Shown one piece after another: positions 1 to 61,214 of a DNA stretch of 61,214 nt. Location: contig JACWEA010000005.1 in the NCBI GenBank assembly GCA_014653775.1, forward strand, positions 1-61,214, given 5' to 3'. Below the pieces are notes generated by a model. The model was not told the origin of the DNA, made no database searches, and saw only the letters and a list, made by a program, of their open reading frames with translations. This stretch comes from Pelagibacterales bacterium SAG-MED30 (GTDB lineage: Bacteria > Pseudomonadota > Alphaproteobacteria > Pelagibacterales > Pelagibacteraceae). The position numbers and the translations under genes were made by a program. How positions within the stretch are numbered: the stretch's first letter is position 1; every line of letters starts with the position of its first letter.

Positions 1-132
1 AGACTTTTTTAGTTTTGTATCATAATAGCTATTCATAGAGTCGTAACCACAAACTTTAAAACCCTTATCTAAAAGTTTTTTCGCTAAGTGAAAACCTATG
101 AACCCAGATGAACCTGTTATAAATATTTTCAT
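1..132 (-). CDS. NAD-dependent sugar-nucleotide epimerase, N-terminal part (runs off the window)
   Basis: Only the first 44 codons are in the window, starting from the ATG at 132 and running off the left edge. The peptide begins [20 protein letters not shown], which has the GxxGxxG dinucleotide-binding loop of extended short-chain dehydrogenases, followed by a [12 protein letters not shown] stretch. The NxYYD element right after the second strand is typical of UDP-glucuronate 4-epimerases, so that is the best guess for the substrate. It diverges from the epimerase at 215 with an 82-base gap, and both probably belong to a surface-glycan locus extending left of the window. The family is clear; the exact sugar is inference. 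Confidence 0.8.
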
Positions 133-214
133 TAATTTACAATTTTTAATTGTGATTTATTATTTATCTAATAAATGTATAGAACAAAAACTAAATTAAA
201 TTAAGTTTATTATT

Positions 215-1266
215 ATGATTATAGTTACAGGTTCTACAGGTCTTATAGGTTCAGCAACGTGTGAATACTATTTAAACAAAAGAATCAATGTTTTAGGTAT
301 TGATAATGACTTAAGAAGTTATTTTTTTGGTAAAGAGGGATCGAACAAATGGAAAGAAAAAAAATTAAAAAGAATAAAAATTATAAACACCTTTCAGTAG
401 ATATAAGAAATAAAAATAAAATATTTGAAATTTTTAAAAAATATAAAAAAAAAATCAAAGCTATAGTTCATGCAGCTGCTCAACCATCACATGATTGGGC
501 TGCAAAAGAACCTTTTACAGATTTTGAAATTAATGCAAATGGTACTTTAAATCTACTCGAAGCTTTTAGATTATATTGCCCAAAGGCAACTTTTGTTTTT
601 ACATCTACAAATAAAGTCTATGGAGATAGACCAAATTTTTTAACACTAGTAGAAAAAAAATTAAGATATGAAATAAAAAAAAATCATAAATATTATAAAA
701 AAGGTATTGATGAAAAAATGTCTTTAGATCAAACTACACATTCTATTTTTGGTGCCTCAAAATTATCTGCTGATTTATTAGTACAAGAATATGGAAGATA
801 TTTTAATCTTAAAACTGTTAGTTTTAGAGGTGGGTGTTTAACTGGTGAAAATCATTCAGGAGCTATGCTACATGGGTTTTTGTCTTTTTTAGTTAAATCA
901 ATAGTTCATAAAAAAAAATATTTTATTTTTGGTTACAAAGGCAAGCAGGTGAGAGACAATATACATAGTCTTGATGTAGTTAAAGCGTTTGATGAGTTTA
1001 TTAAAAAACCAAAAAGTGGTGGACGAGTATATAATATTGGGGGTGGTAGACAAAACAGCTGTTCGATTATTGAAGCGATCAAGTTAATTGAAAAAATAAG
1101 TAAAACAAAAAGTAAATATAAAATTTTAAAGCAAAATAGAATTGGTGATCATTTATGGTGGATAACTGATAACTCTAAATTTAAAAAAGATTATCCTAAT
1201 TGGAAGATAGAAGTTTCTTTAATTAAAAGTCTTAAACAAATGGTAAGTTTTGAGAAGAACAGATGA
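215..1266 (+). CDS. NAD-dependent epimerase/dehydratase (CDP-paratose 2-epimerase-like) interrupted by a -1 frameshift
   Basis: Two reading frames together make one epimerase of about 350 residues. The first (from ATG 215) has the Rossmann loop TGSTGLIGSA and the GIDND acidic turn. The second carries VVHAA-like VHAAAQPSHDW, the substrate region TSTNKVYGD, an FGASK catalytic stretch and the late GKQVRDNIHS motif. Neither half is a complete enzyme. The first frame reaches an in-frame A-AAA-AAA heptamer at 358-364; slipping back one base there joins it to the second frame, and the joined order matches the family. The gene lies six bases upstream of the dehydrogenase at 1273. Either the product is made by ribosomal or polymerase slippage, or one A was lost by mutation or sequencing error. 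Sugar substrate unknown. Confidence 0.75.
358..364 (+). other. Slippery heptamer A AAA AAA in the epimerase gene
   Basis: The 8-A run at 357-364 contains A AAA AAA in the zero frame of the ORF that starts at 215. A -1 slip here enters exactly the frame that continues to 1266. The same run is also the most likely place for a one-base deletion or a base-calling error. No obvious strong stem follows within the next 20 bases. Confidence 0.55.
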
Positions 1267-1272
1267 TATATT

Positions 1273-3717
1273 ATGTACAAAAAAATACCTAATGCTTCAA
1301 AAGTAGTAATAATAGGTGGAGGTGTAATTGGATGTTCAGTAGCTTATCATTTAACAAAGTTTGGTTGGAAAGATGTAATTCTTTTAGAAAGAGACCAGCT
1401 TACATCAGGAACAACTTGGCACGCGGCTGGCCTTGTTAGTCAATTAGGCCCATCTGCAGCAATTACCAAGATTAGAAAATATTCATTAGAATTATATAAA
1501 AAACTTGAGAAAGAGGTAGATCATTCAGCTGGACTTAGATTAAATGGCGCACTTTCAATAGCTCAAACAGAAGGACGTTGGCAAGAACTTAAAAGACAAG
1601 CAACTACAGCTCAATTATATAATGTCGATATAAAAATTCTTGATAAGGACCAACTTAAAAAAGAATTTCCAATGATGATCACAGATGATTTAAAAGGTGG
1701 AATTTTAATGCCTGGGGATGGAGCTGCAGACCCAAGTGGAGTTACATATATGCTTGCGAAAGCAGCAAGATTAAATGGAGCTCAAATCTTTGAAAAATCA
1801 CCTGTAGAAAAGATATTAACTAAAAATGGCAAAGTAGAAGGAGTAAGAGTACACAATCAAGATATAAAATGTGAATATGTAGTACTCGCTACAGGGATGT
1901 GGTCTAGGCAAATTGGTGAAAAAATGGGTGTTAGTATTCCTTTATATCCTGCAGAACATTTTTATGTAATTACAGAACCAATTGAAAATTTACCCAAAAC
2001 ATTACCTGTAATAAGAGATTTTGATAGCAGTGTTTATTATAAAGAAGATGCAGGAAAATTATTAATTGGAATTTTTGAAGGAAAATCTATTCCTGCATTT
2101 AATAAATCTAATAAAGTACCAGAAGATTTTTCTTTTGGTGAATTTCCTGAAAACTTTGATCATTTTGAGCCATATTTACAAAAATCTATAAAAAGATTCC
2201 CTATCTTAGAAACTGCAGGAATTAGAAAGTTTTTTGCGGGACCGGAGTCATTTACACCAGACACAAATTCATTATTAGGTGAAGTTCCAGAAGTAAAAAA
2301 TCTTTTTTTAAGCTGTGGTTTAAATAGTATTGGAATTGGTAGTGGAGGAGGAGTTGGTAAAGTTACTGCTGAATGGTTAATTACTGGTCATATTAACGAA
2401 GATATATTTAATTATGATATAAAAAGATTTCAAAAATATCACTCTGAATTAGGATTTATTAAAGAAAGAATTACTGAGTCTTTAGGAGATTTGTATGGAA
2501 TGCACTGGCCTTTTAAACAGCATAAAACTTCTAGAAATATAAAAAAATTACCACATCATGAGTTATTGAAAAGTTTCGGGGCTTGCTTTGGTGTTTCTGG
2601 TGGATATGAAAGACCAATGTGGTTTGCATTAGATGGCGAAAAACCTGAATATCAATATAGCTATAATTACCAAAATTGGTATCCATCTGTTGAATATGAA
2701 ACGAATAACACAATTAGAAATGTTGGATTATATGATTTAACTCCTTTTTCGAAATTTGAAATTAAATCAAAAAAAGCTCATCAAGAATTACAAAAAATTT
2801 GCACATCTAATATTAAAAATGAAATTGGAAAATGTACCTATACTCATATGCTTAATCCAGATGGGGGAATAGAAACTGATCTTACAGTAGTATGTATTGA
2901 TAAAGATTATTTTAGAATAATTAGCTCTGCCGCAACTAGAGAAAGAGATAAATTTCATATCAAAAAACATTTATCAGAAAATATTGATCTTAAAGATGTT
3001 ACTGAAGATTATTGTGTATTTGGAATTTTTGGCCCAAAGAGTAGATTGTTATTACAAGAATTGAGCAAAGATGATTTAAGCAATGAAAATTTTAAATTTG
3101 CTTATGCTAAATATATTGAAATTGATGGAGTAAAAATTTGGGTTCAAAGATTATCTTATGTTGGAGAACTAGGTTATGAATTATATATAAATATTACAGA
3201 TACCAAAAAAATATATGAATTAATTATTGAAAAAGGTAAAAGATTTAATCTTTCTAATTGTGGTATGCATTCTATGGATACAATGAGAATGGAAAGTGGT
3301 TTTTTACATTGGGGTCATGATATTTCTCCTGAAGAAAATCAATATCAAGCTGGTTTAAATTTTACTATTAGTTATAAAAAAGATGTAGAATTTATTGGCA
3401 AAAAAGCACTTCAAAAAATTAAAGCACAAAAAATTGATCGAAAATTTGCAATGTTTATTCTTAAAGATAACAAACCAGGAAAACCATTGTTAATTCATGA
3501 TGAACCAATTTATTTAGATAATAAAATTATAGGCAAAACAACTTCTGGCAACTATTCTTTTAATTTTAAAAAAAATTTAGCATTTGGATATATTACTAAT
3601 GATCACTCAAATGAGGAACTACAAACAAAAAATCTATTTATTGAAGTTGAGAAAAAGAAATATCCTATATATTTGATAAATAAACCTCTAAAACAGACTA
3701 ATTTTAAGAATGATTAA
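1273..3717 (+). CDS. Dimethylglycine/sarcosine dehydrogenase-like flavoprotein with aminomethyltransferase domain
   Basis: An 814-residue protein with the layout of mitochondrial-type dimethylglycine or sarcosine dehydrogenase. An N-terminal FAD-binding DAO domain has GGGVIG at residues 15-20. The stretch SGTTWHAAGL places His50 where this family attaches FAD covalently. A linker domain follows, then a GcvT-like folate-binding domain (about residues 440-720) and its C-terminal barrel. Family role: oxidative N-demethylation of methylated glycines, passing the one-carbon unit to tetrahydrofolate. This suits growth on glycine betaine breakdown products. It sits between glycan genes, six bases after the frameshifted epimerase. 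Substrate (dimethylglycine or sarcosine) cannot be separated from sequence alone. Confidence 0.88.
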   Translation: MYKKIPNASKVVIIGGGVIGCSVAYHLTKFGWKDVILLERDQLTSGTTWHAAGLVSQLGPSAAITKIRKYSLELYKKLEKEVDHSAGLRLNGALSIAQTEGRWQELKRQATTAQLYNVDIKILDKDQLKKEFPMMITDDLKGGILMPGDGAADPSGVTYMLAKAARLNGAQIFEKSPVEKILTKNGKVEGVRVHNQDIKCEYVVLATGMWSRQIGEKMGVSIPLYPAEHFYVITEPIENLPKTLPVIRDFDSSVYYKEDAGKLLIGIFEGKSIPAFNKSNKVPEDFSFGEFPENFDHFEPYLQKSIKRFPILETAGIRKFFAGPESFTPDTNSLLGEVPEVKNLFLSCGLNSIGIGSGGGVGKVTAEWLITGHINEDIFNYDIKRFQKYHSELGFIKERITESLGDLYGMHWPFKQHKTSRNIKKLPHHELLKSFGACFGVSGGYERPMWFALDGEKPEYQYSYNYQNWYPSVEYETNNTIRNVGLYDLTPFSKFEIKSKKAHQELQKICTSNIKNEIGKCTYTHMLNPDGGIETDLTVVCIDKDYFRIISSAATRERDKFHIKKHLSENIDLKDVTEDYCVFGIFGPKSRLLLQELSKDDLSNENFKFAYAKYIEIDGVKIWVQRLSYVGELGYELYINITDTKKIYELIIEKGKRFNLSNCGMHSMDTMRMESGFLHWGHDISPEENQYQAGLNFTISYKKDVEFIGKKALQKIKAQKIDRKFAMFILKDNKPGKPLLIHDEPIYLDNKIIGKTTSGNYSFNFKKNLAFGYITNDHSNEELQTKNLFIEVEKKKYPIYLINKPLKQTNFKND

Positions 3718-3741
3718 ATTTTTCAATTTAGGAGAAATTAT

Positions 3742-3768
3742 TTGAAAAGTTTAGTATTTGGTGATTAA
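3742..3768 (+). other. Candidate 8-codon leader ORF with its own Shine-Dalgarno
   Basis: A TAGGAG motif at about 3729-3734 precedes a TTG codon at 3742 that opens an eight-codon frame (reads MKSLVFGD) ending in TAA at 3766-3768, eight bases before the GTG start of the 66-residue protein. The Shine-Dalgarno is spaced for this tiny frame and lies over 40 bases from the GTG. It may be a coupling or leader peptide, or chance. Confidence 0.25.
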
Positions 3769-3776
3769 ATTGATCT

Positions 3777-3977
3777 GTGAGAAACTCATCTTATACTGTT
3801 AAAAACAAAACTATTTCAAGTTACACAACCAACAATGAAGCTGGAAATAAAAGTACTAATATTAATGTTTTACTTAACAGAGTGCGTGTTGATCAAAAAA
3901 GAGAAAAAAGAAAAAAAATATTATTTTCCGCTTCTGCTTCATTAGGCTTATTATTATTTGGAATTATAATTTTTTAA
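3777..3977 (+). CDS. Small protein with C-terminal membrane anchor
   Basis: A 66-residue protein starting at GTG. A TGA codon in frame at 3771-3773 excludes any longer version, and the protein has no internal Met, so GTG 3777 is the only usual start. The first 40 residues are polar and Asn/Ser/Thr-rich. A basic stretch (VDQKREKRKK) then precedes a single hydrophobic segment (about residues 48-66) at the very C-terminus, so it should be tail-anchored with the N-terminus in the cytoplasm. It is convergent with guaC and has no recognisable domain. The clean topology supports a real gene; function unknown. Confidence 0.55.
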   Translation: MRNSSYTVKNKTISSYTTNNEAGNKSTNINVLLNRVRVDQKREKRKKILFSASASLGLLLFGIIIF

Positions 3978-4005
3978 AATTATAAAATTCCTCTTATAAA
4001 TTTAA

Positions 4006-5040
4006 CTATTTTACAAAAGTATCATTAAATTGGTTAGATACTCTTACAAATGTAGTACATTTACTTAATTGTTTAAGAGAAGGTGCACCAACATACGTAC
4101 AGCTACTTCTGATTCCTCCTAGAATATTTGAAATGGTATCTTTTATTTTTCCCCTATATTTAACTCTGACAATTCTCCCTTCACTACTTCTATAATCAGA
4201 TAAGCCACCATAATGTTTTTTGTTAGCTGTGAGAGAACTTGATCCATAAAATTCTATGTATTTGCTTCCATTATTTTTAATAATTTTGCCTTTACCTTCA
4301 TCATGACCTGCAAGCATTCCTCCAAGCATTACAAAATCTGCACCAGCACCAAAACCTTTTGCAACATCACCAGGACATGTACATCCACCATCAGCAATTA
4401 TGTGTGCTCCTAAACCGTGTGCAGCATCAGCACATTCTATAACTGCACTTAATTGTGGATAGCCAACACCAGTTTGAATTCTAGTTGTACAAACGCTTCC
4501 TGGTCCAATCCCAACTTTAACTATATCAGCACCACTTAGTATTAGTTCCTGAGTCATATCTGCGGTAACAACATTTCCAGCTATTATGGTTTTTGTAGGG
4601 TATTTTTCTCTTACAGATTTTATAAATTTACTGAAGCGTTCTGAATATCCATTGGCAACATCTATGCAAATAAATTTTATAAAATTAAATTCTTTTAGTA
4701 ATTTATCAAGTATATTAAAGTCTTCTTTTTTAATTCCAACACTTAAAGCAATATTTTTATAAATTGATTTAATTTTTTTATATTGGTTCAATTTCTTAAC
4801 ATCATGTTGTTTAGTTAGACAAGTAATCATATCAAATTCTGACATTTTTTCTGCAACACCTAACTCACCTACACCATCCATATTTGCACCCATTATAGGA
4901 ATTCCCGACCATTCACTATTGCTATATTTAAATTTATAAGTTCTTTTTAAATCCACATCTTTACGACTTGATAAAGTGCTTCTTTTAGGTCTAAAAAGTA
5001 CATCAGAATAATCAAGCTTTAATTCTTCTTCAATTCTCAT
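4006..5040 (-). CDS. guaC: GMP reductase
   Basis: Converts GMP to IMP with NADPH, releasing ammonia, in purine interconversion. The protein aligns almost throughout with the E. coli type of about 347 residues. It shows the phosphate-binding region GADIVKVGIGPGSVCTTR with the catalytic Cys, the VECADAAHGLG helix, the flexible flap region and GGGADFVMLGG-like GAGADFVMLGGMLAG. I start it at ATG 5040 (MRIEEELKLDYSD), which matches the family N-terminus. The frame is open 36 bases further upstream, but that adds a hydrophobic tail not seen in the family. It stands alone; the gap to 5236 holds the tRNA promoter. Confidence 0.93.
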   Translation of the reverse strand: MRIEEELKLDYSDVLFRPKRSTLSSRKDVDLKRTYKFKYSNSEWSGIPIMGANMDGVGELGVAEKMSEFDMITCLTKQHDVKKLNQYKKIKSIYKNIALSVGIKKEDFNILDKLLKEFNFIKFICIDVANGYSERFSKFIKSVREKYPTKTIIAGNVVTADMTQELILSGADIVKVGIGPGSVCTTRIQTGVGYPQLSAVIECADAAHGLGAHIIADGGCTCPGDVAKGFGAGADFVMLGGMLAGHDEGKGKIIKNNGSKYIEFYGSSSLTANKKHYGGLSDYRSSEGRIVRVKYRGKIKDTISNILGGIRSSCTYVGAPSLKQLSKCTTFVRVSNQFNDTFVK

Positions 5041-5192
5041 TAAAATATAAGTTATTAGTATAAAAAGTAATTTCAAATTAATTAATTGCCTGTGGATAAG
5101 TTTTTAGTAAGCTATTTTATTAAAGTTTTGTACTAAGTAATTTTTTCTATTAAAAAGTGACCACAGTTTAAACGGCTTAGCCCAGTACTTGT

Positions 5193-5220
5193 TTGCAACA
5201 AAAAATAAAAGTAGTATAAA
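5193..5220 (+). promoter_or_regulatory. Sigma70-type promoter for tRNA-Met
   Basis: TTGCAA at 5193-5198 and TATAAA at 5215-5220 are separated by 16 bases. A start about seven bases after the -10 box would fall near 5227, ten bases before the mature tRNA 5' end. It is the best promoter match in the 196-base gap between guaC and the tRNA; the rest of that gap shows no other clear element. Confidence 0.6.
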
Positions 5221-5236
5221 CCATACATTATTTAAT

Positions 5237-5313
5237 GGCGGGGTAGCTCAGTTGGTTAGAGCGCGGGACTCATAAGCCCGAGGTCAGTGGTTCGATCCCA
5301 CTTCCCGCTACCA
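5237..5313 (+). tRNA. tRNA-Met (anticodon CAT), elongator type
   Basis: A 77-base cloverleaf with encoded CCA. The acceptor stem GGCGGGG pairs with TCCCGCT (two G:U pairs). The D arm is GCTC/GAGC, the anticodon loop CTCATAA has anticodon CAT, and the T arm AGTGG/CCACT has loop TTCGATC. The 1-72 position is a G:U pair rather than the unpaired C:A of initiators, and the GGG/CCC run is not next to the loop, so elongator Met is preferred over initiator. An Ile tRNA with modified CAT is less likely given the GGCGGGGTAGCTCAG start. The innermost anticodon-stem position is an A-G mismatch. Confidence 0.93.
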
Positions 5314-5319
5314 TTTGAA

Positions 5320-6141
5320 ATGAAAAAAATTTTAAAATATTTTAAATCTTCACCAAAATATTCAATAAAGTGGAGCAATTATTTTGAAATTTATGCCAAT
5401 ATTCTTAATAAATATATCAATAAAAAAGTTACTCTTGTAGAAATAGGCGTTGGTAATGGCGGATCATTATTTATGTGGAAAAAGTTTTTAGGCAAAAAAG
5501 CAAATATAATTGGGGTTGAATTAAATCCAGAGGCAAAAAAGTTAGAAAAATATGGTTTTAAAATTTTTACAGGTGATCAATCCGACCCAACTTTTTGGAA
5601 AAGTTTTTATAAAAAAATAAAAAAAGTAGATATTTTAATAGATGATGGAGGTCATACCAACTTACAACAAATTACTAGTTTGATGGAATCTTTTAATCAT
5701 ATTAACAATAACGGAATTATTATAGTTGAGGATACACACACTAGTTATATGAATTATAAAGGATTTAAGAACCCATCAAAAAATTCATTTATAAATTTTT
5801 CTACTAATATTATTGAAAATATTCATAGACGGAATCCAATGTTAAAAAAGAAAATGAATCAAATTTCAGATAAAGTTTATTCAATTGAATATTATGACTC
5901 AATCGTAGTAATTAATATTAAAAATAAAAACTTAAATTATAGTAAAAACTTACAAAATAACAAAAAATTAGAAACTTCTTTTATAGATTATAGATTTAAG
6001 AGAGTCGATGTTAAAAATTATAAAAAAAACAAAAATAAATTTATTAATGTTATAAAATCTAAAGTATCTAAAAAAGGTTATTTACAAAAGATATATGAAG
6101 ATTATCAAATAAAAAAATATTTAAAAAAAATTAAAAATTGA
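5320..6141 (+). CDS. Class I SAM-dependent methyltransferase of a glycan locus
   Basis: A 273-residue protein with the SAM-binding motif LVEIGVGNGGSLFMW (about residues 45-60), an acidic GVELNP turn after the second strand and IDDGGHTNLQQ, as in the Methyltransf_24/cephalosporin-hydroxylase-like group often found in surface-polysaccharide clusters. I choose ATG 5320 (MKKILKYFKSSPKYS). The longer open frame would begin inside the tRNA T arm at 5287 and is not credible. No Shine-Dalgarno is visible, and the start lies only seven bases after the tRNA CCA, so expression probably depends on tRNA processing. The C-terminal third is very Lys/Asn-rich. Substrate unknown. Confidence 0.75.
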   Translation: MKKILKYFKSSPKYSIKWSNYFEIYANILNKYINKKVTLVEIGVGNGGSLFMWKKFLGKKANIIGVELNPEAKKLEKYGFKIFTGDQSDPTFWKSFYKKIKKVDILIDDGGHTNLQQITSLMESFNHINNNGIIIVEDTHTSYMNYKGFKNPSKNSFINFSTNIIENIHRRNPMLKKKMNQISDKVYSIEYYDSIVVINIKNKNLNYSKNLQNNKKLETSFIDYRFKRVDVKNYKKNKNKFINVIKSKVSKKGYLQKIYEDYQIKKYLKKIKN

Positions 6142-6142
6142 A

Positions 6143-6853
6143 TTATTTTTTTATAATTTTATGATATTTTTTTAAATTCATAGTTTGTTTACGTGGAAAT
6201 TGTTTACCAATAATTTTTTTTGATGCTACGGGCTTTACATTTCGATTATCTTTTTTTGCAAAATTATAAACAGTGTTTTTTGAGCCACCTACATTAATAA
6301 TACCTTTATGATTGATTAATTTTAATAAATTTTTTGCTAAATCTTCGTGGTACATAAAATTCATTTCAACATCATTAAAAGCTTCTTTATGTATAAATGG
6401 TTTTTCAGTCATAGATATTCTTAAAATTAAAGAATTTTTATACATTTGAACTGCACATTCACCACCCAATTTTGAAATTGCATAATTATTAATTGGTAAA
6501 ACAGGATCGTGTTCTGAATAATTACCTTTAATTCCTGGATAAACATAATTTGTAGAAAAATATATAAGTTTAATTTTTTTTTGACTACAAGCTCTAACAA
6601 TATTTGAAGTCCCTATAATATTTATCAAAATACTTTTAGAAATATTTTTTTCGTGAATTTTCATAGGTCTAGATAATGCAGCACAATGAATTAAGTAATC
6701 TGGCTTACTTTTTTTTAAATATCTTAATACCGAGTTAAAACTTTCTATATTGAATTTTTTTTTGGAAGGATATTCAATCTGATATTTATTTTTTACTAAT
6801 TTAAATACTTTAGCAAATCTACCTGAGCCACCTGTAAATAATATTTTTTTCAT
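6143..6853 (-). CDS. NAD(P)-dependent sugar-nucleotide reductase, RmlD-like
   Basis: A 236-residue short-chain dehydrogenase of the dTDP-4-dehydrorhamnose reductase type. It has the nucleotide loop FTGGSGRFAK, LIHCAALSRP after strand four, the catalytic YFSTNYVYPG stretch and YAISKLGGE (YxxxK). At 236 residues it is shorter than typical RmlD (about 290). It is the last gene of the minus-strand run that starts with rmlB, and its start overlaps the C-methyltransferase stop. Position after rmlB, rmlA and rmlC suggests it does the final 4-keto reduction on a dTDP-sugar, possibly after C-methylation. That step is inference. Confidence 0.75.
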   Translation of the reverse strand: MKKILFTGGSGRFAKVFKLVKNKYQIEYPSKKKFNIESFNSVLRYLKKSKPDYLIHCAALSRPMKIHEKNISKSILINIIGTSNIVRACSQKKIKLIYFSTNYVYPGIKGNYSEHDPVLPINNYAISKLGGECAVQMYKNSLILRISMTEKPFIHKEAFNDVEMNFMYHEDLAKNLLKLINHKGIINVGGSKNTVYNFAKKDNRNVKPVASKKIIGKQFPRKQTMNLKKYHKIIKK

Positions 6854-8037
6854 ATAATTTTTGGTACTGGTGTATGTATAATGAATTTACCACCTCTTTT
6901 AATGAATTTTTTCTCTTTTTCAAAGATTTCTTCTTTAAAGTTCCATGCACCTAAAAAAATAAAATCTACATTTTTTTCAATTAAACCTGAATATTTAAAG
7001 ATAGGAATTTTTGTACCAGGCGTATATTTATTTTGTTTATCCTTAGTTGTATCAACAAAATATGAAATTAAATTATTATTGATTTTACAATAGTTCAAAA
7101 TTGTAGTGGACTTAGCAGTAGCACCGTAGCCAATAATCTTTTTATTTTTTGAATTTATTTTAATAAAAATATTTTTAAGTTTTTTCCTAGAAGATTTAAC
7201 TCTTCTAGCAAATTTTCTATAGGTTGATAATTTTGTAATTCCATATTTTATTTCTTTTTTTCTTTGAATTTTTACACTTAGATTAATTTTCCTTTTATTT
7301 TGTTTTTTTTTTATAAAATACCTATTAGATCCACCATGTATTTTTAAATTCTCAATATGAAAAACTTCAAAATTATATTTATTTAAAATACTTTCAATTC
7401 CAACTAGAGAAAAAACATATATATGTTCATTATAAAATTGATCATAGGTATTTTTTTTCAAACATTCTAATAATGAAGGGTCTTCAATTATAAATACCCC
7501 ATGATCATCTAATACAATATTTATTGACTTAAAAACTTCATCTAAATTTTTTATATGACTTATAGTATTAGCTGAATATATTAGATTAACTTTTCCGTTT
7601 TTTTTTAATAATTGTTTTGCTGTTTTGTAATTCCAATATTTAGGATATGTATTAAATCCCATTTTTTTTGTAATTTTTTCTACGTTAGAACATGGCTCAA
7701 TACCAATAACTTTTTTTTTCGAAAAGTTTTTAATGAAGCTTCCATCGTTACTACCAATTTCAAGTATCTTATTTGGTTTAAATTTTTTATTAACTAATAT
7801 GGATAAATTTTTGAAAGACTCAATCATAGTTTTTGATTTTGAAGATCTATATGGATACCTATTATTAAACATAATTTTACTCGATATAGGTTTATTTATA
7901 GATACTAATTTAGTTTTAAGATTTACACCAATCTTTAATCTATATTTTTTTTCTTTATTAATTAGCTGATTTTTTTTAATATAATTATTTGCTAATGGTT
8001 GAAGACCTAAATCTAAGAAGTTAATGTTTTTTTTCAA
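6850..8037 (-). CDS. NDP-sugar C-methyltransferase-like SAM enzyme lacking the zinc site
   Basis: A 395-residue protein with the three-part build of NDP-hexose C-3 methyltransferases: an N-terminal domain with LDLGLQPLANNYI, a SAM domain with ILEIGSNDGSFIK (near residue 95), and a C-terminal nucleotide-binding half with IGYGATAKSTT. Family active-site pieces YNEHIYVFS and IHGGSNRYF are kept. The N-terminal domain normally holds four zinc-binding Cys; here the first 80 residues contain none. Overlaps the genes on both sides by four bases. Predicted to methylate a ring carbon of a keto-deoxysugar made by the rml enzymes; the exact carbon cannot be read from sequence. Confidence 0.78.
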   Translation of the reverse strand: MKKNINFLDLGLQPLANNYIKKNQLINKEKKYRLKIGVNLKTKLVSINKPISSKIMFNNRYPYRSSKSKTMIESFKNLSILVNKKFKPNKILEIGSNDGSFIKNFSKKKVIGIEPCSNVEKITKKMGFNTYPKYWNYKTAKQLLKKNGKVNLIYSANTISHIKNLDEVFKSINIVLDDHGVFIIEDPSLLECLKKNTYDQFYNEHIYVFSLVGIESILNKYNFEVFHIENLKIHGGSNRYFIKKKQNKRKINLSVKIQRKKEIKYGITKLSTYRKFARRVKSSRKKLKNIFIKINSKNKKIIGYGATAKSTTILNYCKINNNLISYFVDTTKDKQNKYTPGTKIPIFKYSGLIEKNVDFIFLGAWNFKEEIFEKEKKFIKRGGKFIIHTPVPKII

Positions 8038-8849
8038 TTTAAATTTTCCTCTCTTAAATCATTAAAAACAATCGGCCACTCAAGACATTTAGAGTATTTA
8101 TTGAACCAAAACGGAAGAAATCTCTCAGCCAAAAAACCATAAATTCTTATTTTACCATATCCATCTAAGTCAAAACCAAATATTTTTTCACATTCATTCA
8201 ACCAATTAAAAATTGTTTCATAATATTTTATGATCAATTGTTTTGATTTACATATAAACATATTTCCTTGATTATATGATTTATTAGAATTTACAAATTG
8301 CCTAAAATCTTCTCTATCATTTTCGTTTAATACATTGATAGCTTTATCCAAAACCCCATTGCCATGAAACATATCAAAATGAAATTTTATATTACGATTT
8401 TTTTTTAAGATTGCTCCAGGATTTTTAATTAGAGAAATTTTTCCATATTTAAAAATTTTAGTCCATTTTATGTCATCTACATATATTTGGTCTCCCAAAA
8501 TTACCTGATAATCTTCCCATAATTTTGGGACTCTATGTAATATTCTATTTTTAAACTCAAGGTTTTTATTGTCATTATTTTTTTCATTTAGCCAAAACCT
8601 TCTGTAAGCACAAAAACCAATCCAATCGTTATCACTTATATTTTTTATTTCATTTTTCCAAAACCAATAATGAAAAGTATATTCACCATAAAATTTATTT
8701 TTTTCTGCGATATTTTCTTTAGAATTATCTTTGATCCATTCAGGATCAAATTTATTATTTCCTAATCCAACAGGTATATAATTAATCTTTTTAACTTTAG
8801 ATAAAAGTTCGTTATGTATACAAATACAAAACATCTTTAAATTTTGCAT
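8034..8849 (-). CDS. DUF4422-type capsular/O-antigen glycosyltransferase
   Basis: A 271-residue protein resembling the DUF4422 family of polysaccharide-locus transferases. It has FCICIHNELL near the N-terminus, a YIPVGLGNNKF stretch, and ENDWIGFCAYRRF-like NDWIGFCAYRRFW, a hallmark of the family. There is no signal peptide or membrane segment, so it should be cytoplasmic. It lies between rmlC and the C-methyltransferase, with a one-base gap to rmlC and a four-base overlap on the other side. A later ATG at codon 6 is possible. Likely transfers a sugar to the growing glycan; donor and acceptor unknown. Confidence 0.7.
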   Translation of the reverse strand: MQNLKMFCICIHNELLSKVKKINYIPVGLGNNKFDPEWIKDNSKENIAEKNKFYGEYTFHYWFWKNEIKNISDNDWIGFCAYRRFWLNEKNNDNKNLEFKNRILHRVPKLWEDYQVILGDQIYVDDIKWTKIFKYGKISLIKNPGAILKKNRNIKFHFDMFHGNGVLDKAINVLNENDREDFRQFVNSNKSYNQGNMFICKSKQLIIKYYETIFNWLNECEKIFGFDLDGYGKIRIYGFLAERFLPFWFNKYSKCLEWPIVFNDLREENLN

Positions 8850-8850
8850 T

Positions 8851-9369
8851 TTAAAATCTTACTTCTTGAAATCTTAAATTTTTTTTATCTTTCTTAGATA
8901 AAATTGGTATTTTTGTAGTCCAATTTATCTTTAATTCCTCATCGTTCCATTTTACTCCAATTTCAGAATTTTTATCTCTATAATTTGTACAACCATATAT
9001 AACTGTGTTTTCTTTATCTAGTCCAAGAAAACCATGAAGAAATCCTGGAGGTATATAAATAGATTTACTATTTTTTTCACTTAATATTATTTTAAAATGT
9101 TTTCCAAAAGTTTTTGATTTTTTTCTACAATCAACAACAACATCTAAAATTTTTCCTTTCAGGCAGGATATATATTTTCCCTGTTGAAATTTTTTTTGCA
9201 TATGCAAACCTCTTAAAACATTTTTTTTTGATTTAGATACAACAGTAAAAATTAATTTTTGTTTTATTAATTTTTCAATAGCCAGTTCTCTAAAATAGCC
9301 TCTATTATCATAAAAATTTTTAGATTTAAAAACTAATAAATTTTTAAACTTTGTTTTTATTATTTTCAT
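8851..9369 (-). CDS. rmlC: dTDP-4-dehydrorhamnose 3,5-epimerase family protein
   Basis: A 172-residue cupin of the RmlC family, close to the usual 180. Motifs include DNRGYFRE near residue 22, LRGLHMQKKFQQGK with the catalytic His, DVVVDCRKKSKTFG, YIPPGFLHGF and GVKWNDEELKINW. Family role: epimerises C3 and C5 of dTDP-4-keto-6-deoxyglucose; relatives can epimerise only one centre. Directly abuts rmlA (one base between stop and next start), so transcribed with it. The residue W/Y of the family YxxxQ-like QQGK pair is conserved enough for a catalytic enzyme. Confidence 0.85.
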   Translation of the reverse strand: MKIIKTKFKNLLVFKSKNFYDNRGYFRELAIEKLIKQKLIFTVVSKSKKNVLRGLHMQKKFQQGKYISCLKGKILDVVVDCRKKSKTFGKHFKIILSEKNSKSIYIPPGFLHGFLGLDKENTVIYGCTNYRDKNSEIGVKWNDEELKINWTTKIPILSKKDKKNLRFQEVRF

Positions 9370-10236
9370 TTATAAAAGTTTAGTTAAATATTTTGAGTAA
9401 TCACAATTACCATAAAACTTTATTGATTGTTTTAAATGTTTCTTTTTTATCCATTTGTTATTAAATGCAATTTCCTCCAAGCAAGCAATTTTAAGACCTT
9501 GTCGATTTTCAATTGCAGAGACAAAGGAACTTGTTTTATAAAAATCATCCATTGAGCCAGTATCTAACCAAGCTCCACCTCTACCAATCAAATCAGCTGA
9601 TAGTTGATTTTTTGATTTATAAAAGTTTAATAAATCAACTATTTCTACTTCCCCTCGCTTTGAAGGCTTTAGTTTTTTTGCAAAATTTACCACCTTATTA
9701 TCGAAAAAATATAAACCTGTAATTGCAAGATCTGAAAAAAATTTTTTTGGTTTTTCCTTAATCTTGGTAATTTTTTTTTGATTATTAATCTTAGCAATTC
9801 CAAATAATTCAGGTTTTAAAACTTTGTGTAATACTACTCTAGCTCCTTTACTAAGTTTTGTGTTATCTAAAAGTAATTTAGATAAGTTTTGTCCATAAAA
9901 AAAATTATCACCTAAAATCATAGCAACATTTTCTTTACCAATAAATTTTTCTCCTATTACAAAAGCATCAGGAAGACCTCTTGGTTTAGATTGTTCCAAG
10001 TAACTTATTTTAATACCTAAGTTGTCACCATTCGGTAAAATTTTTTTATATTGTTCTAGTTGACCTTTATTTACTATAATTAGAATATCTTTAATTTTTG
10101 ATAACATTAAAATTGATAATGGATAAAAAATTAAAGGCTTATCGTAAATTGGTAATAATTGTTTATTAACTGCTTTTGTTAAGGGACTCATTCTTGTTCC
10201 TTTTCCTCCAGCTAATATAATTCCTTTTTTAATCAT
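9370..10236 (-). CDS. rmlA: Glucose-1-phosphate thymidylyltransferase
   Basis: Makes dTDP-glucose from dTTP and glucose-1-phosphate, the entry step to dTDP-deoxysugars. The 288 residues match the family length of about 290. The nucleotide loop GGKGTRMSPLTKAVNKQLL is at residues 10-28, followed by DKPLIFYPLS, LGDNFFYGQ with the metal Asp, and WLDTGSMDDFY near the C-terminal half. The start overlaps the rmlB stop by four bases. Glucose-1-phosphate may come from the phosphohexomutase at 29255. Confidence 0.93.
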   Translation of the reverse strand: MIKKGIILAGGKGTRMSPLTKAVNKQLLPIYDKPLIFYPLSILMLSKIKDILIIVNKGQLEQYKKILPNGDNLGIKISYLEQSKPRGLPDAFVIGEKFIGKENVAMILGDNFFYGQNLSKLLLDNTKLSKGARVVLHKVLKPELFGIAKINNQKKITKIKEKPKKFFSDLAITGLYFFDNKVVNFAKKLKPSKRGEVEIVDLLNFYKSKNQLSADLIGRGGAWLDTGSMDDFYKTSSFVSAIENRQGLKIACLEEIAFNNKWIKKKHLKQSIKFYGNCDYSKYLTKLL

Positions 10237-11246
10237 CTTTTACCTAATCTATTTATAATATCTTTTTTTGAAAGTGATTTGTAATAAGATTTATTTTCAA
10301 AATACCAATCAAGAGTTAATTTTATTCCTTTTGAAAAATTTATTTTTGGATACCAACCAAGTTCTTTTTTAATTTTATTACTATTTAAAGCATATCTTAT
10401 ATCATGTCCTGGACGATCTTTTATAAATTTAATTTTGACTTTATTTCCCAAATTAATTTTTTTTTTTGATTCTTTTATAAGTTTTTTAGTAACCTCTAAG
10501 TTATTTAAATTTTTATTTGAACCTATATTATAAAATTGTCCTATTTTACCTTTTAAAAAGACTTTGATTAACGCTTCACAATGATCTTTTACATAAATCC
10601 ATTCTCTAGAGTTTCTCCCTTTTCCATAAATGGGTAACGGTTTATTATTTAAAATATTGTATATTAATTTTGGAATTAACTTTTCTGGATGTTGTTTTGG
10701 TCCAAAATTATTTGAACAATTAGTGACTATTGCAGGTAAATTGTAAGTTCTAACATAGGAGCTAACTAAATGGTCTGATGCTGCTTTGCTAGCAGCGTAT
10801 GGTGAGCTTGGGTGGTAAGGATATTTTTCATGTGATCTACCAGTTAAAATATCTCCATAAACTTCATCTGTAGAAATATGAATTAATTTACATTTATATT
10901 TTTTTGTAAAATTTCTAAAATTTTCTAATAAATTATAAACAGCTACAATATTGCTTTGTATAAAACTATCTGGATTGTCTATAGATCTATCAACATGAGT
11001 TTCTGCAGCTAAATTAAATATCCCAGACGGTTTATATCTAAATAAAATATTTTTTATCTTTTTATCTTTAATATCAAGCTTTATAAATTTATATTTCTTT
11101 GAATTTTCAAAATCTTTTACATTGTAAATATTGGATGAATAAGTTGCCTTATCAATATTGATAACAAAAAAATTTTTTCTAAGTAGTAGATCTATTAAAT
11201 TACTTCCTATAAAACCCAATCCGCCTGTTACAATGATTTTTTTCAT
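10233..11246 (-). CDS. rmlB: dTDP-glucose 4,6-dehydratase
   Basis: Converts dTDP-glucose to dTDP-4-keto-6-deoxyglucose. The 337-residue protein has the NAD loop TGGLGFIGSN, FNLAAETHVDRSID, the catalytic STDEVYGD motif with the Asp-Glu pair, YAASKAASDHL (YxxxK) and NCSNNFGPKQHPEKLIP, all diagnostic of RmlB. First gene of the six-gene minus-strand run. Its start diverges from the glycosyltransferase at 11301 with a 54-base gap that must hold both promoters. Confidence 0.94.
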   Translation of the reverse strand: MKKIIVTGGLGFIGSNLIDLLLRKNFFVINIDKATYSSNIYNVKDFENSKKYKFIKLDIKDKKIKNILFRYKPSGIFNLAAETHVDRSIDNPDSFIQSNIVAVYNLLENFRNFTKKYKCKLIHISTDEVYGDILTGRSHEKYPYHPSSPYAASKAASDHLVSSYVRTYNLPAIVTNCSNNFGPKQHPEKLIPKLIYNILNNKPLPIYGKGRNSREWIYVKDHCEALIKVFLKGKIGQFYNIGSNKNLNNLEVTKKLIKESKKKINLGNKVKIKFIKDRPGHDIRYALNSNKIKKELGWYPKINFSKGIKLTLDWYFENKSYYKSLSKKDIINRLGKR

Positions 11247-11300
11247 CTTTTGATTTTTACATTACAAAAAAGTTTTAGTATAGTTCAATATACATACATC

Positions 11301-12185
11301 ATGTCAATAACTAGGCAAAATTTTTCAGTAATAATTGTAAGCTTTAAAAGTGATCATGTGATAGAAAAATGCATAAACTCCATAGATAATCAAATAGAAA
11401 TTATAGTTATAGATAATTCAAACGATATCCAATTTAAAAATAAAATTGAAAAAAAATACAATAATGTAAAGTGTATTTTATCTTCATCAAATATTGGAAT
11501 GGGAGCTGGAAATAACTTGGGTATAAAAAATGTTAGCAATGATTATGCCTTTATTTTAAATCCTGATGTAATTTTAAAGAATGATACTATTGATGAGATT
11601 ATAAAAGTTGTTAAATCTATAGACTCTTTTGGATTAATTGCTCCAATTTCAGATAAGACACAATATCCAAACTACAAGTTAGATAAAAATAAAAAACAAA
11701 TTTTTGATCCTATAAATCCATTTAAAGTAAAAAGCGTTGATGGATTTGCTATGCTTTTAAATTTAAAAGATTTAAGAAAAATAAAAAATTTTAATTTTTT
11801 TGATGAGAATTTCTTCTTATATCTTGAAAATGAGGATTTATGTCTAGAGTTAATAAAAAATAATATGAATATTTATATAATACCAAAATCTAAAATAAGT
11901 CATCTTGGTGGTGAAGCGGTTAATCCTAAGTATGAAGATGAAATTGAACTTTCTAGAAATTGGCATTGGATGTGGTCAAAATTTTATTTTAATAAAAAAC
12001 ACTATGGTTATTTAGTTGCCATTTCCAAAGTAATAAAAAATTTAATTTCAGCAAAGATTAAATTTTTTTATTACTTGATTACATTTAACAATAAAAAAAG
12101 AAGAATATATCAAATGAGACTTTTAGGTTTATTAAATTCTATGGTAGGGAGAAAATCTAATTATAGACCAAAATTAGATAATTAG
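11301..12185 (+). CDS. Glycosyltransferase family 2, rhamnosyltransferase-like
   Basis: A 294-residue GT2 enzyme. It opens with FSVIIVSFKSDHVIEKCINS and has IIVIDNSND, NIGMGAGNNLGI and FILNPDVIL, the Asn-Pro-Asp motif typical of WbbL-like rhamnosyltransferases, then DENFFLYLENEDLCLEL near residue 170. ATG 11301 (MSITRQNF) fits the family N-terminus better than the upstream ATG at 11250, which lies in the divergent promoter region. No membrane anchor is obvious. Neighbouring rml genes suggest a dTDP-deoxysugar donor. Its stop overlaps the apt stop tail-to-tail. Confidence 0.83.
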   Translation: MSITRQNFSVIIVSFKSDHVIEKCINSIDNQIEIIVIDNSNDIQFKNKIEKKYNNVKCILSSSNIGMGAGNNLGIKNVSNDYAFILNPDVILKNDTIDEIIKVVKSIDSFGLIAPISDKTQYPNYKLDKNKKQIFDPINPFKVKSVDGFAMLLNLKDLRKIKNFNFFDENFFLYLENEDLCLELIKNNMNIYIIPKSKISHLGGEAVNPKYEDEIELSRNWHWMWSKFYFNKKHYGYLVAISKVIKNLISAKIKFFYYLITFNNKKRRIYQMRLLGLLNSMVGRKSNYRPKLDN

Positions 12186-12709
12186 TGACCTGGAAAATCA
12201 ATTAAATTTTCTACTTTGTAATCTTTTTTAATTAAATTATCTGATCCTCCTAAATCAAATAGATTAATCACAAAGATGAAAGCTGCAACTTTTCCTTTTG
12301 ATATTTCAATTAACTTTGCCGCAGCTTCCGCTGTACCACCAGTGGCAACTAAATCATCAATTATTAAAACCGAGTCTTTCTCATTTATAGAGTCTTTATG
12401 AACTTCTATAGTTGCTGTTCCATACTCTAGTTCAAAATCTATAGAGTGAACGTCCGCAGGTAATTTATTTTTTTTTCTTAATAATATAAAAGGTTTTTTT
12501 AGGATATATGATACAGCTGAAGCAAAAACAAATCCTCTAGACTCTATTGCAGCAATTTTTGTAAAATTATATTTTTTAGATCTTTCTACGATTTTATTAA
12601 TAGTTTCAGCAAAAGCATTTTCATCTTTAATTAATGTTGTAATATCTCTAAATAAAATGCCTTTCTTAGGGTAATCTGGAATAGATCTAATAAAATCTTT
12701 TAAATTCAT
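12182..12709 (-). CDS. apt: Adenine phosphoribosyltransferase
   Basis: Salvages adenine to AMP with PRPP. The 175 residues match the family. MNLKDFIRSIPDYPKKGILF is the characteristic N-terminus, AIESRGFVFASAVS the hood region, and VLIIDDLVATGGTAEA the PRPP loop near residue 120. It diverges from mtnP by only 40 bases. That pairing makes sense because MtnP releases adenine from methylthioadenosine. Shares its stop region with the GT2 gene. Confidence 0.95.
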   Translation of the reverse strand: MNLKDFIRSIPDYPKKGILFRDITTLIKDENAFAETINKIVERSKKYNFTKIAAIESRGFVFASAVSYILKKPFILLRKKNKLPADVHSIDFELEYGTATIEVHKDSINEKDSVLIIDDLVATGGTAEAAAKLIEISKGKVAAFIFVINLFDLGGSDNLIKKDYKVENLIDFPGH

Positions 12710-12749
12710 ATGGTTAATTATAAAAGTATAAATAAATTATATTTTAAAC

Positions 12750-13622
12750 ATGACAATAAATAAATTAGCAATAATTGGTGGAAGTGGCCTTTATGATGTT
12801 GAAGAATTTAAAGATAGGGAGCTATTAGACTTAAATACGCCTTGGGGAAAGCCATCAGACCAAATTTTAAAAACAAAATTCAATAACAAAGAAATTTTTT
12901 TTCTACCACGACACGGAAGAGGACATCATATTTCACCAACAAATATTAATTTTAGAGCAAATATTGATGCTTTAAAACAATTAGGCATTTCAGATATTGT
13001 ATCAGTATCAGCAGTTGGATCTTTAAAGGAAGATTTACCTCCAGGTAAATTTATTATAATTGATCAATTTATTGATAGAACGTTTGCTAGAAAAAAAACA
13101 TTTTTTGATGAAGAAATAGTGGCCCATGTTTCAATGGCTTATCCAACTTCAGTTGGTTTAATGAATGCTTGTGAAGAGGCAATTAAAAAAGAAAAAATAG
13201 AATATCAAAGAGGAGGAACTTATGTTGTTATGGAAGGTCCTCAATTTTCAACGTTAGCTGAGTCTAATTTATATAGATCTTGGAAAGCAGATGTAATTGG
13301 AATGACTAACATGCCTGAAGCAAAGTTAGCTAGAGAAGCAGAAATAAGATATGCATCAGTATCCATGGTAACAGATTATGATTGTTGGCATCCAGATCAT
13401 GAAAATGTTGATGTTCAACAAGTTATAAAAGTTTTATTGAGTAATGCTGTTAAAGCCAAAAATATGATTAAAAATTTAATAGAAATTTTTGAAAATCATA
13501 TTGATCCTAAAGATCCAACAAATAATTGTTTGGATGTTGCAATTATAACAGATCCTAAAAAACGAACAAATAAAACAAAAGAAAAATTAAAAACTATTGC
13601 AGGGCGTGTTTTAGATCAATGA
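12750..13622 (+). CDS. mtnP: S-methyl-5'-thioadenosine phosphorylase
   Basis: Splits methylthioadenosine with phosphate into adenine and methylthioribose-1-phosphate. The 290-residue protein starts LAIIGGSGLYDVEEF, has the phosphate-binding FLPRHGRGHHISP, and the substrate stretch GTYVVMEGPQFST followed by DVIGMTNMPEAKLAREAE. First gene of a tight plus-strand operon: the TPR gene, mtnA, aldolase and speDE follow with overlaps of one to four bases or a five-base gap. Relatives can also act on 5'-deoxyadenosine. Confidence 0.94.
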   Translation: MTINKLAIIGGSGLYDVEEFKDRELLDLNTPWGKPSDQILKTKFNNKEIFFLPRHGRGHHISPTNINFRANIDALKQLGISDIVSVSAVGSLKEDLPPGKFIIIDQFIDRTFARKKTFFDEEIVAHVSMAYPTSVGLMNACEEAIKKEKIEYQRGGTYVVMEGPQFSTLAESNLYRSWKADVIGMTNMPEAKLAREAEIRYASVSMVTDYDCWHPDHENVDVQQVIKVLLSNAVKAKNMIKNLIEIFENHIDPKDPTNNCLDVAIITDPKKRTNKTKEKLKTIAGRVLDQ

Positions 13623-14179
13623 AAAAAATAATATATATTATAATATTAAATTTAATTTTAATTTTAAATGCTAATGCTAAAAGTAATAATTTAACTCAAG
13701 TTAATGAACTTAACAAACTTTTTAATGACTTAAGTAAGATAAATAATATTCAAGATGGAGATATTTTAGAAAAAAAAATTTGGGCTGTTTGGAATAAACA
13801 CCCAAATCAAAACTTCTTAACACAAAAATTGGAGTTTGGCACTAGGCTGATGTATCAAGGTCAATACGAATATGCATTAAAAGTTTTTACGAACATCATT
13901 GAAATAGATCCAAAATGGTCAGAGGCTTGGAACAAAAGAGCTACTTTGTTATTTTTAATGAAAGATTATCAAAAATCTTTAGACGATATTAGTAAGGTAT
14001 TAGATTTAGAACCAAGACATTTTGGAGCTTTATCAGGCAGAGCTCAAATATATATTGATTTAGAATTATATCAAAATGCTCTTAAAGATTTAAAAGATGC
14101 AAAAAAAATTCATCCAGTTATTAGGGGTAATAAATTAATCGATGAACTTGAAAAACTAATTAATGGACAAAATATATAA
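13619..14179 (+). CDS. Exported tetratricopeptide-repeat protein
   Basis: A 186-residue protein with a cleavable signal peptide (Lys-Lys then a long hydrophobic run, cut likely after LNANA near residue 21). About three TPR units follow between residues 75 and 175, with consensus pairs such as YQGQYEYALKVF, AWNKRATLLFLMKDYQKSL and ALSGRAQIYIDLELYQNAL. It should be periplasmic. It overlaps mtnP by four bases and mtnA by one base, so it is translated within the methylthioadenosine operon although no TPR protein is needed for the pathway. A scaffold or lipid/envelope role is possible; function unknown. Confidence 0.8.
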   Translation: MKKIIYIIILNLILILNANAKSNNLTQVNELNKLFNDLSKINNIQDGDILEKKIWAVWNKHPNQNFLTQKLEFGTRLMYQGQYEYALKVFTNIIEIDPKWSEAWNKRATLLFLMKDYQKSLDDISKVLDLEPRHFGALSGRAQIYIDLELYQNALKDLKDAKKIHPVIRGNKLIDELEKLINGQNI

Positions 14180-15249
14180 TGAAAATAAAAGGACAAGAGT
14201 ATCGTACTATTTGGTTTGAGAACAATATTGTAAAAATAATAGATCAAACAAAACTTCCTCATAAATTTACAATTAAGGAGCTAAAAACTATCAAAGATGC
14301 AGTCAATGCAATTAAAGTAATGGAAGTAAGAGGTGCTCCTTTAATAGGAGCAACAGCTGCTTATGGTTTAGTACTTTCCATCATAGAAAATAATGATCAA
14401 TCTTTTTTAAAAAAATCTGCTGAGGATTTAATTAAATCACGACCGACAGCAATAAATCTTAAGTGGGCAGTAGATAGAATAATGAATAAATTATCAGGAT
14501 TAAATAGTGATAAAATTTTAGATATAGCAATTAATGAAGCTAAACAAATTTGTGAAGAAGATGTAAAATTTTGTGAAAATATTGGAATAAATGGTCTTAA
14601 AATTATTGAAGAAATTTATAATAAAAAAAAAGATACGGTAAATATTTTAACTCATTGTAATGCAGGATGGCTTGCAACAATTAATTGGGGCACAGCAACT
14701 TCTCCAATTTATCATGCACACAAAAAAGGCATTCCCGTTCATGTTTGGGCAGATGAAACAAGACCAAGAAACCAAGGAGCAAATTTAACTTCTTATGAAT
14801 TAAATGAGGAGAAAGTTCCAAATACAATAATTGCCGACAATACAGGAGGGATCTTAATGCAAAGAGGAGAGGTTGATTTGTGTATTGTTGGAACAGATAG
14901 AACTTTAGCAAATGGAGATGTTTGTAATAAAGTTGGAACTTATCTTAAAGCATTAGCAGCTCATGATAACAATATACCTTTTTTTGTAGCCCTACCTAGT
15001 TCAACAATTGATTGGAATATAAAAGATCATAAAAATATTCCAATTGAGAAGAGAAACTCAGAGGAATTATCATATATCGAAGGTTTAGATGAAAAAGGAG
15101 TAGTTAAAAAAATACAAATATATCCAAAAAATAGCAAAGCGATGAACTTGGCATTTGATGTTACACCTGCAAAATATGTTACAGGTTTAATTACTGAAAA
15201 GGGAGTTTGTGAGGCATCAACTAAAGGATTAAAGAAGTTGTTTAAATGA
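14179..15249 (+). CDS. mtnA: S-methyl-5-thioribose-1-phosphate isomerase
   Basis: Isomerises methylthioribose-1-phosphate to methylthioribulose-1-phosphate. The 356-residue protein has VMEVRGAPLIGATAAYG, SRPTAINLKWAVDRI, ILTHCNAGWLAT with the catalytic Cys, and VGTDRTLANGDVCNKVGTY with the catalytic Asp, all typical of MtnA rather than eIF2B. Relatives may use 5-deoxyribose-1-phosphate as well. Overlaps the aldolase start by four bases. Confidence 0.94.
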   Translation: MKIKGQEYRTIWFENNIVKIIDQTKLPHKFTIKELKTIKDAVNAIKVMEVRGAPLIGATAAYGLVLSIIENNDQSFLKKSAEDLIKSRPTAINLKWAVDRIMNKLSGLNSDKILDIAINEAKQICEEDVKFCENIGINGLKIIEEIYNKKKDTVNILTHCNAGWLATINWGTATSPIYHAHKKGIPVHVWADETRPRNQGANLTSYELNEEKVPNTIIADNTGGILMQRGEVDLCIVGTDRTLANGDVCNKVGTYLKALAAHDNNIPFFVALPSSTIDWNIKDHKNIPIEKRNSEELSYIEGLDEKGVVKKIQIYPKNSKAMNLAFDVTPAKYVTGLITEKGVCEASTKGLKKLFK

Positions 15250-15911
15250 AAAATTTAAAAGAAAGAGAAGAAGTAATTGAATATTCAATTAAACTAAATA
15301 CCACTAACTTATCTCCTTTAAGGTCTGGAAATATTTCAGTAAGAGGATCAGAAGATGATATCGAAGGTTTTTTCATTACTCCATCTGGAAAAAAGTACGA
15401 ATCTCTAAAACCTGAAGATGTTGTTTTTTTATCATTAACTGAAGAAAAGGATTTTTTATCTTGGTTTAATTCTGGAAAAAACCCTTCATCTGAATGGAGG
15501 TTTCACCAAGATATTTATAAAAATAAATGGGAAGCAAAAGCTATTGTTCATGCCCATTCCCCACATGCTTCAGCAGTTTCGACTCATGGTAAATCAATAC
15601 CACCATTTCATTATATGATTGCTCTTGCAGGAGGTGAAGATATTAAATGTTCAGAATATGCAACTTTTGGTACATACGAACTTTCTATGAATATCATTAA
15701 AGCTTTAAAAGATAGAAAAGCATGTTTGATGTCAAACCACGGTCAGGTTGCATTTGGAGAAAATTTATCCAAAGCATTTGAACTTGCACAAGAGATAGAA
15801 AATATTTGCCAACAATATATTATTGCACTAAAGATAGGAGAACCAAAAATTCTTTCATTAGCAGAAATGAAAAAAATTTTGGAAAAAGTGAAAAATTATA
15901 AAAGTGGATAA
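15246..15911 (+). CDS. Class II aldolase (FucA/Ald2-like), likely methylthioribulose-1-phosphate aldolase
   Basis: A 221-residue zinc aldolase. It shows SGNISVR, FFITPSGKKYESL, the acid/base Glu in PSSEWRFHQDIY, zinc ligands in VHAHSPHASA and the third His in LMSNHGQVAFG. This is closer to fuculose-1-phosphate aldolase and the Ald2 enzyme of the DHAP shunt than to the MtnB dehydratase. Placed straight after mtnP and mtnA, it would cleave methylthioribulose-1-phosphate to DHAP and methylthioacetaldehyde, or the deoxy analogue to acetaldehyde. MtnB activity cannot be excluded, but no mtnC/mtnD genes are present. Confidence 0.8.
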   Translation: MKNLKEREEVIEYSIKLNTTNLSPLRSGNISVRGSEDDIEGFFITPSGKKYESLKPEDVVFLSLTEEKDFLSWFNSGKNPSSEWRFHQDIYKNKWEAKAIVHAHSPHASAVSTHGKSIPPFHYMIALAGGEDIKCSEYATFGTYELSMNIIKALKDRKACLMSNHGQVAFGENLSKAFELAQEIENICQQYIIALKIGEPKILSLAEMKKILEKVKNYKSG

Positions 15912-15916
15912 TTTTT

Positions 15917-16957
15917 ATGACAAAGGTTGGGGAGCACATCACTTTAGATATTATAGGTACAAATAAAGAATACGAAGCATCTTTATTTGAAAAAGTAATT
16001 CACGATATTGCTAAAGCAGCAAATGTTACAATTTTAAATATTTCTAAATATAAATTTGAACCACAAGGATTTACAATTTTAGCTTTATTGGCCGAAAGTC
16101 ACATTAGTTTTCATACTTTTCCAGAGAAAGGTATGATAAGTTTTGATTTTTTTACTTGTGGAACAATTAGTCCATCAGTTGCAATCGATATAATTAGAAA
16201 GGAATTTAAACATCAAAGAATTGTTAAGAAAGAATTTAATAGAGATACCATAGCTTTATATCATGATATTTATAGCTCTCCAGGTTTACAGAAGGCTTAT
16301 GTGGTAAATGATGTTTTAGAAGATTTTAAATCAAAAGTAGGTCAACATATTGAAATTTTAGAGTTAGAGCAATTTGGGAAATCTTTATTTATTGATGGAG
16401 AAATTCAAGTAGCTGCATCAGATGAGCACTTATATAGCTCAACTTTTGTTGGAGCGGGTTTAAATTTAAACAAAGATAATGAAAGAGCAGCAATTATAGG
16501 AGGTGGTGATGGTGGAGTTGCAAGAGAATGTATTTCTAAAAAATTTAATTTTGTTGATTGGTACGAACTTGATCCTGAAGTTGTCGATGTTTGTAGTAAA
16601 CACTTAGGAGACATAGGTAAAAAAGCTACTGAAAAAAATTCAGTTAAATGTGTGTGGGGAGATGCATTTGAAAGTATAAAGTCAGTTGGTGATGACACTT
16701 ATGATCACATATTTGTTGATCTTAATGATGATCAATTTTGCATAGATTTAGCTGCTAAAAATATGGACTCCTTAGTCAGAATTTTAAAACCCAAAGGTGT
16801 TATTACAGCTCAAGTAGGCAGTCAGGATAAAAAACCTCTTCAAGTTGAAAATTGGCTTAATGTTTTTAACCATCATTTTGGAAACACTAATTTAGCTAGA
16901 GTTTACATACCTAGTTTTGATTGTACTTGGAATTTTTCTTCTTCAATTAATCACTAA
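15917..16957 (+). CDS. S-adenosylmethionine decarboxylase-spermidine synthase fusion (SpeD-SpeE)
   Basis: A 346-residue fusion. Residues 1-115 are a bacterial SpeD: LLAESHISFHTFPE has the Glu60-Ser61 self-cleavage site that makes the pyruvoyl group, His66, and Cys81 in FFTCG. Residues 120-346 are an aminopropyltransferase: IDGEIQVAASDEHLY, the SAM loop GGGDGGVARE (195-204), YELDPEVV and the catalytic pair in VDLNDD (Asp268 and Asp271), where most spermidine synthases have DSxDP. The product would decarboxylate SAM and use it to aminopropylate a diamine, releasing methylthioadenosine for the genes upstream. Acceptor diamine not predictable. Confidence 0.88.
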   Translation: MTKVGEHITLDIIGTNKEYEASLFEKVIHDIAKAANVTILNISKYKFEPQGFTILALLAESHISFHTFPEKGMISFDFFTCGTISPSVAIDIIRKEFKHQRIVKKEFNRDTIALYHDIYSSPGLQKAYVVNDVLEDFKSKVGQHIEILELEQFGKSLFIDGEIQVAASDEHLYSSTFVGAGLNLNKDNERAAIIGGGDGGVARECISKKFNFVDWYELDPEVVDVCSKHLGDIGKKATEKNSVKCVWGDAFESIKSVGDDTYDHIFVDLNDDQFCIDLAAKNMDSLVRILKPKGVITAQVGSQDKKPLQVENWLNVFNHHFGNTNLARVYIPSFDCTWNFSSSINH

Positions 16958-16973
16958 TTTTTCTTTTTTAATT

Positions 16974-17014
16974 CTTTAATTTATGAAATACTTGATCATA
17001 AATTATTAAAGGAG
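16974..17014 (+). promoter_or_regulatory. Inverted repeat that can cover the Shine-Dalgarno of the binding-protein gene
   Basis: AATTTATGA (16978-16986) and TCATAAATT (16996-17004) pair over nine bases with a nine-base loop. CTTT (16974-16977) can further pair with AAAG (17008-17011) across a three-base bulge. That AAAG is the first part of the AAAGGAG ribosome-binding site at 17008-17014, six bases before ATG 17021. It could dampen translation or mark the end of the speDE transcript; it lacks a T run for a classic terminator. Confidence 0.4.
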
Positions 17015-17020
17015 AAAATA

Positions 17021-17851
17021 ATGAATATACTTAAAAAAACTATTTTTTCAATTCTAGTTTCTTTGTTAATTATTGGAAACGTTTATGCTTCTGATAAAAT
17101 TAGGATTGGAACTGAAGGTGCTTATCCTCCATGGAATTCAAAAGATGCTTCAGGTAAGCTAATTGGATTTGAAGTAGAATTAGCTTGGTCTCTATGTAGA
17201 TACATGGAAAGACAGTGCGAAATTGTTGAGCAAGATTGGGATGGAATGATTCCAGCACTTATTATGAGAAGATTTGATGCGATTATGGCGGGAATGTCTA
17301 TTACAGATGAGAGAAAAAAAGCTATTAGCTTCTCTCAAGGATATGCTGATGAAGTGGCATCACTTGCAGTAATGAAAGGTTCAGACCTAGAGGGAATAGA
17401 TACTCCTGAGGGAATAAATCTTACCCTGGGTGGTTCTGATGTAAAAAAAGCTCTTAAAACTATAACTGGAGCTTTAGCAGGAAAAACTGTTTGTACACAA
17501 ACAGCCACAATTCACCAAAACTTTTTAGAATCAGGTGATGTTGGAAAAATAAATCTAAGAACTTACAAAACTCAAGATGAAGTAAACTTAGACTTAGCTT
17601 CTGGTAGATGTGATGTAGCGCTAGCTGCAGCAGTTGCTTTTACTGATTATGCTGAGAAATCAGGAAAATCAGTTGTACTTGTTGGTCCAACTTTTTCTGG
17701 TGGAGCATTTGGTAATGGAGTGGGAGTAGGTATTAGACAAGATGATACTGAACTTTTAGATGCATTTAATAAAGCTATTAATAAAGCGAGAAAAAACGGA
17801 GACATTAGTAGAATAGCTACTAAGTGGTTTGGTTTCGACGCTTCTATGTAA
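17021..17851 (+). CDS. ABC transporter substrate-binding protein, basic amino acid/opine type
   Basis: A 276-residue periplasmic binding protein (SBP_bac_3). The signal peptide MNILKKTIFSILVSLLIIG ends near VYA-SDK (residue 24). The mature part opens IRIGTEGAYPPWN, with GFEVELAWSLCRYM, QDWDGMIPALIMRRFDAIMAGMSIT and RKKAISFSQGY, as in ArgT/HisJ and the octopine/nopaline-binding proteins. A strong Shine-Dalgarno (AAAGGAG) precedes ATG. It likely binds arginine, ornithine or a related cation, which would feed polyamine synthesis by the speDE fusion next door. The ligand is inference. Confidence 0.87.
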   Translation: MNILKKTIFSILVSLLIIGNVYASDKIRIGTEGAYPPWNSKDASGKLIGFEVELAWSLCRYMERQCEIVEQDWDGMIPALIMRRFDAIMAGMSITDERKKAISFSQGYADEVASLAVMKGSDLEGIDTPEGINLTLGGSDVKKALKTITGALAGKTVCTQTATIHQNFLESGDVGKINLRTYKTQDEVNLDLASGRCDVALAAAVAFTDYAEKSGKSVVLVGPTFSGGAFGNGVGVGIRQDDTELLDAFNKAINKARKNGDISRIATKWFGFDASM

Positions 17852-17865
17852 TTAATTTTAGATTT

Positions 17866-17888
17866 GGCGACTATAAAAAATAGTCGCC
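17866..17888 (+). other. Intercistronic stem-loop between binding protein and permease
   Basis: GGCGACTAT (17866-17874) pairs perfectly with ATAGTCGCC around a five-A loop, the most GC-rich hairpin in this region. No T run follows, and the permease ATG is only seven bases downstream. Similar hairpins behind binding-protein genes slow 3' decay or stop part of the transcription, giving more binding protein than permease. Confidence 0.65.
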
Positions 17889-17895
17889 AGTCTGT

Positions 17896-18588
17896 ATGGA
17901 ACTTCTTTCATTTGGAGATACTGGCTGGGGTGATGAATTATTTATTGCCACTTTAATGACTATTGCTGTTTCGATAACAGCAATGTTGATAGGCTTTACA
18001 TTTGCTTTAATATTTACTCCTCTCAAATTATCAAATAATAAATTTTTAAATCTAATTGCAAATTCTTACACTACTGTAATTAGAGGAGTTCCTGAACTAC
18101 TAGTTATTTATTTATTTTTTTTTGGTGGAAGTGGGGCGATTATGTATGTTGCTTCAATATTTGGTTATAATGAGTATATAGAAATAAATGCATTTATTAC
18201 TGGAGCTTTCGCAATTGGAATTATTTCTGGAGCTTATTCTACAGAGGTTTTTAGAGGAGCGGTTCAATCAATTGATAAAGGTCAGTTTGAAGCAGCAAAA
18301 GTTTTAGGTTTAAGTAAATTTGCCAAATTTTATAAGATTATACTTCCCCAAGTATTAAGACTTGCAATACCAAACCTTAGTAACGTTTGGCAGATTACGT
18401 TAAAAGATACTTCTTTAATTTCAGTTACAGGTCTAGTTGAAATTATGAGACAATCTTATATTGCAGCTGGATCTACTAGAGATCCATTATTTTTTTATTC
18501 TTTTGCAGCCCTTTTATATTTGTTGCTTACATTTTTAAGTATGAAATTGATTAATAAATTAGAAATTAAATATAGTAGAGGTTATTGA
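17896..18588 (+). CDS. Amino-acid ABC transporter permease, HisQ-like
   Basis: A 230-residue inner-membrane permease with about five hydrophobic segments. It has the family motif region TTVIRGVPELLVIYLFFF near residues 58-75, and the EAA loop near GQFEAAKVLGLSKFAKFYKIILPQ (about residues 130-155), which contacts the ATPase. First of two permease genes behind the binding protein; its stop overlaps the next ATG (TGATG). Partners with the HisM-like subunit for uptake of a basic amino acid. No ATPase gene follows. Confidence 0.87.
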   Translation: MELLSFGDTGWGDELFIATLMTIAVSITAMLIGFTFALIFTPLKLSNNKFLNLIANSYTTVIRGVPELLVIYLFFFGGSGAIMYVASIFGYNEYIEINAFITGAFAIGIISGAYSTEVFRGAVQSIDKGQFEAAKVLGLSKFAKFYKIILPQVLRLAIPNLSNVWQITLKDTSLISVTGLVEIMRQSYIAAGSTRDPLFFYSFAALLYLLLTFLSMKLINKLEIKYSRGY

Positions 18589-19262
18589 TGGATTTTGAAT
18601 TAATGTTTGCAAGCTTTCCTAAGTTATTAAATGCATCTATAATTACTCTAAAACTTTTATCAGTTTCTTTAATTATTGGATTATTTATAGGTTTTTTATT
18701 TGCCATTTTAAGATTAAACAAAAATATTTTTATTAATAAATTTGCTTATGGTTATTCTTATGTATTTAGAGGCACACCTTTATTAGTCCAAATATTCATT
18801 ATTTATTTTGGCTTAGGGCAAATCGAATATTTAAGATCAACTTTTTTGTGGGTAATACTGAAGGAACCTTACTGGTGTGCCATAATTGCTTTTTCATTAA
18901 ATACAGGTGCTTACACTTCAGAGATATTAAGGTCAGCATTTCAAACAATTAAACCTAGCTTAATAGAAGCTGGGAAAAGTTTAGGAATATCAAATAAAAT
19001 AATTTTTTATAAAATTCAAATACCTATAGCTATTAGACAGTCTCTACCAGCTTATGGAAATGAGATAATCTTAATGATGAAAGGGACTTCTTTGGCAAGC
19101 ACTGTAACATTAATGGATTTAACAGGTGTTGCAAAATATATTATTTCAACAACTTTTAAACCTATAGAAGTTTTTATTGTTGCAGGCGGTATATACCTAT
19201 TTATGACATTCTTAATTCATAATTTGATCAAATTTTTAGAGAAAAAATATAGCTTTAATTGA
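18588..19262 (+). CDS. Amino-acid ABC transporter permease, HisM-like
   Basis: A 224-residue permease with YVFRGTPLLVQIFIIYFG and the EAA loop SLIEAGKSLGISNKIIFYKI. I start it at ATG 18588, overlapping the previous stop; the TTG three bases earlier is less likely. Forms the heterodimeric channel with the HisQ-like protein. The gene that usually follows, the HisP-like ATPase, is missing, and an unrelated glycan protein begins 40 bases later. The importer probably borrows an ATPase encoded elsewhere. Confidence 0.87.
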   Translation: MDFELMFASFPKLLNASIITLKLLSVSLIIGLFIGFLFAILRLNKNIFINKFAYGYSYVFRGTPLLVQIFIIYFGLGQIEYLRSTFLWVILKEPYWCAIIAFSLNTGAYTSEILRSAFQTIKPSLIEAGKSLGISNKIIFYKIQIPIAIRQSLPAYGNEIILMMKGTSLASTVTLMDLTGVAKYIISTTFKPIEVFIVAGGIYLFMTFLIHNLIKFLEKKYSFN

Positions 19263-19301
19263 ATTAAATAGACTAAATAGATTATAAATTTAAAATTAAA
19301 A

Positions 19302-20507
19302 ATGCCAAATAATAAAATAAAAGCAATATTTTATGCATACTCTAATAATGCTTTAGATCATTTAGCTCCTTATGCTTACATATGTCGTCAGAAAAAAATA
19401 CCATGTACTGTTATTTATGGAGAAGATTTTGTTAAACTTAAGCTTATTCCAAAAGAAAATATAGCTAAGATTTTTGAAGATCTTAATATTCAAACTAGCG
19501 ACTTTGCCAGTTTTGAAAAACATGGATTTTCTCAAATCTTTTTTTCTTATATATGGTCATTAGCTTTTTTAATTGTTAAATCAAAAATATTTCCAAATTT
19601 TTTTAAAAGAAAAATACAAGGGTTAATTAATAAAATTTATGATTACATTGATGGTGAAACCATAGGTAGAAATATTGCTAAAAAACAGTTGCAAAATTCA
19701 GAAAAAGTTTTTGTTTTTACTGACGGATGGAGCAGAAACAAAAAAATCCAAAATGGCTTCTTATCGTGCATGAAAGGTAGAGGAAAGATTATTTCCACAA
19801 GCCACTTACCATGGCATTTTCATTATTCATTATCTGTTCCAGATCCCTCATTTTGTGAAGATATTGCTCTTGTATCAAATAAATGGGAATTAGATGCAAA
19901 AAATTTTCTTGACCAAAAAGAAATAACAGGAACTTTACGTTATACTAAAAAATGGGTCACAATTTTAGATCAGTACAACGAAAAAAAAATTTCTGTTACT
20001 GATCAAACTAAAAATGTCTTAATACTTGGTCATACTGAGTTACACACCAGTAACTGGGAAAGAATGATAGAATTATTTATACAACTTTCAAAACGGCAAG
20101 ATATAAAGCTCACTATTCTTCCTCATGTAAGAGGAATGAGCAATATGGAACCACCAAAAGGATTAGAAAAAGCATGGGATAAAATATCTACGCTAGATAT
20201 TGCTGTTAAAAATTCTGATATTGTAATGTTTTGGGTTAGTTCTGGATTTTATGAAGCAGTAGTTAGAAACAAAAAAGTATTTTACTTATCTTTCTTAAGC
20301 AAAATAGACGAAAAATTTTTATGGCGGAAAAATGTACCCTCAAATATTGTAATTAAAAATGAGTTAGAATTATTTAGTGCTTTAGATAACTATAATAAGA
20401 ATGATAAAATTGACAATCTTTGCTTTGAAAAAATGATTTGGCCAGATGGCAGTGACCCCTGGATAAATGTTTCTAATTTTTTAGATAAATATATTAAAGT
20501 TAACTAA
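19302..20507 (+). CDS. Unidentified protein of a glycan cluster, possible GT-B-like fold
   Basis: A 401-residue soluble protein I cannot assign to a family. Visible pieces are AIFYAYSNNALDHLAPYAYI at the start, a hydrophobic patch near residues 80-95, KVFVFTDGWSR, IISTSHLPWHFHYS, VLILGHTELHTSNWERM and SDIVMFWVSSGFYEAVVRNK. The last is reminiscent of the C-terminal nucleotide-binding half of CDP-glycerol or GT-B glycosyltransferases, where a conserved Ser/Glu pair holds the donor. Neighbours are DUF6165, GT9 and GT4 genes, so a role in lipopolysaccharide or capsule assembly is likely. Function not established. Confidence 0.6.
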   Translation: MPNNKIKAIFYAYSNNALDHLAPYAYICRQKKIPCTVIYGEDFVKLKLIPKENIAKIFEDLNIQTSDFASFEKHGFSQIFFSYIWSLAFLIVKSKIFPNFFKRKIQGLINKIYDYIDGETIGRNIAKKQLQNSEKVFVFTDGWSRNKKIQNGFLSCMKGRGKIISTSHLPWHFHYSLSVPDPSFCEDIALVSNKWELDAKNFLDQKEITGTLRYTKKWVTILDQYNEKKISVTDQTKNVLILGHTELHTSNWERMIELFIQLSKRQDIKLTILPHVRGMSNMEPPKGLEKAWDKISTLDIAVKNSDIVMFWVSSGFYEAVVRNKKVFYLSFLSKIDEKFLWRKNVPSNIVIKNELELFSALDNYNKNDKIDNLCFEKMIWPDGSDPWINVSNFLDKYIKVN

Positions 20508-20897
20508 TTAATAATCTCTATATTCTTTAATCTCTTTTATTTTCGAACCAGTATAACTATTAATTTCTAGCTTAATCTTAGCCCTATTATCATTTAAAAA
20601 ATGAACATCTCTTGAAAGTTTAATAAATTTTTCTCCAAAATCTTTTTCTTTTTCACATTGTCTTTTACTATCTTCAATATCCCAAAGTTTAGAATTTATT
20701 TCTTTCAGTGATTGAAAAAGTTTATTTAGATTATCATCAATTTTCACATTATCATCTAATTGTTTCTTTAAAATTGAATATTCATAGGAGATATATTCTA
20801 GCTTTTTAGGGTCTTTGATTTTCACATCTTTTATTTCTAAAATTGAAATTTTATCTAAAAGTTCACCTATTGAGATTTCAATCAAAATTTTATTCAT
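20508..20897 (-). CDS. DUF6165 family protein
   Basis: A 129-residue protein beginning MNKILIEISIGELLDKISIL, the conserved start of the DUF6165 family, followed by a mostly helical, charged body (KKLEYISYEYSILKKQL and a second coil around residue 60). It probably forms a helical hairpin or coiled coil and has no membrane segment. Such proteins are usually found within glycosyltransferase clusters, as here between the 19302 gene and a GT9 enzyme. Its stop directly abuts that of the 19302 gene. Molecular role unknown. Confidence 0.65.
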   Translation of the reverse strand: MNKILIEISIGELLDKISILEIKDVKIKDPKKLEYISYEYSILKKQLDDNVKIDDNLNKLFQSLKEINSKLWDIEDSKRQCEKEKDFGEKFIKLSRDVHFLNDNRAKIKLEINSYTGSKIKEIKEYRDY

Positions 20898-20929
20898 AAA
20901 ATTTGATACTGTGCTATTTTGTTATAAAT

Positions 20930-21871
20930 ATGTCTAATATTTTAATAATTAAACATGGTTCTTTAGGAGATATAGCTCAAGCAAGTGGTGCAATTCAAGA
21001 TATATTTGAAAATCATAAAAATGATCAAATTTATCTTCTTACAACAAATCCTTATTTAGAATTATTTAAAAAAAATCCATTTATTAATGAGGTTATATTG
21101 GACAAAAGACTTCCTAGATACAATTTGATTTATTTATATTTTTTAATGAAAGATCTGAAAAAGTATAACTTCTCAAAAGTTTTTGATCTTCAAAATTCCT
21201 CTAGAACAAATTTTTACAAAAATATTCTTTTTCCTAAAGCTGATAAAATAGTTTGGTCGAGTTCAATTACAACGTTGTCATCAAATAAAAATAAAGAAGA
21301 ATTTGATAAAATTTCAGTGCTTGAAAGATTTGATTATCAATTAAAACAATCTGGGTTAAATACTTCGCACACTTTAAAGCCAGATTTTAGTTGGGCTTCT
21401 ACAGACATATTCGAAATTAAAAATTATTATAAGTTTGATAAATATATTTTATTATTTCCTTTTTGTTCACCACATTTGACAATAAAAAAATGGCCTCATT
21501 ACAATAAACTTATTGAACTAATTTCAAACAAATATGGAGATAAGTATAAAATTTTAACTGCACCTGGGCCTTCAGAAATTAATGATGCAAAAGATATAAA
21601 TGCATTAGCTTTACTAGATAATGGAAGAGCATTAGATATTTCACAATTAACATCTTTAATTAAAGGTAGTTCATTTGTTATAGCTAATGACACTGGTCCA
21701 GCCCATATCACAGCTCATGTAGGAGCTAAAGGTCTTACATTATTTGGTAAACATACAACAGCATACAAGGTTAGTGTTGAAAGAGAAAATTTTAAAGCAA
21801 TAGAGGTAAGTGATCTTAATAATCTAAGTGCTGAAAAAGTTTTTGAAAGGTTAGAAGAATCTTTATCTTAG
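20930..21871 (+). CDS. Glycosyltransferase family 9 (heptosyltransferase-like)
   Basis: A 313-residue GT9 protein of GT-B fold. The start MSNILIIKHGSLGDIAQASG matches the family N-terminus with its catalytic Asp in the GSLGD loop, so I use ATG 20930 instead of the frame opening at 20903. The C-terminal half has KWPHYNKLIELI, ISQLTSLIKGSSFVIANDTGPAHITAHVGAK, the donor-binding NDTGPxH signature, and LFGKHT. Family role: adds heptose or a related sugar to lipid A core. Stop overlaps tail-to-tail with the GT4 gene. Confidence 0.87.
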   Translation: MSNILIIKHGSLGDIAQASGAIQDIFENHKNDQIYLLTTNPYLELFKKNPFINEVILDKRLPRYNLIYLYFLMKDLKKYNFSKVFDLQNSSRTNFYKNILFPKADKIVWSSSITTLSSNKNKEEFDKISVLERFDYQLKQSGLNTSHTLKPDFSWASTDIFEIKNYYKFDKYILLFPFCSPHLTIKKWPHYNKLIELISNKYGDKYKILTAPGPSEINDAKDINALALLDNGRALDISQLTSLIKGSSFVIANDTGPAHITAHVGAKGLTLFGKHTTAYKVSVERENFKAIEVSDLNNLSAEKVFERLEESLS

Positions 21872-22950
21872 TTTAAAATTTTTTTATATTCTTCTAATAT
21901 TTTTTGCCATTCAAATTTAGAAACATAGTCTTTGGCATTTTTTCCAAATTCTAAATATTTTTTATTTTCAATCATAGAGCTCAATGACGAATAAATATCA
22001 TCTAGGTTATTTCCATCACATATCAATCCTGTTTTTTCGTGATCAATAGCATCTGATGCTCCACCATCTTTTCCACCTAAGGAAGGAATTCCATATTGTG
22101 CTGCTTCCACATAAGCTATCCCAAATCCTTCAACAGAGGTTTTATGAATAATAGAAGGCATAACAAAAATATTTGATTTAGCTATTAATGAATTTTTAAG
22201 CTCATCACTAATATCCTTAAAAAACATAACTTGTGAACCAAGATTTAGTTCTTGAACTAATTTTTTTAAATTTTCTTCCTCATCTCCATATCCGATACAT
22301 ATATAAACAATGTCAGGATACTGTTGTTTTAGATTTCTTAAGCTCATTATTATTTTTTGATGATTTTTTCTTTTATCAAATCTGGATACTGTAATTAATC
22401 GAGGTGTTTTTATCTTTAGTAAACTTTCAACTTTTTCTAAAGATTTTTTATTTAATTTCTTTACTGGATTTACCCCTGGATTAATAACTATTAGTTTGTC
22501 TTTATTAACTCCATTATTAATTGCTAAATTTTTTGTATACTCAGAGTTAGCAATTACCATTTCTACATTATTTAATACTTTATTAGCTCTTTTATTTAAC
22601 AAACTTCCTCTTAGATGATTAATTTCCTTACCATGAATTAAACAATATTTTTTCTTGTTAGTTTGAATTAGTTCCAAACTTTTCCAGTGGTCAGCTATAA
22701 TTCCTTGAACTTTATTTTCTTTTAAGTATTCATTAACTAATTGAGCTTTTCTTATTTTTCTAAGAAATTTAATTCCACCAACTCTTTCAATTGAAAAATT
22801 TTCTTTATCGTCAAATTCTTTATGATTTTCTCGGTAATCCGCAAAAACTTTAATCATAAAGTTTTTAGACATTTCTTTTGTTAAGCCCCACATAAGATTT
22901 TGCATTCCACCTATTTCTGGTGGAAAGGCTTTAGTTACAATTAAATACAT
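21868..22950 (-). CDS. Glycosyltransferase family 4
   Basis: A 360-residue GT-B enzyme. The N-terminal FPPEIGGMQNLMWGL is the acceptor-side loop. The C-terminal donor half shows LITVSRFDKRKNHQKII, YICIGYGDEEENLKKL, and PSIIHKTSVEGFGIAYVEAAQYGIP, the E-x7-E pattern of GT4 retaining transferases. The last Glu-rich region precedes LICDGNNLDDIYSSL. Its start overlaps the stop of the thioredoxin-like gene by one base. It likely extends the same surface glycan as the GT9 protein. Confidence 0.88.
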   Translation of the reverse strand: MYLIVTKAFPPEIGGMQNLMWGLTKEMSKNFMIKVFADYRENHKEFDDKENFSIERVGGIKFLRKIRKAQLVNEYLKENKVQGIIADHWKSLELIQTNKKKYCLIHGKEINHLRGSLLNKRANKVLNNVEMVIANSEYTKNLAINNGVNKDKLIVINPGVNPVKKLNKKSLEKVESLLKIKTPRLITVSRFDKRKNHQKIIMSLRNLKQQYPDIVYICIGYGDEEENLKKLVQELNLGSQVMFFKDISDELKNSLIAKSNIFVMPSIIHKTSVEGFGIAYVEAAQYGIPSLGGKDGGASDAIDHEKTGLICDGNNLDDIYSSLSSMIENKKYLEFGKNAKDYVSKFEWQKILEEYKKILN

Positions 22951-23504
22951 TAACTATTTTTCCACTTGATACTACATCCAGCGCTTGGAGTTTGATTTTC
23001 TGGGCCTTTATCATTTTCTGCAATTTGTTTCATCGCTTTAAGAAGATCGCTTTCACCATCTCTTACTGGAACTAAATTTTTAAGTTCTCTTATCCTACCC
23101 CTATATTGAAGTTCTAAATTTTTATTATAACCAAAGAAATCTGGTGTACACACTGCATCATAAGTTTTAGCAATCTCTTGTGTTTCATCGGCTAAATAAG
23201 GAAAATGAAATTGATTTTTTTTTGCAAACAAGATCATGTTATCAAATGAATCTTCAGGATAGTTTTCAGAGTCATTTGCACAGATAGCTACTGAATTAAC
23301 ACCTAGATCTTTTAATTTTTTACAATCTTCTACAATATCTTTTGTAACAGCTTTTACATAAGGACAATGATTGCAGATAAACATTATTAAAGTTCCATTT
23401 TCACCTTTAATATCATCTAGAGAAATTATTTTATTATCTGTTGATTTGAGCTTAAAGTCGTGTGCCTTTTGGCCGAAATCACATATTGGAGTTTGTATTG
23501 GCAT
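22950..23504 (-). CDS. Thioredoxin-fold redoxin (AhpC/TSA-like) with CxxC site
   Basis: A 184-residue redoxin. Its N-terminal part has DFKLKSTDNKIISLDDIKG and the active stretch MFICNHCPYVKAVTKD (Cys-Asn-His-Cys near residue 45), then NSVAICANDSENYPEDS, FPYLADETQEIAKTYDAVCTPDFFG and the C-terminal PSAGCSIKWK. This pattern is that of thioredoxin-family peroxiredoxin-like proteins common in marine bacteria. No signal peptide, so cytoplasmic. Probably a thiol-disulfide reductase or peroxidase; the partner is not known. Confidence 0.82.
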   Translation of the reverse strand: MPIQTPICDFGQKAHDFKLKSTDNKIISLDDIKGENGTLIMFICNHCPYVKAVTKDIVEDCKKLKDLGVNSVAICANDSENYPEDSFDNMILFAKKNQFHFPYLADETQEIAKTYDAVCTPDFFGYNKNLELQYRGRIRELKNLVPVRDGESDLLKAMKQIAENDKGPENQTPSAGCSIKWKNS

Positions 23505-23524
23505 AATGTAATAATATATAAATT

Positions 23525-24037
23525 ATGTTTTACGATTTAAAAGATAAAAAACCAAAAAACTCTGGCGAAAATTGGATAGCTCCAAATGCAACTATAATTG
23601 GCGATGTTACTTTAGAAAAGAATTCTAGTATTTGGTTTAATGCAACTTTAAGAGGAGATATAGAAAATATTCATATTGGCGAAGGATCAAATGTACAAGA
23701 TGGAAGTGTTTTACACACAGATCCAGGCTATCCATTAAAAATTGGAAAAAATGTAACTGTTGGACATATGGTTATGCTTCATGGATGTAGGATAGGGGAC
23801 AACAGTTTAATTGGGATTGGAGCAGTGATTCTTAACAATGCTAAGATTGGGAAAAATTGTATCATTGGTGCAAAAGCTTTAATTACTGAAAATAAAGAGA
23901 TACCAGATAATTCATTAGTAATTGGTTCACCTGGTAAAGTTGTTAGAGAAGTTACTGAAGAAGAAAAAAAAGCTGTATTTGAAAATACCAAACACTATCA
24001 AGATAATTGGAAAAAATATTCCAAATCTATTTTTTAA
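23525..24037 (+). CDS. Gamma-carbonic anhydrase-family hexapeptide protein
   Basis: A 170-residue left-handed beta-helix protein. Repeating hexapeptides run from residue 20 to 130 ([54 protein letters not shown]). Three His placed as zinc ligands are in LHTDPGY, GHMV and LHGC. This is the YrdA/PaaY/CaiE group, related to gamma-carbonic anhydrase; activity varies within the group. Divergent from the redoxin by 20 bases; its stop shares four bases with the flavoprotein gene. Confidence 0.87.
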
Positions 24038-24633
24038 GGAACTAGCCAAGCATTTTTATTAGTTTCTAAATCAAACTTTGCTCTTCTATGACCTTTAGCT
24101 GCAAGATAAAGCCATTCAATAGATTTAATCTTACATTTTATAACAGTAAAGTTTTTATAACCATCTTCACTTTGTTCCATGGTGTAATCAAAATCTTCTA
24201 ATTTAGATATCATACCAGATGTTGGATTTTCTGATGCAGTTCCTGGAGGGCTATCAGTTAAATAACAACGTCTGCTTATATGTTGAGTTTTTTTCCATGA
24301 TTCTTCAGTTGTAGAATTTTGATTATTAACTTCACATTCTACTTTTACTCTTAATTGTATCTTTTCCTCTTTATCGTAGAAAACTAGAGAGGCATTATTA
24401 TTTTTTTTTAGAATATCTACCTTTGGAGATCTAAAATCAGTATGAAATTGTAATAGATTGTTTGCTCTATCTGATTTACGTAAAACAACAATTCTACCAT
24501 CTACTTCATCTTGTTGGGCACATATGAAAACGGGAATTCTAAATGGTGAACCTCTGTTTGTTACAGCATCATCTAACATGGACCAGTACTTATTCTGAAT
24601 TTCTTTTAGGTTTTCATAGTATGCTGGCTGCAT
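24034..24633 (-). CDS. FMN-binding pyridoxamine 5'-phosphate oxidase-family protein
   Basis: A 199-residue split-barrel flavoprotein. [31 protein letters not shown] is the FMN-phosphate region of PNPOx relatives, and the C-terminal [19 protein letters not shown] resembles the pyridoxamine-oxidase-like end. It belongs to the general PNPOx-like family rather than clear PdxH: it lacks the canonical RxxxLK start and the usual dimer C-terminus. Three bases separate it from the dehydrogenase upstream, so they form an operon. Substrate unknown. Confidence 0.75.
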
Positions 24634-24636
24634 ACA

Positions 24637-25506
24637 TTACTTTCTAAATCTTTTAATCAAACTTGATGTATCCCAACGATTTCCACCCAAACCTTGCACT
24701 TCTCCATAAAATTTATCAACAAGTTCTGTTACAGGTAACAATGAACCATTATTTTTAGCTTCATCCATTGCAATTTTTAAATCTTTTCTCATCCAGTCAA
24801 CTGCAAAACCAAAATCAAATTTGTCATCAATCATTGTTTTATATCTATTTTCCATTTGCCAAGATTGTGCAGCACCTTTTGAAATTACTTCAATTACATC
24901 TTCCATGTTCAATCCAGCTTTCATTCCAAAATTAATCCCTTCAGACAATCCTTGAACTAATCCTGCTATACAAATTTGATTAACCATCTTAGCTAATTGT
25001 CCACAACCAGCTTTACCAAGTAGTTTCATTTTTTTACTGTAGCAATCAATTTTATCTTTCGCTTTATCAAAGTCAGCTTGATCACCACCAATCATAACTG
25101 TTAGTGCTCCATTCTCCGCACCAGCTTGTCCACCAGATACTGGAGCATCTAATGCACCAAAACCATTTTTTTTTGCGTAATCATAAATTTCTCTAGCAAT
25201 TGTTGCTGATGCAGTTGTGTTATCAACATAAACTGAACCTTTTTTAATTGTTTTAAAAATACCATTTTCACCTAATGTGACTTCTCTTAAATCATTATCA
25301 TTTCCAACACAGGTAAAAATATATTCAGCATCTTTTGCTGCCTCAGCTGGAGTTTCAGCTATTTTACCTTTGTATTCTTTAATCCACTTTTCTGCTTTTG
25401 ATTTTGTTCTATTAAAAACAGTTACATTGTGACCACCTTTTGATATATAACCAGCCATAGGGTAACCCATAACTCCAAGACCAATGAAAGCAACATTACA
25501 AGTCAT
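24637..25506 (-). CDS. 3-hydroxyisobutyrate dehydrogenase-family beta-hydroxyacid dehydrogenase
   Basis: A 289-residue NAD(P)-dependent enzyme. FIGLGVMGYPMAGYI is the nucleotide loop with the family Met-Gly signature, DAPVSGGQAGAENGALTVMIGG the substrate loop (residue 120 area), and KMVNQICIAG has the catalytic Lys. The family covers 3-hydroxyisobutyrate dehydrogenase, tartronate semialdehyde reductase and succinic semialdehyde reductase (GLYR-like). The DNDLREVTLGENGIF region fits the broad group. Diverges from the MFS gene by nine bases. Confidence 0.85.
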   Translation of the reverse strand: MTCNVAFIGLGVMGYPMAGYISKGGHNVTVFNRTKSKAEKWIKEYKGKIAETPAEAAKDAEYIFTCVGNDNDLREVTLGENGIFKTIKKGSVYVDNTTASATIAREIYDYAKKNGFGALDAPVSGGQAGAENGALTVMIGGDQADFDKAKDKIDCYSKKMKLLGKAGCGQLAKMVNQICIAGLVQGLSEGINFGMKAGLNMEDVIEVISKGAAQSWQMENRYKTMIDDKFDFGFAVDWMRKDLKIAMDEAKNNGSLLPVTELVDKFYGEVQGLGGNRWDTSSLIKRFRK

Positions 25507-25515
25507 AATTTTTTT

Positions 25516-26736
25516 ATGTTTAAAAGTTTAAGTTTAAAAGTAATTCTATTTGGATTTATTTTTACATTTTTTTCTAGTTTTGGACAGAGTTTTTTTTTAG
25601 GATTATTTAATTCTAGCATACGTGATGCACTTTCTATCACCCAGGGACAATTTGGATCAATTTATGCATCAGCAACTTTACTGAGCAGTTTTTTATTAAT
25701 ATGGGTTGGAAAAAAAATTGATGATATCAATATATTTAAATTTGCTTTTTTTGTAACAATACTATTATCATTTTCTTGTTTTTTCTTTTCAAAAATCTCC
25801 TCTATTATTTTTTTATTTATTGCTGTTTTTTTAATGAGATTTTCAGGTCAAGGAATGATGTCTCATACTGCTACAACTACTATTTCCAGATATTTTACAA
25901 AATCTAGAGGAAAAGCTCTAAGTACATCCTGGTTTGGTCTTTCAACAGCTGAGTTTGTTTTACCAGTGCTTATCGTTTATCTATTAACTATAACAACATG
26001 GCAAAATATTTGGATTTCAATTTCAATATTAGTTTTAATTTTTTTACCTTTATTTTCATTTTTATTAATTAAGAATTTAAACTTTGAATCTAGAGAGGAA
26101 ACAGGTGATGAAAAATCTAAAGAATTAGATATAAAACAATGGAAAAGAAGTGAAGTTCTTAAAGATTATAGATTTTATGTAATTTGTTCTAACATGTTGG
26201 CTATGCCGTGGATTGCGACTGGAGTATTTGTTTATCAATCTTTTATTACAGAATCTAAAGATTGGGGAACGTTTGTGATAGCTCAATCATTTATGGCATA
26301 TTCAGTTTTATCAGTAATAACATTACTAGTTTCTGGATTTTTGATAGATAAGTTTACAAGTAGAAAGTTGTTAATTTTTATGAATATCCCTTTATTATTT
26401 TCAACTTTGGTTTTGATTTATTTGGATGTTTCAATTTCTGCATTTATATTTCTTGGATTAATTGGTATTTCAAATGGTTTTGCCAATGTACTAGGGTCAT
26501 CTACTTGGGCAGAAATATATGGAGTAAGATATATTGGATCTATTAAAGCTTTAACAACTGCCCTAATGGTATTTTCAACAGCTTTTGGAACAGCTTTATT
26601 TGGATTATTAATTGATAAAGGATTTTCTATTGAACAAATTGCAATTATCTCAGCAATTTATATATCTTCTTCTCTAGTTTTATTATTTTTAACTAGAAAA
26701 AAGCTTAATCCTGTCCAAATATATAAAAATACTTGA
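25516..26736 (+). CDS. Major facilitator superfamily transporter
   Basis: A 406-residue membrane protein with twelve hydrophobic segments. The first half ends with a charged loop (SREETGDEKSKELDIKQW, about residues 192-210) typical of the MFS centre, and segment 2-3 has WVGKKIDDIN. The start is nine bases from the divergent dehydrogenase. It resembles the OFA/oxalate-formate-antiporter-like group (SFGQSFFLGLFNSSIRD), so an organic anion is plausible, but the substrate is unknown. Confidence 0.85.
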   Translation: MFKSLSLKVILFGFIFTFFSSFGQSFFLGLFNSSIRDALSITQGQFGSIYASATLLSSFLLIWVGKKIDDINIFKFAFFVTILLSFSCFFFSKISSIIFLFIAVFLMRFSGQGMMSHTATTTISRYFTKSRGKALSTSWFGLSTAEFVLPVLIVYLLTITTWQNIWISISILVLIFLPLFSFLLIKNLNFESREETGDEKSKELDIKQWKRSEVLKDYRFYVICSNMLAMPWIATGVFVYQSFITESKDWGTFVIAQSFMAYSVLSVITLLVSGFLIDKFTSRKLLIFMNIPLLFSTLVLIYLDVSISAFIFLGLIGISNGFANVLGSSTWAEIYGVRYIGSIKALTTALMVFSTAFGTALFGLLIDKGFSIEQIAIISAIYISSSLVLLFLTRKKLNPVQIYKNT

Positions 26737-26760
26737 TTTTTTATGTACCGAGGTATAAAT
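26733..26760 (+). promoter_or_regulatory. Promoter giving a near-leaderless rpoZ transcript
   Basis: TTGATT at 26733-26738 (over the MFS stop codon) and TATAAA at 26754-26759 are 15 bases apart. A start six to eight bases after the -10 box falls at 26766-26768, right at the ATG at 26769. There is no Shine-Dalgarno between. Confidence 0.5.
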
Positions 26761-26768
26761 AACCGCCC

Positions 26769-27305
26769 ATGGCTAGGGTTACAGTTGAAGATTGTATTGA
26801 TAAAGTTGATAGTCCTTACGAATTAGTGCTTGTTGCTAAGGAAAGAGCAACGCAATTAAATGCAGGAATTGAACCAACGATCGATAAAGATAATGACAAA
26901 AACACTGTTATTTCTTTAAGAGAAATTGCCGATGAAAAAATTAAAGTTTCAGATTTAACTGAAAGCGCTGTTTACAAACTTAGAAAACATGTTGAGCAAG
27001 TAGATGACAGTGCAGAAGATGACGAGGAAGTAGGTGATGATTTTGAAAGTCTCTACAAAGGTGAAATTTCAAAAAGTGGTACTCCAATTTTACCATCTAA
27101 AAGAGCAAGAAAAACTCCAGAAAAAATTCAAGTTTCTAAAGAAGATTTAGCTGAGTTATCAGAATCAGCAAAAGTTGATATTGATTCTTCGGTAGGGGAG
27201 GAATCTACGAATGAACAAGGCGAAGTTTCTTTAGATGAAGTATCAGAATCAGAAAATCAAGAAACTGATATAGTTGGAGAAGACTCAGAAGCTTCAAATA
27301 CATAA
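26769..27305 (+). CDS. rpoZ: RNA polymerase omega subunit with long acidic tail
   Basis: A 178-residue omega subunit. The first 80 residues are canonical: [33 protein letters not shown], and [14 protein letters not shown]. The rest, about 100 residues ([19 protein letters not shown] onwards), is rich in Asp, Glu and Ser and probably disordered, whereas many omega proteins stop near 90-130. Omega promotes assembly of beta-prime. It stands in front of dusA with a 23-base gap. Candidate near-leaderless promoter just upstream. Confidence 0.93.
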
Positions 27306-27328
27306 AAAAATAATATAAAGTTTAAGAC

Positions 27329-28312
27329 ATGAATAGGAAAATATCAGTTGCTCCTATGATGGATTGTACTGATCGTCATGAACGGTTTTTTCTAAGATTA
27401 ATTTCAAAAAATACTCTTCTTTACACAGAAATGATTGTAGATGAGGCAATAAATAGAGGAGATAAAAAAAAATTACTTGAATTTAATATTAACGAAAAAC
27501 CAGTTGCTCTTCAATTAGGTGGATCTTCTCCAAAACTTTTAAAAGAAGCAACAAAAGTAGGTGAAGATTTTGGTTATGACGAAATCAACTTTAATTTAGG
27601 ATGTCCTAGCAGAAAAGTTGAGAAAAACAGATTTGGCGCATGTTTAATAAAAGAACCAAAATTAGTTGCAGATTGTTTAACCACGATGCAATCAGCTACA
27701 AAACTTCCAGTAACTATTAAAACAAGAATTGGATATGACAATGTGGAAGATTATGAAAATTTATATAAATTTATTTCTATTTTAAAATTAACTGGAATTA
27801 AAACTTTTATAATTCATGCAAGAAAAGCAATGCTTGGTAAGTTTACACCTAAGCAAAATTTAAACATTCCACCTCTTAAATATGATTATGTTTACAAATT
27901 GAAAGAAGATTTTCCAGATGAAGAAATTATAATTAATGGCGGAATTACTTCTATTGAAGAAATTAATAATCATCTTAAAAAAACAGATGGTGTTATGATT
28001 GGTAGAGCTGCTTATCATACACCTTACTTGCTAGCTGAAATTGAAAAAGAAATTTTCAAAAATAAGACTATACCTAGTAGACAAGAAGTAATAGAAAACT
28101 TAATTCCTTATGTGAAAGATGAATTAAAAAAAGGCACAAGATTAAATCAAATTATGAGACATACATTAGGTTTATTTCATGGACAAACAGGAGCAAGTTA
28201 TTGGAAAAGATATTTAAGTGAAAATATGTGTGTTCGTGATGCAGATGTACAAAAAATAGATCACTTAATGGATAAGATCAAATATAACAATATTGAAAAT
28301 AGAGTGGGTTAA
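27329..28312 (+). CDS. dusA: tRNA-dihydrouridine synthase A
   Basis: Reduces U20/U20a of tRNA with FMN and NADPH. The 327-residue protein has SVAPMMDCTDRHERFFLR at the N-terminus, PVALQLGGSSPKLL, NLGCPSRKVEKNRFGACL with the catalytic Cys, and INGGITSIEEI and MIGRAAYHTPYLLA as FMN-binding turns. The MMDCTDRHxR start points to DusA rather than DusB. Overlaps the next gene by about 20 bases if that starts at TTG. Confidence 0.93.
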   Translation: MNRKISVAPMMDCTDRHERFFLRLISKNTLLYTEMIVDEAINRGDKKKLLEFNINEKPVALQLGGSSPKLLKEATKVGEDFGYDEINFNLGCPSRKVEKNRFGACLIKEPKLVADCLTTMQSATKLPVTIKTRIGYDNVEDYENLYKFISILKLTGIKTFIIHARKAMLGKFTPKQNLNIPPLKYDYVYKLKEDFPDEEIIINGGITSIEEINNHLKKTDGVMIGRAAYHTPYLLAEIEKEIFKNKTIPSRQEVIENLIPYVKDELKKGTRLNQIMRHTLGLFHGQTGASYWKRYLSENMCVRDADVQKIDHLMDKIKYNNIENRVG

Positions 28313-29147
28313 TCTGCTTAACTTAATTTTATCATCTCAATATTCTTTTTATATTCTTTTAATGATAGTAACTGCTATACCTGTAGGTTTTTTTGCAGGG
28401 TTATTTGGTATAGGTGGGGGATTAATTACAGTTCCTTTTCTTTTTTTTATATTTGAACCATTAGGAATTGATAAGAATTATTTAATGCATTTAGCTGTAG
28501 GAACTTCATTTGCAATTATTATCCCAACTTCAATAGTTTCTGTTTATACTCACAATAAACATAATTCTGTAGATCCAAATATCGTAAAAACTTATGGCTT
28601 ATTCGTCGTAATTGGTGTTTTGCTCGGAACAACGTTTGCAGCGATGGCTAAAACGAAATTATTAGTTATATTTTTTACAATAGTTGTTTTTTGTATAGGC
28701 ACTTATTTATTAATAAATTCTAATCATCAAGCAATTAGTAAAAATAAATTTAAGTTACATTTTCGTATTTTGTTTGGATTAATTTCAGGTTTTATTTCAG
28801 CACCAATGGGAATTGGTGGAGCAGTGATGAATGTACCTATATTAAAATATTTTGGATATCCAATAAAAAGAGCTATAGGCAGTGCAGCAACAATTGGTTT
28901 TATTATAGCTTTATGTGGTGCTGTAGGTTTTTGGTACTCAGGATCAATTTTAAATGTAAAATTGCCTTTAAGTATAGGATTTATTAACATACCAGCTTTT
29001 TTAATTTTTATACCAATTACGATGTTTATGGCTAAAGTAGGGGCAAATTCAGCACATAAAATTGATAAAAATAAACTTCAAGTTTTTTTTGGAATATTTT
29101 TATATGTGGTTGGTACAATCTTTGTAGTAAGATATTCGGGACTATAA
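28293..29147 (+). CDS. TauE/SafE-family sulfite/anion exporter
   Basis: A 284-residue membrane protein of the TSUP family with about eight hydrophobic segments. Family repeats GFFAGLFGIGGGLITVPFL (near residue 32) and LISGFISAPMGIGGAVMNVP (near residue 160) are both present. The frame opens at TTG 28293 inside dusA, giving an extra 23 residues; ATG 28362 is possible but would cut into the first membrane segment, so I keep the longer version. Likely exports small sulfur-containing or carboxylate anions. Confidence 0.82.
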   Translation: MKIEWVNLLNLILSSQYSFYILLMIVTAIPVGFFAGLFGIGGGLITVPFLFFIFEPLGIDKNYLMHLAVGTSFAIIIPTSIVSVYTHNKHNSVDPNIVKTYGLFVVIGVLLGTTFAAMAKTKLLVIFFTIVVFCIGTYLLINSNHQAISKNKFKLHFRILFGLISGFISAPMGIGGAVMNVPILKYFGYPIKRAIGSAATIGFIIALCGAVGFWYSGSILNVKLPLSIGFINIPAFLIFIPITMFMAKVGANSAHKIDKNKLQVFFGIFLYVVGTIFVVRYSGL

Positions 29148-29184
29148 AAAAAAAGAGGTGACTTCAGTCTCCCTCCATCACCTC
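29146..29184 (-). terminator. Intrinsic terminator of the phosphohexomutase gene (minus strand)
   Basis: Read on the minus strand, GAGGTGA (29184-29178) pairs with TCACCTC (29161-29155) around a 16-base loop and is followed at once by nine T (29154-29146). It lies 70 bases after the phosphohexomutase stop. On the plus strand the same stem has no T run, so termination is mainly for the minus-strand gene. Confidence 0.75.
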
Positions 29185-29254
29185 AATAATAACATTAATT
29201 GATTCTCTAAATTTTTATGAACACTTATTAGTTGAAAATTAATTATATTAACTA

Positions 29255-30709
29255 TTAAATTTTTTGGTCGTAATCTCCTATCTTTCCAGTTTTTTGGAGC
29301 AAAACATCAATAAAATCAAAGATTTTTTTCTTCCTTTCGTTAGATGTTGGGCTTTCAGCAACAATCACCAAAGAAGGTTTATTTGATGATGCTCTTATTA
29401 AACCCCACGAACCATCTTCAAATGAAAATCTTACACCGTTCACAGTTAAAACTTGAGTTATTGTTTGATCATCAATTGTTATTTTATTTTCTTTAAATTT
29501 TTTTACTTGTTCAACTAATTGTTCAACTATCTTATATTTTTCTTCATCTTTACAAAAAGGAGCCATTGTTGGTGTTTGATAAGTATTTGGTAATTCACTA
29601 ATTATTTCACTCATCTTTTTGTCTTCTTTGTCTAGTAAGTGGCAAACTTGAATTGCTGAGTTAATACCATCATCATAACCAAAACCTAGTGGTTTATTAA
29701 AAAAGAAATGACCACTTTTCTCAAATCCAGCCAAAGCTTTTTCTGCATTAACTTTTCTTTTTATGTGTGAATGACCAGTTTTCCAGTAAATAGTCTCGCA
29801 GTTATTTTGTAATAATATTTTATCTTTTGAATATAATCCTGTTGATTTTACATCTACGATAAATTTAGAATTTTTATGAACTGATGATAAACTTCTAGCT
29901 ATCAATAAACCAATTTTGTCAGAAAAAATTTCATTTCCTTGATTGTCAATAACTCCCACTCTATCTCCATCACCATCAAAACCAAATCCAATATCAGCAT
30001 TATTTGCCTTAACTTCTTTTGATATTGCATGAAGCATTTTTAAATCTTCTGGATTTGGATTATATTTTGGAAAAGTCCAATCAAGATTGCAATCTAATTC
30101 AATTACTTCACAGCCGATGCCTCTTAAAATATCTGGAGCAAAGATACCTGCTGTTCCATTACCACACGCAACCACAGCTTTTATTTTTTTTTTAATTTTA
30201 TTTTTGGAAACTAAGTCATCTTTATAAATTTGATCAAAATTTTTAATTTTTTTCTCATTTCCTTTTCCTGCAGAAAATTTTTGATTTAAAGTAATATCTT
30301 TTAGTTCTTTCATTTCTTCAGGAGCATGTGTTAAGCCTTTTTTAATACCCATTTTGACACCAGTCCAACCATTCTCATTATGACTTGCTGTAACCATTGC
30401 CACTGCATCAGCTTCTAAATTAAATTGTGCAAAATAAACCATGGGTGATAACGACAAACCGATATCTTCAATATTGCAACCAGTTGATATTAATCCTTTT
30501 TTAAGTGATGTTTTTATTTCTTCACTGTAAGACCTGTAGTCATGACCAACAATTACTCTGGGATTTTTTTTTTTGGTATGAAGCTTAATTTGTGTCCCTA
30601 ATCCTTTACCAAGATCCTCTATGCCAGCTTTATTTATACTTTTATTATAAAGCCATCTGGCGTCATATTCTCTAAATCCATAGGGGTCTATTTTTAAATT
30701 CTCAGACAT
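29255..30709 (-). CDS. Phosphomannomutase/phosphoglucomutase
   Basis: A 484-residue alpha-phosphohexomutase, a family that interconverts hexose-6- and hexose-1-phosphates for nucleotide sugar synthesis. TASHNENGWTGVKMG has the phosphoserine, GFGFDGDGDRVGVID the metal loop, and GFEKSGHFFFNKP the sugar-binding loop; a C-terminal RASSNKPSLVIVAE binds phosphate. All four domains are present. It would supply mannose- or glucose-1-phosphate for RmlA and other glycan enzymes. Followed by a good terminator and divergent from nrdA. Confidence 0.9.
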   Translation of the reverse strand: MSENLKIDPYGFREYDARWLYNKSINKAGIEDLGKGLGTQIKLHTKKKNPRVIVGHDYRSYSEEIKTSLKKGLISTGCNIEDIGLSLSPMVYFAQFNLEADAVAMVTASHNENGWTGVKMGIKKGLTHAPEEMKELKDITLNQKFSAGKGNEKKIKNFDQIYKDDLVSKNKIKKKIKAVVACGNGTAGIFAPDILRGIGCEVIELDCNLDWTFPKYNPNPEDLKMLHAISKEVKANNADIGFGFDGDGDRVGVIDNQGNEIFSDKIGLLIARSLSSVHKNSKFIVDVKSTGLYSKDKILLQNNCETIYWKTGHSHIKRKVNAEKALAGFEKSGHFFFNKPLGFGYDDGINSAIQVCHLLDKEDKKMSEIISELPNTYQTPTMAPFCKDEEKYKIVEQLVEQVKKFKENKITIDDQTITQVLTVNGVRFSFEDGSWGLIRASSNKPSLVIVAESPTSNERKKKIFDFIDVLLQKTGKIGDYDQKI

Positions 30710-30788
30710 TTTGTTAATTACTTACCTTTTTTTTAATTTTTTTATTGATATTTTTTTAGCATGTTCTATAAATGTTCTATTGATTTGT

Positions 30789-30834
30789 TGTTTATATAGT
30801 ATAATAACAAAAAGCGCATACAACATATAGTTGT
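30789..30834 (+). promoter_or_regulatory. Candidate NrdR box pair and -10 element upstream of nrdA
   Basis: A near-palindrome ACAACATATAGTTGT (30820-30834) and a weaker TGTTTATATAGTATA (30789-30803) carry the same TATAGT core exactly 31 bases apart, three helical turns. That is the spacing of NrdR box pairs. A TATAAT (30800-30805) overlaps the first box, so NrdR binding would block the promoter. The remaining part of the 158-base gap shows no other clear site. Confidence 0.6.
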
Positions 30835-30867
30835 TTACGTCAAAATAAGACAATAAAATACATAATT

Positions 30868-32808
30868 ATGAATAAAATTTTATCTCAAGCCTTAAAGAAA
30901 GCTGTCTCTGAATATAGCCCTGAGGTGAGAGAACTCCCTAAAACAAACAGACCTGATCTTTTTTCACTAAATAACGAAACTGAACTTTTTCAGAATGATA
31001 AAGGCATTATAATTAAAATTGATCGTTCAAGAGATGCTAATCTAAATGATTTTGGTAAAGCAACTTTAAAAGATAGATATCTTGGTCAAAACGAGTCTTT
31101 TCAAGATTTATTTGCACGTGTTGCAAGTTCATATGCGGATGACAATCTACATGCACAAAGAATTTATAATTACATTAGTAACTTGTGGTTTATGCCAGCA
31201 ACGCCCGTTTTATCAAACGGCGGTACCAAAAGAGGTTTGCCTATTTCATGTTTTTTAAATGAAGCTTCAGATAGCCTTGGAGGTATATTGGATTTATGGA
31301 GCGAGAATGTTTGGCTAGCTGCAAAGGGCGGTGGAATAGGAAGTTATTGGGGCAACCTAAGATCTATTGGTGAAAAAATTGGGAAAGTTGGAAAAACTTC
31401 TGGAATAATTCCATTCATAAAAGTGATGGACTCCCTAACAATGGCTATTAGCCAAGGTTCGTTAAGAAGAGGTTCAGCTGCTTGTTATCTTCCAATTGAC
31501 CATCCTGAAATAGAAGAGTTTATAGAAATGAGAAGACCAACTGGTGGAGATCCAAATAGAAAAGCATTAAATTTACACCATGGTGTTTTAGTTTCAGATG
31601 CTTTTATGAGAGCAGTAGAAACTGATCAACAGTGGGCATTAAAAAGTCCTGCTGATGGTTCTATACAACAAACTATTTCAGCTAGAAACTTATGGATAAG
31701 ATTATTAACAGCCAGAATAGAAACTGGTGAACCATATATAATTTATATTGATACTGTTAACAGACAGATACCTCAGCATCATAAGTTAGCAAATCTTACA
31801 GTTAAAACTTCAAATTTATGTAGTGAAATAACTTTACCTACTGGAACAGATAAAGATGGTAGAGATCGAACCGCAGTTTGTTGTCTGTCTTCTTTAAACT
31901 TAGAAAAGTATGATGAATGGAAAGATGATCCAGATATGATTAACGATGTAATGAAATTTCTAGACAATGTTTTATCTGATTTTATTAATAAAGCACCCGA
32001 TCAGTTTAAAGATGCAAAATATTCTGCAGAAAGAGAAAGAAGTGTTGGATTAGGTGTCATGGGTTTTCATTCTTATTTACAAAAAAATAGAATTCCACTT
32101 GAGTCGGTAATGGCTAAAGCATGGAATAAAAAAATATTTAAAAACATTCATGAAAAAGTTAATCAAGCATCAAAAGATTTAGCTGAAGAAAGAGGAGCTT
32201 GTCCAGATGCTGAAGAATATGGCTATAAAGAAAGATTTTCAAATAAAACTGCAATTGCTCCAACTGCTTCCATCTCTATTATTTGTGGAGGAGCTTCACC
32301 AGGAGTAGAGCCTGTTGCTGCAAATAGTTATACTCATAAAACCTTGTCGGGATCTTTTAATGTTAGAAACAGGTACTTGGAAGAAATTTTAGAAAGTCAT
32401 GGTAAAAATAATGATGAAACTTGGTCTACAATAACAACAAATCAAGGCTCAGTATCACATTTGGACTTCTTATCTGATCTAGAAAAAGATGTTTTCAAGA
32501 CTGCTTTTGAACTAAATCAAAAATGGATAATAGATTTAAGTGGAGACAGAACACCATTCATTTCTCAAGCCCAATCTGTAAATTTATTTTTACCTGCAGA
32601 TGTACATAAGAAAGAACTACATAAAATTCATTTTGATGCATGGAAAAAAGGTTTAAAAAGCCTTTACTACTGTAGATCAAAATCAATTCAAAGAGCTGAA
32701 AATATTAATGATGCTAAATCAACAGATATTAAAGCCAATGTATATAAAGCCAAAGATCAACAATCAAACGAACAGCCAGAATACGAGGAGTGCTTATCAT
32801 GTCAGTAA
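30868..32808 (+). CDS. nrdA: Ribonucleotide reductase, class Ia large subunit
   Basis: Reduces ribonucleoside diphosphates to deoxy forms. The 646-residue protein has PATPVLSNGGTKRGLPISCF with the first redox Cys, ARVASSYADDN-like upstream helix, SNLCSEITLPTG (radical Cys with its Asn and Glu), AVCCLSSLNLEKY, APTASISIICGGASPGVEP and C-terminal redox pair EECLSCQ. The usual N-terminal ATP-cone of about 90 residues is missing; the protein starts directly with the catalytic part. Its stop overlaps nrdB by ten bases. Candidate NrdR boxes lie upstream. Confidence 0.94.
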   Translation: MNKILSQALKKAVSEYSPEVRELPKTNRPDLFSLNNETELFQNDKGIIIKIDRSRDANLNDFGKATLKDRYLGQNESFQDLFARVASSYADDNLHAQRIYNYISNLWFMPATPVLSNGGTKRGLPISCFLNEASDSLGGILDLWSENVWLAAKGGGIGSYWGNLRSIGEKIGKVGKTSGIIPFIKVMDSLTMAISQGSLRRGSAACYLPIDHPEIEEFIEMRRPTGGDPNRKALNLHHGVLVSDAFMRAVETDQQWALKSPADGSIQQTISARNLWIRLLTARIETGEPYIIYIDTVNRQIPQHHKLANLTVKTSNLCSEITLPTGTDKDGRDRTAVCCLSSLNLEKYDEWKDDPDMINDVMKFLDNVLSDFINKAPDQFKDAKYSAERERSVGLGVMGFHSYLQKNRIPLESVMAKAWNKKIFKNIHEKVNQASKDLAEERGACPDAEEYGYKERFSNKTAIAPTASISIICGGASPGVEPVAANSYTHKTLSGSFNVRNRYLEEILESHGKNNDETWSTITTNQGSVSHLDFLSDLEKDVFKTAFELNQKWIIDLSGDRTPFISQAQSVNLFLPADVHKKELHKIHFDAWKKGLKSLYYCRSKSIQRAENINDAKSTDIKANVYKAKDQQSNEQPEYEECLSCQ

Positions 32809-33830
32809 CAGAAAAAATAAATTCAAAAATTATTCAAAGAGAAAAAAAAGAAATTATTCAACCAAAAAAAATGGGCTTGTTAGTTGAGAACCCAGTATAC
32901 AAGCCATTTAGATACCCATGGTGTTATGATGCTTGGTTAACTCAACAAAGAATTCACTGGTTGCCAGAAGAGGTTCCGCTTGGTGATGATGTCAGAGATT
33001 GGCAAAAAAACTTATCTCAAGCAGAAAAAAACTTACTAACCCAAATATTTAGATTTTTTACTCAAGCTGATGTTGAAGTTAATAATTGTTATCTAAGGCA
33101 TTATACAACTGTTTTTAAACCAACCGAAGTATTGATGATGATGACAGCATTCGCTGCAATGGAAACTGTACATGTAGCAGCTTATTCACATCTTCTAGAT
33201 ACAATAGGTATGCCAGAGTCAGAATACTCAGCTTTTATGAAATACAAAGAGATGAAAGACAAATATGATTACATGCAAGACTTCAATGTAAATTCTAAAG
33301 AAGATATTGCTAAAACAGTTGCTGTTTTTAGTGCATTTACAGAAGGTCTACAACTATTTGCAAGTTTTGCAATCCTTTTAAATTTTCCTAGGCACAATAA
33401 AATGAAAGGTATGGGCCAAATTGTTACTTGGTCTGTTAGAGATGAAACTCTTCATTGTAATTCAATGATTAGAATTTTTAAAGAATTTATAAATGAAAAT
33501 CCTGAAATTTGGACACCAAAATTAAAAAAAGAACTTTATGAAGCTTGTAGAACTATTATTGCACATGAAGATGCTTTTATAGATTTAGCTTTTGAGATGG
33601 GTCCTATGGAAGGTTTAACTGCACAAGAAGTTAAAGATTATATTAGATTTATTGGAAATCGTAGATTAGTTCAGTTAGGTTTAGAACCAATTTACGATAT
33701 TGATAAAAACCCTTTAGGTTGGTTAGATACAATGTTGAACGCTGTGGAGCATATGAATTTCTTTGAAGGCCGAGCAACAGAATATTCTAAAGCATCAACC
33801 CAGGGAACTTGGGCAGAAGCATTTAGTTAA
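32799..33830 (+). CDS. nrdB: Ribonucleotide reductase, class Ia small subunit
   Basis: The radical-generating subunit, 343 residues from ATG 32799. A GAGGAG ribosome-binding site at 32785-32790, eight bases upstream, selects this ATG over the GTG at 32790. Metal ligands are visible as Asp91 (QADVEVNN), Glu122 and His125 (METVHVAAY), Glu in FTEGLQLF, and the pair in RDETLHCN. The Tyr radical site is Tyr129, four residues after His125, so this is the tyrosyl-radical type. No ATP-cone is fused here either. Confidence 0.94.
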   Translation: MSVTEKINSKIIQREKKEIIQPKKMGLLVENPVYKPFRYPWCYDAWLTQQRIHWLPEEVPLGDDVRDWQKNLSQAEKNLLTQIFRFFTQADVEVNNCYLRHYTTVFKPTEVLMMMTAFAAMETVHVAAYSHLLDTIGMPESEYSAFMKYKEMKDKYDYMQDFNVNSKEDIAKTVAVFSAFTEGLQLFASFAILLNFPRHNKMKGMGQIVTWSVRDETLHCNSMIRIFKEFINENPEIWTPKLKKELYEACRTIIAHEDAFIDLAFEMGPMEGLTAQEVKDYIRFIGNRRLVQLGLEPIYDIDKNPLGWLDTMLNAVEHMNFFEGRATEYSKASTQGTWAEAFS

Positions 33831-33835
33831 TTTAA

Positions 33836-34465
33836 TTGAAATATAAAAAGTATTTTAGAAAAACAAGCCTCAAACAAAAAGGTGATGGGGACTTTTTTTT
33901 GAACGAAGTTAGGATTAAAAAACCTAAGTGTTTTTTAGAAGTTGGTGTTTTTCATGGTGTAACAGCTAGAAATGTATGTGAATTGCTTTATAAAATTCAT
34001 GGAGGTGAATTTAGATATATAGGATTAGATATATTTGAGAAAAATGACGAAAATAAATCTGAGATAATACCAAATACGAATTTTTCTAACCCATTTAAAA
34101 AAATTTATTTTGAATATATTAAAAAACAAGACCCCTATAGTATAGAAGCTGTTAGAGATTTATTAAAAAAATTTAATAAAAATGTTGATTTAATTACTGG
34201 AAATTCAAATAAAATTTTAAAAAAAATTAACATGTCTAAAATAGATTATGTTTTTTTAGATGGTGGTCATGATTATGATACAGTTAAAAATGACTTAAAT
34301 AATTGCATTGAAGTTGTTAATAAAAGTGGGACAATTTTATGTGATGATTATAACTTGTCTTATGCTCCAGGAGTAAAAAAGGCTATTGATGAGTTTGTTA
34401 AAAATAATAACTTTAAATGTGAAATTTTGCATAATTCCAGATTTGCTAAAATTGAAAAATATTAA
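33836..34465 (+). CDS. Class I SAM-dependent methyltransferase
   Basis: A 209-residue protein, TTG start, no Shine-Dalgarno. CFLEVGVFHGVTARNVCEL is the SAM loop, IGLDIFEKND the acidic turn, VDLITGNSNKIL and YVFLDGGHDYDTVKNDL the motif IV-V region, then TILCDDYNLSYAPGVKKAID. This is the Methyltransf_24 group also seen at 5320, often used in glycan or small-molecule methylation. It follows nrdB by five bases and may share its transcript, but has no known link to ribonucleotide reduction. Its stop directly abuts the prpC stop. Confidence 0.75.
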   Translation: MKYKKYFRKTSLKQKGDGDFFLNEVRIKKPKCFLEVGVFHGVTARNVCELLYKIHGGEFRYIGLDIFEKNDENKSEIIPNTNFSNPFKKIYFEYIKKQDPYSIEAVRDLLKKFNKNVDLITGNSNKILKKINMSKIDYVFLDGGHDYDTVKNDLNNCIEVVNKSGTILCDDYNLSYAPGVKKAIDEFVKNNNFKCEILHNSRFAKIEKY

Positions 34466-35590
34466 TTATCTTTGATTTAATTGGATAACTTTTCTGTGTT
34501 GATTTCCTTTATAGCTTGCTAAAGGTCGAATTAACTTATTAGCAGCATATTGTTCTATTATATGAGCAGACCATCCTGTTATTCTTGATATGACAAATAT
34601 TGGTGTGAAAAAATCAGTATCAAAGCCCATCAAATGATAAGTGGGTCCCGTAGGGTAATCTACATTTGGATGAATATTTTTTCTTTCGATCATTACTTTT
34701 TCAACTATGTCATAGATTTTTTCAAACTTTTTATCTTTTTTAATTTTTGCTACTTTACCAAAATATTCTCTCATAGTTGGTACCCTAGAGTCTCCACTTT
34801 TATAAACCCTATGACCAAATCCCATGACTACATCTTTTTTATCTAATGCATTATTAATCCATTTAAAAGCATTCTCTGGTTTTTTAATTTTATTTATCAT
34901 ATGCATTACTTCTTCATTAGCTCCACCGTGCAAAGGACCTTTTAAACTAGCTATAGCTCCTGTAATCGCTCCATGAATATCAGATAAACTACTTGTGATC
35001 GTTCTTGCAGTAAAAGTTGAAACATTGAAGCTATGCTCAGCGTATAAAATTAAAGAGACATCAAAAGCTTTTACAATTTCCTTTTGTGGTATTTTTCCAA
35101 AGCACATGTGAAAAAAGTTTTCAGAAAATGACAGTTTTTTTTTAGGAGAAATAATTTTTTTACCTTTTCTTGATCTATAAAAAGCAGCTAATGCAACTGG
35201 GGTTTTTGCAAAAATTCTCATCACTTTTAGCATATTGGCTTTATGTGAATTATCTTTTGTATCTTTGTCCTCTAAGCCCATAATGCTTACAACAGTTCTT
35301 GCGACATCCATAGGATGGGCTTTTTTTGGAAATTTTTTTATATCCTCAATTAAAGTTTTTGAAAGTTTTCTCTCTTTTCTTTCTTGATTTTCAAAATTTT
35401 TTAATTGTTTTTTATTAGGAAGTTCTCCATTTAAGATTAAGTATGCTACCTCTTCAAATTTACATTTTGCGCATAAATCTTGAGCAGCATAACCTCTATA
35501 AGTAAGAGAATTTATTTCAGGCATAACCTTTGAAACTTCTGTTTCATCAACAACTATTCCAAGTAATCCTTTTTTAATCTCGTCACTCAT
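34466..35590 (-). CDS. prpC: 2-methylcitrate synthase
   Basis: Condenses propionyl-CoA with oxaloacetate, the first step of the methylcitrate cycle. The 374 residues are the short citrate-synthase type. LYAEHSFNVSTFTARTITS, GAITGAIASLKGPLHGGANE with the catalytic His, VMGFGHRVYKSGDSRVP and NVDYPTGPTYHLMGF with the catalytic Asp region are all visible. Context with prpB and prpD decides 2-methylcitrate over citrate synthase. Last gene of the operon, sharing TAATG with prpB. Confidence 0.9.
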   Translation of the reverse strand: MSDEIKKGLLGIVVDETEVSKVMPEINSLTYRGYAAQDLCAKCKFEEVAYLILNGELPNKKQLKNFENQERKERKLSKTLIEDIKKFPKKAHPMDVARTVVSIMGLEDKDTKDNSHKANMLKVMRIFAKTPVALAAFYRSRKGKKIISPKKKLSFSENFFHMCFGKIPQKEIVKAFDVSLILYAEHSFNVSTFTARTITSSLSDIHGAITGAIASLKGPLHGGANEEVMHMINKIKKPENAFKWINNALDKKDVVMGFGHRVYKSGDSRVPTMREYFGKVAKIKKDKKFEKIYDIVEKVMIERKNIHPNVDYPTGPTYHLMGFDTDFFTPIFVISRITGWSAHIIEQYAANKLIRPLASYKGNQHRKVIQLNQR

Positions 35591-36486
35591 TATTCATGTC
35601 CTTTAGTACTAAAATTATAAATTTTTTCATCTAAGCTATTGTATTTTTCATAATCAACTAACTCATATAGTCTTTTCCTAGTTTGCATTTTATCAATAAT
35701 ATTATTTTGGTGTCCATTTACATAAATGTCTCTTAATCCATCTTCTACATTTTTCATTGCTAATCTTTGCGTAGTAACTGGATAAATTACAATGTTATAT
35801 CCAAAATTTTCTAATTCTTTATAATTAAAAAGTTTTGATTTTCCAAATTCGGTCATATTAGCAAGCAAATAACAAGATAATTCTTTTCTAACTTTTTCAA
35901 AATCTTTCTCATTATGTAAGGCTTCTGGAAATATAATTTCTGCACCTGCATCTATATAAGCTTTACATCTTTCAATCATTTTATCTATTCCTTCAACATT
36001 TTTTGCATCTGAACGTGCAATAATTTTAAAATTTTGATCTTTTTTTGAAGCTACACATTCTTTTATTTTTTTAACCATTTCATCAGTTGAAATTAATTCT
36101 TTATTATCAAGATGCCCGCATCTTTTTCTCTCAATTTGATCTTCTAGATGAACTCCCGTGATTCCAAATTCCTCAAATGTTTCTACAGTCTCACTACAAG
36201 ATTTAAACCCAGTATCAATATCAACAATAGTCGGAAGATTTGTAACTCTTGATATTAAATAGGATCTAGTACTTACATCTTGTAAAGTTGTTAAACCAAT
36301 ATCAGGAAATCCAAGATCATTTGCCATAACACCACCAGAAACGTAAACTGCATCATATCCAATTTCTTCAATTAATTTTGCAGTTAAAGGATTGTAAGCA
36401 CCTGGAACTCTTAAAATTTTTTTTGATTTTAATTTGTTATCAAAATCTAATCTTTTTTGACTTGGTTCTTTATCTACAAAGTGCAT
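35590..36486 (-). CDS. prpB: 2-methylisocitrate lyase
   Basis: Splits 2-methylisocitrate into pyruvate and succinate. The 298-residue phosphoenolpyruvate mutase-fold protein has RVPGAYNPLTAKLIEEIGYDAVYVSGG, PTIVDIDTGF (metal Asp pair), GVHLEDQIERKRCGHLDNKEL with the KRCGH catalytic loop, and IIARSDA. KRCGH is the isocitrate-lyase-family signature. TAATG overlaps on both sides tie it to prpD and prpC. Confidence 0.94.
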   Translation of the reverse strand: MHFVDKEPSQKRLDFDNKLKSKKILRVPGAYNPLTAKLIEEIGYDAVYVSGGVMANDLGFPDIGLTTLQDVSTRSYLISRVTNLPTIVDIDTGFKSCSETVETFEEFGITGVHLEDQIERKRCGHLDNKELISTDEMVKKIKECVASKKDQNFKIIARSDAKNVEGIDKMIERCKAYIDAGAEIIFPEALHNEKDFEKVRKELSCYLLANMTEFGKSKLFNYKELENFGYNIVIYPVTTQRLAMKNVEDGLRDIYVNGHQNNIIDKMQTRKRLYELVDYEKYNSLDEKIYNFSTKGHE

Positions 36487-37988
36487 TAAAATATTCCTTT
36501 TTTTAAATTTCTTTTTAATTTACTTTTTTTAACTATAATATTTAATTTGTCTAATTGACCAGATTTCAATTTCCTTAAATTTTGTACAATTTTTAAAAAT
36601 CGATCACTTTCTTTTTTATTAATAATATCTTTAGTTAAAGTTAAAAATTTTTTAATATAATTTTCTCTTTTAAATGGTCGCGCTCCATAAGGATGAGCAT
36701 CAGCCTTATCAAGCTGCTGAGTTATTTTTTTACCATTATTTAAAGTGACAACAACTTTGGCCCCAAATGATTTATTTTTTGGATTTGGATCATGGTATTT
36801 TCTAGTCCATTTTTTATCTTCATAGGTTTTAATAGATTTCCAAATTTTGATAGTACTTTTTCGTTTAGCCCTTGATTTTGTGTAAGATTTTATGTGATGC
36901 CAATCACCATCCTCTAATGCAACTGCAAATATGTACATGATAGAGTGATCTAAGGTCTCCCTACTTGCATTTGGATCCATTTTTTGAGGATCATTAGCAC
37001 CAGTTCCTATTACATAATGTGTATGGTGACTTGTAAAAATATCAATTTTTTTAATTTGATTTAATTTAGGAATTTTATTTTTTATTTTTTTAGCTAAATC
37101 TATTAATGCCTGAGATTGATATTCAGCAGAATATTCTTTTGTATAAGTTTCTAAAATAGCCTTTTTACTCTCACCTTTTTTTGGCAAAGGAACTTTATAT
37201 TTAGCTTTTTTACCATCTAATATTCGAGCTATCACACTATCTTCACCTTCATAAATTGGACTAGGAGCTCCTTCTCCTCTCATTACTCGATCTACAGCTT
37301 CAATCGCAAGTTTTCCAGCGTGAGCAGGTGCATAAGCTTTCCAACTTGAAATTTCACCTTTTCTAGATTGTCGAGTAGATATAGTTGTATGCAATGCTTG
37401 CTGAACAGCTTGGTAAATAGTTTCAATATTTAATTTTAACATTGAGCCTATTCCCGCAGCAACACTGGGTCCTAAATGAGCAATATGATCTACTTTGTGT
37501 TTATGTAAACAAATTCCTTTAACTAAATTCACTTGTACTTCGTAAGCGGTGATAATTCCTTTTAAAAGATCTAATCCACTTTTTTTATTTTGTTGTGCAA
37601 CACTTATCAAGGGTGGAATATTATCTCCTGGGTGACTATAGTCGGCTGCTAAAAAAGTATCATGAAAGTCAAGTTCTCTTACAGCAGTTCCATTTGACCA
37701 AGCAGCCCACTCACAATCAAATTTTGATTTAGAATTTACACCGAATAGAGTTGCTCCATTTTTTCTCATATGTTTTAATGCCATTTCTCTTGATGAGATT
37801 ACAGATTTCCTATTTAAAGAAGCTATGGCAACTGAAGTATTATCTATTATTCTATTGATAACCATTTCAACAGCTTCTTTGTTTAATTTTGCATTGTCAC
37901 TAGCAATTTCTGCTATTTTCCAAGCTAATTGATTTTTCTTTGGAAGGTAAATTTTAGACGGGTATACTTTAACAGTATGTAATAACAA
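36486..37988 (-). CDS. prpD: 2-methylcitrate dehydratase, MmgE/PrpD family
   Basis: Dehydrates 2-methylcitrate to 2-methylaconitate. The 500-residue protein follows the PrpD pattern: [45 protein letters not shown] and [15 protein letters not shown], with [12 protein letters not shown]-like [17 protein letters not shown] near the end. It starts at TTG 37988; an AAGGAG at 37999-37994, five bases upstream, supports this unusual start, and no nearby ATG exists. First gene of prpD-prpB-prpC. The C-terminal 30 residues are very Lys-rich. Confidence 0.9.
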
Positions 37989-38042
37989 AATAACTCCTTA
38001 TTAACGAAATTGTTTTTAATAGTTAAATAAAAATAATCAATC

Positions 38043-38732
38043 TTAAAAATATTCAGAAATAATATTTTCTATACCAACAAAGTCTTTTATGAGGTGATTA
38101 TGGTAAATTTCAGTTATATTTTTTTCAGTATATCCATCCTCTAGTAAAATTATTGGTATACCAGCATCTCTTGCTGCATTTGCATCTGTTTCACTATCTC
38201 CAATCATTATAGTTTTTTTTATATTTCCATCTAAAATTTCAATAACAGAAGTTAGATGTCTATGATCTGGCTTGCAGTAATCAAAAGTATTATAACCAGC
38301 TACATACTCAAAAAAATCATAGATACCAATTTTTTTCAAGAGATCGATTGCTAAATGTTCTTGTTTGTTTGTACAAACAGCCATTGAAATTTTTTTTTCT
38401 TTTGACCATATCAAAAACTCTTTAACACCTTTTATTAGTTTGCTTTCATTAACAATATTTTTCCCATAAAAATCAACAAACTCATTAACCATTTCTTTTT
38501 TAATTTTTTCATCTTGAACTTTTCCAAACTCTTTTTTTGCTTGCCCTCAAATAGATCTTCCAAGCATAGCACCAGCTCCCTGACCTACGAGATTTCTGAT
38601 TTCTTCAGTTGATTTTGTTGGATACCCAAATTTTTTCATTACATGATTGTGGGCATGCATTAAATCTGGAGCTGTATCAACCAAAGTACCGTCTAAATCA
38701 AAAAGAATCGTAAATTTTTGTTTCATAATCAA
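38043..38732 (-). pseudogene. gph: Phosphoglycolate phosphatase-like HAD hydrolase interrupted by an in-frame TGA
   Basis: A 229-residue HAD phosphatase if one TGA (38549-38547, codon 62) is read through. The N-terminal part has ILFDLDGTLVDTAPDLMHAH with the nucleophile Asp. The second part keeps VCTNKQEHLAIDLLKK, YCKPDHRHL and IMIGDSETDANAARDAGIP. Frame is unbroken across the stop (GRSI-stop-GQAKKEFG), so a single TGG-to-TGA change of a Trp codon explains it. TGA is used as a true stop by several neighbours (mtnP, mtnA, MFS), so recoding is unlikely. A base-call error is possible. Confidence 0.75.
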
Positions 38733-38796
38733 AAGTATTTTTAAGAAATATTATGTGAATTAATTTAGACATATTCTTAATGTAAAGGATTTTAAA

Positions 38797-39420
38797 ATGA
38801 AAGAATTAAATTCACAAAAAATACAAAATAAATTAAGAAATAAATTTTTAAAATCAGGAGTAAAAATGATTGCACCTGAAACTATTTTTTTTTCTAAAGA
38901 CACTAAAGTCGGTAAAAATGTTATAATTGAACCTTATGTAGTAATTGGTTCTAAAGTAAAAATTGGAAACAATGTAACTATCAAATCTTTTTCTCACTTA
39001 GAATCTTGTAAAATAGAAAATAAAGTTGAAATAGGTCCTTATGCAAGAATAAGACCTCAAACAATTTTAAAGGAAGGTTCTAAAATTGGTAATTTTGTAG
39101 AAGTGAAAAAAAGTGTTATTGGAAAAAAATCTAAAGTAAGTCATTTATCCTATATTGGTGATACTCATATTGGTAAATTTGTAAATGTTGGTGCGGGAAC
39201 AATTACTTGTAATTACGACGGAATCAAAAAGAATAAAACAAAAATTAAAGATAAAGTATTTATTGGTTCAAATTCATCTTTAGTTGCTCCTTTAACTATT
39301 GAAGAGGATAGCTTTGTCGGAGCAGGTTCGGTTATAACCAAAAATGTTAAAAAAAAATCTTTAGCTTTAACAAGAGCTTTACAAATACAAATTCAAAACT
39401 ACAGAAGAAAAAAAAAATAA
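38797..39420 (+). CDS. Stand-alone glucosamine-1-phosphate acetyltransferase domain (GlmU C-terminal half)
   Basis: A 207-residue left-handed beta-helix protein matching GlmU from its linker to the C-terminus. The start [15 protein letters not shown] corresponds to the linker helix after the uridylyltransferase domain, then [47 protein letters not shown] and [14 protein letters not shown], with catalytic residues. The complete N-terminal pyrophosphorylase half is absent from this locus, and nothing upstream resembles it; the preceding gene is gph. It would acetylate glucosamine-1-phosphate; UDP transfer must be done elsewhere. Four bases before glmS. Confidence 0.87.
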
Positions 39421-39423
39421 TTT

Positions 39424-41244
39424 ATGTGCGGAATAATAGGAATTTCAAGCAACAAACCAGTATTAACGGACATTATTAATTCCTTAAAGAAATTAGAATA
39501 TAGAGGATATGATTCAGCAGGTATAGCTACACTTTCAGATGGCGAAATTAACGAAATAAAATCTGAAGGAAGAGTAGATAACTTAGAACAAAATTTTGAT
39601 TTAAAAAATTTAAAAGGAAATATTGGCATAGGTCATGTTAGGTGGGCAACTCATGGTATCCCAAATCGTATTAATGCACACCCTCATTCATCTCACAATG
39701 TTTCAGTTGTTCATAATGGGATAATAGAAAATTCTACAATATTAAAGAAAACTTTAATTAGTAAAGGTTATAAATTTAAATCTCAAACTGACACTGAGGT
39801 AATCGTTCATTTAATCTCTGAAAATTTGAAAACAGCAGAACTAGAAGAAGCTGTAACAAAAACGCTGAAACAACTTCATGGTAGTTTTGCACTAGGAATT
39901 GTTTTTAAGGATATTCCAGATTTAATAGTTGGGGCAAGAAGAGGATCTCCATTAGCAGTTGGCTATGGCCCTAATGAGAATTATTTAGGTTCAGATTCTT
40001 ATGCCTTAAAATCAATGACAAATAAAATAACTTACCTGGATGATAGTGAGTTTTGTATTGTCAAAAAAGATGAAGTTAATTTTTTTAATGAAGAAGGTAA
40101 AAAAATAAATAAAAAAATCTTAGAGCTTTCATCAGATGAAGAAAGTTATCAAAAAGGTGATTTTAAACATTTTATGGCTAAAGAAATTGAAGAACAGCCA
40201 ACAACAGTAAAGACTGGAATAAAAGAATATTTAGATAATGTAAATAATGATGTAAATTTATTTAATTTTCCCTGGAAAATTGATGAAATTAAATCAATCA
40301 AATTAATTGGATGTGGAACTGCATATCACTCTTGTTTAATAGCTAAATATTGGTTTGAAGAATTGACGTCTTTAGATGTTAATATAGATATAGCTTCAGA
40401 ATTTAGATACCGAAATAATAGATTTAAAAATGATTCTTTATATATATTTGTTTCACAGTCAGGAGAAACAGCTGACACTTATGCTGCACTAGATTTATGC
40501 AATAAAAATAAAATGAAAACTTGTTCAGTAGTAAATGTGATTGAAAGCTCAATTGCAAGAAATTCTAATTATGTTTTACCAATTCATTGTGGTCCAGAAA
40601 TTGGAGTTGCCTCTACTAAAGCTTTTTTAGGTCAAATACTTGTTTTATACATTTTAGCTCTGAAATTAGGATTTTTAAAAAACGAGCTTGAAAAAATTAA
40701 GTATCAAGAAAAGATAAAAGATTTAAAAAATTTACCAAACTTAATTGAAAAAACACTATTACTCGACAGTCATATTCAATCTATATCTTCAACATTTAAC
40801 GAAGCAAAAGGTTCAATGTTTTTAGGTAGAGGTTCTTCTTATCCTATAGCTCTAGAAGGAGCATTAAAACTTAAAGAATTATCTTATATTCATGCAGAAG
40901 GTTATCCAGCTGGTGAAATGAAACATGGTCCTTTAGCATTAATAGAAGAGGGAATGCCAGTTGTAGTTTTAGCGCCTAGAGATAATTACTATAAAAAAAC
41001 AATTTCAAACATGCAGGAAGTTATTGCGAGGGGTGCAAAAGTTTTATTAATAACTAATAAAAGTGATGATGAAGTAGTATCAGAAAATATTTGGGAAACT
41101 ATTGAAGTTGAAAGCACTAATAAAGATCTTCTACCATTTCTTTTAACTATACCATTGCAAAAACTTGCATATTATTCAGCACTTAAAAAAGGCTATGATA
41201 TTGATAAGCCGAGAAATTTGGCTAAATCTGTCACTGTTGAATAA
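39424..41244 (+). CDS. glmS: Glutamine-fructose-6-phosphate aminotransferase
   Basis: Makes glucosamine-6-phosphate from fructose-6-phosphate and glutamine. The 606-residue protein starts MCGIIGISS, with Cys2 as the glutaminase nucleophile after Met removal. HVRWATHG, NGIIEN and SQTDTEV complete the glutaminase domain. Two SIS domains follow (SQSGETADTYAAL; FLGRGSSYPIALEGALKLKELSYIHAEGYPAGE), ending PRNLAKSVTVE as in the family. Directly behind the GlmU acetyltransferase, so both feed UDP-GlcNAc. Confidence 0.96.
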   Translation: MCGIIGISSNKPVLTDIINSLKKLEYRGYDSAGIATLSDGEINEIKSEGRVDNLEQNFDLKNLKGNIGIGHVRWATHGIPNRINAHPHSSHNVSVVHNGIIENSTILKKTLISKGYKFKSQTDTEVIVHLISENLKTAELEEAVTKTLKQLHGSFALGIVFKDIPDLIVGARRGSPLAVGYGPNENYLGSDSYALKSMTNKITYLDDSEFCIVKKDEVNFFNEEGKKINKKILELSSDEESYQKGDFKHFMAKEIEEQPTTVKTGIKEYLDNVNNDVNLFNFPWKIDEIKSIKLIGCGTAYHSCLIAKYWFEELTSLDVNIDIASEFRYRNNRFKNDSLYIFVSQSGETADTYAALDLCNKNKMKTCSVVNVIESSIARNSNYVLPIHCGPEIGVASTKAFLGQILVLYILALKLGFLKNELEKIKYQEKIKDLKNLPNLIEKTLLLDSHIQSISSTFNEAKGSMFLGRGSSYPIALEGALKLKELSYIHAEGYPAGEMKHGPLALIEEGMPVVVLAPRDNYYKKTISNMQEVIARGAKVLLITNKSDDEVVSENIWETIEVESTNKDLLPFLLTIPLQKLAYYSALKKGYDIDKPRNLAKSVTVE

Positions 41245-41279
41245 AATTTAAACTCTGTTAAAACATCTTTGAGTTACAT

Positions 41280-42659
41280 ATGAAAAATTGGAAAATTAAT
41301 AGCTGGAGAAAGTATCCAGTAAAACATATTCCGGATTATCCGGATAAAAAAGAGTTGGATCAAGTTTTAGATAAAATTAGAACTTTTCCACCTTTAGTTT
41401 TTGCTGGTGAAACTAGACACCTTAAACAACAACTTTCCGAAGTTGTTGATGGAAAAGCTTTTTTATTACAAGGTGGTGATTGTGCAGAAAGTTTTGCTGA
41501 ATTCCATCCTGACAATATAAGAGATACTTTTAAATTAATGTTACAAATGTCCTTAGTATTAACTTACTCTGCATCTTTACCGGTAGTAAAATTGGGTAGA
41601 ATTGCTGGACAGTTTTCAAAACCTAGAAGCGCACCAATTGAAGTTAAAAATGGTATTGAGTTACCAAGTTATCTAGGAGATAATATTAATGGTATAGAAT
41701 TTAAAGAAAAATCAAGAATTCCAGATCCAAAAAGATTATTTAAAGCTTACTCTCAATCAGCAGCAACTCTAAATTTAATTAGAGCGTTTTCACATGGAGG
41801 TTTTGCTGACTTAAAGAAAGTACATACTTGGAATTTAGGTTTTATTAAAAAAAGTCCTGAAGCTAAAAGATTTAAAGAATTAGAAGATCAAATTGCAAAT
41901 GCTCTAGCTTTTATGGATGCTTGTGGAATAAATTCAGATTTCAATAGAAGATTAAAAACAGTTAATTTCTGGACATCTCATGAAGCTTTATTATTACCAT
42001 TTGAAGAATCAATGACTAGAACAGACTCAACTACTGGTGAAAATCATGATACTTCTGCACATTTTGTTTGGATAGGTGATAGAACTAGGCAACTTGATGG
42101 AGGACACGTTGAATTTTGTAGAGGGATAGAAAATCCAATAGGAATAAAATGTGGTCCAACTTTAAAAGCTGATGATTTAATTAATCTTTGTAATAAAATT
42201 AATCCATCAAATGAAAAAGGTAAAATTACATTAATTTCAAGATTTGGTTATGAAAATGTTTCAAAACATTTACCTAAACTTATTAGAGCAATTAAAAAAG
42301 AAGGTCTTAATGTGATATGGTCATGTGATCCTTGTCATGGAAATACTATCAAAGCTTCTACTGGATTTAAAACAAGACCATTCAATAGTGTTTTAAACGA
42401 AGTTAAAAATGTATTTGCTTGTCACCAAAGTGAAGGAAGCTATGCAGGTGGATTGCATATTGAATTAACAGGTCAAAATGTGACAGAATGTACTGGGGGT
42501 GCTCAAAAAATTTCTGACAAAGATTTATCATCAAGATATCACACTCATTGTGATCCTAGATTAAATGCCAATCAAGCATTAGAACTAGCATTTTTGATTT
42601 CTGATGAGATAAAAAAGAATAGCTTGTATTCTAAAAATGCTATTCAGGCGGCATCTTAA
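41280..42659 (+). CDS. Class II 3-deoxy-7-phosphoheptulonate synthase
   Basis: Condenses PEP and erythrose-4-phosphate, first step of the shikimate pathway. The 459 residues match the plant-type class II family: WRKYPVKHIPDYP, VFAGETRHLKQQL, LLQGGDCAESF, KLGRIAGQFSKPRS, HFVWIGDRTRQLDGGHVEF, GIKCGP, VIWSCDPCHGNT and SEGSYAGGLHIELTGQNVTEC. All metal-binding positions appear kept. A class I enzyme is not seen in the window. A stem-loop follows the stop codon. Confidence 0.95.
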   Translation: MKNWKINSWRKYPVKHIPDYPDKKELDQVLDKIRTFPPLVFAGETRHLKQQLSEVVDGKAFLLQGGDCAESFAEFHPDNIRDTFKLMLQMSLVLTYSASLPVVKLGRIAGQFSKPRSAPIEVKNGIELPSYLGDNINGIEFKEKSRIPDPKRLFKAYSQSAATLNLIRAFSHGGFADLKKVHTWNLGFIKKSPEAKRFKELEDQIANALAFMDACGINSDFNRRLKTVNFWTSHEALLLPFEESMTRTDSTTGENHDTSAHFVWIGDRTRQLDGGHVEFCRGIENPIGIKCGPTLKADDLINLCNKINPSNEKGKITLISRFGYENVSKHLPKLIRAIKKEGLNVIWSCDPCHGNTIKASTGFKTRPFNSVLNEVKNVFACHQSEGSYAGGLHIELTGQNVTECTGGAQKISDKDLSSRYHTHCDPRLNANQALELAFLISDEIKKNSLYSKNAIQAAS

Positions 42660-42682
42660 ACAATTGCTTTTCAGTAATTGTT
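42659..42682 (+). other. Weak stem-loop after DAHP synthase
   Basis: AACAATTGC (42659-42667) pairs with GTAATTGTT (42674-42682) over nine positions with one G:U pair and a six-base TTTTCA loop. It overlaps the stop codon and lacks a T run, so it is a poor terminator; it may protect the 3' end. Confidence 0.35.
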
Positions 42683-42701
42683 GACTAATTATAATTAAAG
42701 T

Positions 42702-43439
42702 ATGAGTCCATCAAAAAAAGTTAAATTTATATCAAATTGGATCAAATCTTATGTTGATCAAATGCCTAATAAGGCAGAGTCTTTAGTTATTGGAATATCT
42801 GGGGGAATTGATTCTTCTGTATCAAGTACTTTAAGCGCAATAACAGGATTAAAAACAATAGTTTTATCAATGCCTATAAAACAAAAAGAAAATCAACATG
42901 ACTTAAGTTTAAAACATAAAGATTGGCTAGTTAAGAATTTTAAAAATGTTGAAGCACATACCATTAGTTTAGATAAACTATTTGAGTCATTTTCATCTAC
43001 TCTTAATAAGTTTGATAATGAACATGGATTTGCAAATTCTAGAGCAAGATTAAGGATGACGACTCTTTATCAAGTTGCTGCAGCAAACAAAGGTATTGTT
43101 GTTGGAACTGGAAATAAGGTTGAGGATTTTGGAGTTGGTTTTTATACAAAATATGGAGATGGCGGAGTTGATATTTCACCTATAGCTGACTGTAATAAAT
43201 CTGAAGTTTGGGAACTTGGAAAAGAATTAGGAATATTAAAAGAAATAATTGATGCTCCTCCTACAGATGGTCTTTGGGATGATGGCAGAACAGATGAAGG
43301 TCAATTAGGATTCAAATATGAGCAGTTAGAAGATGCAATGATAAATTCTAATTCACCACACAAAGCAAAATACGAAAAAATAAGGAAACAAAATTTGCAT
43401 AAAATGGAGCCTATTCCAGTATGCAAAATTCCTAGTTAA
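42702..43439 (+). CDS. nadE: NH3-dependent NAD(+) synthase
   Basis: Amidates deamido-NAD with ammonia. A 245-residue N-type ATP pyrophosphatase with VIGISGGIDSSVSSTLS (P-loop SGGIDSS), RARLRMTTLYQVAA, GTGNKVEDFGVGFYTKYGDGGVDISPI, and WELGKELGI. No glutaminase domain is fused, so ammonia is the nitrogen donor. Starts ATG 42702, 42 bases after the DAHP synthase. Confidence 0.94.
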   Translation: MSPSKKVKFISNWIKSYVDQMPNKAESLVIGISGGIDSSVSSTLSAITGLKTIVLSMPIKQKENQHDLSLKHKDWLVKNFKNVEAHTISLDKLFESFSSTLNKFDNEHGFANSRARLRMTTLYQVAAANKGIVVGTGNKVEDFGVGFYTKYGDGGVDISPIADCNKSEVWELGKELGILKEIIDAPPTDGLWDDGRTDEGQLGFKYEQLEDAMINSNSPHKAKYEKIRKQNLHKMEPIPVCKIPS

Positions 43440-43490
43440 TCTATTAGATTAACAAATCATCAAATTAGGTATATTTCTTAATCAATTAAA

Positions 43491-44834
43491 ATGGATATTT
43501 TTTTAACAAATAATTTAACAAATAAAAAAGAGCGGTTTGTCCCTAGAGATAATAAAAATATTGGAATGTATGTTTGTGGACCAACAGTTTATGATGATCC
43601 ACATATAGGTAACGCTAGACCATTAGTTGTTTTTGATATTCTTTTTAAGTTACTTAAGAATAAGTTTGATAATGTCTCTTATGTAAGAAACATAACTGAT
43701 ATAGATGATAAGATTATTAAGTCATCTCGAGAACAAAAAATATCTACAAAAGAACTTACAGATAAAGTTACCAAAAGTTTTTTAGAGGATTGTAAATATT
43801 TGAATTGTGAAAATCCTACACATCAACCAAAAGCAACAGAACATATTGATTTAATGATTGAAATGACCAATGAGTTGATCAAAAAAGGTTTTGCCTACGA
43901 AAATAATAGACATGTTTATTTTGAAGTAAAAAAATTTTCAGATTATGGACAACTATCAAATAAAAAATTAGAAGATTTGATAGCTGGATCAAGGGTAGAA
44001 ATAAGTGAGAATAAAAAAAATTCAGAAGATTTTGTACTATGGAAACCTTCAAATAAAGATGAACCTTTTTGGGATTCACCTTGGGGAAAAGGACGACCAG
44101 GATGGCATTTAGAATGTTCTGCCATGTCAAAAAAATTTTTAGGAAAAGAATTTGATATTCATGGTGGGGGAATAGATCTAGTTTTTCCTCATCATGAAAA
44201 TGAAATAGCGCAATCTAGGTGCGCAAATCAAACTAAAGTTTTTGCTAATTATTGGATTCATAATGCTTTTATTACTATGTCAAATGAAAAAATGGCAAAG
44301 TCTCAGGGAAATATTCTAAAGATTAAAAATTTTAGAAAAAAGATTAGTGGTCAAGTTATTAGATTGGCACTAATGAGTGCACATTATAAACAACCTTTAG
44401 ACTGGAACAATAAATTATTAGATAATTGTCAGTCCACTTTAGACAAATGGTATCGTGTTTATTCACAAGATATTAAATCTATTAAACTTACTGATGAAAT
44501 TTTAAAACCTTTATATGAAGATTTAAATACTCCTGGATATATTGCTAATTTACATCAACTCTATGAAAAAGCGAATATGGGTCAAAATAAAGAATTATTT
44601 TTATCAGCTTGTAAATTTATAGGTCTATTAAATGAAAATAAAGAACAATGGGAAAATTATAAAAAAATTAATGCCTCTATAACTGTAACAGACATAGAAA
44701 GTAAAATTGATTTAAGAAATAAAGCTAGAGCAAATAAAGATTATAAAGAAGCAGATAGAATTAGAGATGATTTATTAAACAAAGGAGTTTTAATAGAAGA
44801 TAAAGATGGTAAAACTCTGTGGAAATTTAAATGA
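43491..44834 (+). CDS. cysS: Cysteine-tRNA ligase
   Basis: Charges tRNA-Cys. A 447-residue class I synthetase: MYVCGPTVYDDPHIGNARP with the HIGN motif and zinc Cys, WHLECSAMSKKFLG, DIHGGGIDLVFPHHENEIAQS with zinc ligands, and KMAKSQGN. The C-terminal anticodon-binding part is slightly short compared with the 461 residues of E. coli. Overlaps cimA by four bases. Confidence 0.96.
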   Translation: MDIFLTNNLTNKKERFVPRDNKNIGMYVCGPTVYDDPHIGNARPLVVFDILFKLLKNKFDNVSYVRNITDIDDKIIKSSREQKISTKELTDKVTKSFLEDCKYLNCENPTHQPKATEHIDLMIEMTNELIKKGFAYENNRHVYFEVKKFSDYGQLSNKKLEDLIAGSRVEISENKKNSEDFVLWKPSNKDEPFWDSPWGKGRPGWHLECSAMSKKFLGKEFDIHGGGIDLVFPHHENEIAQSRCANQTKVFANYWIHNAFITMSNEKMAKSQGNILKIKNFRKKISGQVIRLALMSAHYKQPLDWNNKLLDNCQSTLDKWYRVYSQDIKSIKLTDEILKPLYEDLNTPGYIANLHQLYEKANMGQNKELFLSACKFIGLLNENKEQWENYKKINASITVTDIESKIDLRNKARANKDYKEADRIRDDLLNKGVLIEDKDGKTLWKFK

Positions 44835-46432
44835 GTAAAGAGAGATTATATATTTTTGACACAACACTAAGAGATGGAGCTCAAACACAAGGAGTTGATT
44901 TTTCTATTGAAGATAAGGAAAAAATTGCTTCAGCGTTAGATAATTTAGGTGTTGATTATATTGAGGGGGGATGGCCAGGAGCTAATCCAACGGATACAGA
45001 GTTTTTTCAGAAAAAACATAATTTTAAGAATTCAAAACTTACATCTTTTGGAATGACTAAAAGATCAGGTCGTAGTGCTGAAAATGATACTGGATTATCA
45101 GCTTTAATAAATTCGAACACACCAGCAGTTTGTTTGGTTGGCAAATCTTGGGATTTTCATGTTGATGTTGCTTTAGAAATAACAAATGAAGAGAATTTAG
45201 AAAATATAAGAGAAAGCGCAAAACATTTTATAAAAGCGAAAAAAGAATTCATGTTTGATGCTGAACATTTTTTTGATGGATACAAGGCGAATTCGAAATA
45301 TGCGCTTTCTTGTATTAAAGCTGCTTATGATGAAGGAGCTAGATGGATTGTCTTATGTGATACAAATGGAGGAACACTTCCACATGAAGTATCTAGAATT
45401 GTTTCAGAAGTTTCAAAAGTTATACCGGGTGAAAATTTAGGAATTCATGCACACAATGATACAGGAAATGCAGTTGCGAATTCATTAGCAGCTGTTCTAT
45501 CTGGTGCACGACAAATTCAAGGTACAATAAATGGCTTAGGAGAAAGATGTGGTAATGCAAATTTAATGTCTTTAATACCTACATTTTTTTTAAAAAAAGA
45601 TTTTTCATCTAAATTTGAGACAGGAATTAAAACAAAAAATATTAATAATTTAACTGAATGTTCTCGATTATTAGATGAAATTTTAAATAGGAAGCCAAAT
45701 CAACATTTGCCATATGTAGGAGCAGCTGCTTTTTCTCATAAAGGAGGCTTGCATGTTTCTGCGGTTCAAAAAGATCCAAAAACTTATGAGCATATTAATC
45801 CAGAAGATGTAGGCAACACAAGAAACATAATAGTTTCGGATCAATCTGGTAAATCAAATATTATTTCAAGATTAAAAAGTATAAAAATTGATATCAAAGA
45901 AAATGATCCTAAAATTAAAAAATTATTGAACGAAGTTAAAGACAGAGAGTTTATTGGATATAGTTATGATGGTGCAGACGCTTCATTTGAATTATTAGCA
46001 AGAAGAATAATCGGTGAAATACCAAGATATATATCAATTAACGAATATGATGTTTCAGTTAAAAAAAATAAACTTGGAGAAATTGTTTCTTCTGCAAAAG
46101 CTCAATTAGAGGTTGATGGTGAGAAAATAATTTGTGAAGGTGAGGGCAATGGTCCAGTTAATGCTTTAGATAATGCTATTAGACAAAATGTAGATCGATT
46201 AGCTAAATACTCAAAATATTTAAAAGATTTAAAATTAGTAGATTATAAAGTTAGAATTTTAAATACAGGTACTGAAGCTGTAACAAGAGTTTCAATTGAG
46301 AGCACGGATTCCGATGGAAAAAATTGGTTTACTATAGGTGTGTCCACAAACATCATAGAGGCTTCATTTAAAGCATTAGTAGATAGTTTAGATTATAAAC
46401 TTTTTAAAGATAATGCTCCAGCCAGCAAATAA
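44831..46432 (+). CDS. cimA: (R)-citramalate synthase
   Basis: Condenses pyruvate and acetyl-CoA to citramalate for the threonine-independent isoleucine route. A 533-residue DRE-TIM enzyme: IFDTTLRDGAQTQGVDFSIEDK, GGWPGANPTDTEFF, FHVDVALEIT, HAHNDTGNAVANSLAAVLSGARQIQGTINGLGER, and HKGGLHVSAVQKDPKTYEHI. The GWPGANP motif and LeuA-like dimer domain at the C-terminus (INxxGTEAVTRV region) favour CimA over LeuA. ATGA overlap with cysS. Confidence 0.92.
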   Translation: MSKERLYIFDTTLRDGAQTQGVDFSIEDKEKIASALDNLGVDYIEGGWPGANPTDTEFFQKKHNFKNSKLTSFGMTKRSGRSAENDTGLSALINSNTPAVCLVGKSWDFHVDVALEITNEENLENIRESAKHFIKAKKEFMFDAEHFFDGYKANSKYALSCIKAAYDEGARWIVLCDTNGGTLPHEVSRIVSEVSKVIPGENLGIHAHNDTGNAVANSLAAVLSGARQIQGTINGLGERCGNANLMSLIPTFFLKKDFSSKFETGIKTKNINNLTECSRLLDEILNRKPNQHLPYVGAAAFSHKGGLHVSAVQKDPKTYEHINPEDVGNTRNIIVSDQSGKSNIISRLKSIKIDIKENDPKIKKLLNEVKDREFIGYSYDGADASFELLARRIIGEIPRYISINEYDVSVKKNKLGEIVSSAKAQLEVDGEKIICEGEGNGPVNALDNAIRQNVDRLAKYSKYLKDLKLVDYKVRILNTGTEAVTRVSIESTDSDGKNWFTIGVSTNIIEASFKALVDSLDYKLFKDNAPASK

Positions 46433-47299
46433 ATGAAAATTAAAAAATTTTCGAAAAAACCCAAAAATTTAAATGAAAGATTAGGAGCTAAACCAATTAT
46501 TTGTTATCCAAATGAAAATTTAGAAAATGAAAATTTAAAGCTTCTTCATAACGCAAGAAAATATATAGAAAAAATAAATGAAGTTATAATTCCCCCAAGA
46601 GATGCTAAAACATTTAATGTTAAATCTGGTAATTTTTTTAGAATAGAAAGTATAGAAGGTCCTCAAGTAGGTGATTTAAATTTATTTCAAGCAAATAATC
46701 TTGATGAAAAATTTTATTCAGGAAAAACTAGAGCTCTTTATGGCACTCATATTTCAGTAGGAGATAAAATGTTAAGTAGTTTTCCATATTTAAGGTCCTT
46801 AGCTACAATTACCTGGGATACTTTAGATTGGTACGGTTATGATAAAGATGGTGCATCAGTTCATGATGTAATAGGAACTCGTTGTGATCCCTATACCTCA
46901 AAATTGTTATCAGGAGATGATTATCATTATTGTTGTCACTCAAATTTATCAAGAGCGTTAGCTAAAGAAAAAAAAATAAATATTAACGATGCAGAAAAGA
47001 TTGTCCATGATGTTTTAAACGTTTTTATGTTGACTGGTTTTACTAATGATACAAAACAATACTTTATGAAATCAAGTCCAGCTAGACCAGGAGATTATTT
47101 AGAGTTTTTTGCTGAAACTGATTTATTAGGTGTTTTATCTACTTGCCCTGGTGGTGACTGTGGTTCTGAACATTCATCAGATGTAGCTAAGTGTTATCCA
47201 TTAAAAGTTACAATATGGAATGTAGATAAAGAATATTTAAATGGAGTGAGACTATCAAACATTTCTTCTTATAATAGAAATCATGGTTTGGCTAAATAA
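46433..47299 (+). CDS. DUF1989/urea-carboxylase-associated family protein
   Basis: A 288-residue protein of the DUF1989 family. VIIPPRDAKTFNVKSGNFFRIESIEGPQVGDLNLFQANNL is the N-terminal half pattern, RCDPYTSKLLSGDDYHYCCHSNL and PGDYLEFFAETDLLGVLSTCPGGDCG the C-terminal, with the CPGGD motif. Paired relatives form a carboxyguanidine deiminase; a single gene is present here, so that activity is unsure. It starts directly at the cimA stop and ends two bases before trmJ, so it sits in an amino-acid/tRNA operon. Function not known. Confidence 0.72.
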   Translation: MKIKKFSKKPKNLNERLGAKPIICYPNENLENENLKLLHNARKYIEKINEVIIPPRDAKTFNVKSGNFFRIESIEGPQVGDLNLFQANNLDEKFYSGKTRALYGTHISVGDKMLSSFPYLRSLATITWDTLDWYGYDKDGASVHDVIGTRCDPYTSKLLSGDDYHYCCHSNLSRALAKEKKININDAEKIVHDVLNVFMLTGFTNDTKQYFMKSSPARPGDYLEFFAETDLLGVLSTCPGGDCGSEHSSDVAKCYPLKVTIWNVDKEYLNGVRLSNISSYNRNHGLAK

Positions 47300-47300
47300 T

Positions 47301-48014
47301 ATGAACAAAAAAAATATTTCTTTTATTTTACACAAACCACAATTATCAGAAAATATAGGAGCTTGTGCTAGGGCAATAAAAAATTTTAATTTTAATAAAT
47401 TAATTTTAGTAAATCCGAAACCTATTTTTCCTAATGATAAAGTTTTAGCTACATCTGTTGGAGCAAAAAATATAATTAATCAAAGTAAAGTTTTTGATAA
47501 TTTAGAGAAATCCATTAAAAATATTGATATTGTGATTGCCACTTCAGCTAGATTTAGAAACAAAAATATTAAACATATTAACCTAAATGATTTAAAAAAA
47601 ATTGATTTTAAAAAAAAAATTGCTTTTTTATTTGGATCTGAAGCATCAGGTTTATCAAATAATGAAATAAGTTATGCGAATTATACTCTTCAAATTCAAA
47701 CTAATCCTGAATTTAGATCTTTAAATCTTTCACATAGTTTAATAATCATTGCTTTTCAAGTTTCAAATTTATTAAGCATGAAAACTAATATTTTTAAAAA
47801 ATCTGATAAAATTAAATCTGCATCAAAAAAGGACATTCAATCAATGTTAAAAGTTTGTCTTAAAAATCTTGAGGAGATTAATTTTTTTAAACAAGAAGAA
47901 AAGAAGCCAATAATGTTAGAAAATTTAAGAAATATTTTTTATAAAATGGATTTATCAGATAAAGAAACTCGTATTTTATCTAGTGTATTTGCTAGTCTAG
48001 GCAAAAAACGTTGA
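47301..48014 (+). CDS. trmJ: tRNA/rRNA 2'-O-methyltransferase, TrmJ type
   Basis: A 237-residue SpoU-family (SPOUT) methyltransferase with the deep-knot C-terminal sequence. ISFILHKPQLSENIGACARAIKNF is the motif 1 region, IAFLFGSEASGLSNNEI motif 2, and LQIQTNPEFRSLNLSHSLIIIAFQV motif 3, matching TrmJ (2'-O-methylation of position 32 in tRNA). I start at ATG 47301, one base after the DUF1989 stop; the ATG at 47283 would overlap. Context is translation genes (cysS, rpsD). Confidence 0.88.
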   Translation: MNKKNISFILHKPQLSENIGACARAIKNFNFNKLILVNPKPIFPNDKVLATSVGAKNIINQSKVFDNLEKSIKNIDIVIATSARFRNKNIKHINLNDLKKIDFKKKIAFLFGSEASGLSNNEISYANYTLQIQTNPEFRSLNLSHSLIIIAFQVSNLLSMKTNIFKKSDKIKSASKKDIQSMLKVCLKNLEEINFFKQEEKKPIMLENLRNIFYKMDLSDKETRILSSVFASLGKKR

Positions 48015-48042
48015 TTGACAAAATATTAAGTAGGCTTATAAA
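48015..48042 (+). promoter_or_regulatory. Strong promoter giving a near-leaderless rpsD mRNA
   Basis: Perfect TTGACA at 48015-48020 and TATAAA at 48037-48042 with 16 bases between. A start seven bases after the -10 box falls near 48049, only about five bases before ATG 48054. No Shine-Dalgarno fits in that space. Confidence 0.75.
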
Positions 48043-48053
48043 ACCCTATTCGA

Positions 48054-48671
48054 ATGACAAAAAGATTAAACTCTAAACATAAAATAGATAGAAGATTAAA
48101 AGTTAATTTATGGGGTAGACCTAAAAGCCCATTTAATACTAGAGCGTATGGTCCTGGACAACACGGACAAACTAGAACTTCAAAACCATCTAACTATGGT
48201 ATTCAGCTTAATGCCAAACAAAAATTAAAAGCTTATTATGGAAATATAAATGAAAGACAATTCAGAAATATTTATAAAAAAGCTACAATGCTTAAAGGTG
48301 ATACAAGTGAAAATCTTATTGGTCTTTTAGAAAGAAGACTTGATGCAATTATTTATAGGGCAAAGTTTTCAACTACAATATTTTCAGCTAGGCAATTAAT
48401 AAACCATGGTCATGTTAAAGTTAATAATAAAAAGGTTAATATAGCTTCTTATTTAGTTAAAGAAGAAGACACAATAGAAATTAGAGATAAATCAAAACAA
48501 TTAGCAATTATTGACATTGCTCTAGCAAATAAAGAAAGAGACACTCCAGAATATATTCAGATGGATGAAAAAAATAAAAAATTAAAATTTGTTAGAATTC
48601 CAAAGTTTGAGGAAGTGCCTTATCCAATAGTTATGGAACCTAATTTGGTTGTTGAATATTATTCTAGATAA
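48054..48671 (+). CDS. rpsD: 30S ribosomal protein S4
   Basis: A 205-residue S4, a primary 16S rRNA binder. [100 protein letters not shown] (S4 RNA-binding domain) and [10 protein letters not shown] at the end match the alphaproteobacterial type. It stands outside the usual alpha operon, with its own TTGACA promoter overlapping the trmJ end. Confidence 0.96.
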
Positions 48672-48673
48672 TA

Positions 48674-49006
48674 TTATTTTTTAAAATTAATTCCTTTATT
48701 TTCTAAAACTTTTTTAAGCTCTCCACTTTCGTACATTTCTTTAACAATATCACATCCACCAACAAATTCTTTTTTGATATATAGCTGGGGTATAGTAGGC
48801 CAATCACTAAAAACTTTTATTCCTTCTCTCAAATTTTGATTTTCCAAAACATTTACCCCTTTAAAACTAACTTCAAGAATTTTTAACATATTCGATACAG
48901 TCATAGAAAATCCACACTGAGGAGCATCAGGTGTTCCTTTCATAAACAAACATACTTCATTATTATCTATATGATCTTGAATTATATCTTTAGTTTGATC
49001 GTCCAT
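48674..49006 (-). CDS. grxD: Monothiol glutaredoxin, CGFS type
   Basis: A 110-residue Grx4-family protein for iron-sulfur cluster transfer. VCLFMKGTPDAPQCGFSMTV has the CGFS active site and FSDWPTIPQLYIKKEFVGGCDIV the glutathione-binding TIP and GG motifs. It is the last gene of the map-pur-bolA run and lies one base from bolA; BolA is the known partner of CGFS glutaredoxins, so they likely form a [2Fe-2S] complex. Confidence 0.95.
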   Translation of the reverse strand: MDDQTKDIIQDHIDNNEVCLFMKGTPDAPQCGFSMTVSNMLKILEVSFKGVNVLENQNLREGIKVFSDWPTIPQLYIKKEFVGGCDIVKEMYESGELKKVLENKGINFKK

Positions 49007-49236
49007 TATTTTTCCTTTGTTTTTATTGCTAGCGCATGTAATTCATTACCCATTTTACCTTGTAAAGAATTATAAACCATTTTGTGTTGTTCTATTTTGC
49101 TTTTACCAGAAAATTGTGAGGATGTTATTATTGCAGAATAATGATTTCCATCACCTGCTAAATCTTGAATTTCAATCAATGCATCAGGCATTGCTTCTTT
49201 AATATATTTTTCAATTTCTTTTAAATCCATTGCCAT
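49006..49236 (-). CDS. BolA family protein
   Basis: A 76-residue BolA-like protein: MAMDLKEIEKYIKEAMPDAL, GDGNHYSAIITSSQFSGKSKIEQHKMVYNSLQGKM and LHALAIKTK. The conserved HY and HxxV/LY positions fit the iron-sulfur-binding group that pairs with Grx4. I use ATG 49236, two bases after the purL stop; the longer frame to 49263 overlaps purL. Next to grxD. Confidence 0.92.
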   Translation of the reverse strand: MAMDLKEIEKYIKEAMPDALIEIQDLAGDGNHYSAIITSSQFSGKSKIEQHKMVYNSLQGKMGNELHALAIKTKEK

Positions 49237-49238
49237 TA

Positions 49239-51428
49239 TTAACTCATATAATTGGTTAACCAATTAGTATTATAAGATTTTAATTCGTCAATTGTAAGTT
49301 TTGTCTTATCGTTAATAATCATATATTTATCAATAATAACTCCCAATTCTTCATGATGAACAGAGTTTTTATTCAAAATTTTAACAACTTCCTTTAAATC
49401 ATCTCTTTTAATTTCTATTATATATCTTCCTTGATCTTCGGAAAAAAAATACTCAATTTCATTCATTAAATTTTTTGATTTTTTTATTTTAATTCCTTTT
49501 CCTCCTTTTATACACATTTTGCTTATTGCGGTGATTATTCCACCTAAAGAGACATCATGTGCACTTTTAATATAATTTTTTTCAATTAAGCTTAATAAAG
49601 ACTCTCCATTATTCTTTTCATTAAATAAATTAACTTCAGGTGGTGGACCATTTTTTTCATCTAGTATTGTTCTAGCAAATATGCTTTGATCAATATGACC
49701 TTCTGTTTTTCCAATGGACAAAACTAAGTTATCAATTTCTTTAAAATCCATTGAGATCATTTTTTTATAATCTTTAATTAAACCAACTCCTCCTATTGAA
49801 GGAGTAGGTTTTATTCCAGCTTCTTTTGTTTGATTATAAAAAGATACATTTCCTGAGACCACTGGAAAATCTAAATATTTACTTGCTTCCCCAATTCCTT
49901 GAACACATTCAACAAATTCACCCATATTATCTTTATTTTCTGGACTTCCAAAGTTAAGACAATTAGTTATCGCAATTGGTGTGGCTCCTACAGAAATTAA
50001 ATTTCTCCAGCTTTCTGCTACCACTTGTTTTCCACCAGTTAATGGATGAGCCCAGCAATATACAGCAGAAGAGTCAACTGATGCAGCAACTGCTTTATCT
50101 GTTCCATGTATTCTTACTACACCAGAGTCTCCTCCAGGTTTTTGAATGGTATCTCCCATTACTGTATGATCATATTGTTGCCAAATCCATTCTTTACTGC
50201 ATATATTTTGATTAGATAAAATTTTCTTTAAAACATCTTTTATTTTTAATTTACTGAAAGTTTCATTTTTAATTTTATTTTTTTTTGGTAATTTTGATTT
50301 TTTCCATTCTCGGTCATACAAAGGAGAGTTTTCTACCAATGTGTTGACAGGAATATTTGCTACCTGTTCATTATTAAAAAATAATTCGATTTTTTTTGAA
50401 TTTGTTGTTTTACCAATCACTGCAAAATCTAAATTCCATTTATCAAATATTTTTTTTGCTAATTCTTCCTTACCATTTTCTAAAATAATCAACATTCTTT
50501 CTTGACTTTCGGAAAGCATAATTTCGTAAGGTGTCATTTTTGTTTCTCTGCACGGAATTTTATTCAAATTAATTTCGATTCCTAAATTTCCTTTGGACGC
50601 CATTTCAATACTAGAAGAAGTAAGACCAGCCGCTCCCATATCTTGAATAGCAATGATTGAGTCACCTGACATAAGCTCTAAACAGGCCTCAAGAAGAAGT
50701 TTTTCAGTAAAAGGATCACCAACTTGGACAGTAGGTTTTTTTTCTTCAATTTTTTCATCAAAACTAGCTGATGCCATACTAGCTCCATGGATACCGTCTC
50801 TACCTGTTTTAGACCCAACATAAATTACGGGTTTGTTCAAACCTGTGGCTTTTGAATAAAATATCTTATTTTTTTTAACTAATCCTAAAGTCATTGCATT
50901 AACTAAAATATTTCCATTATACGAACTATCAAAAGATGTTTGACCCGCGATTGTGGGTACACCCATACAATTTCCATAGCCTCCAATTCCATGAACCACT
51001 CCTCTTAAAAGATTTTTAGTTTTTTTATGTTGTGGAGATCCAAAATGTATTGAATTTAAGTTAGCGATGGGTCTTGCTCCCATTGTAAATACATCTCTCA
51101 TAATTCCACCTACACCTGTAGCAGCACCTTGATAAGGTTCTATAAATGATGGATGATTATGGCTCTCAATTTTAAATACTATTGCATCTCCATCTTCAAT
51201 ATCAATTACCCCAGCATTTTCACCTGGTCCTTGAATAACTTTTTTTCCTTTAGTAGGTAATTTTTTTAAATGAAGTCTAGAAGATTTATAAGAACAATGT
51301 TCATTCCACATTGCTGAAAATATTCCAAGTTCTGTAATATTTGGAGTTCTTTTTAAAAGATCACAAATTTTCTTATATTCATCTGATTTAAGACCATGGT
51401 CTTCAGCCACTTTTTGGTTTACTTCCAT
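49239..51428 (-). CDS. purL: Phosphoribosylformylglycinamidine synthase subunit PurL
   Basis: A 729-residue small-type PurL that works with PurS and PurQ. KRTPNITELGIFSAMWNEHCSYKSSR, GPGENAGVIDIEDGDAIVFKIESHNHPS (His and metal site), GAATGVGGIMRDVFTMGARP, and SGDSIIAIQDMGAAGLTSSS are visible; the second AIRS-like half follows with GGDSGVVRIHGTDKAVA. Ammonia comes from PurQ. One-base overlap with purQ. Confidence 0.96.
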   Translation of the reverse strand: MEVNQKVAEDHGLKSDEYKKICDLLKRTPNITELGIFSAMWNEHCSYKSSRLHLKKLPTKGKKVIQGPGENAGVIDIEDGDAIVFKIESHNHPSFIEPYQGAATGVGGIMRDVFTMGARPIANLNSIHFGSPQHKKTKNLLRGVVHGIGGYGNCMGVPTIAGQTSFDSSYNGNILVNAMTLGLVKKNKIFYSKATGLNKPVIYVGSKTGRDGIHGASMASASFDEKIEEKKPTVQVGDPFTEKLLLEACLELMSGDSIIAIQDMGAAGLTSSSIEMASKGNLGIEINLNKIPCRETKMTPYEIMLSESQERMLIILENGKEELAKKIFDKWNLDFAVIGKTTNSKKIELFFNNEQVANIPVNTLVENSPLYDREWKKSKLPKKNKIKNETFSKLKIKDVLKKILSNQNICSKEWIWQQYDHTVMGDTIQKPGGDSGVVRIHGTDKAVAASVDSSAVYCWAHPLTGGKQVVAESWRNLISVGATPIAITNCLNFGSPENKDNMGEFVECVQGIGEASKYLDFPVVSGNVSFYNQTKEAGIKPTPSIGGVGLIKDYKKMISMDFKEIDNLVLSIGKTEGHIDQSIFARTILDEKNGPPPEVNLFNEKNNGESLLSLIEKNYIKSAHDVSLGGIITAISKMCIKGGKGIKIKKSKNLMNEIEYFFSEDQGRYIIEIKRDDLKEVVKILNKNSVHHEELGVIIDKYMIINDKTKLTIDELKSYNTNWLTNYMS

Positions 51429-52111
51429 TATTTGATATTATTTATTAAATTTTTAAAAAATAAAGAACCATCTTCTCCTGACAAACTTTGGTCTATCATT
51501 CTCTCTGGATGAGGCATCATTCCTAAAACATTTTTTTCTTTATTAAAAATACCAGCAATATTTTTTATTGATCCATTAGGATTATATTGCTCTTCAGTCT
51601 CACCACTTTTATTACAATAATAAATAGCTATTTGATTATTGTCCTGAATTTCTTTAAGTTGGTCTTTTGTACAAAAATAGTTTCCTTCATTATGAGCTAT
51701 ATGTAACTCAAAAATATCTTTATCCAGATTTTTAAAATAGAGATTTTCTTTATTATCTAATTTTACAAAAACATTTTTGCAGATAAATTCTAAATATTTA
51801 TTTCTTAACAAAACTCCTGGAACTAAGCCTGTTTCCACTAATATTTGAAAACCATTACAAATTCCCATTACTAATCCACCTGATTTTGCAAAATTGATTA
51901 CTGATTGCATTATTTTTGATTTTGAAGCCATGCTTCCACATCTTAGATAGTCACCATAAGAAAAACCACCTGGCAATACTACCAAATCACTTTTTGGTAA
52001 TTCATTATCATTATGCCAGATCATCTTATTTTTAAATCCAAATTTTTTCAAAGCAACATCCATATCTCTATCACAATTTGAACCAGGAAAGGTTATTACT
52101 GAAGATTTCAT
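51428..52111 (-). CDS. purQ: Phosphoribosylformylglycinamidine synthase glutaminase PurQ
   Basis: A 227-residue class I glutamine amidotransferase supplying ammonia to PurL. VITFPGSNCDRDMDVALKKF, LPGGFSYGDYLRCGSMA, VMGICNGFQILVETGLVPG with the nucleophile Cys, and MMPHPERMID with the His are all present. Preceded by purS with a three-base gap. Confidence 0.95.
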   Translation of the reverse strand: MKSSVITFPGSNCDRDMDVALKKFGFKNKMIWHNDNELPKSDLVVLPGGFSYGDYLRCGSMASKSKIMQSVINFAKSGGLVMGICNGFQILVETGLVPGVLLRNKYLEFICKNVFVKLDNKENLYFKNLDKDIFELHIAHNEGNYFCTKDQLKEIQDNNQIAIYYCNKSGETEEQYNPNGSIKNIAGIFNKEKNVLGMMPHPERMIDQSLSGEDGSLFFKNLINNIK

Positions 52112-52114
52112 TAA

Positions 52115-52357
52115 TTATTGTGTTTCAATAATTTTATAATTTTCTATGACAAGATTAGCTAAAAGTTTTTTACACATATCTTCAACCAATCCCTTAGCTT
52201 TTTTTGGATCATTTTCTTTAACATCGATTTCAAAATATTTTCCTTGTCTGATTTCATTTACATCTTTAAATCCCATACCATCTAAAGCCTGATGAATTAC
52301 TTTACCCTGAGGGTCCAACACATCTTTTTTTAGAGTTATAACTGCAGATATCTTCAT
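52115..52357 (-). CDS. purS: Phosphoribosylformylglycinamidine synthase subunit PurS
   Basis: An 80-residue PurS that bridges PurL and PurQ. VITLKKDVLDPQGKVIHQAL is diagnostic, followed by MGFKDVNEIRQGKYFEIDV and CKKLLANLVIENYKI. Overlaps purC by four bases (ATGA). Confidence 0.94.
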   Translation of the reverse strand: MKISAVITLKKDVLDPQGKVIHQALDGMGFKDVNEIRQGKYFEIDVKENDPKKAKGLVEDMCKKLLANLVIENYKIIETQ

Positions 52358-53139
52358 TTACTCTTTTTTTTAACAGATGATAATTTTGTTACATTAACTG
52401 CAGTTACATTAGATTGTTCATGTAAAATACCCAATCTTTTAGCAACTTCCGTATAAGCAGGAATTAAATCTCCAAGATCTTTTCTAAATCTATCTTTATC
52501 AAGTTTTTTGTCAGTAAGTGAATCCCATAATCTACATGTGTCAGGACTAATTTCATCTGCAAGTATAATTTCATTTTTTCCATTATTCTTTACTCGTCCA
52601 AACTCTAATTTAAAATCAATTAGTTTAATTCCAATTCCTCTAAACATTCCAATCATGAAATCATTTATTCTTAAAATCATTTTTTTAACTTTTTCTATTT
52701 CATTTTTGTTTGCCCATTCAAAAGCATAAATATGCTCTTCAGATATTAACGGATCTCCTAGAGCATCATTTTTTAAACAATACTCAATTAAAGGCTCTTT
52801 AAGGACGGTTCCGTCTTCAATACCTAATCTTTTTGTAATAGATCCTGTAGCTACATTTCTAACAATGAATTCAATAGGTATGATTTCGACTAGTTTAATA
52901 ACTTGCTCTCTCATATTAAGTCTTTTGATTAAATGATTTTTAATTCCTATTTGAGATAAATTTGAAAGAATATATTCTGAAATTCTATTGTTTAAAACTC
53001 CTTTACCCTCAATAATACTTTTTTTTTGATTATTAAATGCTGTTGCATCATCCTTAAAGTATTGAATGACTAAATTCTTATCAGTTGTAGCGTATATAAT
53101 TTTAGCTTTACCTTCATAAAGTTTTTTACCTTTTTTCAT
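52354..53139 (-). CDS. purC: SAICAR synthetase
   Basis: Couples CAIR with aspartate using ATP. A 261-residue protein with KKLYEGKAKIIYATTDKN, YFKDDATAFN, IEFIVRNVATGSI, LIDFKLEFGR and LADEISPDTCRLWD as conserved metal/ATP sites. Shares TAATG with purB and ATGA with purS. Confidence 0.95.
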   Translation of the reverse strand: MKKGKKLYEGKAKIIYATTDKNLVIQYFKDDATAFNNQKKSIIEGKGVLNNRISEYILSNLSQIGIKNHLIKRLNMREQVIKLVEIIPIEFIVRNVATGSITKRLGIEDGTVLKEPLIEYCLKNDALGDPLISEEHIYAFEWANKNEIEKVKKMILRINDFMIGMFRGIGIKLIDFKLEFGRVKNNGKNEIILADEISPDTCRLWDSLTDKKLDKDRFRKDLGDLIPAYTEVAKRLGILHEQSNVTAVNVTKLSSVKKKSK

Positions 53140-54431
53140 TATTTCAAAACTCTTCTGAAGATTAGGTTTACATTTTTAAAATGTTTAGAATAACTAAAAA
53201 TTGATCTTAATTTTTTTGGCGAAATATTACTCATTATATATTTGTCAGATTGAATTACATTAAACAAATCCAAGTTTTCAGCAAAACATTTTTTCGCATA
53301 ACTTTGAACCATTTTATAAGACTTTTCTCTACTCAACCCAGATTTGGTAAGCTCTAGCATTAGTTCCTGAGAAAAAATTAAACCTTTTGTAATATTCAAA
53401 TTTTCTAGCATTTTTTTTGGATAAACAATCATATTATCTAAAATATTTGTTAATCTTACTAACGCAAAATCTAAAGTTATATTAGCGTCAGGACCTATAT
53501 TTCTTTCTACACTTGAGTGAGAAATATCTCTTTCATGCCATAAAGCAATATTTTCCAAAGCTGGTATTACGTTGCTTCTAACTAACCTCGCAAGTCCAGT
53601 TAAATTTTCACTTAAAATTGGATTTTTTTTATGTGGCATAGCTGAAGAGCCTTTTTGATTTTTGGAGAAGTATTCTTGAATTTCATAAACTTCAGTTCTT
53701 TGTAAATGTCTAATTTCAGTAGCAATTCTTTCAATAGAACCAGCTATAATTCCTAATATTGAAAAATAAAATGCATGACGGTCTCTTGGGATAATTTGGG
53801 TTGAAATAGGCTCTATTTTTAAACCAAGTTTTTTTGCAACATGTTTTTCAACGTTTGGATTAATATTTGCAAAAGTTCCAACAGCACCTGATATTGCACA
53901 AGTGGATACCTCATCAATAGCATTAACTAATCTTTTTCTATTTCTTTTAAATTCCTCATAAAAAGAAGCTAGCTTTAAACCAAAAGTGATAGGTTCTGCA
54001 TGTATACCATGGCTTCTTCCAATACATGGAGTAAATTTATATTTTTTTGCCTTTTTTTTAATTACTTTTAAGATTTGATCCAAATCCTTAAGAATTATTT
54101 TGCCCGATTGAACTAACTGAATATTAAAACTTGTATCCAAAACATCTGAAGAAGTCATTCCTAGGTGAAGATATCTTGCTTTTATTCCAGCTTTTTCTGT
54201 GACAGACGTTAAAAAAGCAATAACATCATGTTTTACCTGTGTTTCAATTTGCTGAATTCTTTTTACATTTATTTTAGCTTTTTTTCTAACAGTAGAAGAG
54301 ACTCCTTTCGGGATTTGGCCAAGTTTTTCCATAGCTTGGGCTGCAGCAATTTCTATATCTAGCCAAATTTTGTATTTATTTTCTTCTGACCAAATATCAG
54401 TTAATTCTTTTCGAGAGTATCTTTTTATCAT
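53139..54431 (-). CDS. purB: Adenylosuccinate lyase
   Basis: Acts twice in purine synthesis, cleaving SAICAR and adenylosuccinate. A 430-residue fumarase-superfamily protein with KHDVIAFLTSVTEKAG, LGMTSSDVLDT, IGRSHGIHAEPITFG, and the signature GSSAMPHKKNPILSE. I use ATG 54431; the frame also opens one codon upstream at TTG 54434, less likely. Three bases after the map stop. Confidence 0.95.
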   Translation of the reverse strand: MIKRYSRKELTDIWSEENKYKIWLDIEIAAAQAMEKLGQIPKGVSSTVRKKAKINVKRIQQIETQVKHDVIAFLTSVTEKAGIKARYLHLGMTSSDVLDTSFNIQLVQSGKIILKDLDQILKVIKKKAKKYKFTPCIGRSHGIHAEPITFGLKLASFYEEFKRNRKRLVNAIDEVSTCAISGAVGTFANINPNVEKHVAKKLGLKIEPISTQIIPRDRHAFYFSILGIIAGSIERIATEIRHLQRTEVYEIQEYFSKNQKGSSAMPHKKNPILSENLTGLARLVRSNVIPALENIALWHERDISHSSVERNIGPDANITLDFALVRLTNILDNMIVYPKKMLENLNITKGLIFSQELMLELTKSGLSREKSYKMVQSYAKKCFAENLDLFNVIQSDKYIMSNISPKKLRSIFSYSKHFKNVNLIFRRVLK

Positions 54432-54434
54432 CAA

Positions 54435-55208
54435 TTATAAGTAAGGAGGCTTTGAATATCCTTTAGCAGATTCTGTGAATATTTCATAACCATTTTCTGT
54501 AATTCCTAATGTATGTTCAAATTGTGCAGATAAAGATTTATCTTTTGTAACCGCAGTCCATCCGTCATCAAGCATTTTTGTAGCAAATTTTCCTTCGTTG
54601 ATCATCGGTTCAATAGTAAAAGTCATTCCAGGTATTAATTCCATGCCAGTATTTTTACTTCCATAGTGTAATATATTTGGAGGTTCATGAAATGTATTGC
54701 TAATTCCATGTCCACAAAAATCCCTTACTACAGAAAAACCTTTTTCTTCTATATAAGATTGTATTTCATATCCTATATCGCCAAGTTTAATTCCAGGTTT
54801 TAAAATTTTAATTGCTCTCATCATAGACTCATAAGTAGCATCTACAAGATTTTTTAGTTTCACTGAGGTTTTTCCAACACAAAACATTCTGCTAGTGTCC
54901 CCATAATGTTCATTTATAATTGCAGTAACATCAACATTTATAGCATCTCCTTCTACTAAAATTCTATTTTCAGAAGGAATCCCATGACAAACAACATGAT
55001 TTAAAGATGTACATAAAGATTTTTTAAAACCTCTATAAAAAAGGGGAGCTGAATATCCACCATGATCTCTTATAAATTCATAACCTAATTTATCAATGTA
55101 ATCGGTTGATACACCCTCTTTAACGTTTTCAGTTAACATGTCCAGAGTTCTTGCAGCTAAATTTCCCGCAATTCTCATTTTCTCAAATTTTTCAGAGTAA
55201 TTATTCAT
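54435..55208 (-). CDS. map: Methionine aminopeptidase, type I
   Basis: Removes N-terminal Met from new proteins. A 257-residue pita-bread enzyme with metal ligands visible in INVDVTAIINEHYGDTSRMF, FCGHGISNTFHEPPNI and MTFTIEPMINEGK, and VCHGIPSENRILVEGDA with the substrate His. It heads the purine operon and is close to the alphaproteobacterial type of about 255-270 residues. Confidence 0.95.
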   Translation of the reverse strand: MNNYSEKFEKMRIAGNLAARTLDMLTENVKEGVSTDYIDKLGYEFIRDHGGYSAPLFYRGFKKSLCTSLNHVVCHGIPSENRILVEGDAINVDVTAIINEHYGDTSRMFCVGKTSVKLKNLVDATYESMMRAIKILKPGIKLGDIGYEIQSYIEEKGFSVVRDFCGHGISNTFHEPPNILHYGSKNTGMELIPGMTFTIEPMINEGKFATKMLDDGWTAVTKDKSLSAQFEHTLGITENGYEIFTESAKGYSKPPYL

Positions 55209-55293
55209 AAAAAATTTTTAATTTTTTCGTAATTTGTGATACTTAATAATTTAAAAAATATCTGATAAGTTATAGTAATATTATATCCTGATT

Positions 55294-56904
55294 ATGAGTA
55301 AAAATGAATTAAAAATTTTAGACTGTACATTGAGAGATGGTGGTTATTACAATAATTGGGACTTTTCAAAAGAACTTATAGAAGATTATCTTGAGGCCAT
55401 GTCAGCTGCAAAAGTTGAACACGTTGAGCTAGGTTTTAGATTTTTTAAAAAAGATATTTATTTAGGACCATGCGCCTATACAACACCATTTTTTTTAGAA
55501 ACATTAAATATTCCAAAAAATTTAAAAATTGGAATTATGATTAATGCAAAAGATATAATTTCAAATAATTTATCAAAATCTGAAATAAATAAAAATTTTT
55601 TTGAACTATCAAAAAAAAAGAAAATATCTTTTATTCGATTTGCCTGTCATGCAAGTGAAGTTTCAAAAATTGTTCCTTTATGTAACCAACTTAATAAAAA
55701 AAAAATATTAACTGCTATAAATCTTATGCAAATTTCTGAAATAAATAATTCTGAAATTGACCGGATTACAAAATTAGTTGCTAAATCAAAATTAGATGTA
55801 TTTTACTTTGCAGATAGCTTAGGTAATTTAGAACCACAAGATATTGTTCGTATTTCAAATTTGATTAAAAAAAATTGGAAAAAAGAAATAGGTTTTCATG
55901 CACACGATAATATGAGTAGGGCATTAATAAATGGAGTAGCAGCATTTAATAATGGTATAAATTGGATAGATAGCACAGTCACAGGAATGGGAAGGGGAGC
56001 TGGTAATATACAGACAGAGTTTGCCCTTTTGCAATTTTCGAAATATTTGAAAAAAAATTCCGATATTTCTTTACTGCTCAAACTTATTGAACAAAGATTT
56101 AATCCAATGAAAGCTAAATATAAATGGGGTACTAATCCATATTATTATTTAGCCGGCCAACATAAAATTCATCCAACATTTATTCAAAGTATGATAACTG
56201 AATTAAAATTAGAACCATTAGAACTTTTATCAGCTATTGACAATTTGAAAAAGGGTGATGGAAAAAATTTTAATAAAAATCTAATTGAAGTAGGTAATAA
56301 TTTATATCAAGGAAAAACCTCTGGTACTTGGAATCCATATCAATTAATAAAAGGTAGAGATGTTCTGATAATTGGATCTGGGCCTAGTTCTCACAAACAT
56401 TCAAAAGCAATAGAAAACTTTATTGAGAAAAAAAAACCTTTTGTAATTGCTCTAAATACTCAAAAAACAATAAATGAAAAACTTATTAATTTAAGGGTTT
56501 GTTGTCATACATTAAGAGTAATGTCTGATATTAATATTTTTAAAAAGATAACTCAACCTTTAGCTTTACCACTTGATAGATTACCAATTCATCAAAAGGA
56601 AAAATTCAAAAATTTAAAAACATATAATTATGGACTAGAGGTTAAAACTGGAAAGTTTTCTTTTGGAAAAACATCTTCAATTGCACCAAATTCATTAACA
56701 ATAGTTTATGCTTTATCTATAGCTAATAGCGGTAAAGCAAAAAAAATATTTGTTTCAGGTTTAGATGGCTATCCAATGGAAAATCCAAGACGCCACGAGA
56801 TGGATGAGACATTAAGAATCTATTTTTCCTCAAAAAAAAGATCTGAATTAATTTCGATCACTCCCTCACGTTATAAAATAAAATCGTCTTCAGTTTACGC
56901 TTAA
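55294..56904 (+). CDS. DRE-TIM aldolase fused to a nucleotide-binding-like C-terminal domain
   Basis: A 536-residue two-part protein. Residues 5-300 form an HMGL-like aldolase domain: ILDCTLRDGGYYNNWDF holds the DRE-type active-site Asp and GFHAHDNMSRALINGVAAF the metal HxH, as in 4-hydroxy-2-oxovalerate aldolases. After an interdomain linker, residues 345-536 start VLIIGSGPSSHKHSKAIENF, a glycine-rich loop like the MptE/DUF115 group, and end with VSGLDGYPMENPRRHEMDE. Similar fusions occur in surface-glycan loci. It may make a carbon-chain-extended acid or sugar precursor. Followed by a radical SAM gene. Reaction not known. Confidence 0.72.
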   Translation: MSKNELKILDCTLRDGGYYNNWDFSKELIEDYLEAMSAAKVEHVELGFRFFKKDIYLGPCAYTTPFFLETLNIPKNLKIGIMINAKDIISNNLSKSEINKNFFELSKKKKISFIRFACHASEVSKIVPLCNQLNKKKILTAINLMQISEINNSEIDRITKLVAKSKLDVFYFADSLGNLEPQDIVRISNLIKKNWKKEIGFHAHDNMSRALINGVAAFNNGINWIDSTVTGMGRGAGNIQTEFALLQFSKYLKKNSDISLLLKLIEQRFNPMKAKYKWGTNPYYYLAGQHKIHPTFIQSMITELKLEPLELLSAIDNLKKGDGKNFNKNLIEVGNNLYQGKTSGTWNPYQLIKGRDVLIIGSGPSSHKHSKAIENFIEKKKPFVIALNTQKTINEKLINLRVCCHTLRVMSDINIFKKITQPLALPLDRLPIHQKEKFKNLKTYNYGLEVKTGKFSFGKTSSIAPNSLTIVYALSIANSGKAKKIFVSGLDGYPMENPRRHEMDETLRIYFSSKKRSELISITPSRYKIKSSSVYA

Positions 56905-56968
56905 AAAAACAAATCTAGTTTTAAATATCTAAATTCTCTATAAATGACGATTTTTTAAATTGCTTTTA

Positions 56969-56994
56969 TAAGGAGTTTATTATAAATGATCTAG
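56969..56994 (+). promoter_or_regulatory. Shine-Dalgarno plus three-codon ORF (ATG ATC TAG) ahead of the radical SAM gene
   Basis: TAAGGAG at 56969-56975 is ten bases from ATG 56986, which opens a Met-Ile-stop frame. The stop ends one base before ATG 56996 of the radical SAM protein, 20 bases from the Shine-Dalgarno. Translation may start on the mini-ORF and restart at 56996. It could also be chance. Confidence 0.4.
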
Positions 56995-56995
56995 A

Positions 56996-58585
56996 ATGCT
57001 AAAGTCGCCATTTACTGCTAGAAAAAAAAAGGATTTTAAAATTTTAATTTTCTATCCAAATCTACATATGAGCGCACTTATGCCTCAATCAGTGGGAATA
57101 TTTACAGCCTTACTTAAAAGAGAAGGATACACCCTAGATCTTTTTGATTGTACTTACTATTTAGATGCTGACATTGAAGAACAAGGTATTGGTAAAAATA
57201 CCAATGCGGAAAAAGTTATTAATAGAAATGTTAGAAAATTTGATGATAAAATTTGGCAAGGAAAAGGTATTGCACCCAAAATTGGTATTGAAAAAGATTT
57301 TAAAAATAAAATTTCGACTTTTCAACCTGACTTGATACTAGTTTCAGTTTTAGAAAGTACTTATTTTTTAGCAATAAATTTGCTTAACTCAATCCCTGAG
57401 AAAGATAGAAAATTTAAAACTCTTTTTGGAGGTGTATTTGCAACTTATGCATCTGATAAAGTAATTAAAAATGATCTTGTTGATTATGTTTGTAGAGGTG
57501 AGGGTGAAGGAGCTGTAGTTGAAATGGCTAATGCTCTAAGTTCGGGAGAACGAATTGATCAAATCAAAAATTTTACAGTTAAAGGAGAGGGAAATATTTA
57601 CAAAAATGGAATGCGAGCGCCGATAGATTTAGATACTGTGCCAATACCTGACTGGGATTTGTTCGAAAAAGGCAGTTTGTACAGACCAATGCAAGGTGAG
57701 ATATGGAGAGCAGTTGGATTAGAGACACAAAGAGGATGTCCTTACACTTGTACTTTTTGTAATTCACCATCAAATAACGTTGAATATAAAGCTGAGACAG
57801 GTGGAAGATTTCATAGAAAAAAAAGTATGAGTAGATTGAAAAAAGAATTAGATTTTTTAGTTAAAAAATATGATCCAAATTTAATTTATTTTGTCGTGGA
57901 CACATTTTTAGCAATGTCAAATAAAGAATTTGATGAACTAAAAGAATTATATTCTGATTACAAAATACCTTTTTGGATGAACACACGCGCAGAGACAATA
58001 ACTGAGCACAGGGCAGCAGGATTAGAAGAAATGAATATGTTAAGAATGAATATTGGAATTGAACATGGAAATTATGATTATAGAAGAAGTTATCTTAAAA
58101 GGAATGTTAAAGACGATGTTCAGATAAGAGCTTTTGAAATTGCTGCTGAGCACAAGTATAATTCATGTGCCAATAGTATTATTGGTATGCCAGATGAAAC
58201 AAGAGATTTAATATTTGATACAATAAATTTTGTTAGAAAATTACCTGATAATGTTGATGCCACTGGTGCATTTATTTTTGCACCTTTTCATGGCACGCCA
58301 TTAAGAGAACTTGCAGTTCAAAAAGGTTATATTAAAGATGATCTAATATGTACATCTTCAATTACTAATGAAAGTCTCTTAACAATGCCTACTATTTCAG
58401 CAAATGAAATCCATGGTTTGGCTAGAACTTTTAGTTTTTATACTAAATTCCCAAAAGAAAGATGGCCAGAAATTAAAATTGCAGAACAAGATAATGAAGT
58501 GGGTAATGCTATGATGGCTAAACTAGGAAAAGAGTTTGATAGTAATTATAGACCTACTGTTACTGCTTCAGACCTACACGACTAA
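56996..58585 (+). CDS. B12-binding-domain radical SAM protein
   Basis: A 529-residue class B radical SAM enzyme. Residues 15-190 form a cobalamin-binding-like Rossmann domain (ILIFYPNLHMSALMPQSVGIF; LFGGVFATYASDKVI). The radical SAM core has GLETQRGCPYTCTFCNSPS with the CxxxCxxC cluster near residue 250, then FVVDTFLAMSNKEFDEL and GMPDETRDLIFDTI. Family members methylate unreactive carbons or rearrange rings. A B12 receptor gene and riboswitch lie close by. The substrate is unknown; pairing with the aldolase upstream suggests a shared small-molecule or glycan pathway. Confidence 0.82.
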   Translation: MLKSPFTARKKKDFKILIFYPNLHMSALMPQSVGIFTALLKREGYTLDLFDCTYYLDADIEEQGIGKNTNAEKVINRNVRKFDDKIWQGKGIAPKIGIEKDFKNKISTFQPDLILVSVLESTYFLAINLLNSIPEKDRKFKTLFGGVFATYASDKVIKNDLVDYVCRGEGEGAVVEMANALSSGERIDQIKNFTVKGEGNIYKNGMRAPIDLDTVPIPDWDLFEKGSLYRPMQGEIWRAVGLETQRGCPYTCTFCNSPSNNVEYKAETGGRFHRKKSMSRLKKELDFLVKKYDPNLIYFVVDTFLAMSNKEFDELKELYSDYKIPFWMNTRAETITEHRAAGLEEMNMLRMNIGIEHGNYDYRRSYLKRNVKDDVQIRAFEIAAEHKYNSCANSIIGMPDETRDLIFDTINFVRKLPDNVDATGAFIFAPFHGTPLRELAVQKGYIKDDLICTSSITNESLLTMPTISANEIHGLARTFSFYTKFPKERWPEIKIAEQDNEVGNAMMAKLGKEFDSNYRPTVTASDLHD

Positions 58586-59063
58586 AAAGCTGTTTAATAT
58601 ACATTTTTCTTTTGATTAAAATTTCAATTATACTTGAAAAGATTATTGTCGAAACAAGAGTATTTCCTAAAAAGGGTAAAGCTAATATATAGCAAGTTAT
58701 TAAACCATTTAAAGTATAACCATAAGATCCAAGAGACCAAACACCAAAATTTGTTACTATAAAAAAAATAACCACTCCTAGTAAACATCCAAAAATTCTA
58801 TTTTTTGTATTAGTTAAGAAAAATCTAGATATTAATCCTATAAAAATTACACTTCCCCACGTAAATAAAGTTAATCCATGAAGGCCAATAAATAAATCTG
58901 TTATAGCAAAACTTAGAATGAGTGCAGGGATATATCTAAGACCTAGTATTGCTGGCACGTAGAAACTTAAAGCTAATAAACTAGTAAAGTTTGGTGGGTG
59001 AGGAATAAATCTACTCGCAGCTAATGCTAAAAATATTCCAATAGAAATTTTTAAGTATTTCAC
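58560..59063 (-). CDS. DUF6580 membrane protein, possible B12 transporter component
   Basis: A 167-residue integral membrane protein with five or six hydrophobic segments. AASRFIPHPPNFTSLLALSFY near residue 20 and ALILSFAITDLFIGLHGL match the DUF6580 family, whose shape resembles ECF-transporter S components. It lies downstream of the BtuB-like receptor on the same strand with a 75-base gap, behind the cobalamin riboswitch, so it may move cobalamin or a precursor across the inner membrane. Its end overlaps that of the radical SAM gene tail-to-tail by 26 bases. Role inferred from context. Confidence 0.65.
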   Translation of the reverse strand: MKYLKISIGIFLALAASRFIPHPPNFTSLLALSFYVPAILGLRYIPALILSFAITDLFIGLHGLTLFTWGSVIFIGLISRFFLTNTKNRIFGCLLGVVIFFIVTNFGVWSLGSYGYTLNGLITCYILALPFLGNTLVSTIIFSSIIEILIKRKMYIKQLFSRVGLKQ

Positions 59064-59138
59064 AATATATATTTTATCTAATGTATTGTTAATTACAAGA
59101 TCTTAAGACTAATCTTATTTAGCTATAAATAGTTTCCA

Positions 59139-61052
59139 TTAATAAGCAATTTTTAAACCAATATTCATTGCTCTGGGTTGTCCAGAATACAGAAATGCAT
59201 GTTCGTAATGTTTATCAAATAAATTTTTAATAGAAAAATTAAGATTATAATTATCATAAATTTTATAAGTACTTTTTAGATCAACTAAAAAATATTCATC
59301 AAGAATTTGATCTTTAAAATCATAGTCAGTCCCGGCATAATCTCTTGTCCGACCTCTATATGTAAAAAATAATGAGCTATCCCAATTTCTGTTGAACTGA
59401 TAATTGATTTTTGAGCTTAATGCATGGATTGGAATACGAACCATTGCACTTTCAAGCCAACCATGTCCTGAGTCTAGACAAGAAGTGTATCCCCACATAT
59501 CTTTTTCTGGTTTATCACAGTCCATACCAGAATAACTTTTTGTAAAAGTATAATTAAAACCAATATTCAACTTATCATTATTATTCCAGTTAGAAGCTAG
59601 TTCTATCCCTTTACTTGTATTTTCTGCACCAGGTACATTATCTTGAAAGTTAGTAATATTTGATCCCATAATAGGATCTTCCACAAGAATATCAAAGTAA
59701 GTAACATTTAAATTAAGATTTAAAGAGTCTAAATAAGTTTCATAACCAATATCAAAACTTGTGGTTTTTTCCGCATGAATGCTTTCTCCATTTTGATTTG
59801 TCCAGGCATATTCACCAGATTCATATATTGCAGGAAATAGAAAGCCAGTTCCATAAGAAGTTCTAATTTTACTATTATTGTCTAAGTTATAAGCCCCAGA
59901 AACTCTATATGATTGCTCATCACCAGAAAGAGTATGTCTATCATTCCTTCCTCCAATGGTTGCGTATAAATTTTCATATGGTCTAAATTGATAATCAATA
60001 TATTGAGAATGAATCTCTTCATCGTGTGTTTTGTTAATACCTGGATCTGTAGGGTACTTTGCTTTAAAGAACTCTGAATCTATTCCATAAATTATTTTAT
60101 TATCTAAATTAAAGTTATATTCTCCCAAATAAGTAAACATATTTTTAAAACCCTCATAAGTATTTTCTCTAGAATTGTATTTTGTTACCATTCTTGATGA
60201 TGCAGATTTATTAAAACTAAAAGTATTTTTAAACTTATTATTTGTGTTTATTAATTTTAAAATGTAATGAGCCTCGAAGTTATCTGATGAATTTTTTGTA
60301 TCATCTCTTCCATTTGTAGGTTCGTCATATTTCAAGTAACTATCTTTAAGAGTTAAATAATTTTCAATAGTATTATTTTCAGAAATTTTATAACCATAAT
60401 TTGCGTTTAAACTGTTGTTTTCGTATGGATCTTTTTCACTATCATTATTCATAGCTGATATTCCATCTGTTTTATAATAATTAAATCCAACAAAATAATT
60501 TTGTTTTTCATTAGCTCCATCAATTGAATAAAAAAAATCTTGTGAATTATTTTCACCAATTCTTGCTATAGCGTTTTGGTGATTGCCTAATTTTCCTTTT
60601 TTAGTAAAAATATTGATTGTTCCACCTACAGCACCATTACCATACAATGAACTTTGGCTACCTTTTAAAATTTCAATTCTTTCAATGCTATCTTTAAATA
60701 AACCTTCAGAATAAAATGAATTATCAGGAGTTGATGGATCATACATTTTTACACCATCTATATAAATAGTAGAGTAACGTTTCGGTAAACCTCGCATTTG
60801 AATTCCTGTATTAGTTCCAGTACCGCCTAATTGAAAAATATTCATACCTTGTGATTCATTGTTTAAAAGATCGGTTAAAAATGTGTCTGAGGATTTATTT
60901 ATATCTTCAGAGTCAATAACAGTAACTTGACTTCCAACAGAGCTATAAGATTGAGGAGATTTTCCTGCAGAAATTACAATTATTGGTATTTCTTTAGAAA
61001 AAATAGAAGTTGAAAATAGAATAAAGTATAAAAATACTAATGTTCTTAACAT
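59139..61052 (-). CDS. btuB: TonB-dependent outer-membrane receptor, BtuB-like
   Basis: A 637-residue outer-membrane receptor. ATG 61052 (MLRTLVFLYFILFSTSIFSK) gives a proper signal peptide, cut near residue 21, and a TonB-box-like PIIVISA. A TTG further upstream at 61082 is open, but an AAGGAAAAG motif lying between the two supports the ATG. The plug shows IQMRGLPKRYSTIYIDGVKM, IERIEILKGSQSSLYGNGAVGGTINIFTKKG; the barrel ends in an aromatic Tyr. The candidate cobalamin riboswitch upstream supports B12 as ligand. Confidence 0.87.
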   Translation of the reverse strand: MLRTLVFLYFILFSTSIFSKEIPIIVISAGKSPQSYSSVGSQVTVIDSEDINKSSDTFLTDLLNNESQGMNIFQLGGTGTNTGIQMRGLPKRYSTIYIDGVKMYDPSTPDNSFYSEGLFKDSIERIEILKGSQSSLYGNGAVGGTINIFTKKGKLGNHQNAIARIGENNSQDFFYSIDGANEKQNYFVGFNYYKTDGISAMNNDSEKDPYENNSLNANYGYKISENNTIENYLTLKDSYLKYDEPTNGRDDTKNSSDNFEAHYILKLINTNNKFKNTFSFNKSASSRMVTKYNSRENTYEGFKNMFTYLGEYNFNLDNKIIYGIDSEFFKAKYPTDPGINKTHDEEIHSQYIDYQFRPYENLYATIGGRNDRHTLSGDEQSYRVSGAYNLDNNSKIRTSYGTGFLFPAIYESGEYAWTNQNGESIHAEKTTSFDIGYETYLDSLNLNLNVTYFDILVEDPIMGSNITNFQDNVPGAENTSKGIELASNWNNNDKLNIGFNYTFTKSYSGMDCDKPEKDMWGYTSCLDSGHGWLESAMVRIPIHALSSKINYQFNRNWDSSLFFTYRGRTRDYAGTDYDFKDQILDEYFLVDLKSTYKIYDNYNLNFSIKNLFDKHYEHAFLYSGQPRAMNIGLKIAY

Positions 61053-61124
61053 CACAATAAAAATCTTTTCCTTAAATTCCAAATATTGGAATTAATTTAT
61101 TTAATGCCGATGTTAATTTAAAAT

Positions 61125-61214
61125 TGTAGAACTAGACTTTTCCTGGCCCTCATTCAACAGCGGACTATACTGGATGGTACTCGGACTTAACATTTTTTGT
61201 TTTACCGTTGCAGG
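61125..61214 (-). promoter_or_regulatory. Candidate cobalamin riboswitch (runs off the window)
   Basis: On the minus strand upstream of btuB, GGCCAGGAAAAGTC (61148-61135) resembles the B12 box GCCAGGARACC. It is preceded by GTCCGCTGTTGAATG, like the CCCGCxACTGT core, and by CGGTAAAAC near the edge. The order and spacing fit the conserved core of cobalamin riboswitches. The 5' part lies outside the window, so the fold cannot be completed. Controls btuB and probably DUF6580. Confidence 0.65.

Follow-up and report, generated by a model that had tools for sequence, protein, structure and literature searches.

A SAR11 polyamine-synthesis locus that probably carries its own methylthioadenosine disposal line, one of three alternative modules beside speDE

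In a stretch of 61,214 nucleotides from Pelagibacterales bacterium SAG-MED30 (the window hereafter) the gene for polyamine synthesis stands in a unit with genes which very probably dispose of the by-product through the DHAP shunt in its MtnP form. It was also found that SAR11 genomes have three alternative modules next to speDE, of which this aldolase-based line is one. The pathway from 5'-methylthioadenosine (MTA) to DHAP itself is already known (PMC6079011, PMC10986504, PMC5893883).

All genes named in the original prediction were found between positions 12182 and 16957. On the reverse strand lies apt (adenine phosphoribosyltransferase, 12182..12709; TIGR01090 195.3 bits, cut-off 185.85), which is divergent from mtnP, with 40 bp between the start codons of the two window ORFs, and which in the locus slices adjoins the module in most SAR11 loci. 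The forward strand carries mtnP (5'-methylthioadenosine phosphorylase, 12750..13622; TIGR01694 307.7 bits, cut-off 274.85), a TPR protein gene with a signal-peptide-like start (13619..14179; TPR_1/TPR_2), mtnA (5-methylthioribose-1-phosphate isomerase, 14179..15249; TIGR00512 418.9 bits, cut-off 279), a FucA-like class II aldolase gene (15246..15911; PF00596 164.9 bits) and speDE (15917..16957). SpeD and SpeE were both present as expected, although as one fused gene: a single ORF joins an AdoMet decarboxylase (AdoMet_dc) to an aminopropyltransferase, with PF02675 at 7-109, PF17284 at 119-165 and PF01564 at 170-340, and its SpeD half is over the family cut-off, as are MtnP and MtnA. Further downstream on the same strand stand an amino-acid ABC transporter substrate-binding protein of Lys/Arg/Orn type (17021..17851; TIGR01096 233.6 bits, below the cut-off of 256.35), which is the usual 3' neighbour of speDE in most SAR11 loci, and two permeases of HisQ/ArtQ type (17896..18588) and HisM/ArtM type (18585..19262), both with PF00528 and over the cut-off of TIGR01726.

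From mtnP through the aldolase the adjoining genes share 1-4 bases, so that this stretch looks like one transcription unit. Promoter and terminator scans of the locus stayed near the shuffle level, therefore no regulatory claim is made. Neither a SAM riboswitch nor another leader RNA was detected, one tRNA being the sole match at the gathering threshold in the whole window; the three RNA family matches within 12150-17100 were all under the gathering score and all belonged to eukaryotic families. The TPR gene, which had been counted as a component of the locus, is incidental cargo in a variable slot outside the conserved unit. Among the 112 locus rows containing mtnP as well as mtnA (not deduplicated, and including a few gaps that are broken alignments) the mtnP-mtnA slot was empty in 84 and held unrelated genes in others, and the TPR protein of the window was found in 2 of 80 named SAR11 loci; it was rejected as a part of the pathway.

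In the proposed pathway SpeDE would decarboxylate S-adenosylmethionine and transfer aminopropyl groups to putrescine and spermidine, MTA being freed each time. MtnP would convert MTA and phosphate to adenine and methylthioribose-1-phosphate, Apt would salvage the adenine, and MtnA would isomerize the sugar phosphate to methylthioribulose-1-phosphate. This is the predicted substrate of the aldolase, which should cleave it to DHAP and 2-methylthioacetaldehyde, and the DHAP would enter central carbon metabolism; 5'-deoxyadenosine is probably processed by the same enzymes. For the SAR11 proteins we infer both these activities and the fate of the aldehyde from sequence. The postulated route from MTA to DHAP and an aldehyde, tied to polyamines and adenine salvage, is supported by the genes present. 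The assignment of the locus to spermidine synthesis holds for polyamine synthesis and is too narrow for the product, since for the SpeDE fusions of Ca. Pelagibacter HTCC1062 and HTCC7211 the reported products are spermidine, spermine and thermospermine (PMC11107197). The fusion of the window, which comes from the same bacterial group, has the fused architecture of these two. The idea of a closed cycle with sulfur leaving as methylthioacetaldehyde or its alcohol is not supported, and the sulfur may be exported, refixed or oxidised: in aerobic R. palustris the route is described as continuing through 2-methylthioethanol to methanethiol, by steps whose enzymes are called unknown there (PMC5893883), and HTCC1062 is reported to be able to make methionine from methanethiol via MetY (PMC5069961).

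The closest known system is the MtnP variant of the DHAP shunt, the MtnP-MtnA-Ald2 route reported for Rhodospirillum rubrum and Rhodopseudomonas palustris, which uses on MTA the enzymes predicted for the SAR11 locus (MtnP, MtnA and a class II aldolase): mtnP and mtnA of the window are over their cut-offs, and a FucA-like aldolase with its catalytic residues stands beside mtnA. An R. palustris strain without ald2 and the RuBisCO-like proteins is reported to grow very poorly on MTA (PMC5893883). Unlike in the published system, found mostly in terrestrial carriers according to PMC5893883, the SAR11 genes are arranged as an operon with a SpeD-SpeE fusion, and no step forming methanethiol or ethylene, as in the published aerobic DHAP-methanethiol and anaerobic DHAP-ethylene branches, was identified in the SAR11 locus. 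The drdK-drdI-drdA genes for 5-deoxyribose disposal in Bacillus thuringiensis have an isomerase and a FucA-like aldolase in common with it (fold match 36% identity), but they use a kinase where SAR11 has a phosphorylase, and the polyamine gene belongs to the SAR11 unit; clusters in which an MTA phosphorylase replaces the kinase are likewise described (PMC6079011). The mtnK-mtnA-ald2 genes in the leuX island of E. coli share the mtnA-aldolase pair, whereas there the route starts with a kinase, a sugar transporter is present and the aldolase clusters with E. coli FucA.

The order mtnA-aldolase-speDE is far from chance. With the aldolase as query 80 named SAR11 loci were retrieved, and in 77 of them mtnA lay directly 5' and speDE directly 3' of it, the remaining three being two contig ends and one insertion. 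Within the genus every genome carrying the aldolase had it adjoining speDE (25 of 25, own genome included); in two genomes, 60% and 79% complete (G001 and G005), aldolase-speDE was present and mtnA was not found. Across 289 alphaproteobacterial genomes the aldolase occurred in 82, of which 73 had mtnA over the cut-off (Fisher p = 8.6e-24 for the association), and in 53 of these 73 the two genes were adjacent on the same strand. In one further alphaproteobacterium (L224) a Zn-alcohol-dehydrogenase-like gene follows mtnA-aldolase.

The aldolase could instead be an MtnB-type dehydratase, with which the locus would start a partly divergent salvage pathway rebuilding methionine. The two enzymes share a superfamily and a partial MtnB match was obtained; its 58.7 bits are, however, far under the cut-off of 137. 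The FucA model was the best among the NCBIfam models (190 bits, below its cut-off of 264), and the residues N29, S71, S72, E73, H92, H94, Y113, H155 and Y209 of FucA, of which E73, Y113 and Y209 speak against a dehydratase, were kept in 27 of 27 SAR11 rows (the window counted twice), in line with the FucA features ascribed to the enzyme earlier. Two other positions deviate: at Thr26 of FucA all SAR11 rows have Arg, and at Arg212, a residue probed by mutation in FucA, none has Arg. The predicted structure is only moderate (mean pLDDT 68.5); its nearest folds were FucA (1fua, 42% identity) and DrdA (6btd, 36% identity), while Aquifex 2irp, which we take to be an MtnB homologue, scored far lower. 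The predicted lack of mtnB, mtnD and mtnK was borne out in 61 genomes including that of the window, which is 67% complete, 18 of the 61 being at least 90% complete: none had mtnB or mtnK over the cut-off, and mtnD (ARD) gave no match. The weak mtnB matches include the window's own aldolase, and the weak mtnK matches in 24 genomes were local, none above 35 bits where the cut-off is 275, and so were left uncounted. On the cut-off, the residues and the missing mtnD the dehydratase was rejected as exceedingly improbable.

The best PDB matches being E. coli FucA, the protein might be an L-fuculose-1-phosphate aldolase for fucose which stands beside mtnA by accident. The name FucA is of little help here, as in databases it is also borne by E. 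coli Ald2; in our aldolase tree Ald2 was the sister of E. coli FucA, apart from the SAR11 enzyme, hence the substrate is not fixed by the sequence family alone, and the attempt to split Ald2 from FucA by sequence only failed because these two cluster together. (The tree, a quick IQ-TREE search without bootstraps, had 111 rows: 82 class-level aldolases with the window as the own one, SAR11 rows after thinning at 85% identity, and three reference proteins from E. coli.) Gene context weighs against fucose: the aldolase adjoins mtnA in 53 of the 82 alphaproteobacterial carriers and speDE in all 25 carriers of the genus, neither fucI nor fucK was among its neighbours in the window, and at the same locus it is replaced by an aldolase of another subfamily, which itself accompanies mtnA elsewhere. 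We therefore rejected this reading too, as very improbable. It is also rather improbable that 5'-deoxyadenosine from radical SAM enzymes is the main natural substrate and polyamine-derived MTA a secondary one. 5-Deoxyribose compounds are the reported substrates of DrdA and of the DHAP shunt in E. coli (PMC6079011, PMC10986504), one of the nearest structures is DrdA (6btd), and a genome of another family has mtnP, mtnA and a fusion aldolase without speDE; but the module accompanies speDE, the producer of MTA, in 31 of 31 genus genomes and in 99 of 100 further loci. Among plasmids and phages the aldolase had no close relative: the 706 and 22 records matched in the two collections, respectively, all stayed below 60% identity.

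The disposal line for polyamine-derived MTA, as favoured here, is exchanged in SAR11 against other modules at the same place. Of 37 genomes of the genus 31 had speDE, and all 31 held exactly one of three modules: MtnP-MtnA-aldolase (25), a RhaEW-like fusion with mtnA (4) or an MtnN-like nucleosidase without mtnA (2). Among 158 speDE-positive genomes of the family 100 further loci were classified, from slices up to about 13 kb, whereas G000, G004, G012 and G158 were treated separately and 54 were left out; the counts were 62, 32 and 5, respectively, with mtnP alone in 1, and none of the 100 loci held two modules. That exception, G394 (L300), has mtnP-speDE with neither mtnA nor the aldolase within the slice; in another, G031 (76% complete), mtnP and mtnA were present without any of the three modules and without speDE. 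The joint absence of module and speDE is partly trivial, since both lie at one locus and genome completeness is limited. On the speDE tree (FastTree, without bootstraps) the module type switched at least 16 times. Single genomes were assigned to the nucleosidase (G372, G386, G012) or the aldolase type (G381), and we presume that HTCC1062 itself may be of the nucleosidase type.

The fusion consists of a class II aldolase and a short-chain dehydrogenase (SDR) domain, and its module also has MtnP and MtnA. It passed the cut-off of PRK08324.1-6 (905.3 bits, cut-off 639) and stayed under that of TIGR02632 RhaD_aldol-ADH (441.5 bits, cut-off 567.75). Domain order and family are those of RhaEW (rhamnulose-1-phosphate aldolase/lactaldehyde dehydrogenase); in contrast to RhaEW, which is described as always lying in rha loci (PMC3870299), the SAR11 fusion adjoins mtnA and/or speDE, with no rhamnose locus. 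Outside SAR11 loci of this kind, the genome of another family mentioned above (G041) has apt-mtnP-mtnA-fusion as overlapping genes without speDE, and in Tistrella the fusion lies directly 3' of mtnP-mtnA. Of 14 plasmid loci examined (14 of the 20 matches listed among 2615 records with any match, with flanks of 8-9 kb), 13 had mtnA no more than 9 kb from the fusion; a 9 kb flank of the S. meliloti plasmid locus had no mtnA among its annotated genes. In Mariluticola the same fusion goes together with mtnK-mtnA and a sugar ABC transporter. Since the enzyme that takes the aldolase's place next to mtnA is again a class II aldolase, the exchange itself speaks for aldol cleavage as the step required; the fusion is predicted to oxidise the aldehyde with NAD. 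The protein of the third module is over the cut-off of PF01048 (57.3 bits) and below that of the nucleosidase models (best 95.8 bits, cut-off 129), and its MEA and ISD motifs align with MTA/SAH nucleosidases; standing without mtnA, it is predicted to leave methylthioribose as the end product.

Taken further, we give an even chance to the view that SAR11 keeps a swappable MTA-destroying cassette beside speDE, one version of which contains a bifunctional enzyme, so far not recognised, for the cleavage of methylthioribulose-1-phosphate and the oxidation of the resulting aldehyde to methylthioacetate, and that related cells release three organosulfur products. With three module versions, closely related cells would release a different one per polyamine made: methylthioribose, methylthioethanol or methanethiol, or methylthioacetate, if this view is true. 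In that case the methylthioribose released by the nucleosidase type would serve bacteria such as Mariluticola as a shared nutrient. The fusion points to a role for some members of a large family of aldolase/dehydrogenases, whose annotation goes no further than bifunctional aldolase/short-chain dehydrogenase or a rhamnose enzyme. With three modules exchanged repeatedly at a single site, SAR11 offers a natural experiment, in which related strains have the same polyamine enzyme and different predicted by-products. SAR11 reportedly makes up the majority of ocean bacteria (PMC8437039) and depends on reduced organic sulfur (PMC10030771, PMC5069961), so that the way in which it spends methionine sulfur for polyamines bears on marine organosulfur.

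All the genes that had been predicted at 12182-16957 were confirmed in the window: apt on the minus strand, the adjoining mtnP as the first gene after it, then a TPR gene (13619-14179), mtnA, a class II aldolase and finally SpeDE, a single ORF in which AdoMet decarboxylase is fused to aminopropyltransferase. From mtnP through the aldolase the genes overlap by 1-4 bases, and SpeDE starts 5 bases past the aldolase stop. The window aldolase as query returned 80 loci with 73-97% identity, all in records named Pelagibacteraceae, Pelagibacterales or Pelagibacter, which places the window in SAR11; in 77 of these aldolase-selected loci mtnA stands immediately 5' and speDE immediately 3' of the aldolase, and in the other three the arrangement is cut by a contig end (L002, L044) or interrupted by an insertion (L014). 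The absence of further salvage genes was searched in 61 genomes, namely the window's own assembly (69 contigs, 815 kb, 67% complete), 36 of the genus and 24 of the order: mtnB and mtnK were over the cut-off in none and mtnD had no match in any, and mtnA was found in 28/37 genus genomes and 1/24 others of the order. According to excerpts of PMC6079011, gene clusters that combine an isomerase and a FucA-like aldolase with MTA phosphorylase or kinase are already known from six phyla, and the window operon is a SAR11 member of this known kind of pathway. No paper on the SAR11 locus was found by title and abstract (SAR11 or Pelagibacter with MTA, methionine salvage, methylthioribose or DHAP shunt; subscription journals were mostly outside the scope).

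It was recognized that the place of the aldolase beside speDE can be taken by two other modules. Among the 37 genus genomes 31 carry speDE (none of the 24 others of the order does), and 25 of these 31 have the aldolase. In G013, G023, G024 and G027 a 677-residue class II aldolase/short-chain dehydrogenase fusion adjoins speDE, in G013 and G027 immediately after mtnA on the other strand; this fusion exceeds the cut-off that NCBIfam sets for 'bifunctional aldolase/short-chain dehydrogenase'. An MtnN-like nucleosidase of 175-177 residues lies between apt and speDE in G012 (one contig, 100% complete) and G019. No genus genome had two modules and none had speDE without a module. Two of the 25 aldolase genomes, G001 (60% complete) and G005 (79% complete), yielded no mtnA; it was found in the other 23 and in all four with the fusion, but not in either of the two with the nucleosidase. 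None of the three modules was seen in the six genus genomes that lack speDE, a co-absence which is partly trivial since module and speDE share a locus. In the other family (24 genomes) the nucleosidase was present in two and the fusion in one, all without speDE.

A family-wide search detected speDE in 158/197 genomes, and slices around the gene in 100 of these 158 genomes, 45 belonging to the genus and 55 to other genera, served as an independent check. They contained the aldolase in 62 cases, the fusion in 32, the nucleosidase in five and mtnP alone in one, and never two modules; mtnA was present in 61 of the 62 aldolase and 30 of the 32 fusion slices, and the five nucleosidase slices had neither mtnP nor mtnA. 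The single exception, L300:2495-5192 (genome G394), has speDE with apt and mtnP, and mtnA and all three modules are absent from the slice; methylthioribose-1-phosphate would have no onward route there, unless mtnA lies elsewhere. On the speDE tree (131 rows) the module type changes at least 16 times, compared with 39 on average when the labels are shuffled, thus the types are clustered yet were exchanged many times; the least number of changes forced by well-supported branches is 8 (aldolase type). This repeated three-way exchange appears to be new as far as literature searches show.

The window aldolase is FucA-like: its top PDB sequence match is E. coli FucA, followed by B. thuringiensis DrdA (6btd) and 4c24, and its score is far under the MtnB cut-off. 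Aquifex 2irp, presumably an MtnB homologue, stands far lower among these matches. The AlphaFold model, moderate in quality with a mean pLDDT of 68.5, matches FucA 1fua (42% identity) and DrdA 6btd (36%) well. N29, S71, E73, Y113 and Y209, mutation-probed in FucA according to PDB titles, are conserved in each of the 27 SAR11 rows (the window counted twice), likewise S72 and the metal histidines, which we take to be H92, H94 and H155. FucA T26 is replaced by Arg in all 27 rows, F131 is retained in 21 and exchanged for Tyr in the other 6, and R212 is retained in none. A basic residue (Arg or Lys) at position 26 is commoner beside mtnA (19/52 rows) than where mtnA is elsewhere or missing (3/29), therefore this position may bear on the substrate.

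In 289 genomes drawn evenly from Alphaproteobacteria the aldolase was detected in 82 and mtnA over the cut-off in 126. Both were present in 73, adjoining on one strand in 53 (gaps up to 186 bp) and apart in 20; nine aldolase genomes had no mtnA over the cut-off. In the aldolase tree the window protein falls in a supported clade that comprises 27 SAR11 rows, 10 mtnA-adjacent ones, one with mtnA elsewhere and one without it (39 in all). The sister of E. coli Ald2 in this tree is E. coli FucA, thus Ald2 function does not correspond to a single clade and the assignment rests on context. At L224:5065-7825, in the non-SAR11 alphaproteobacterium G251, mtnA, aldolase and a Zn-dependent alcohol-dehydrogenase-like gene stand in a row, the last of which may encode the missing aldehyde reductase.

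The mtnP/mtnA junction, where the window has its TPR protein, is a variable slot. A gap above 100 bp was seen in 28/112 locus rows, a few of these being broken alignments, and the slot is filled also in L013, L016, L023, L041, L064, L077, L116 and L222. Its same-strand ORFs include a PhyH oxygenase (L222) and a GFA protein (L219) by Pfam, and hydrolase-like, peptidase-like and other proteins by eye. At L222:3870-9090 (G031, 76% complete) a sulfatase-like gene comes after apt, mtnP, PhyH and mtnA; searches of this genome found neither speDE nor any module. Downstream of speDE the window encodes a Lys/Arg/Orn-type ABC substrate-binding protein and two permeases (17021-19262), as do most SAR11 loci; these proteins may supply arginine or ornithine for polyamine synthesis, and inspection by eye of the ORFs listed up to 21.9 kb showed no ATPase. 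Just upstream of apt (8851-12185) there are genes that by eye resemble rfbC, rfbA and rfbB, and a glycosyltransferase recognized by Pfam; gene content here varies strongly among SAR11 loci, as at the border of a variable region for the sugar coat.

The fusion also occurs beyond the speDE loci of SAR11. In G041 apt, mtnP, mtnA and the fusion form a continuous series of overlapping genes with no speDE, and in Tistrella mtnP, mtnA and the fusion are consecutive on one strand. The best plasmid homologues have 46-51% identity; among 14 plasmid loci examined of 20 in the matches listed, 13 have mtnA within 9 kb and 12 of these also mtnK, adjoining a sugar ABC transporter where genes are annotated. 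The S. meliloti slice (H58) had neither mtnA nor mtnK. On rhizobial and Devosia-family plasmids (L394:7966-20052, L395, L396, L398) the fusion stands with a sugar-binding regulator, a sugar ABC transporter and mtnK-mtnA; in these four loci transketolase comes next and, where the slice reaches (L394, L395), a RuBisCO-like protein. These clusters look like systems for taking up and metabolizing methylthioribose or 5-deoxyribose. According to excerpts of PMC3870299, RhaEW is an NAD-dependent lactaldehyde oxidizer always located in rha loci, whereas the SAR11 fusions and nearly all plasmid ones examined stand with mtnA and/or speDE. No paper joining 'bifunctional aldolase' with 'methylthioribose' was found in the open-access literature, and a RhaEW-like fusion as putative partner of MtnA would be new as far as the searches show.

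These modules would lead the sulfur of MTA to different ends. The predicted exit of sulfur as methylthioacetaldehyde or its alcohol is one of several possibilities. MetY of strain HTCC1062 can join methanethiol with O-acetylhomoserine under SAM-V riboswitch control, and aerobic R. palustris converts 2-methylthioethanol to methanethiol by enzymes not known (excerpts of PMC5069961 and PMC5893883, respectively). HTCC1062, however, may itself be of the nucleosidase type. In E. coli the shunt leads to accumulation of 2-methylthioethanol, and the sulfur of MTA cannot support growth, as excerpts of PMC10986504 describe. For the aldolase type our rough guess is that excretion of the alcohol and recovery via methanethiol are equally plausible, each somewhat short of an even chance, and that oxidation is rather improbable. 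We infer that the fusion branch cleaves methylthioribulose-1-phosphate or 5-deoxyribulose-1-phosphate and then oxidises the aldehyde. Since no mtnK is over the cut-off in the nucleosidase type, methylthioribose should be an end product there.
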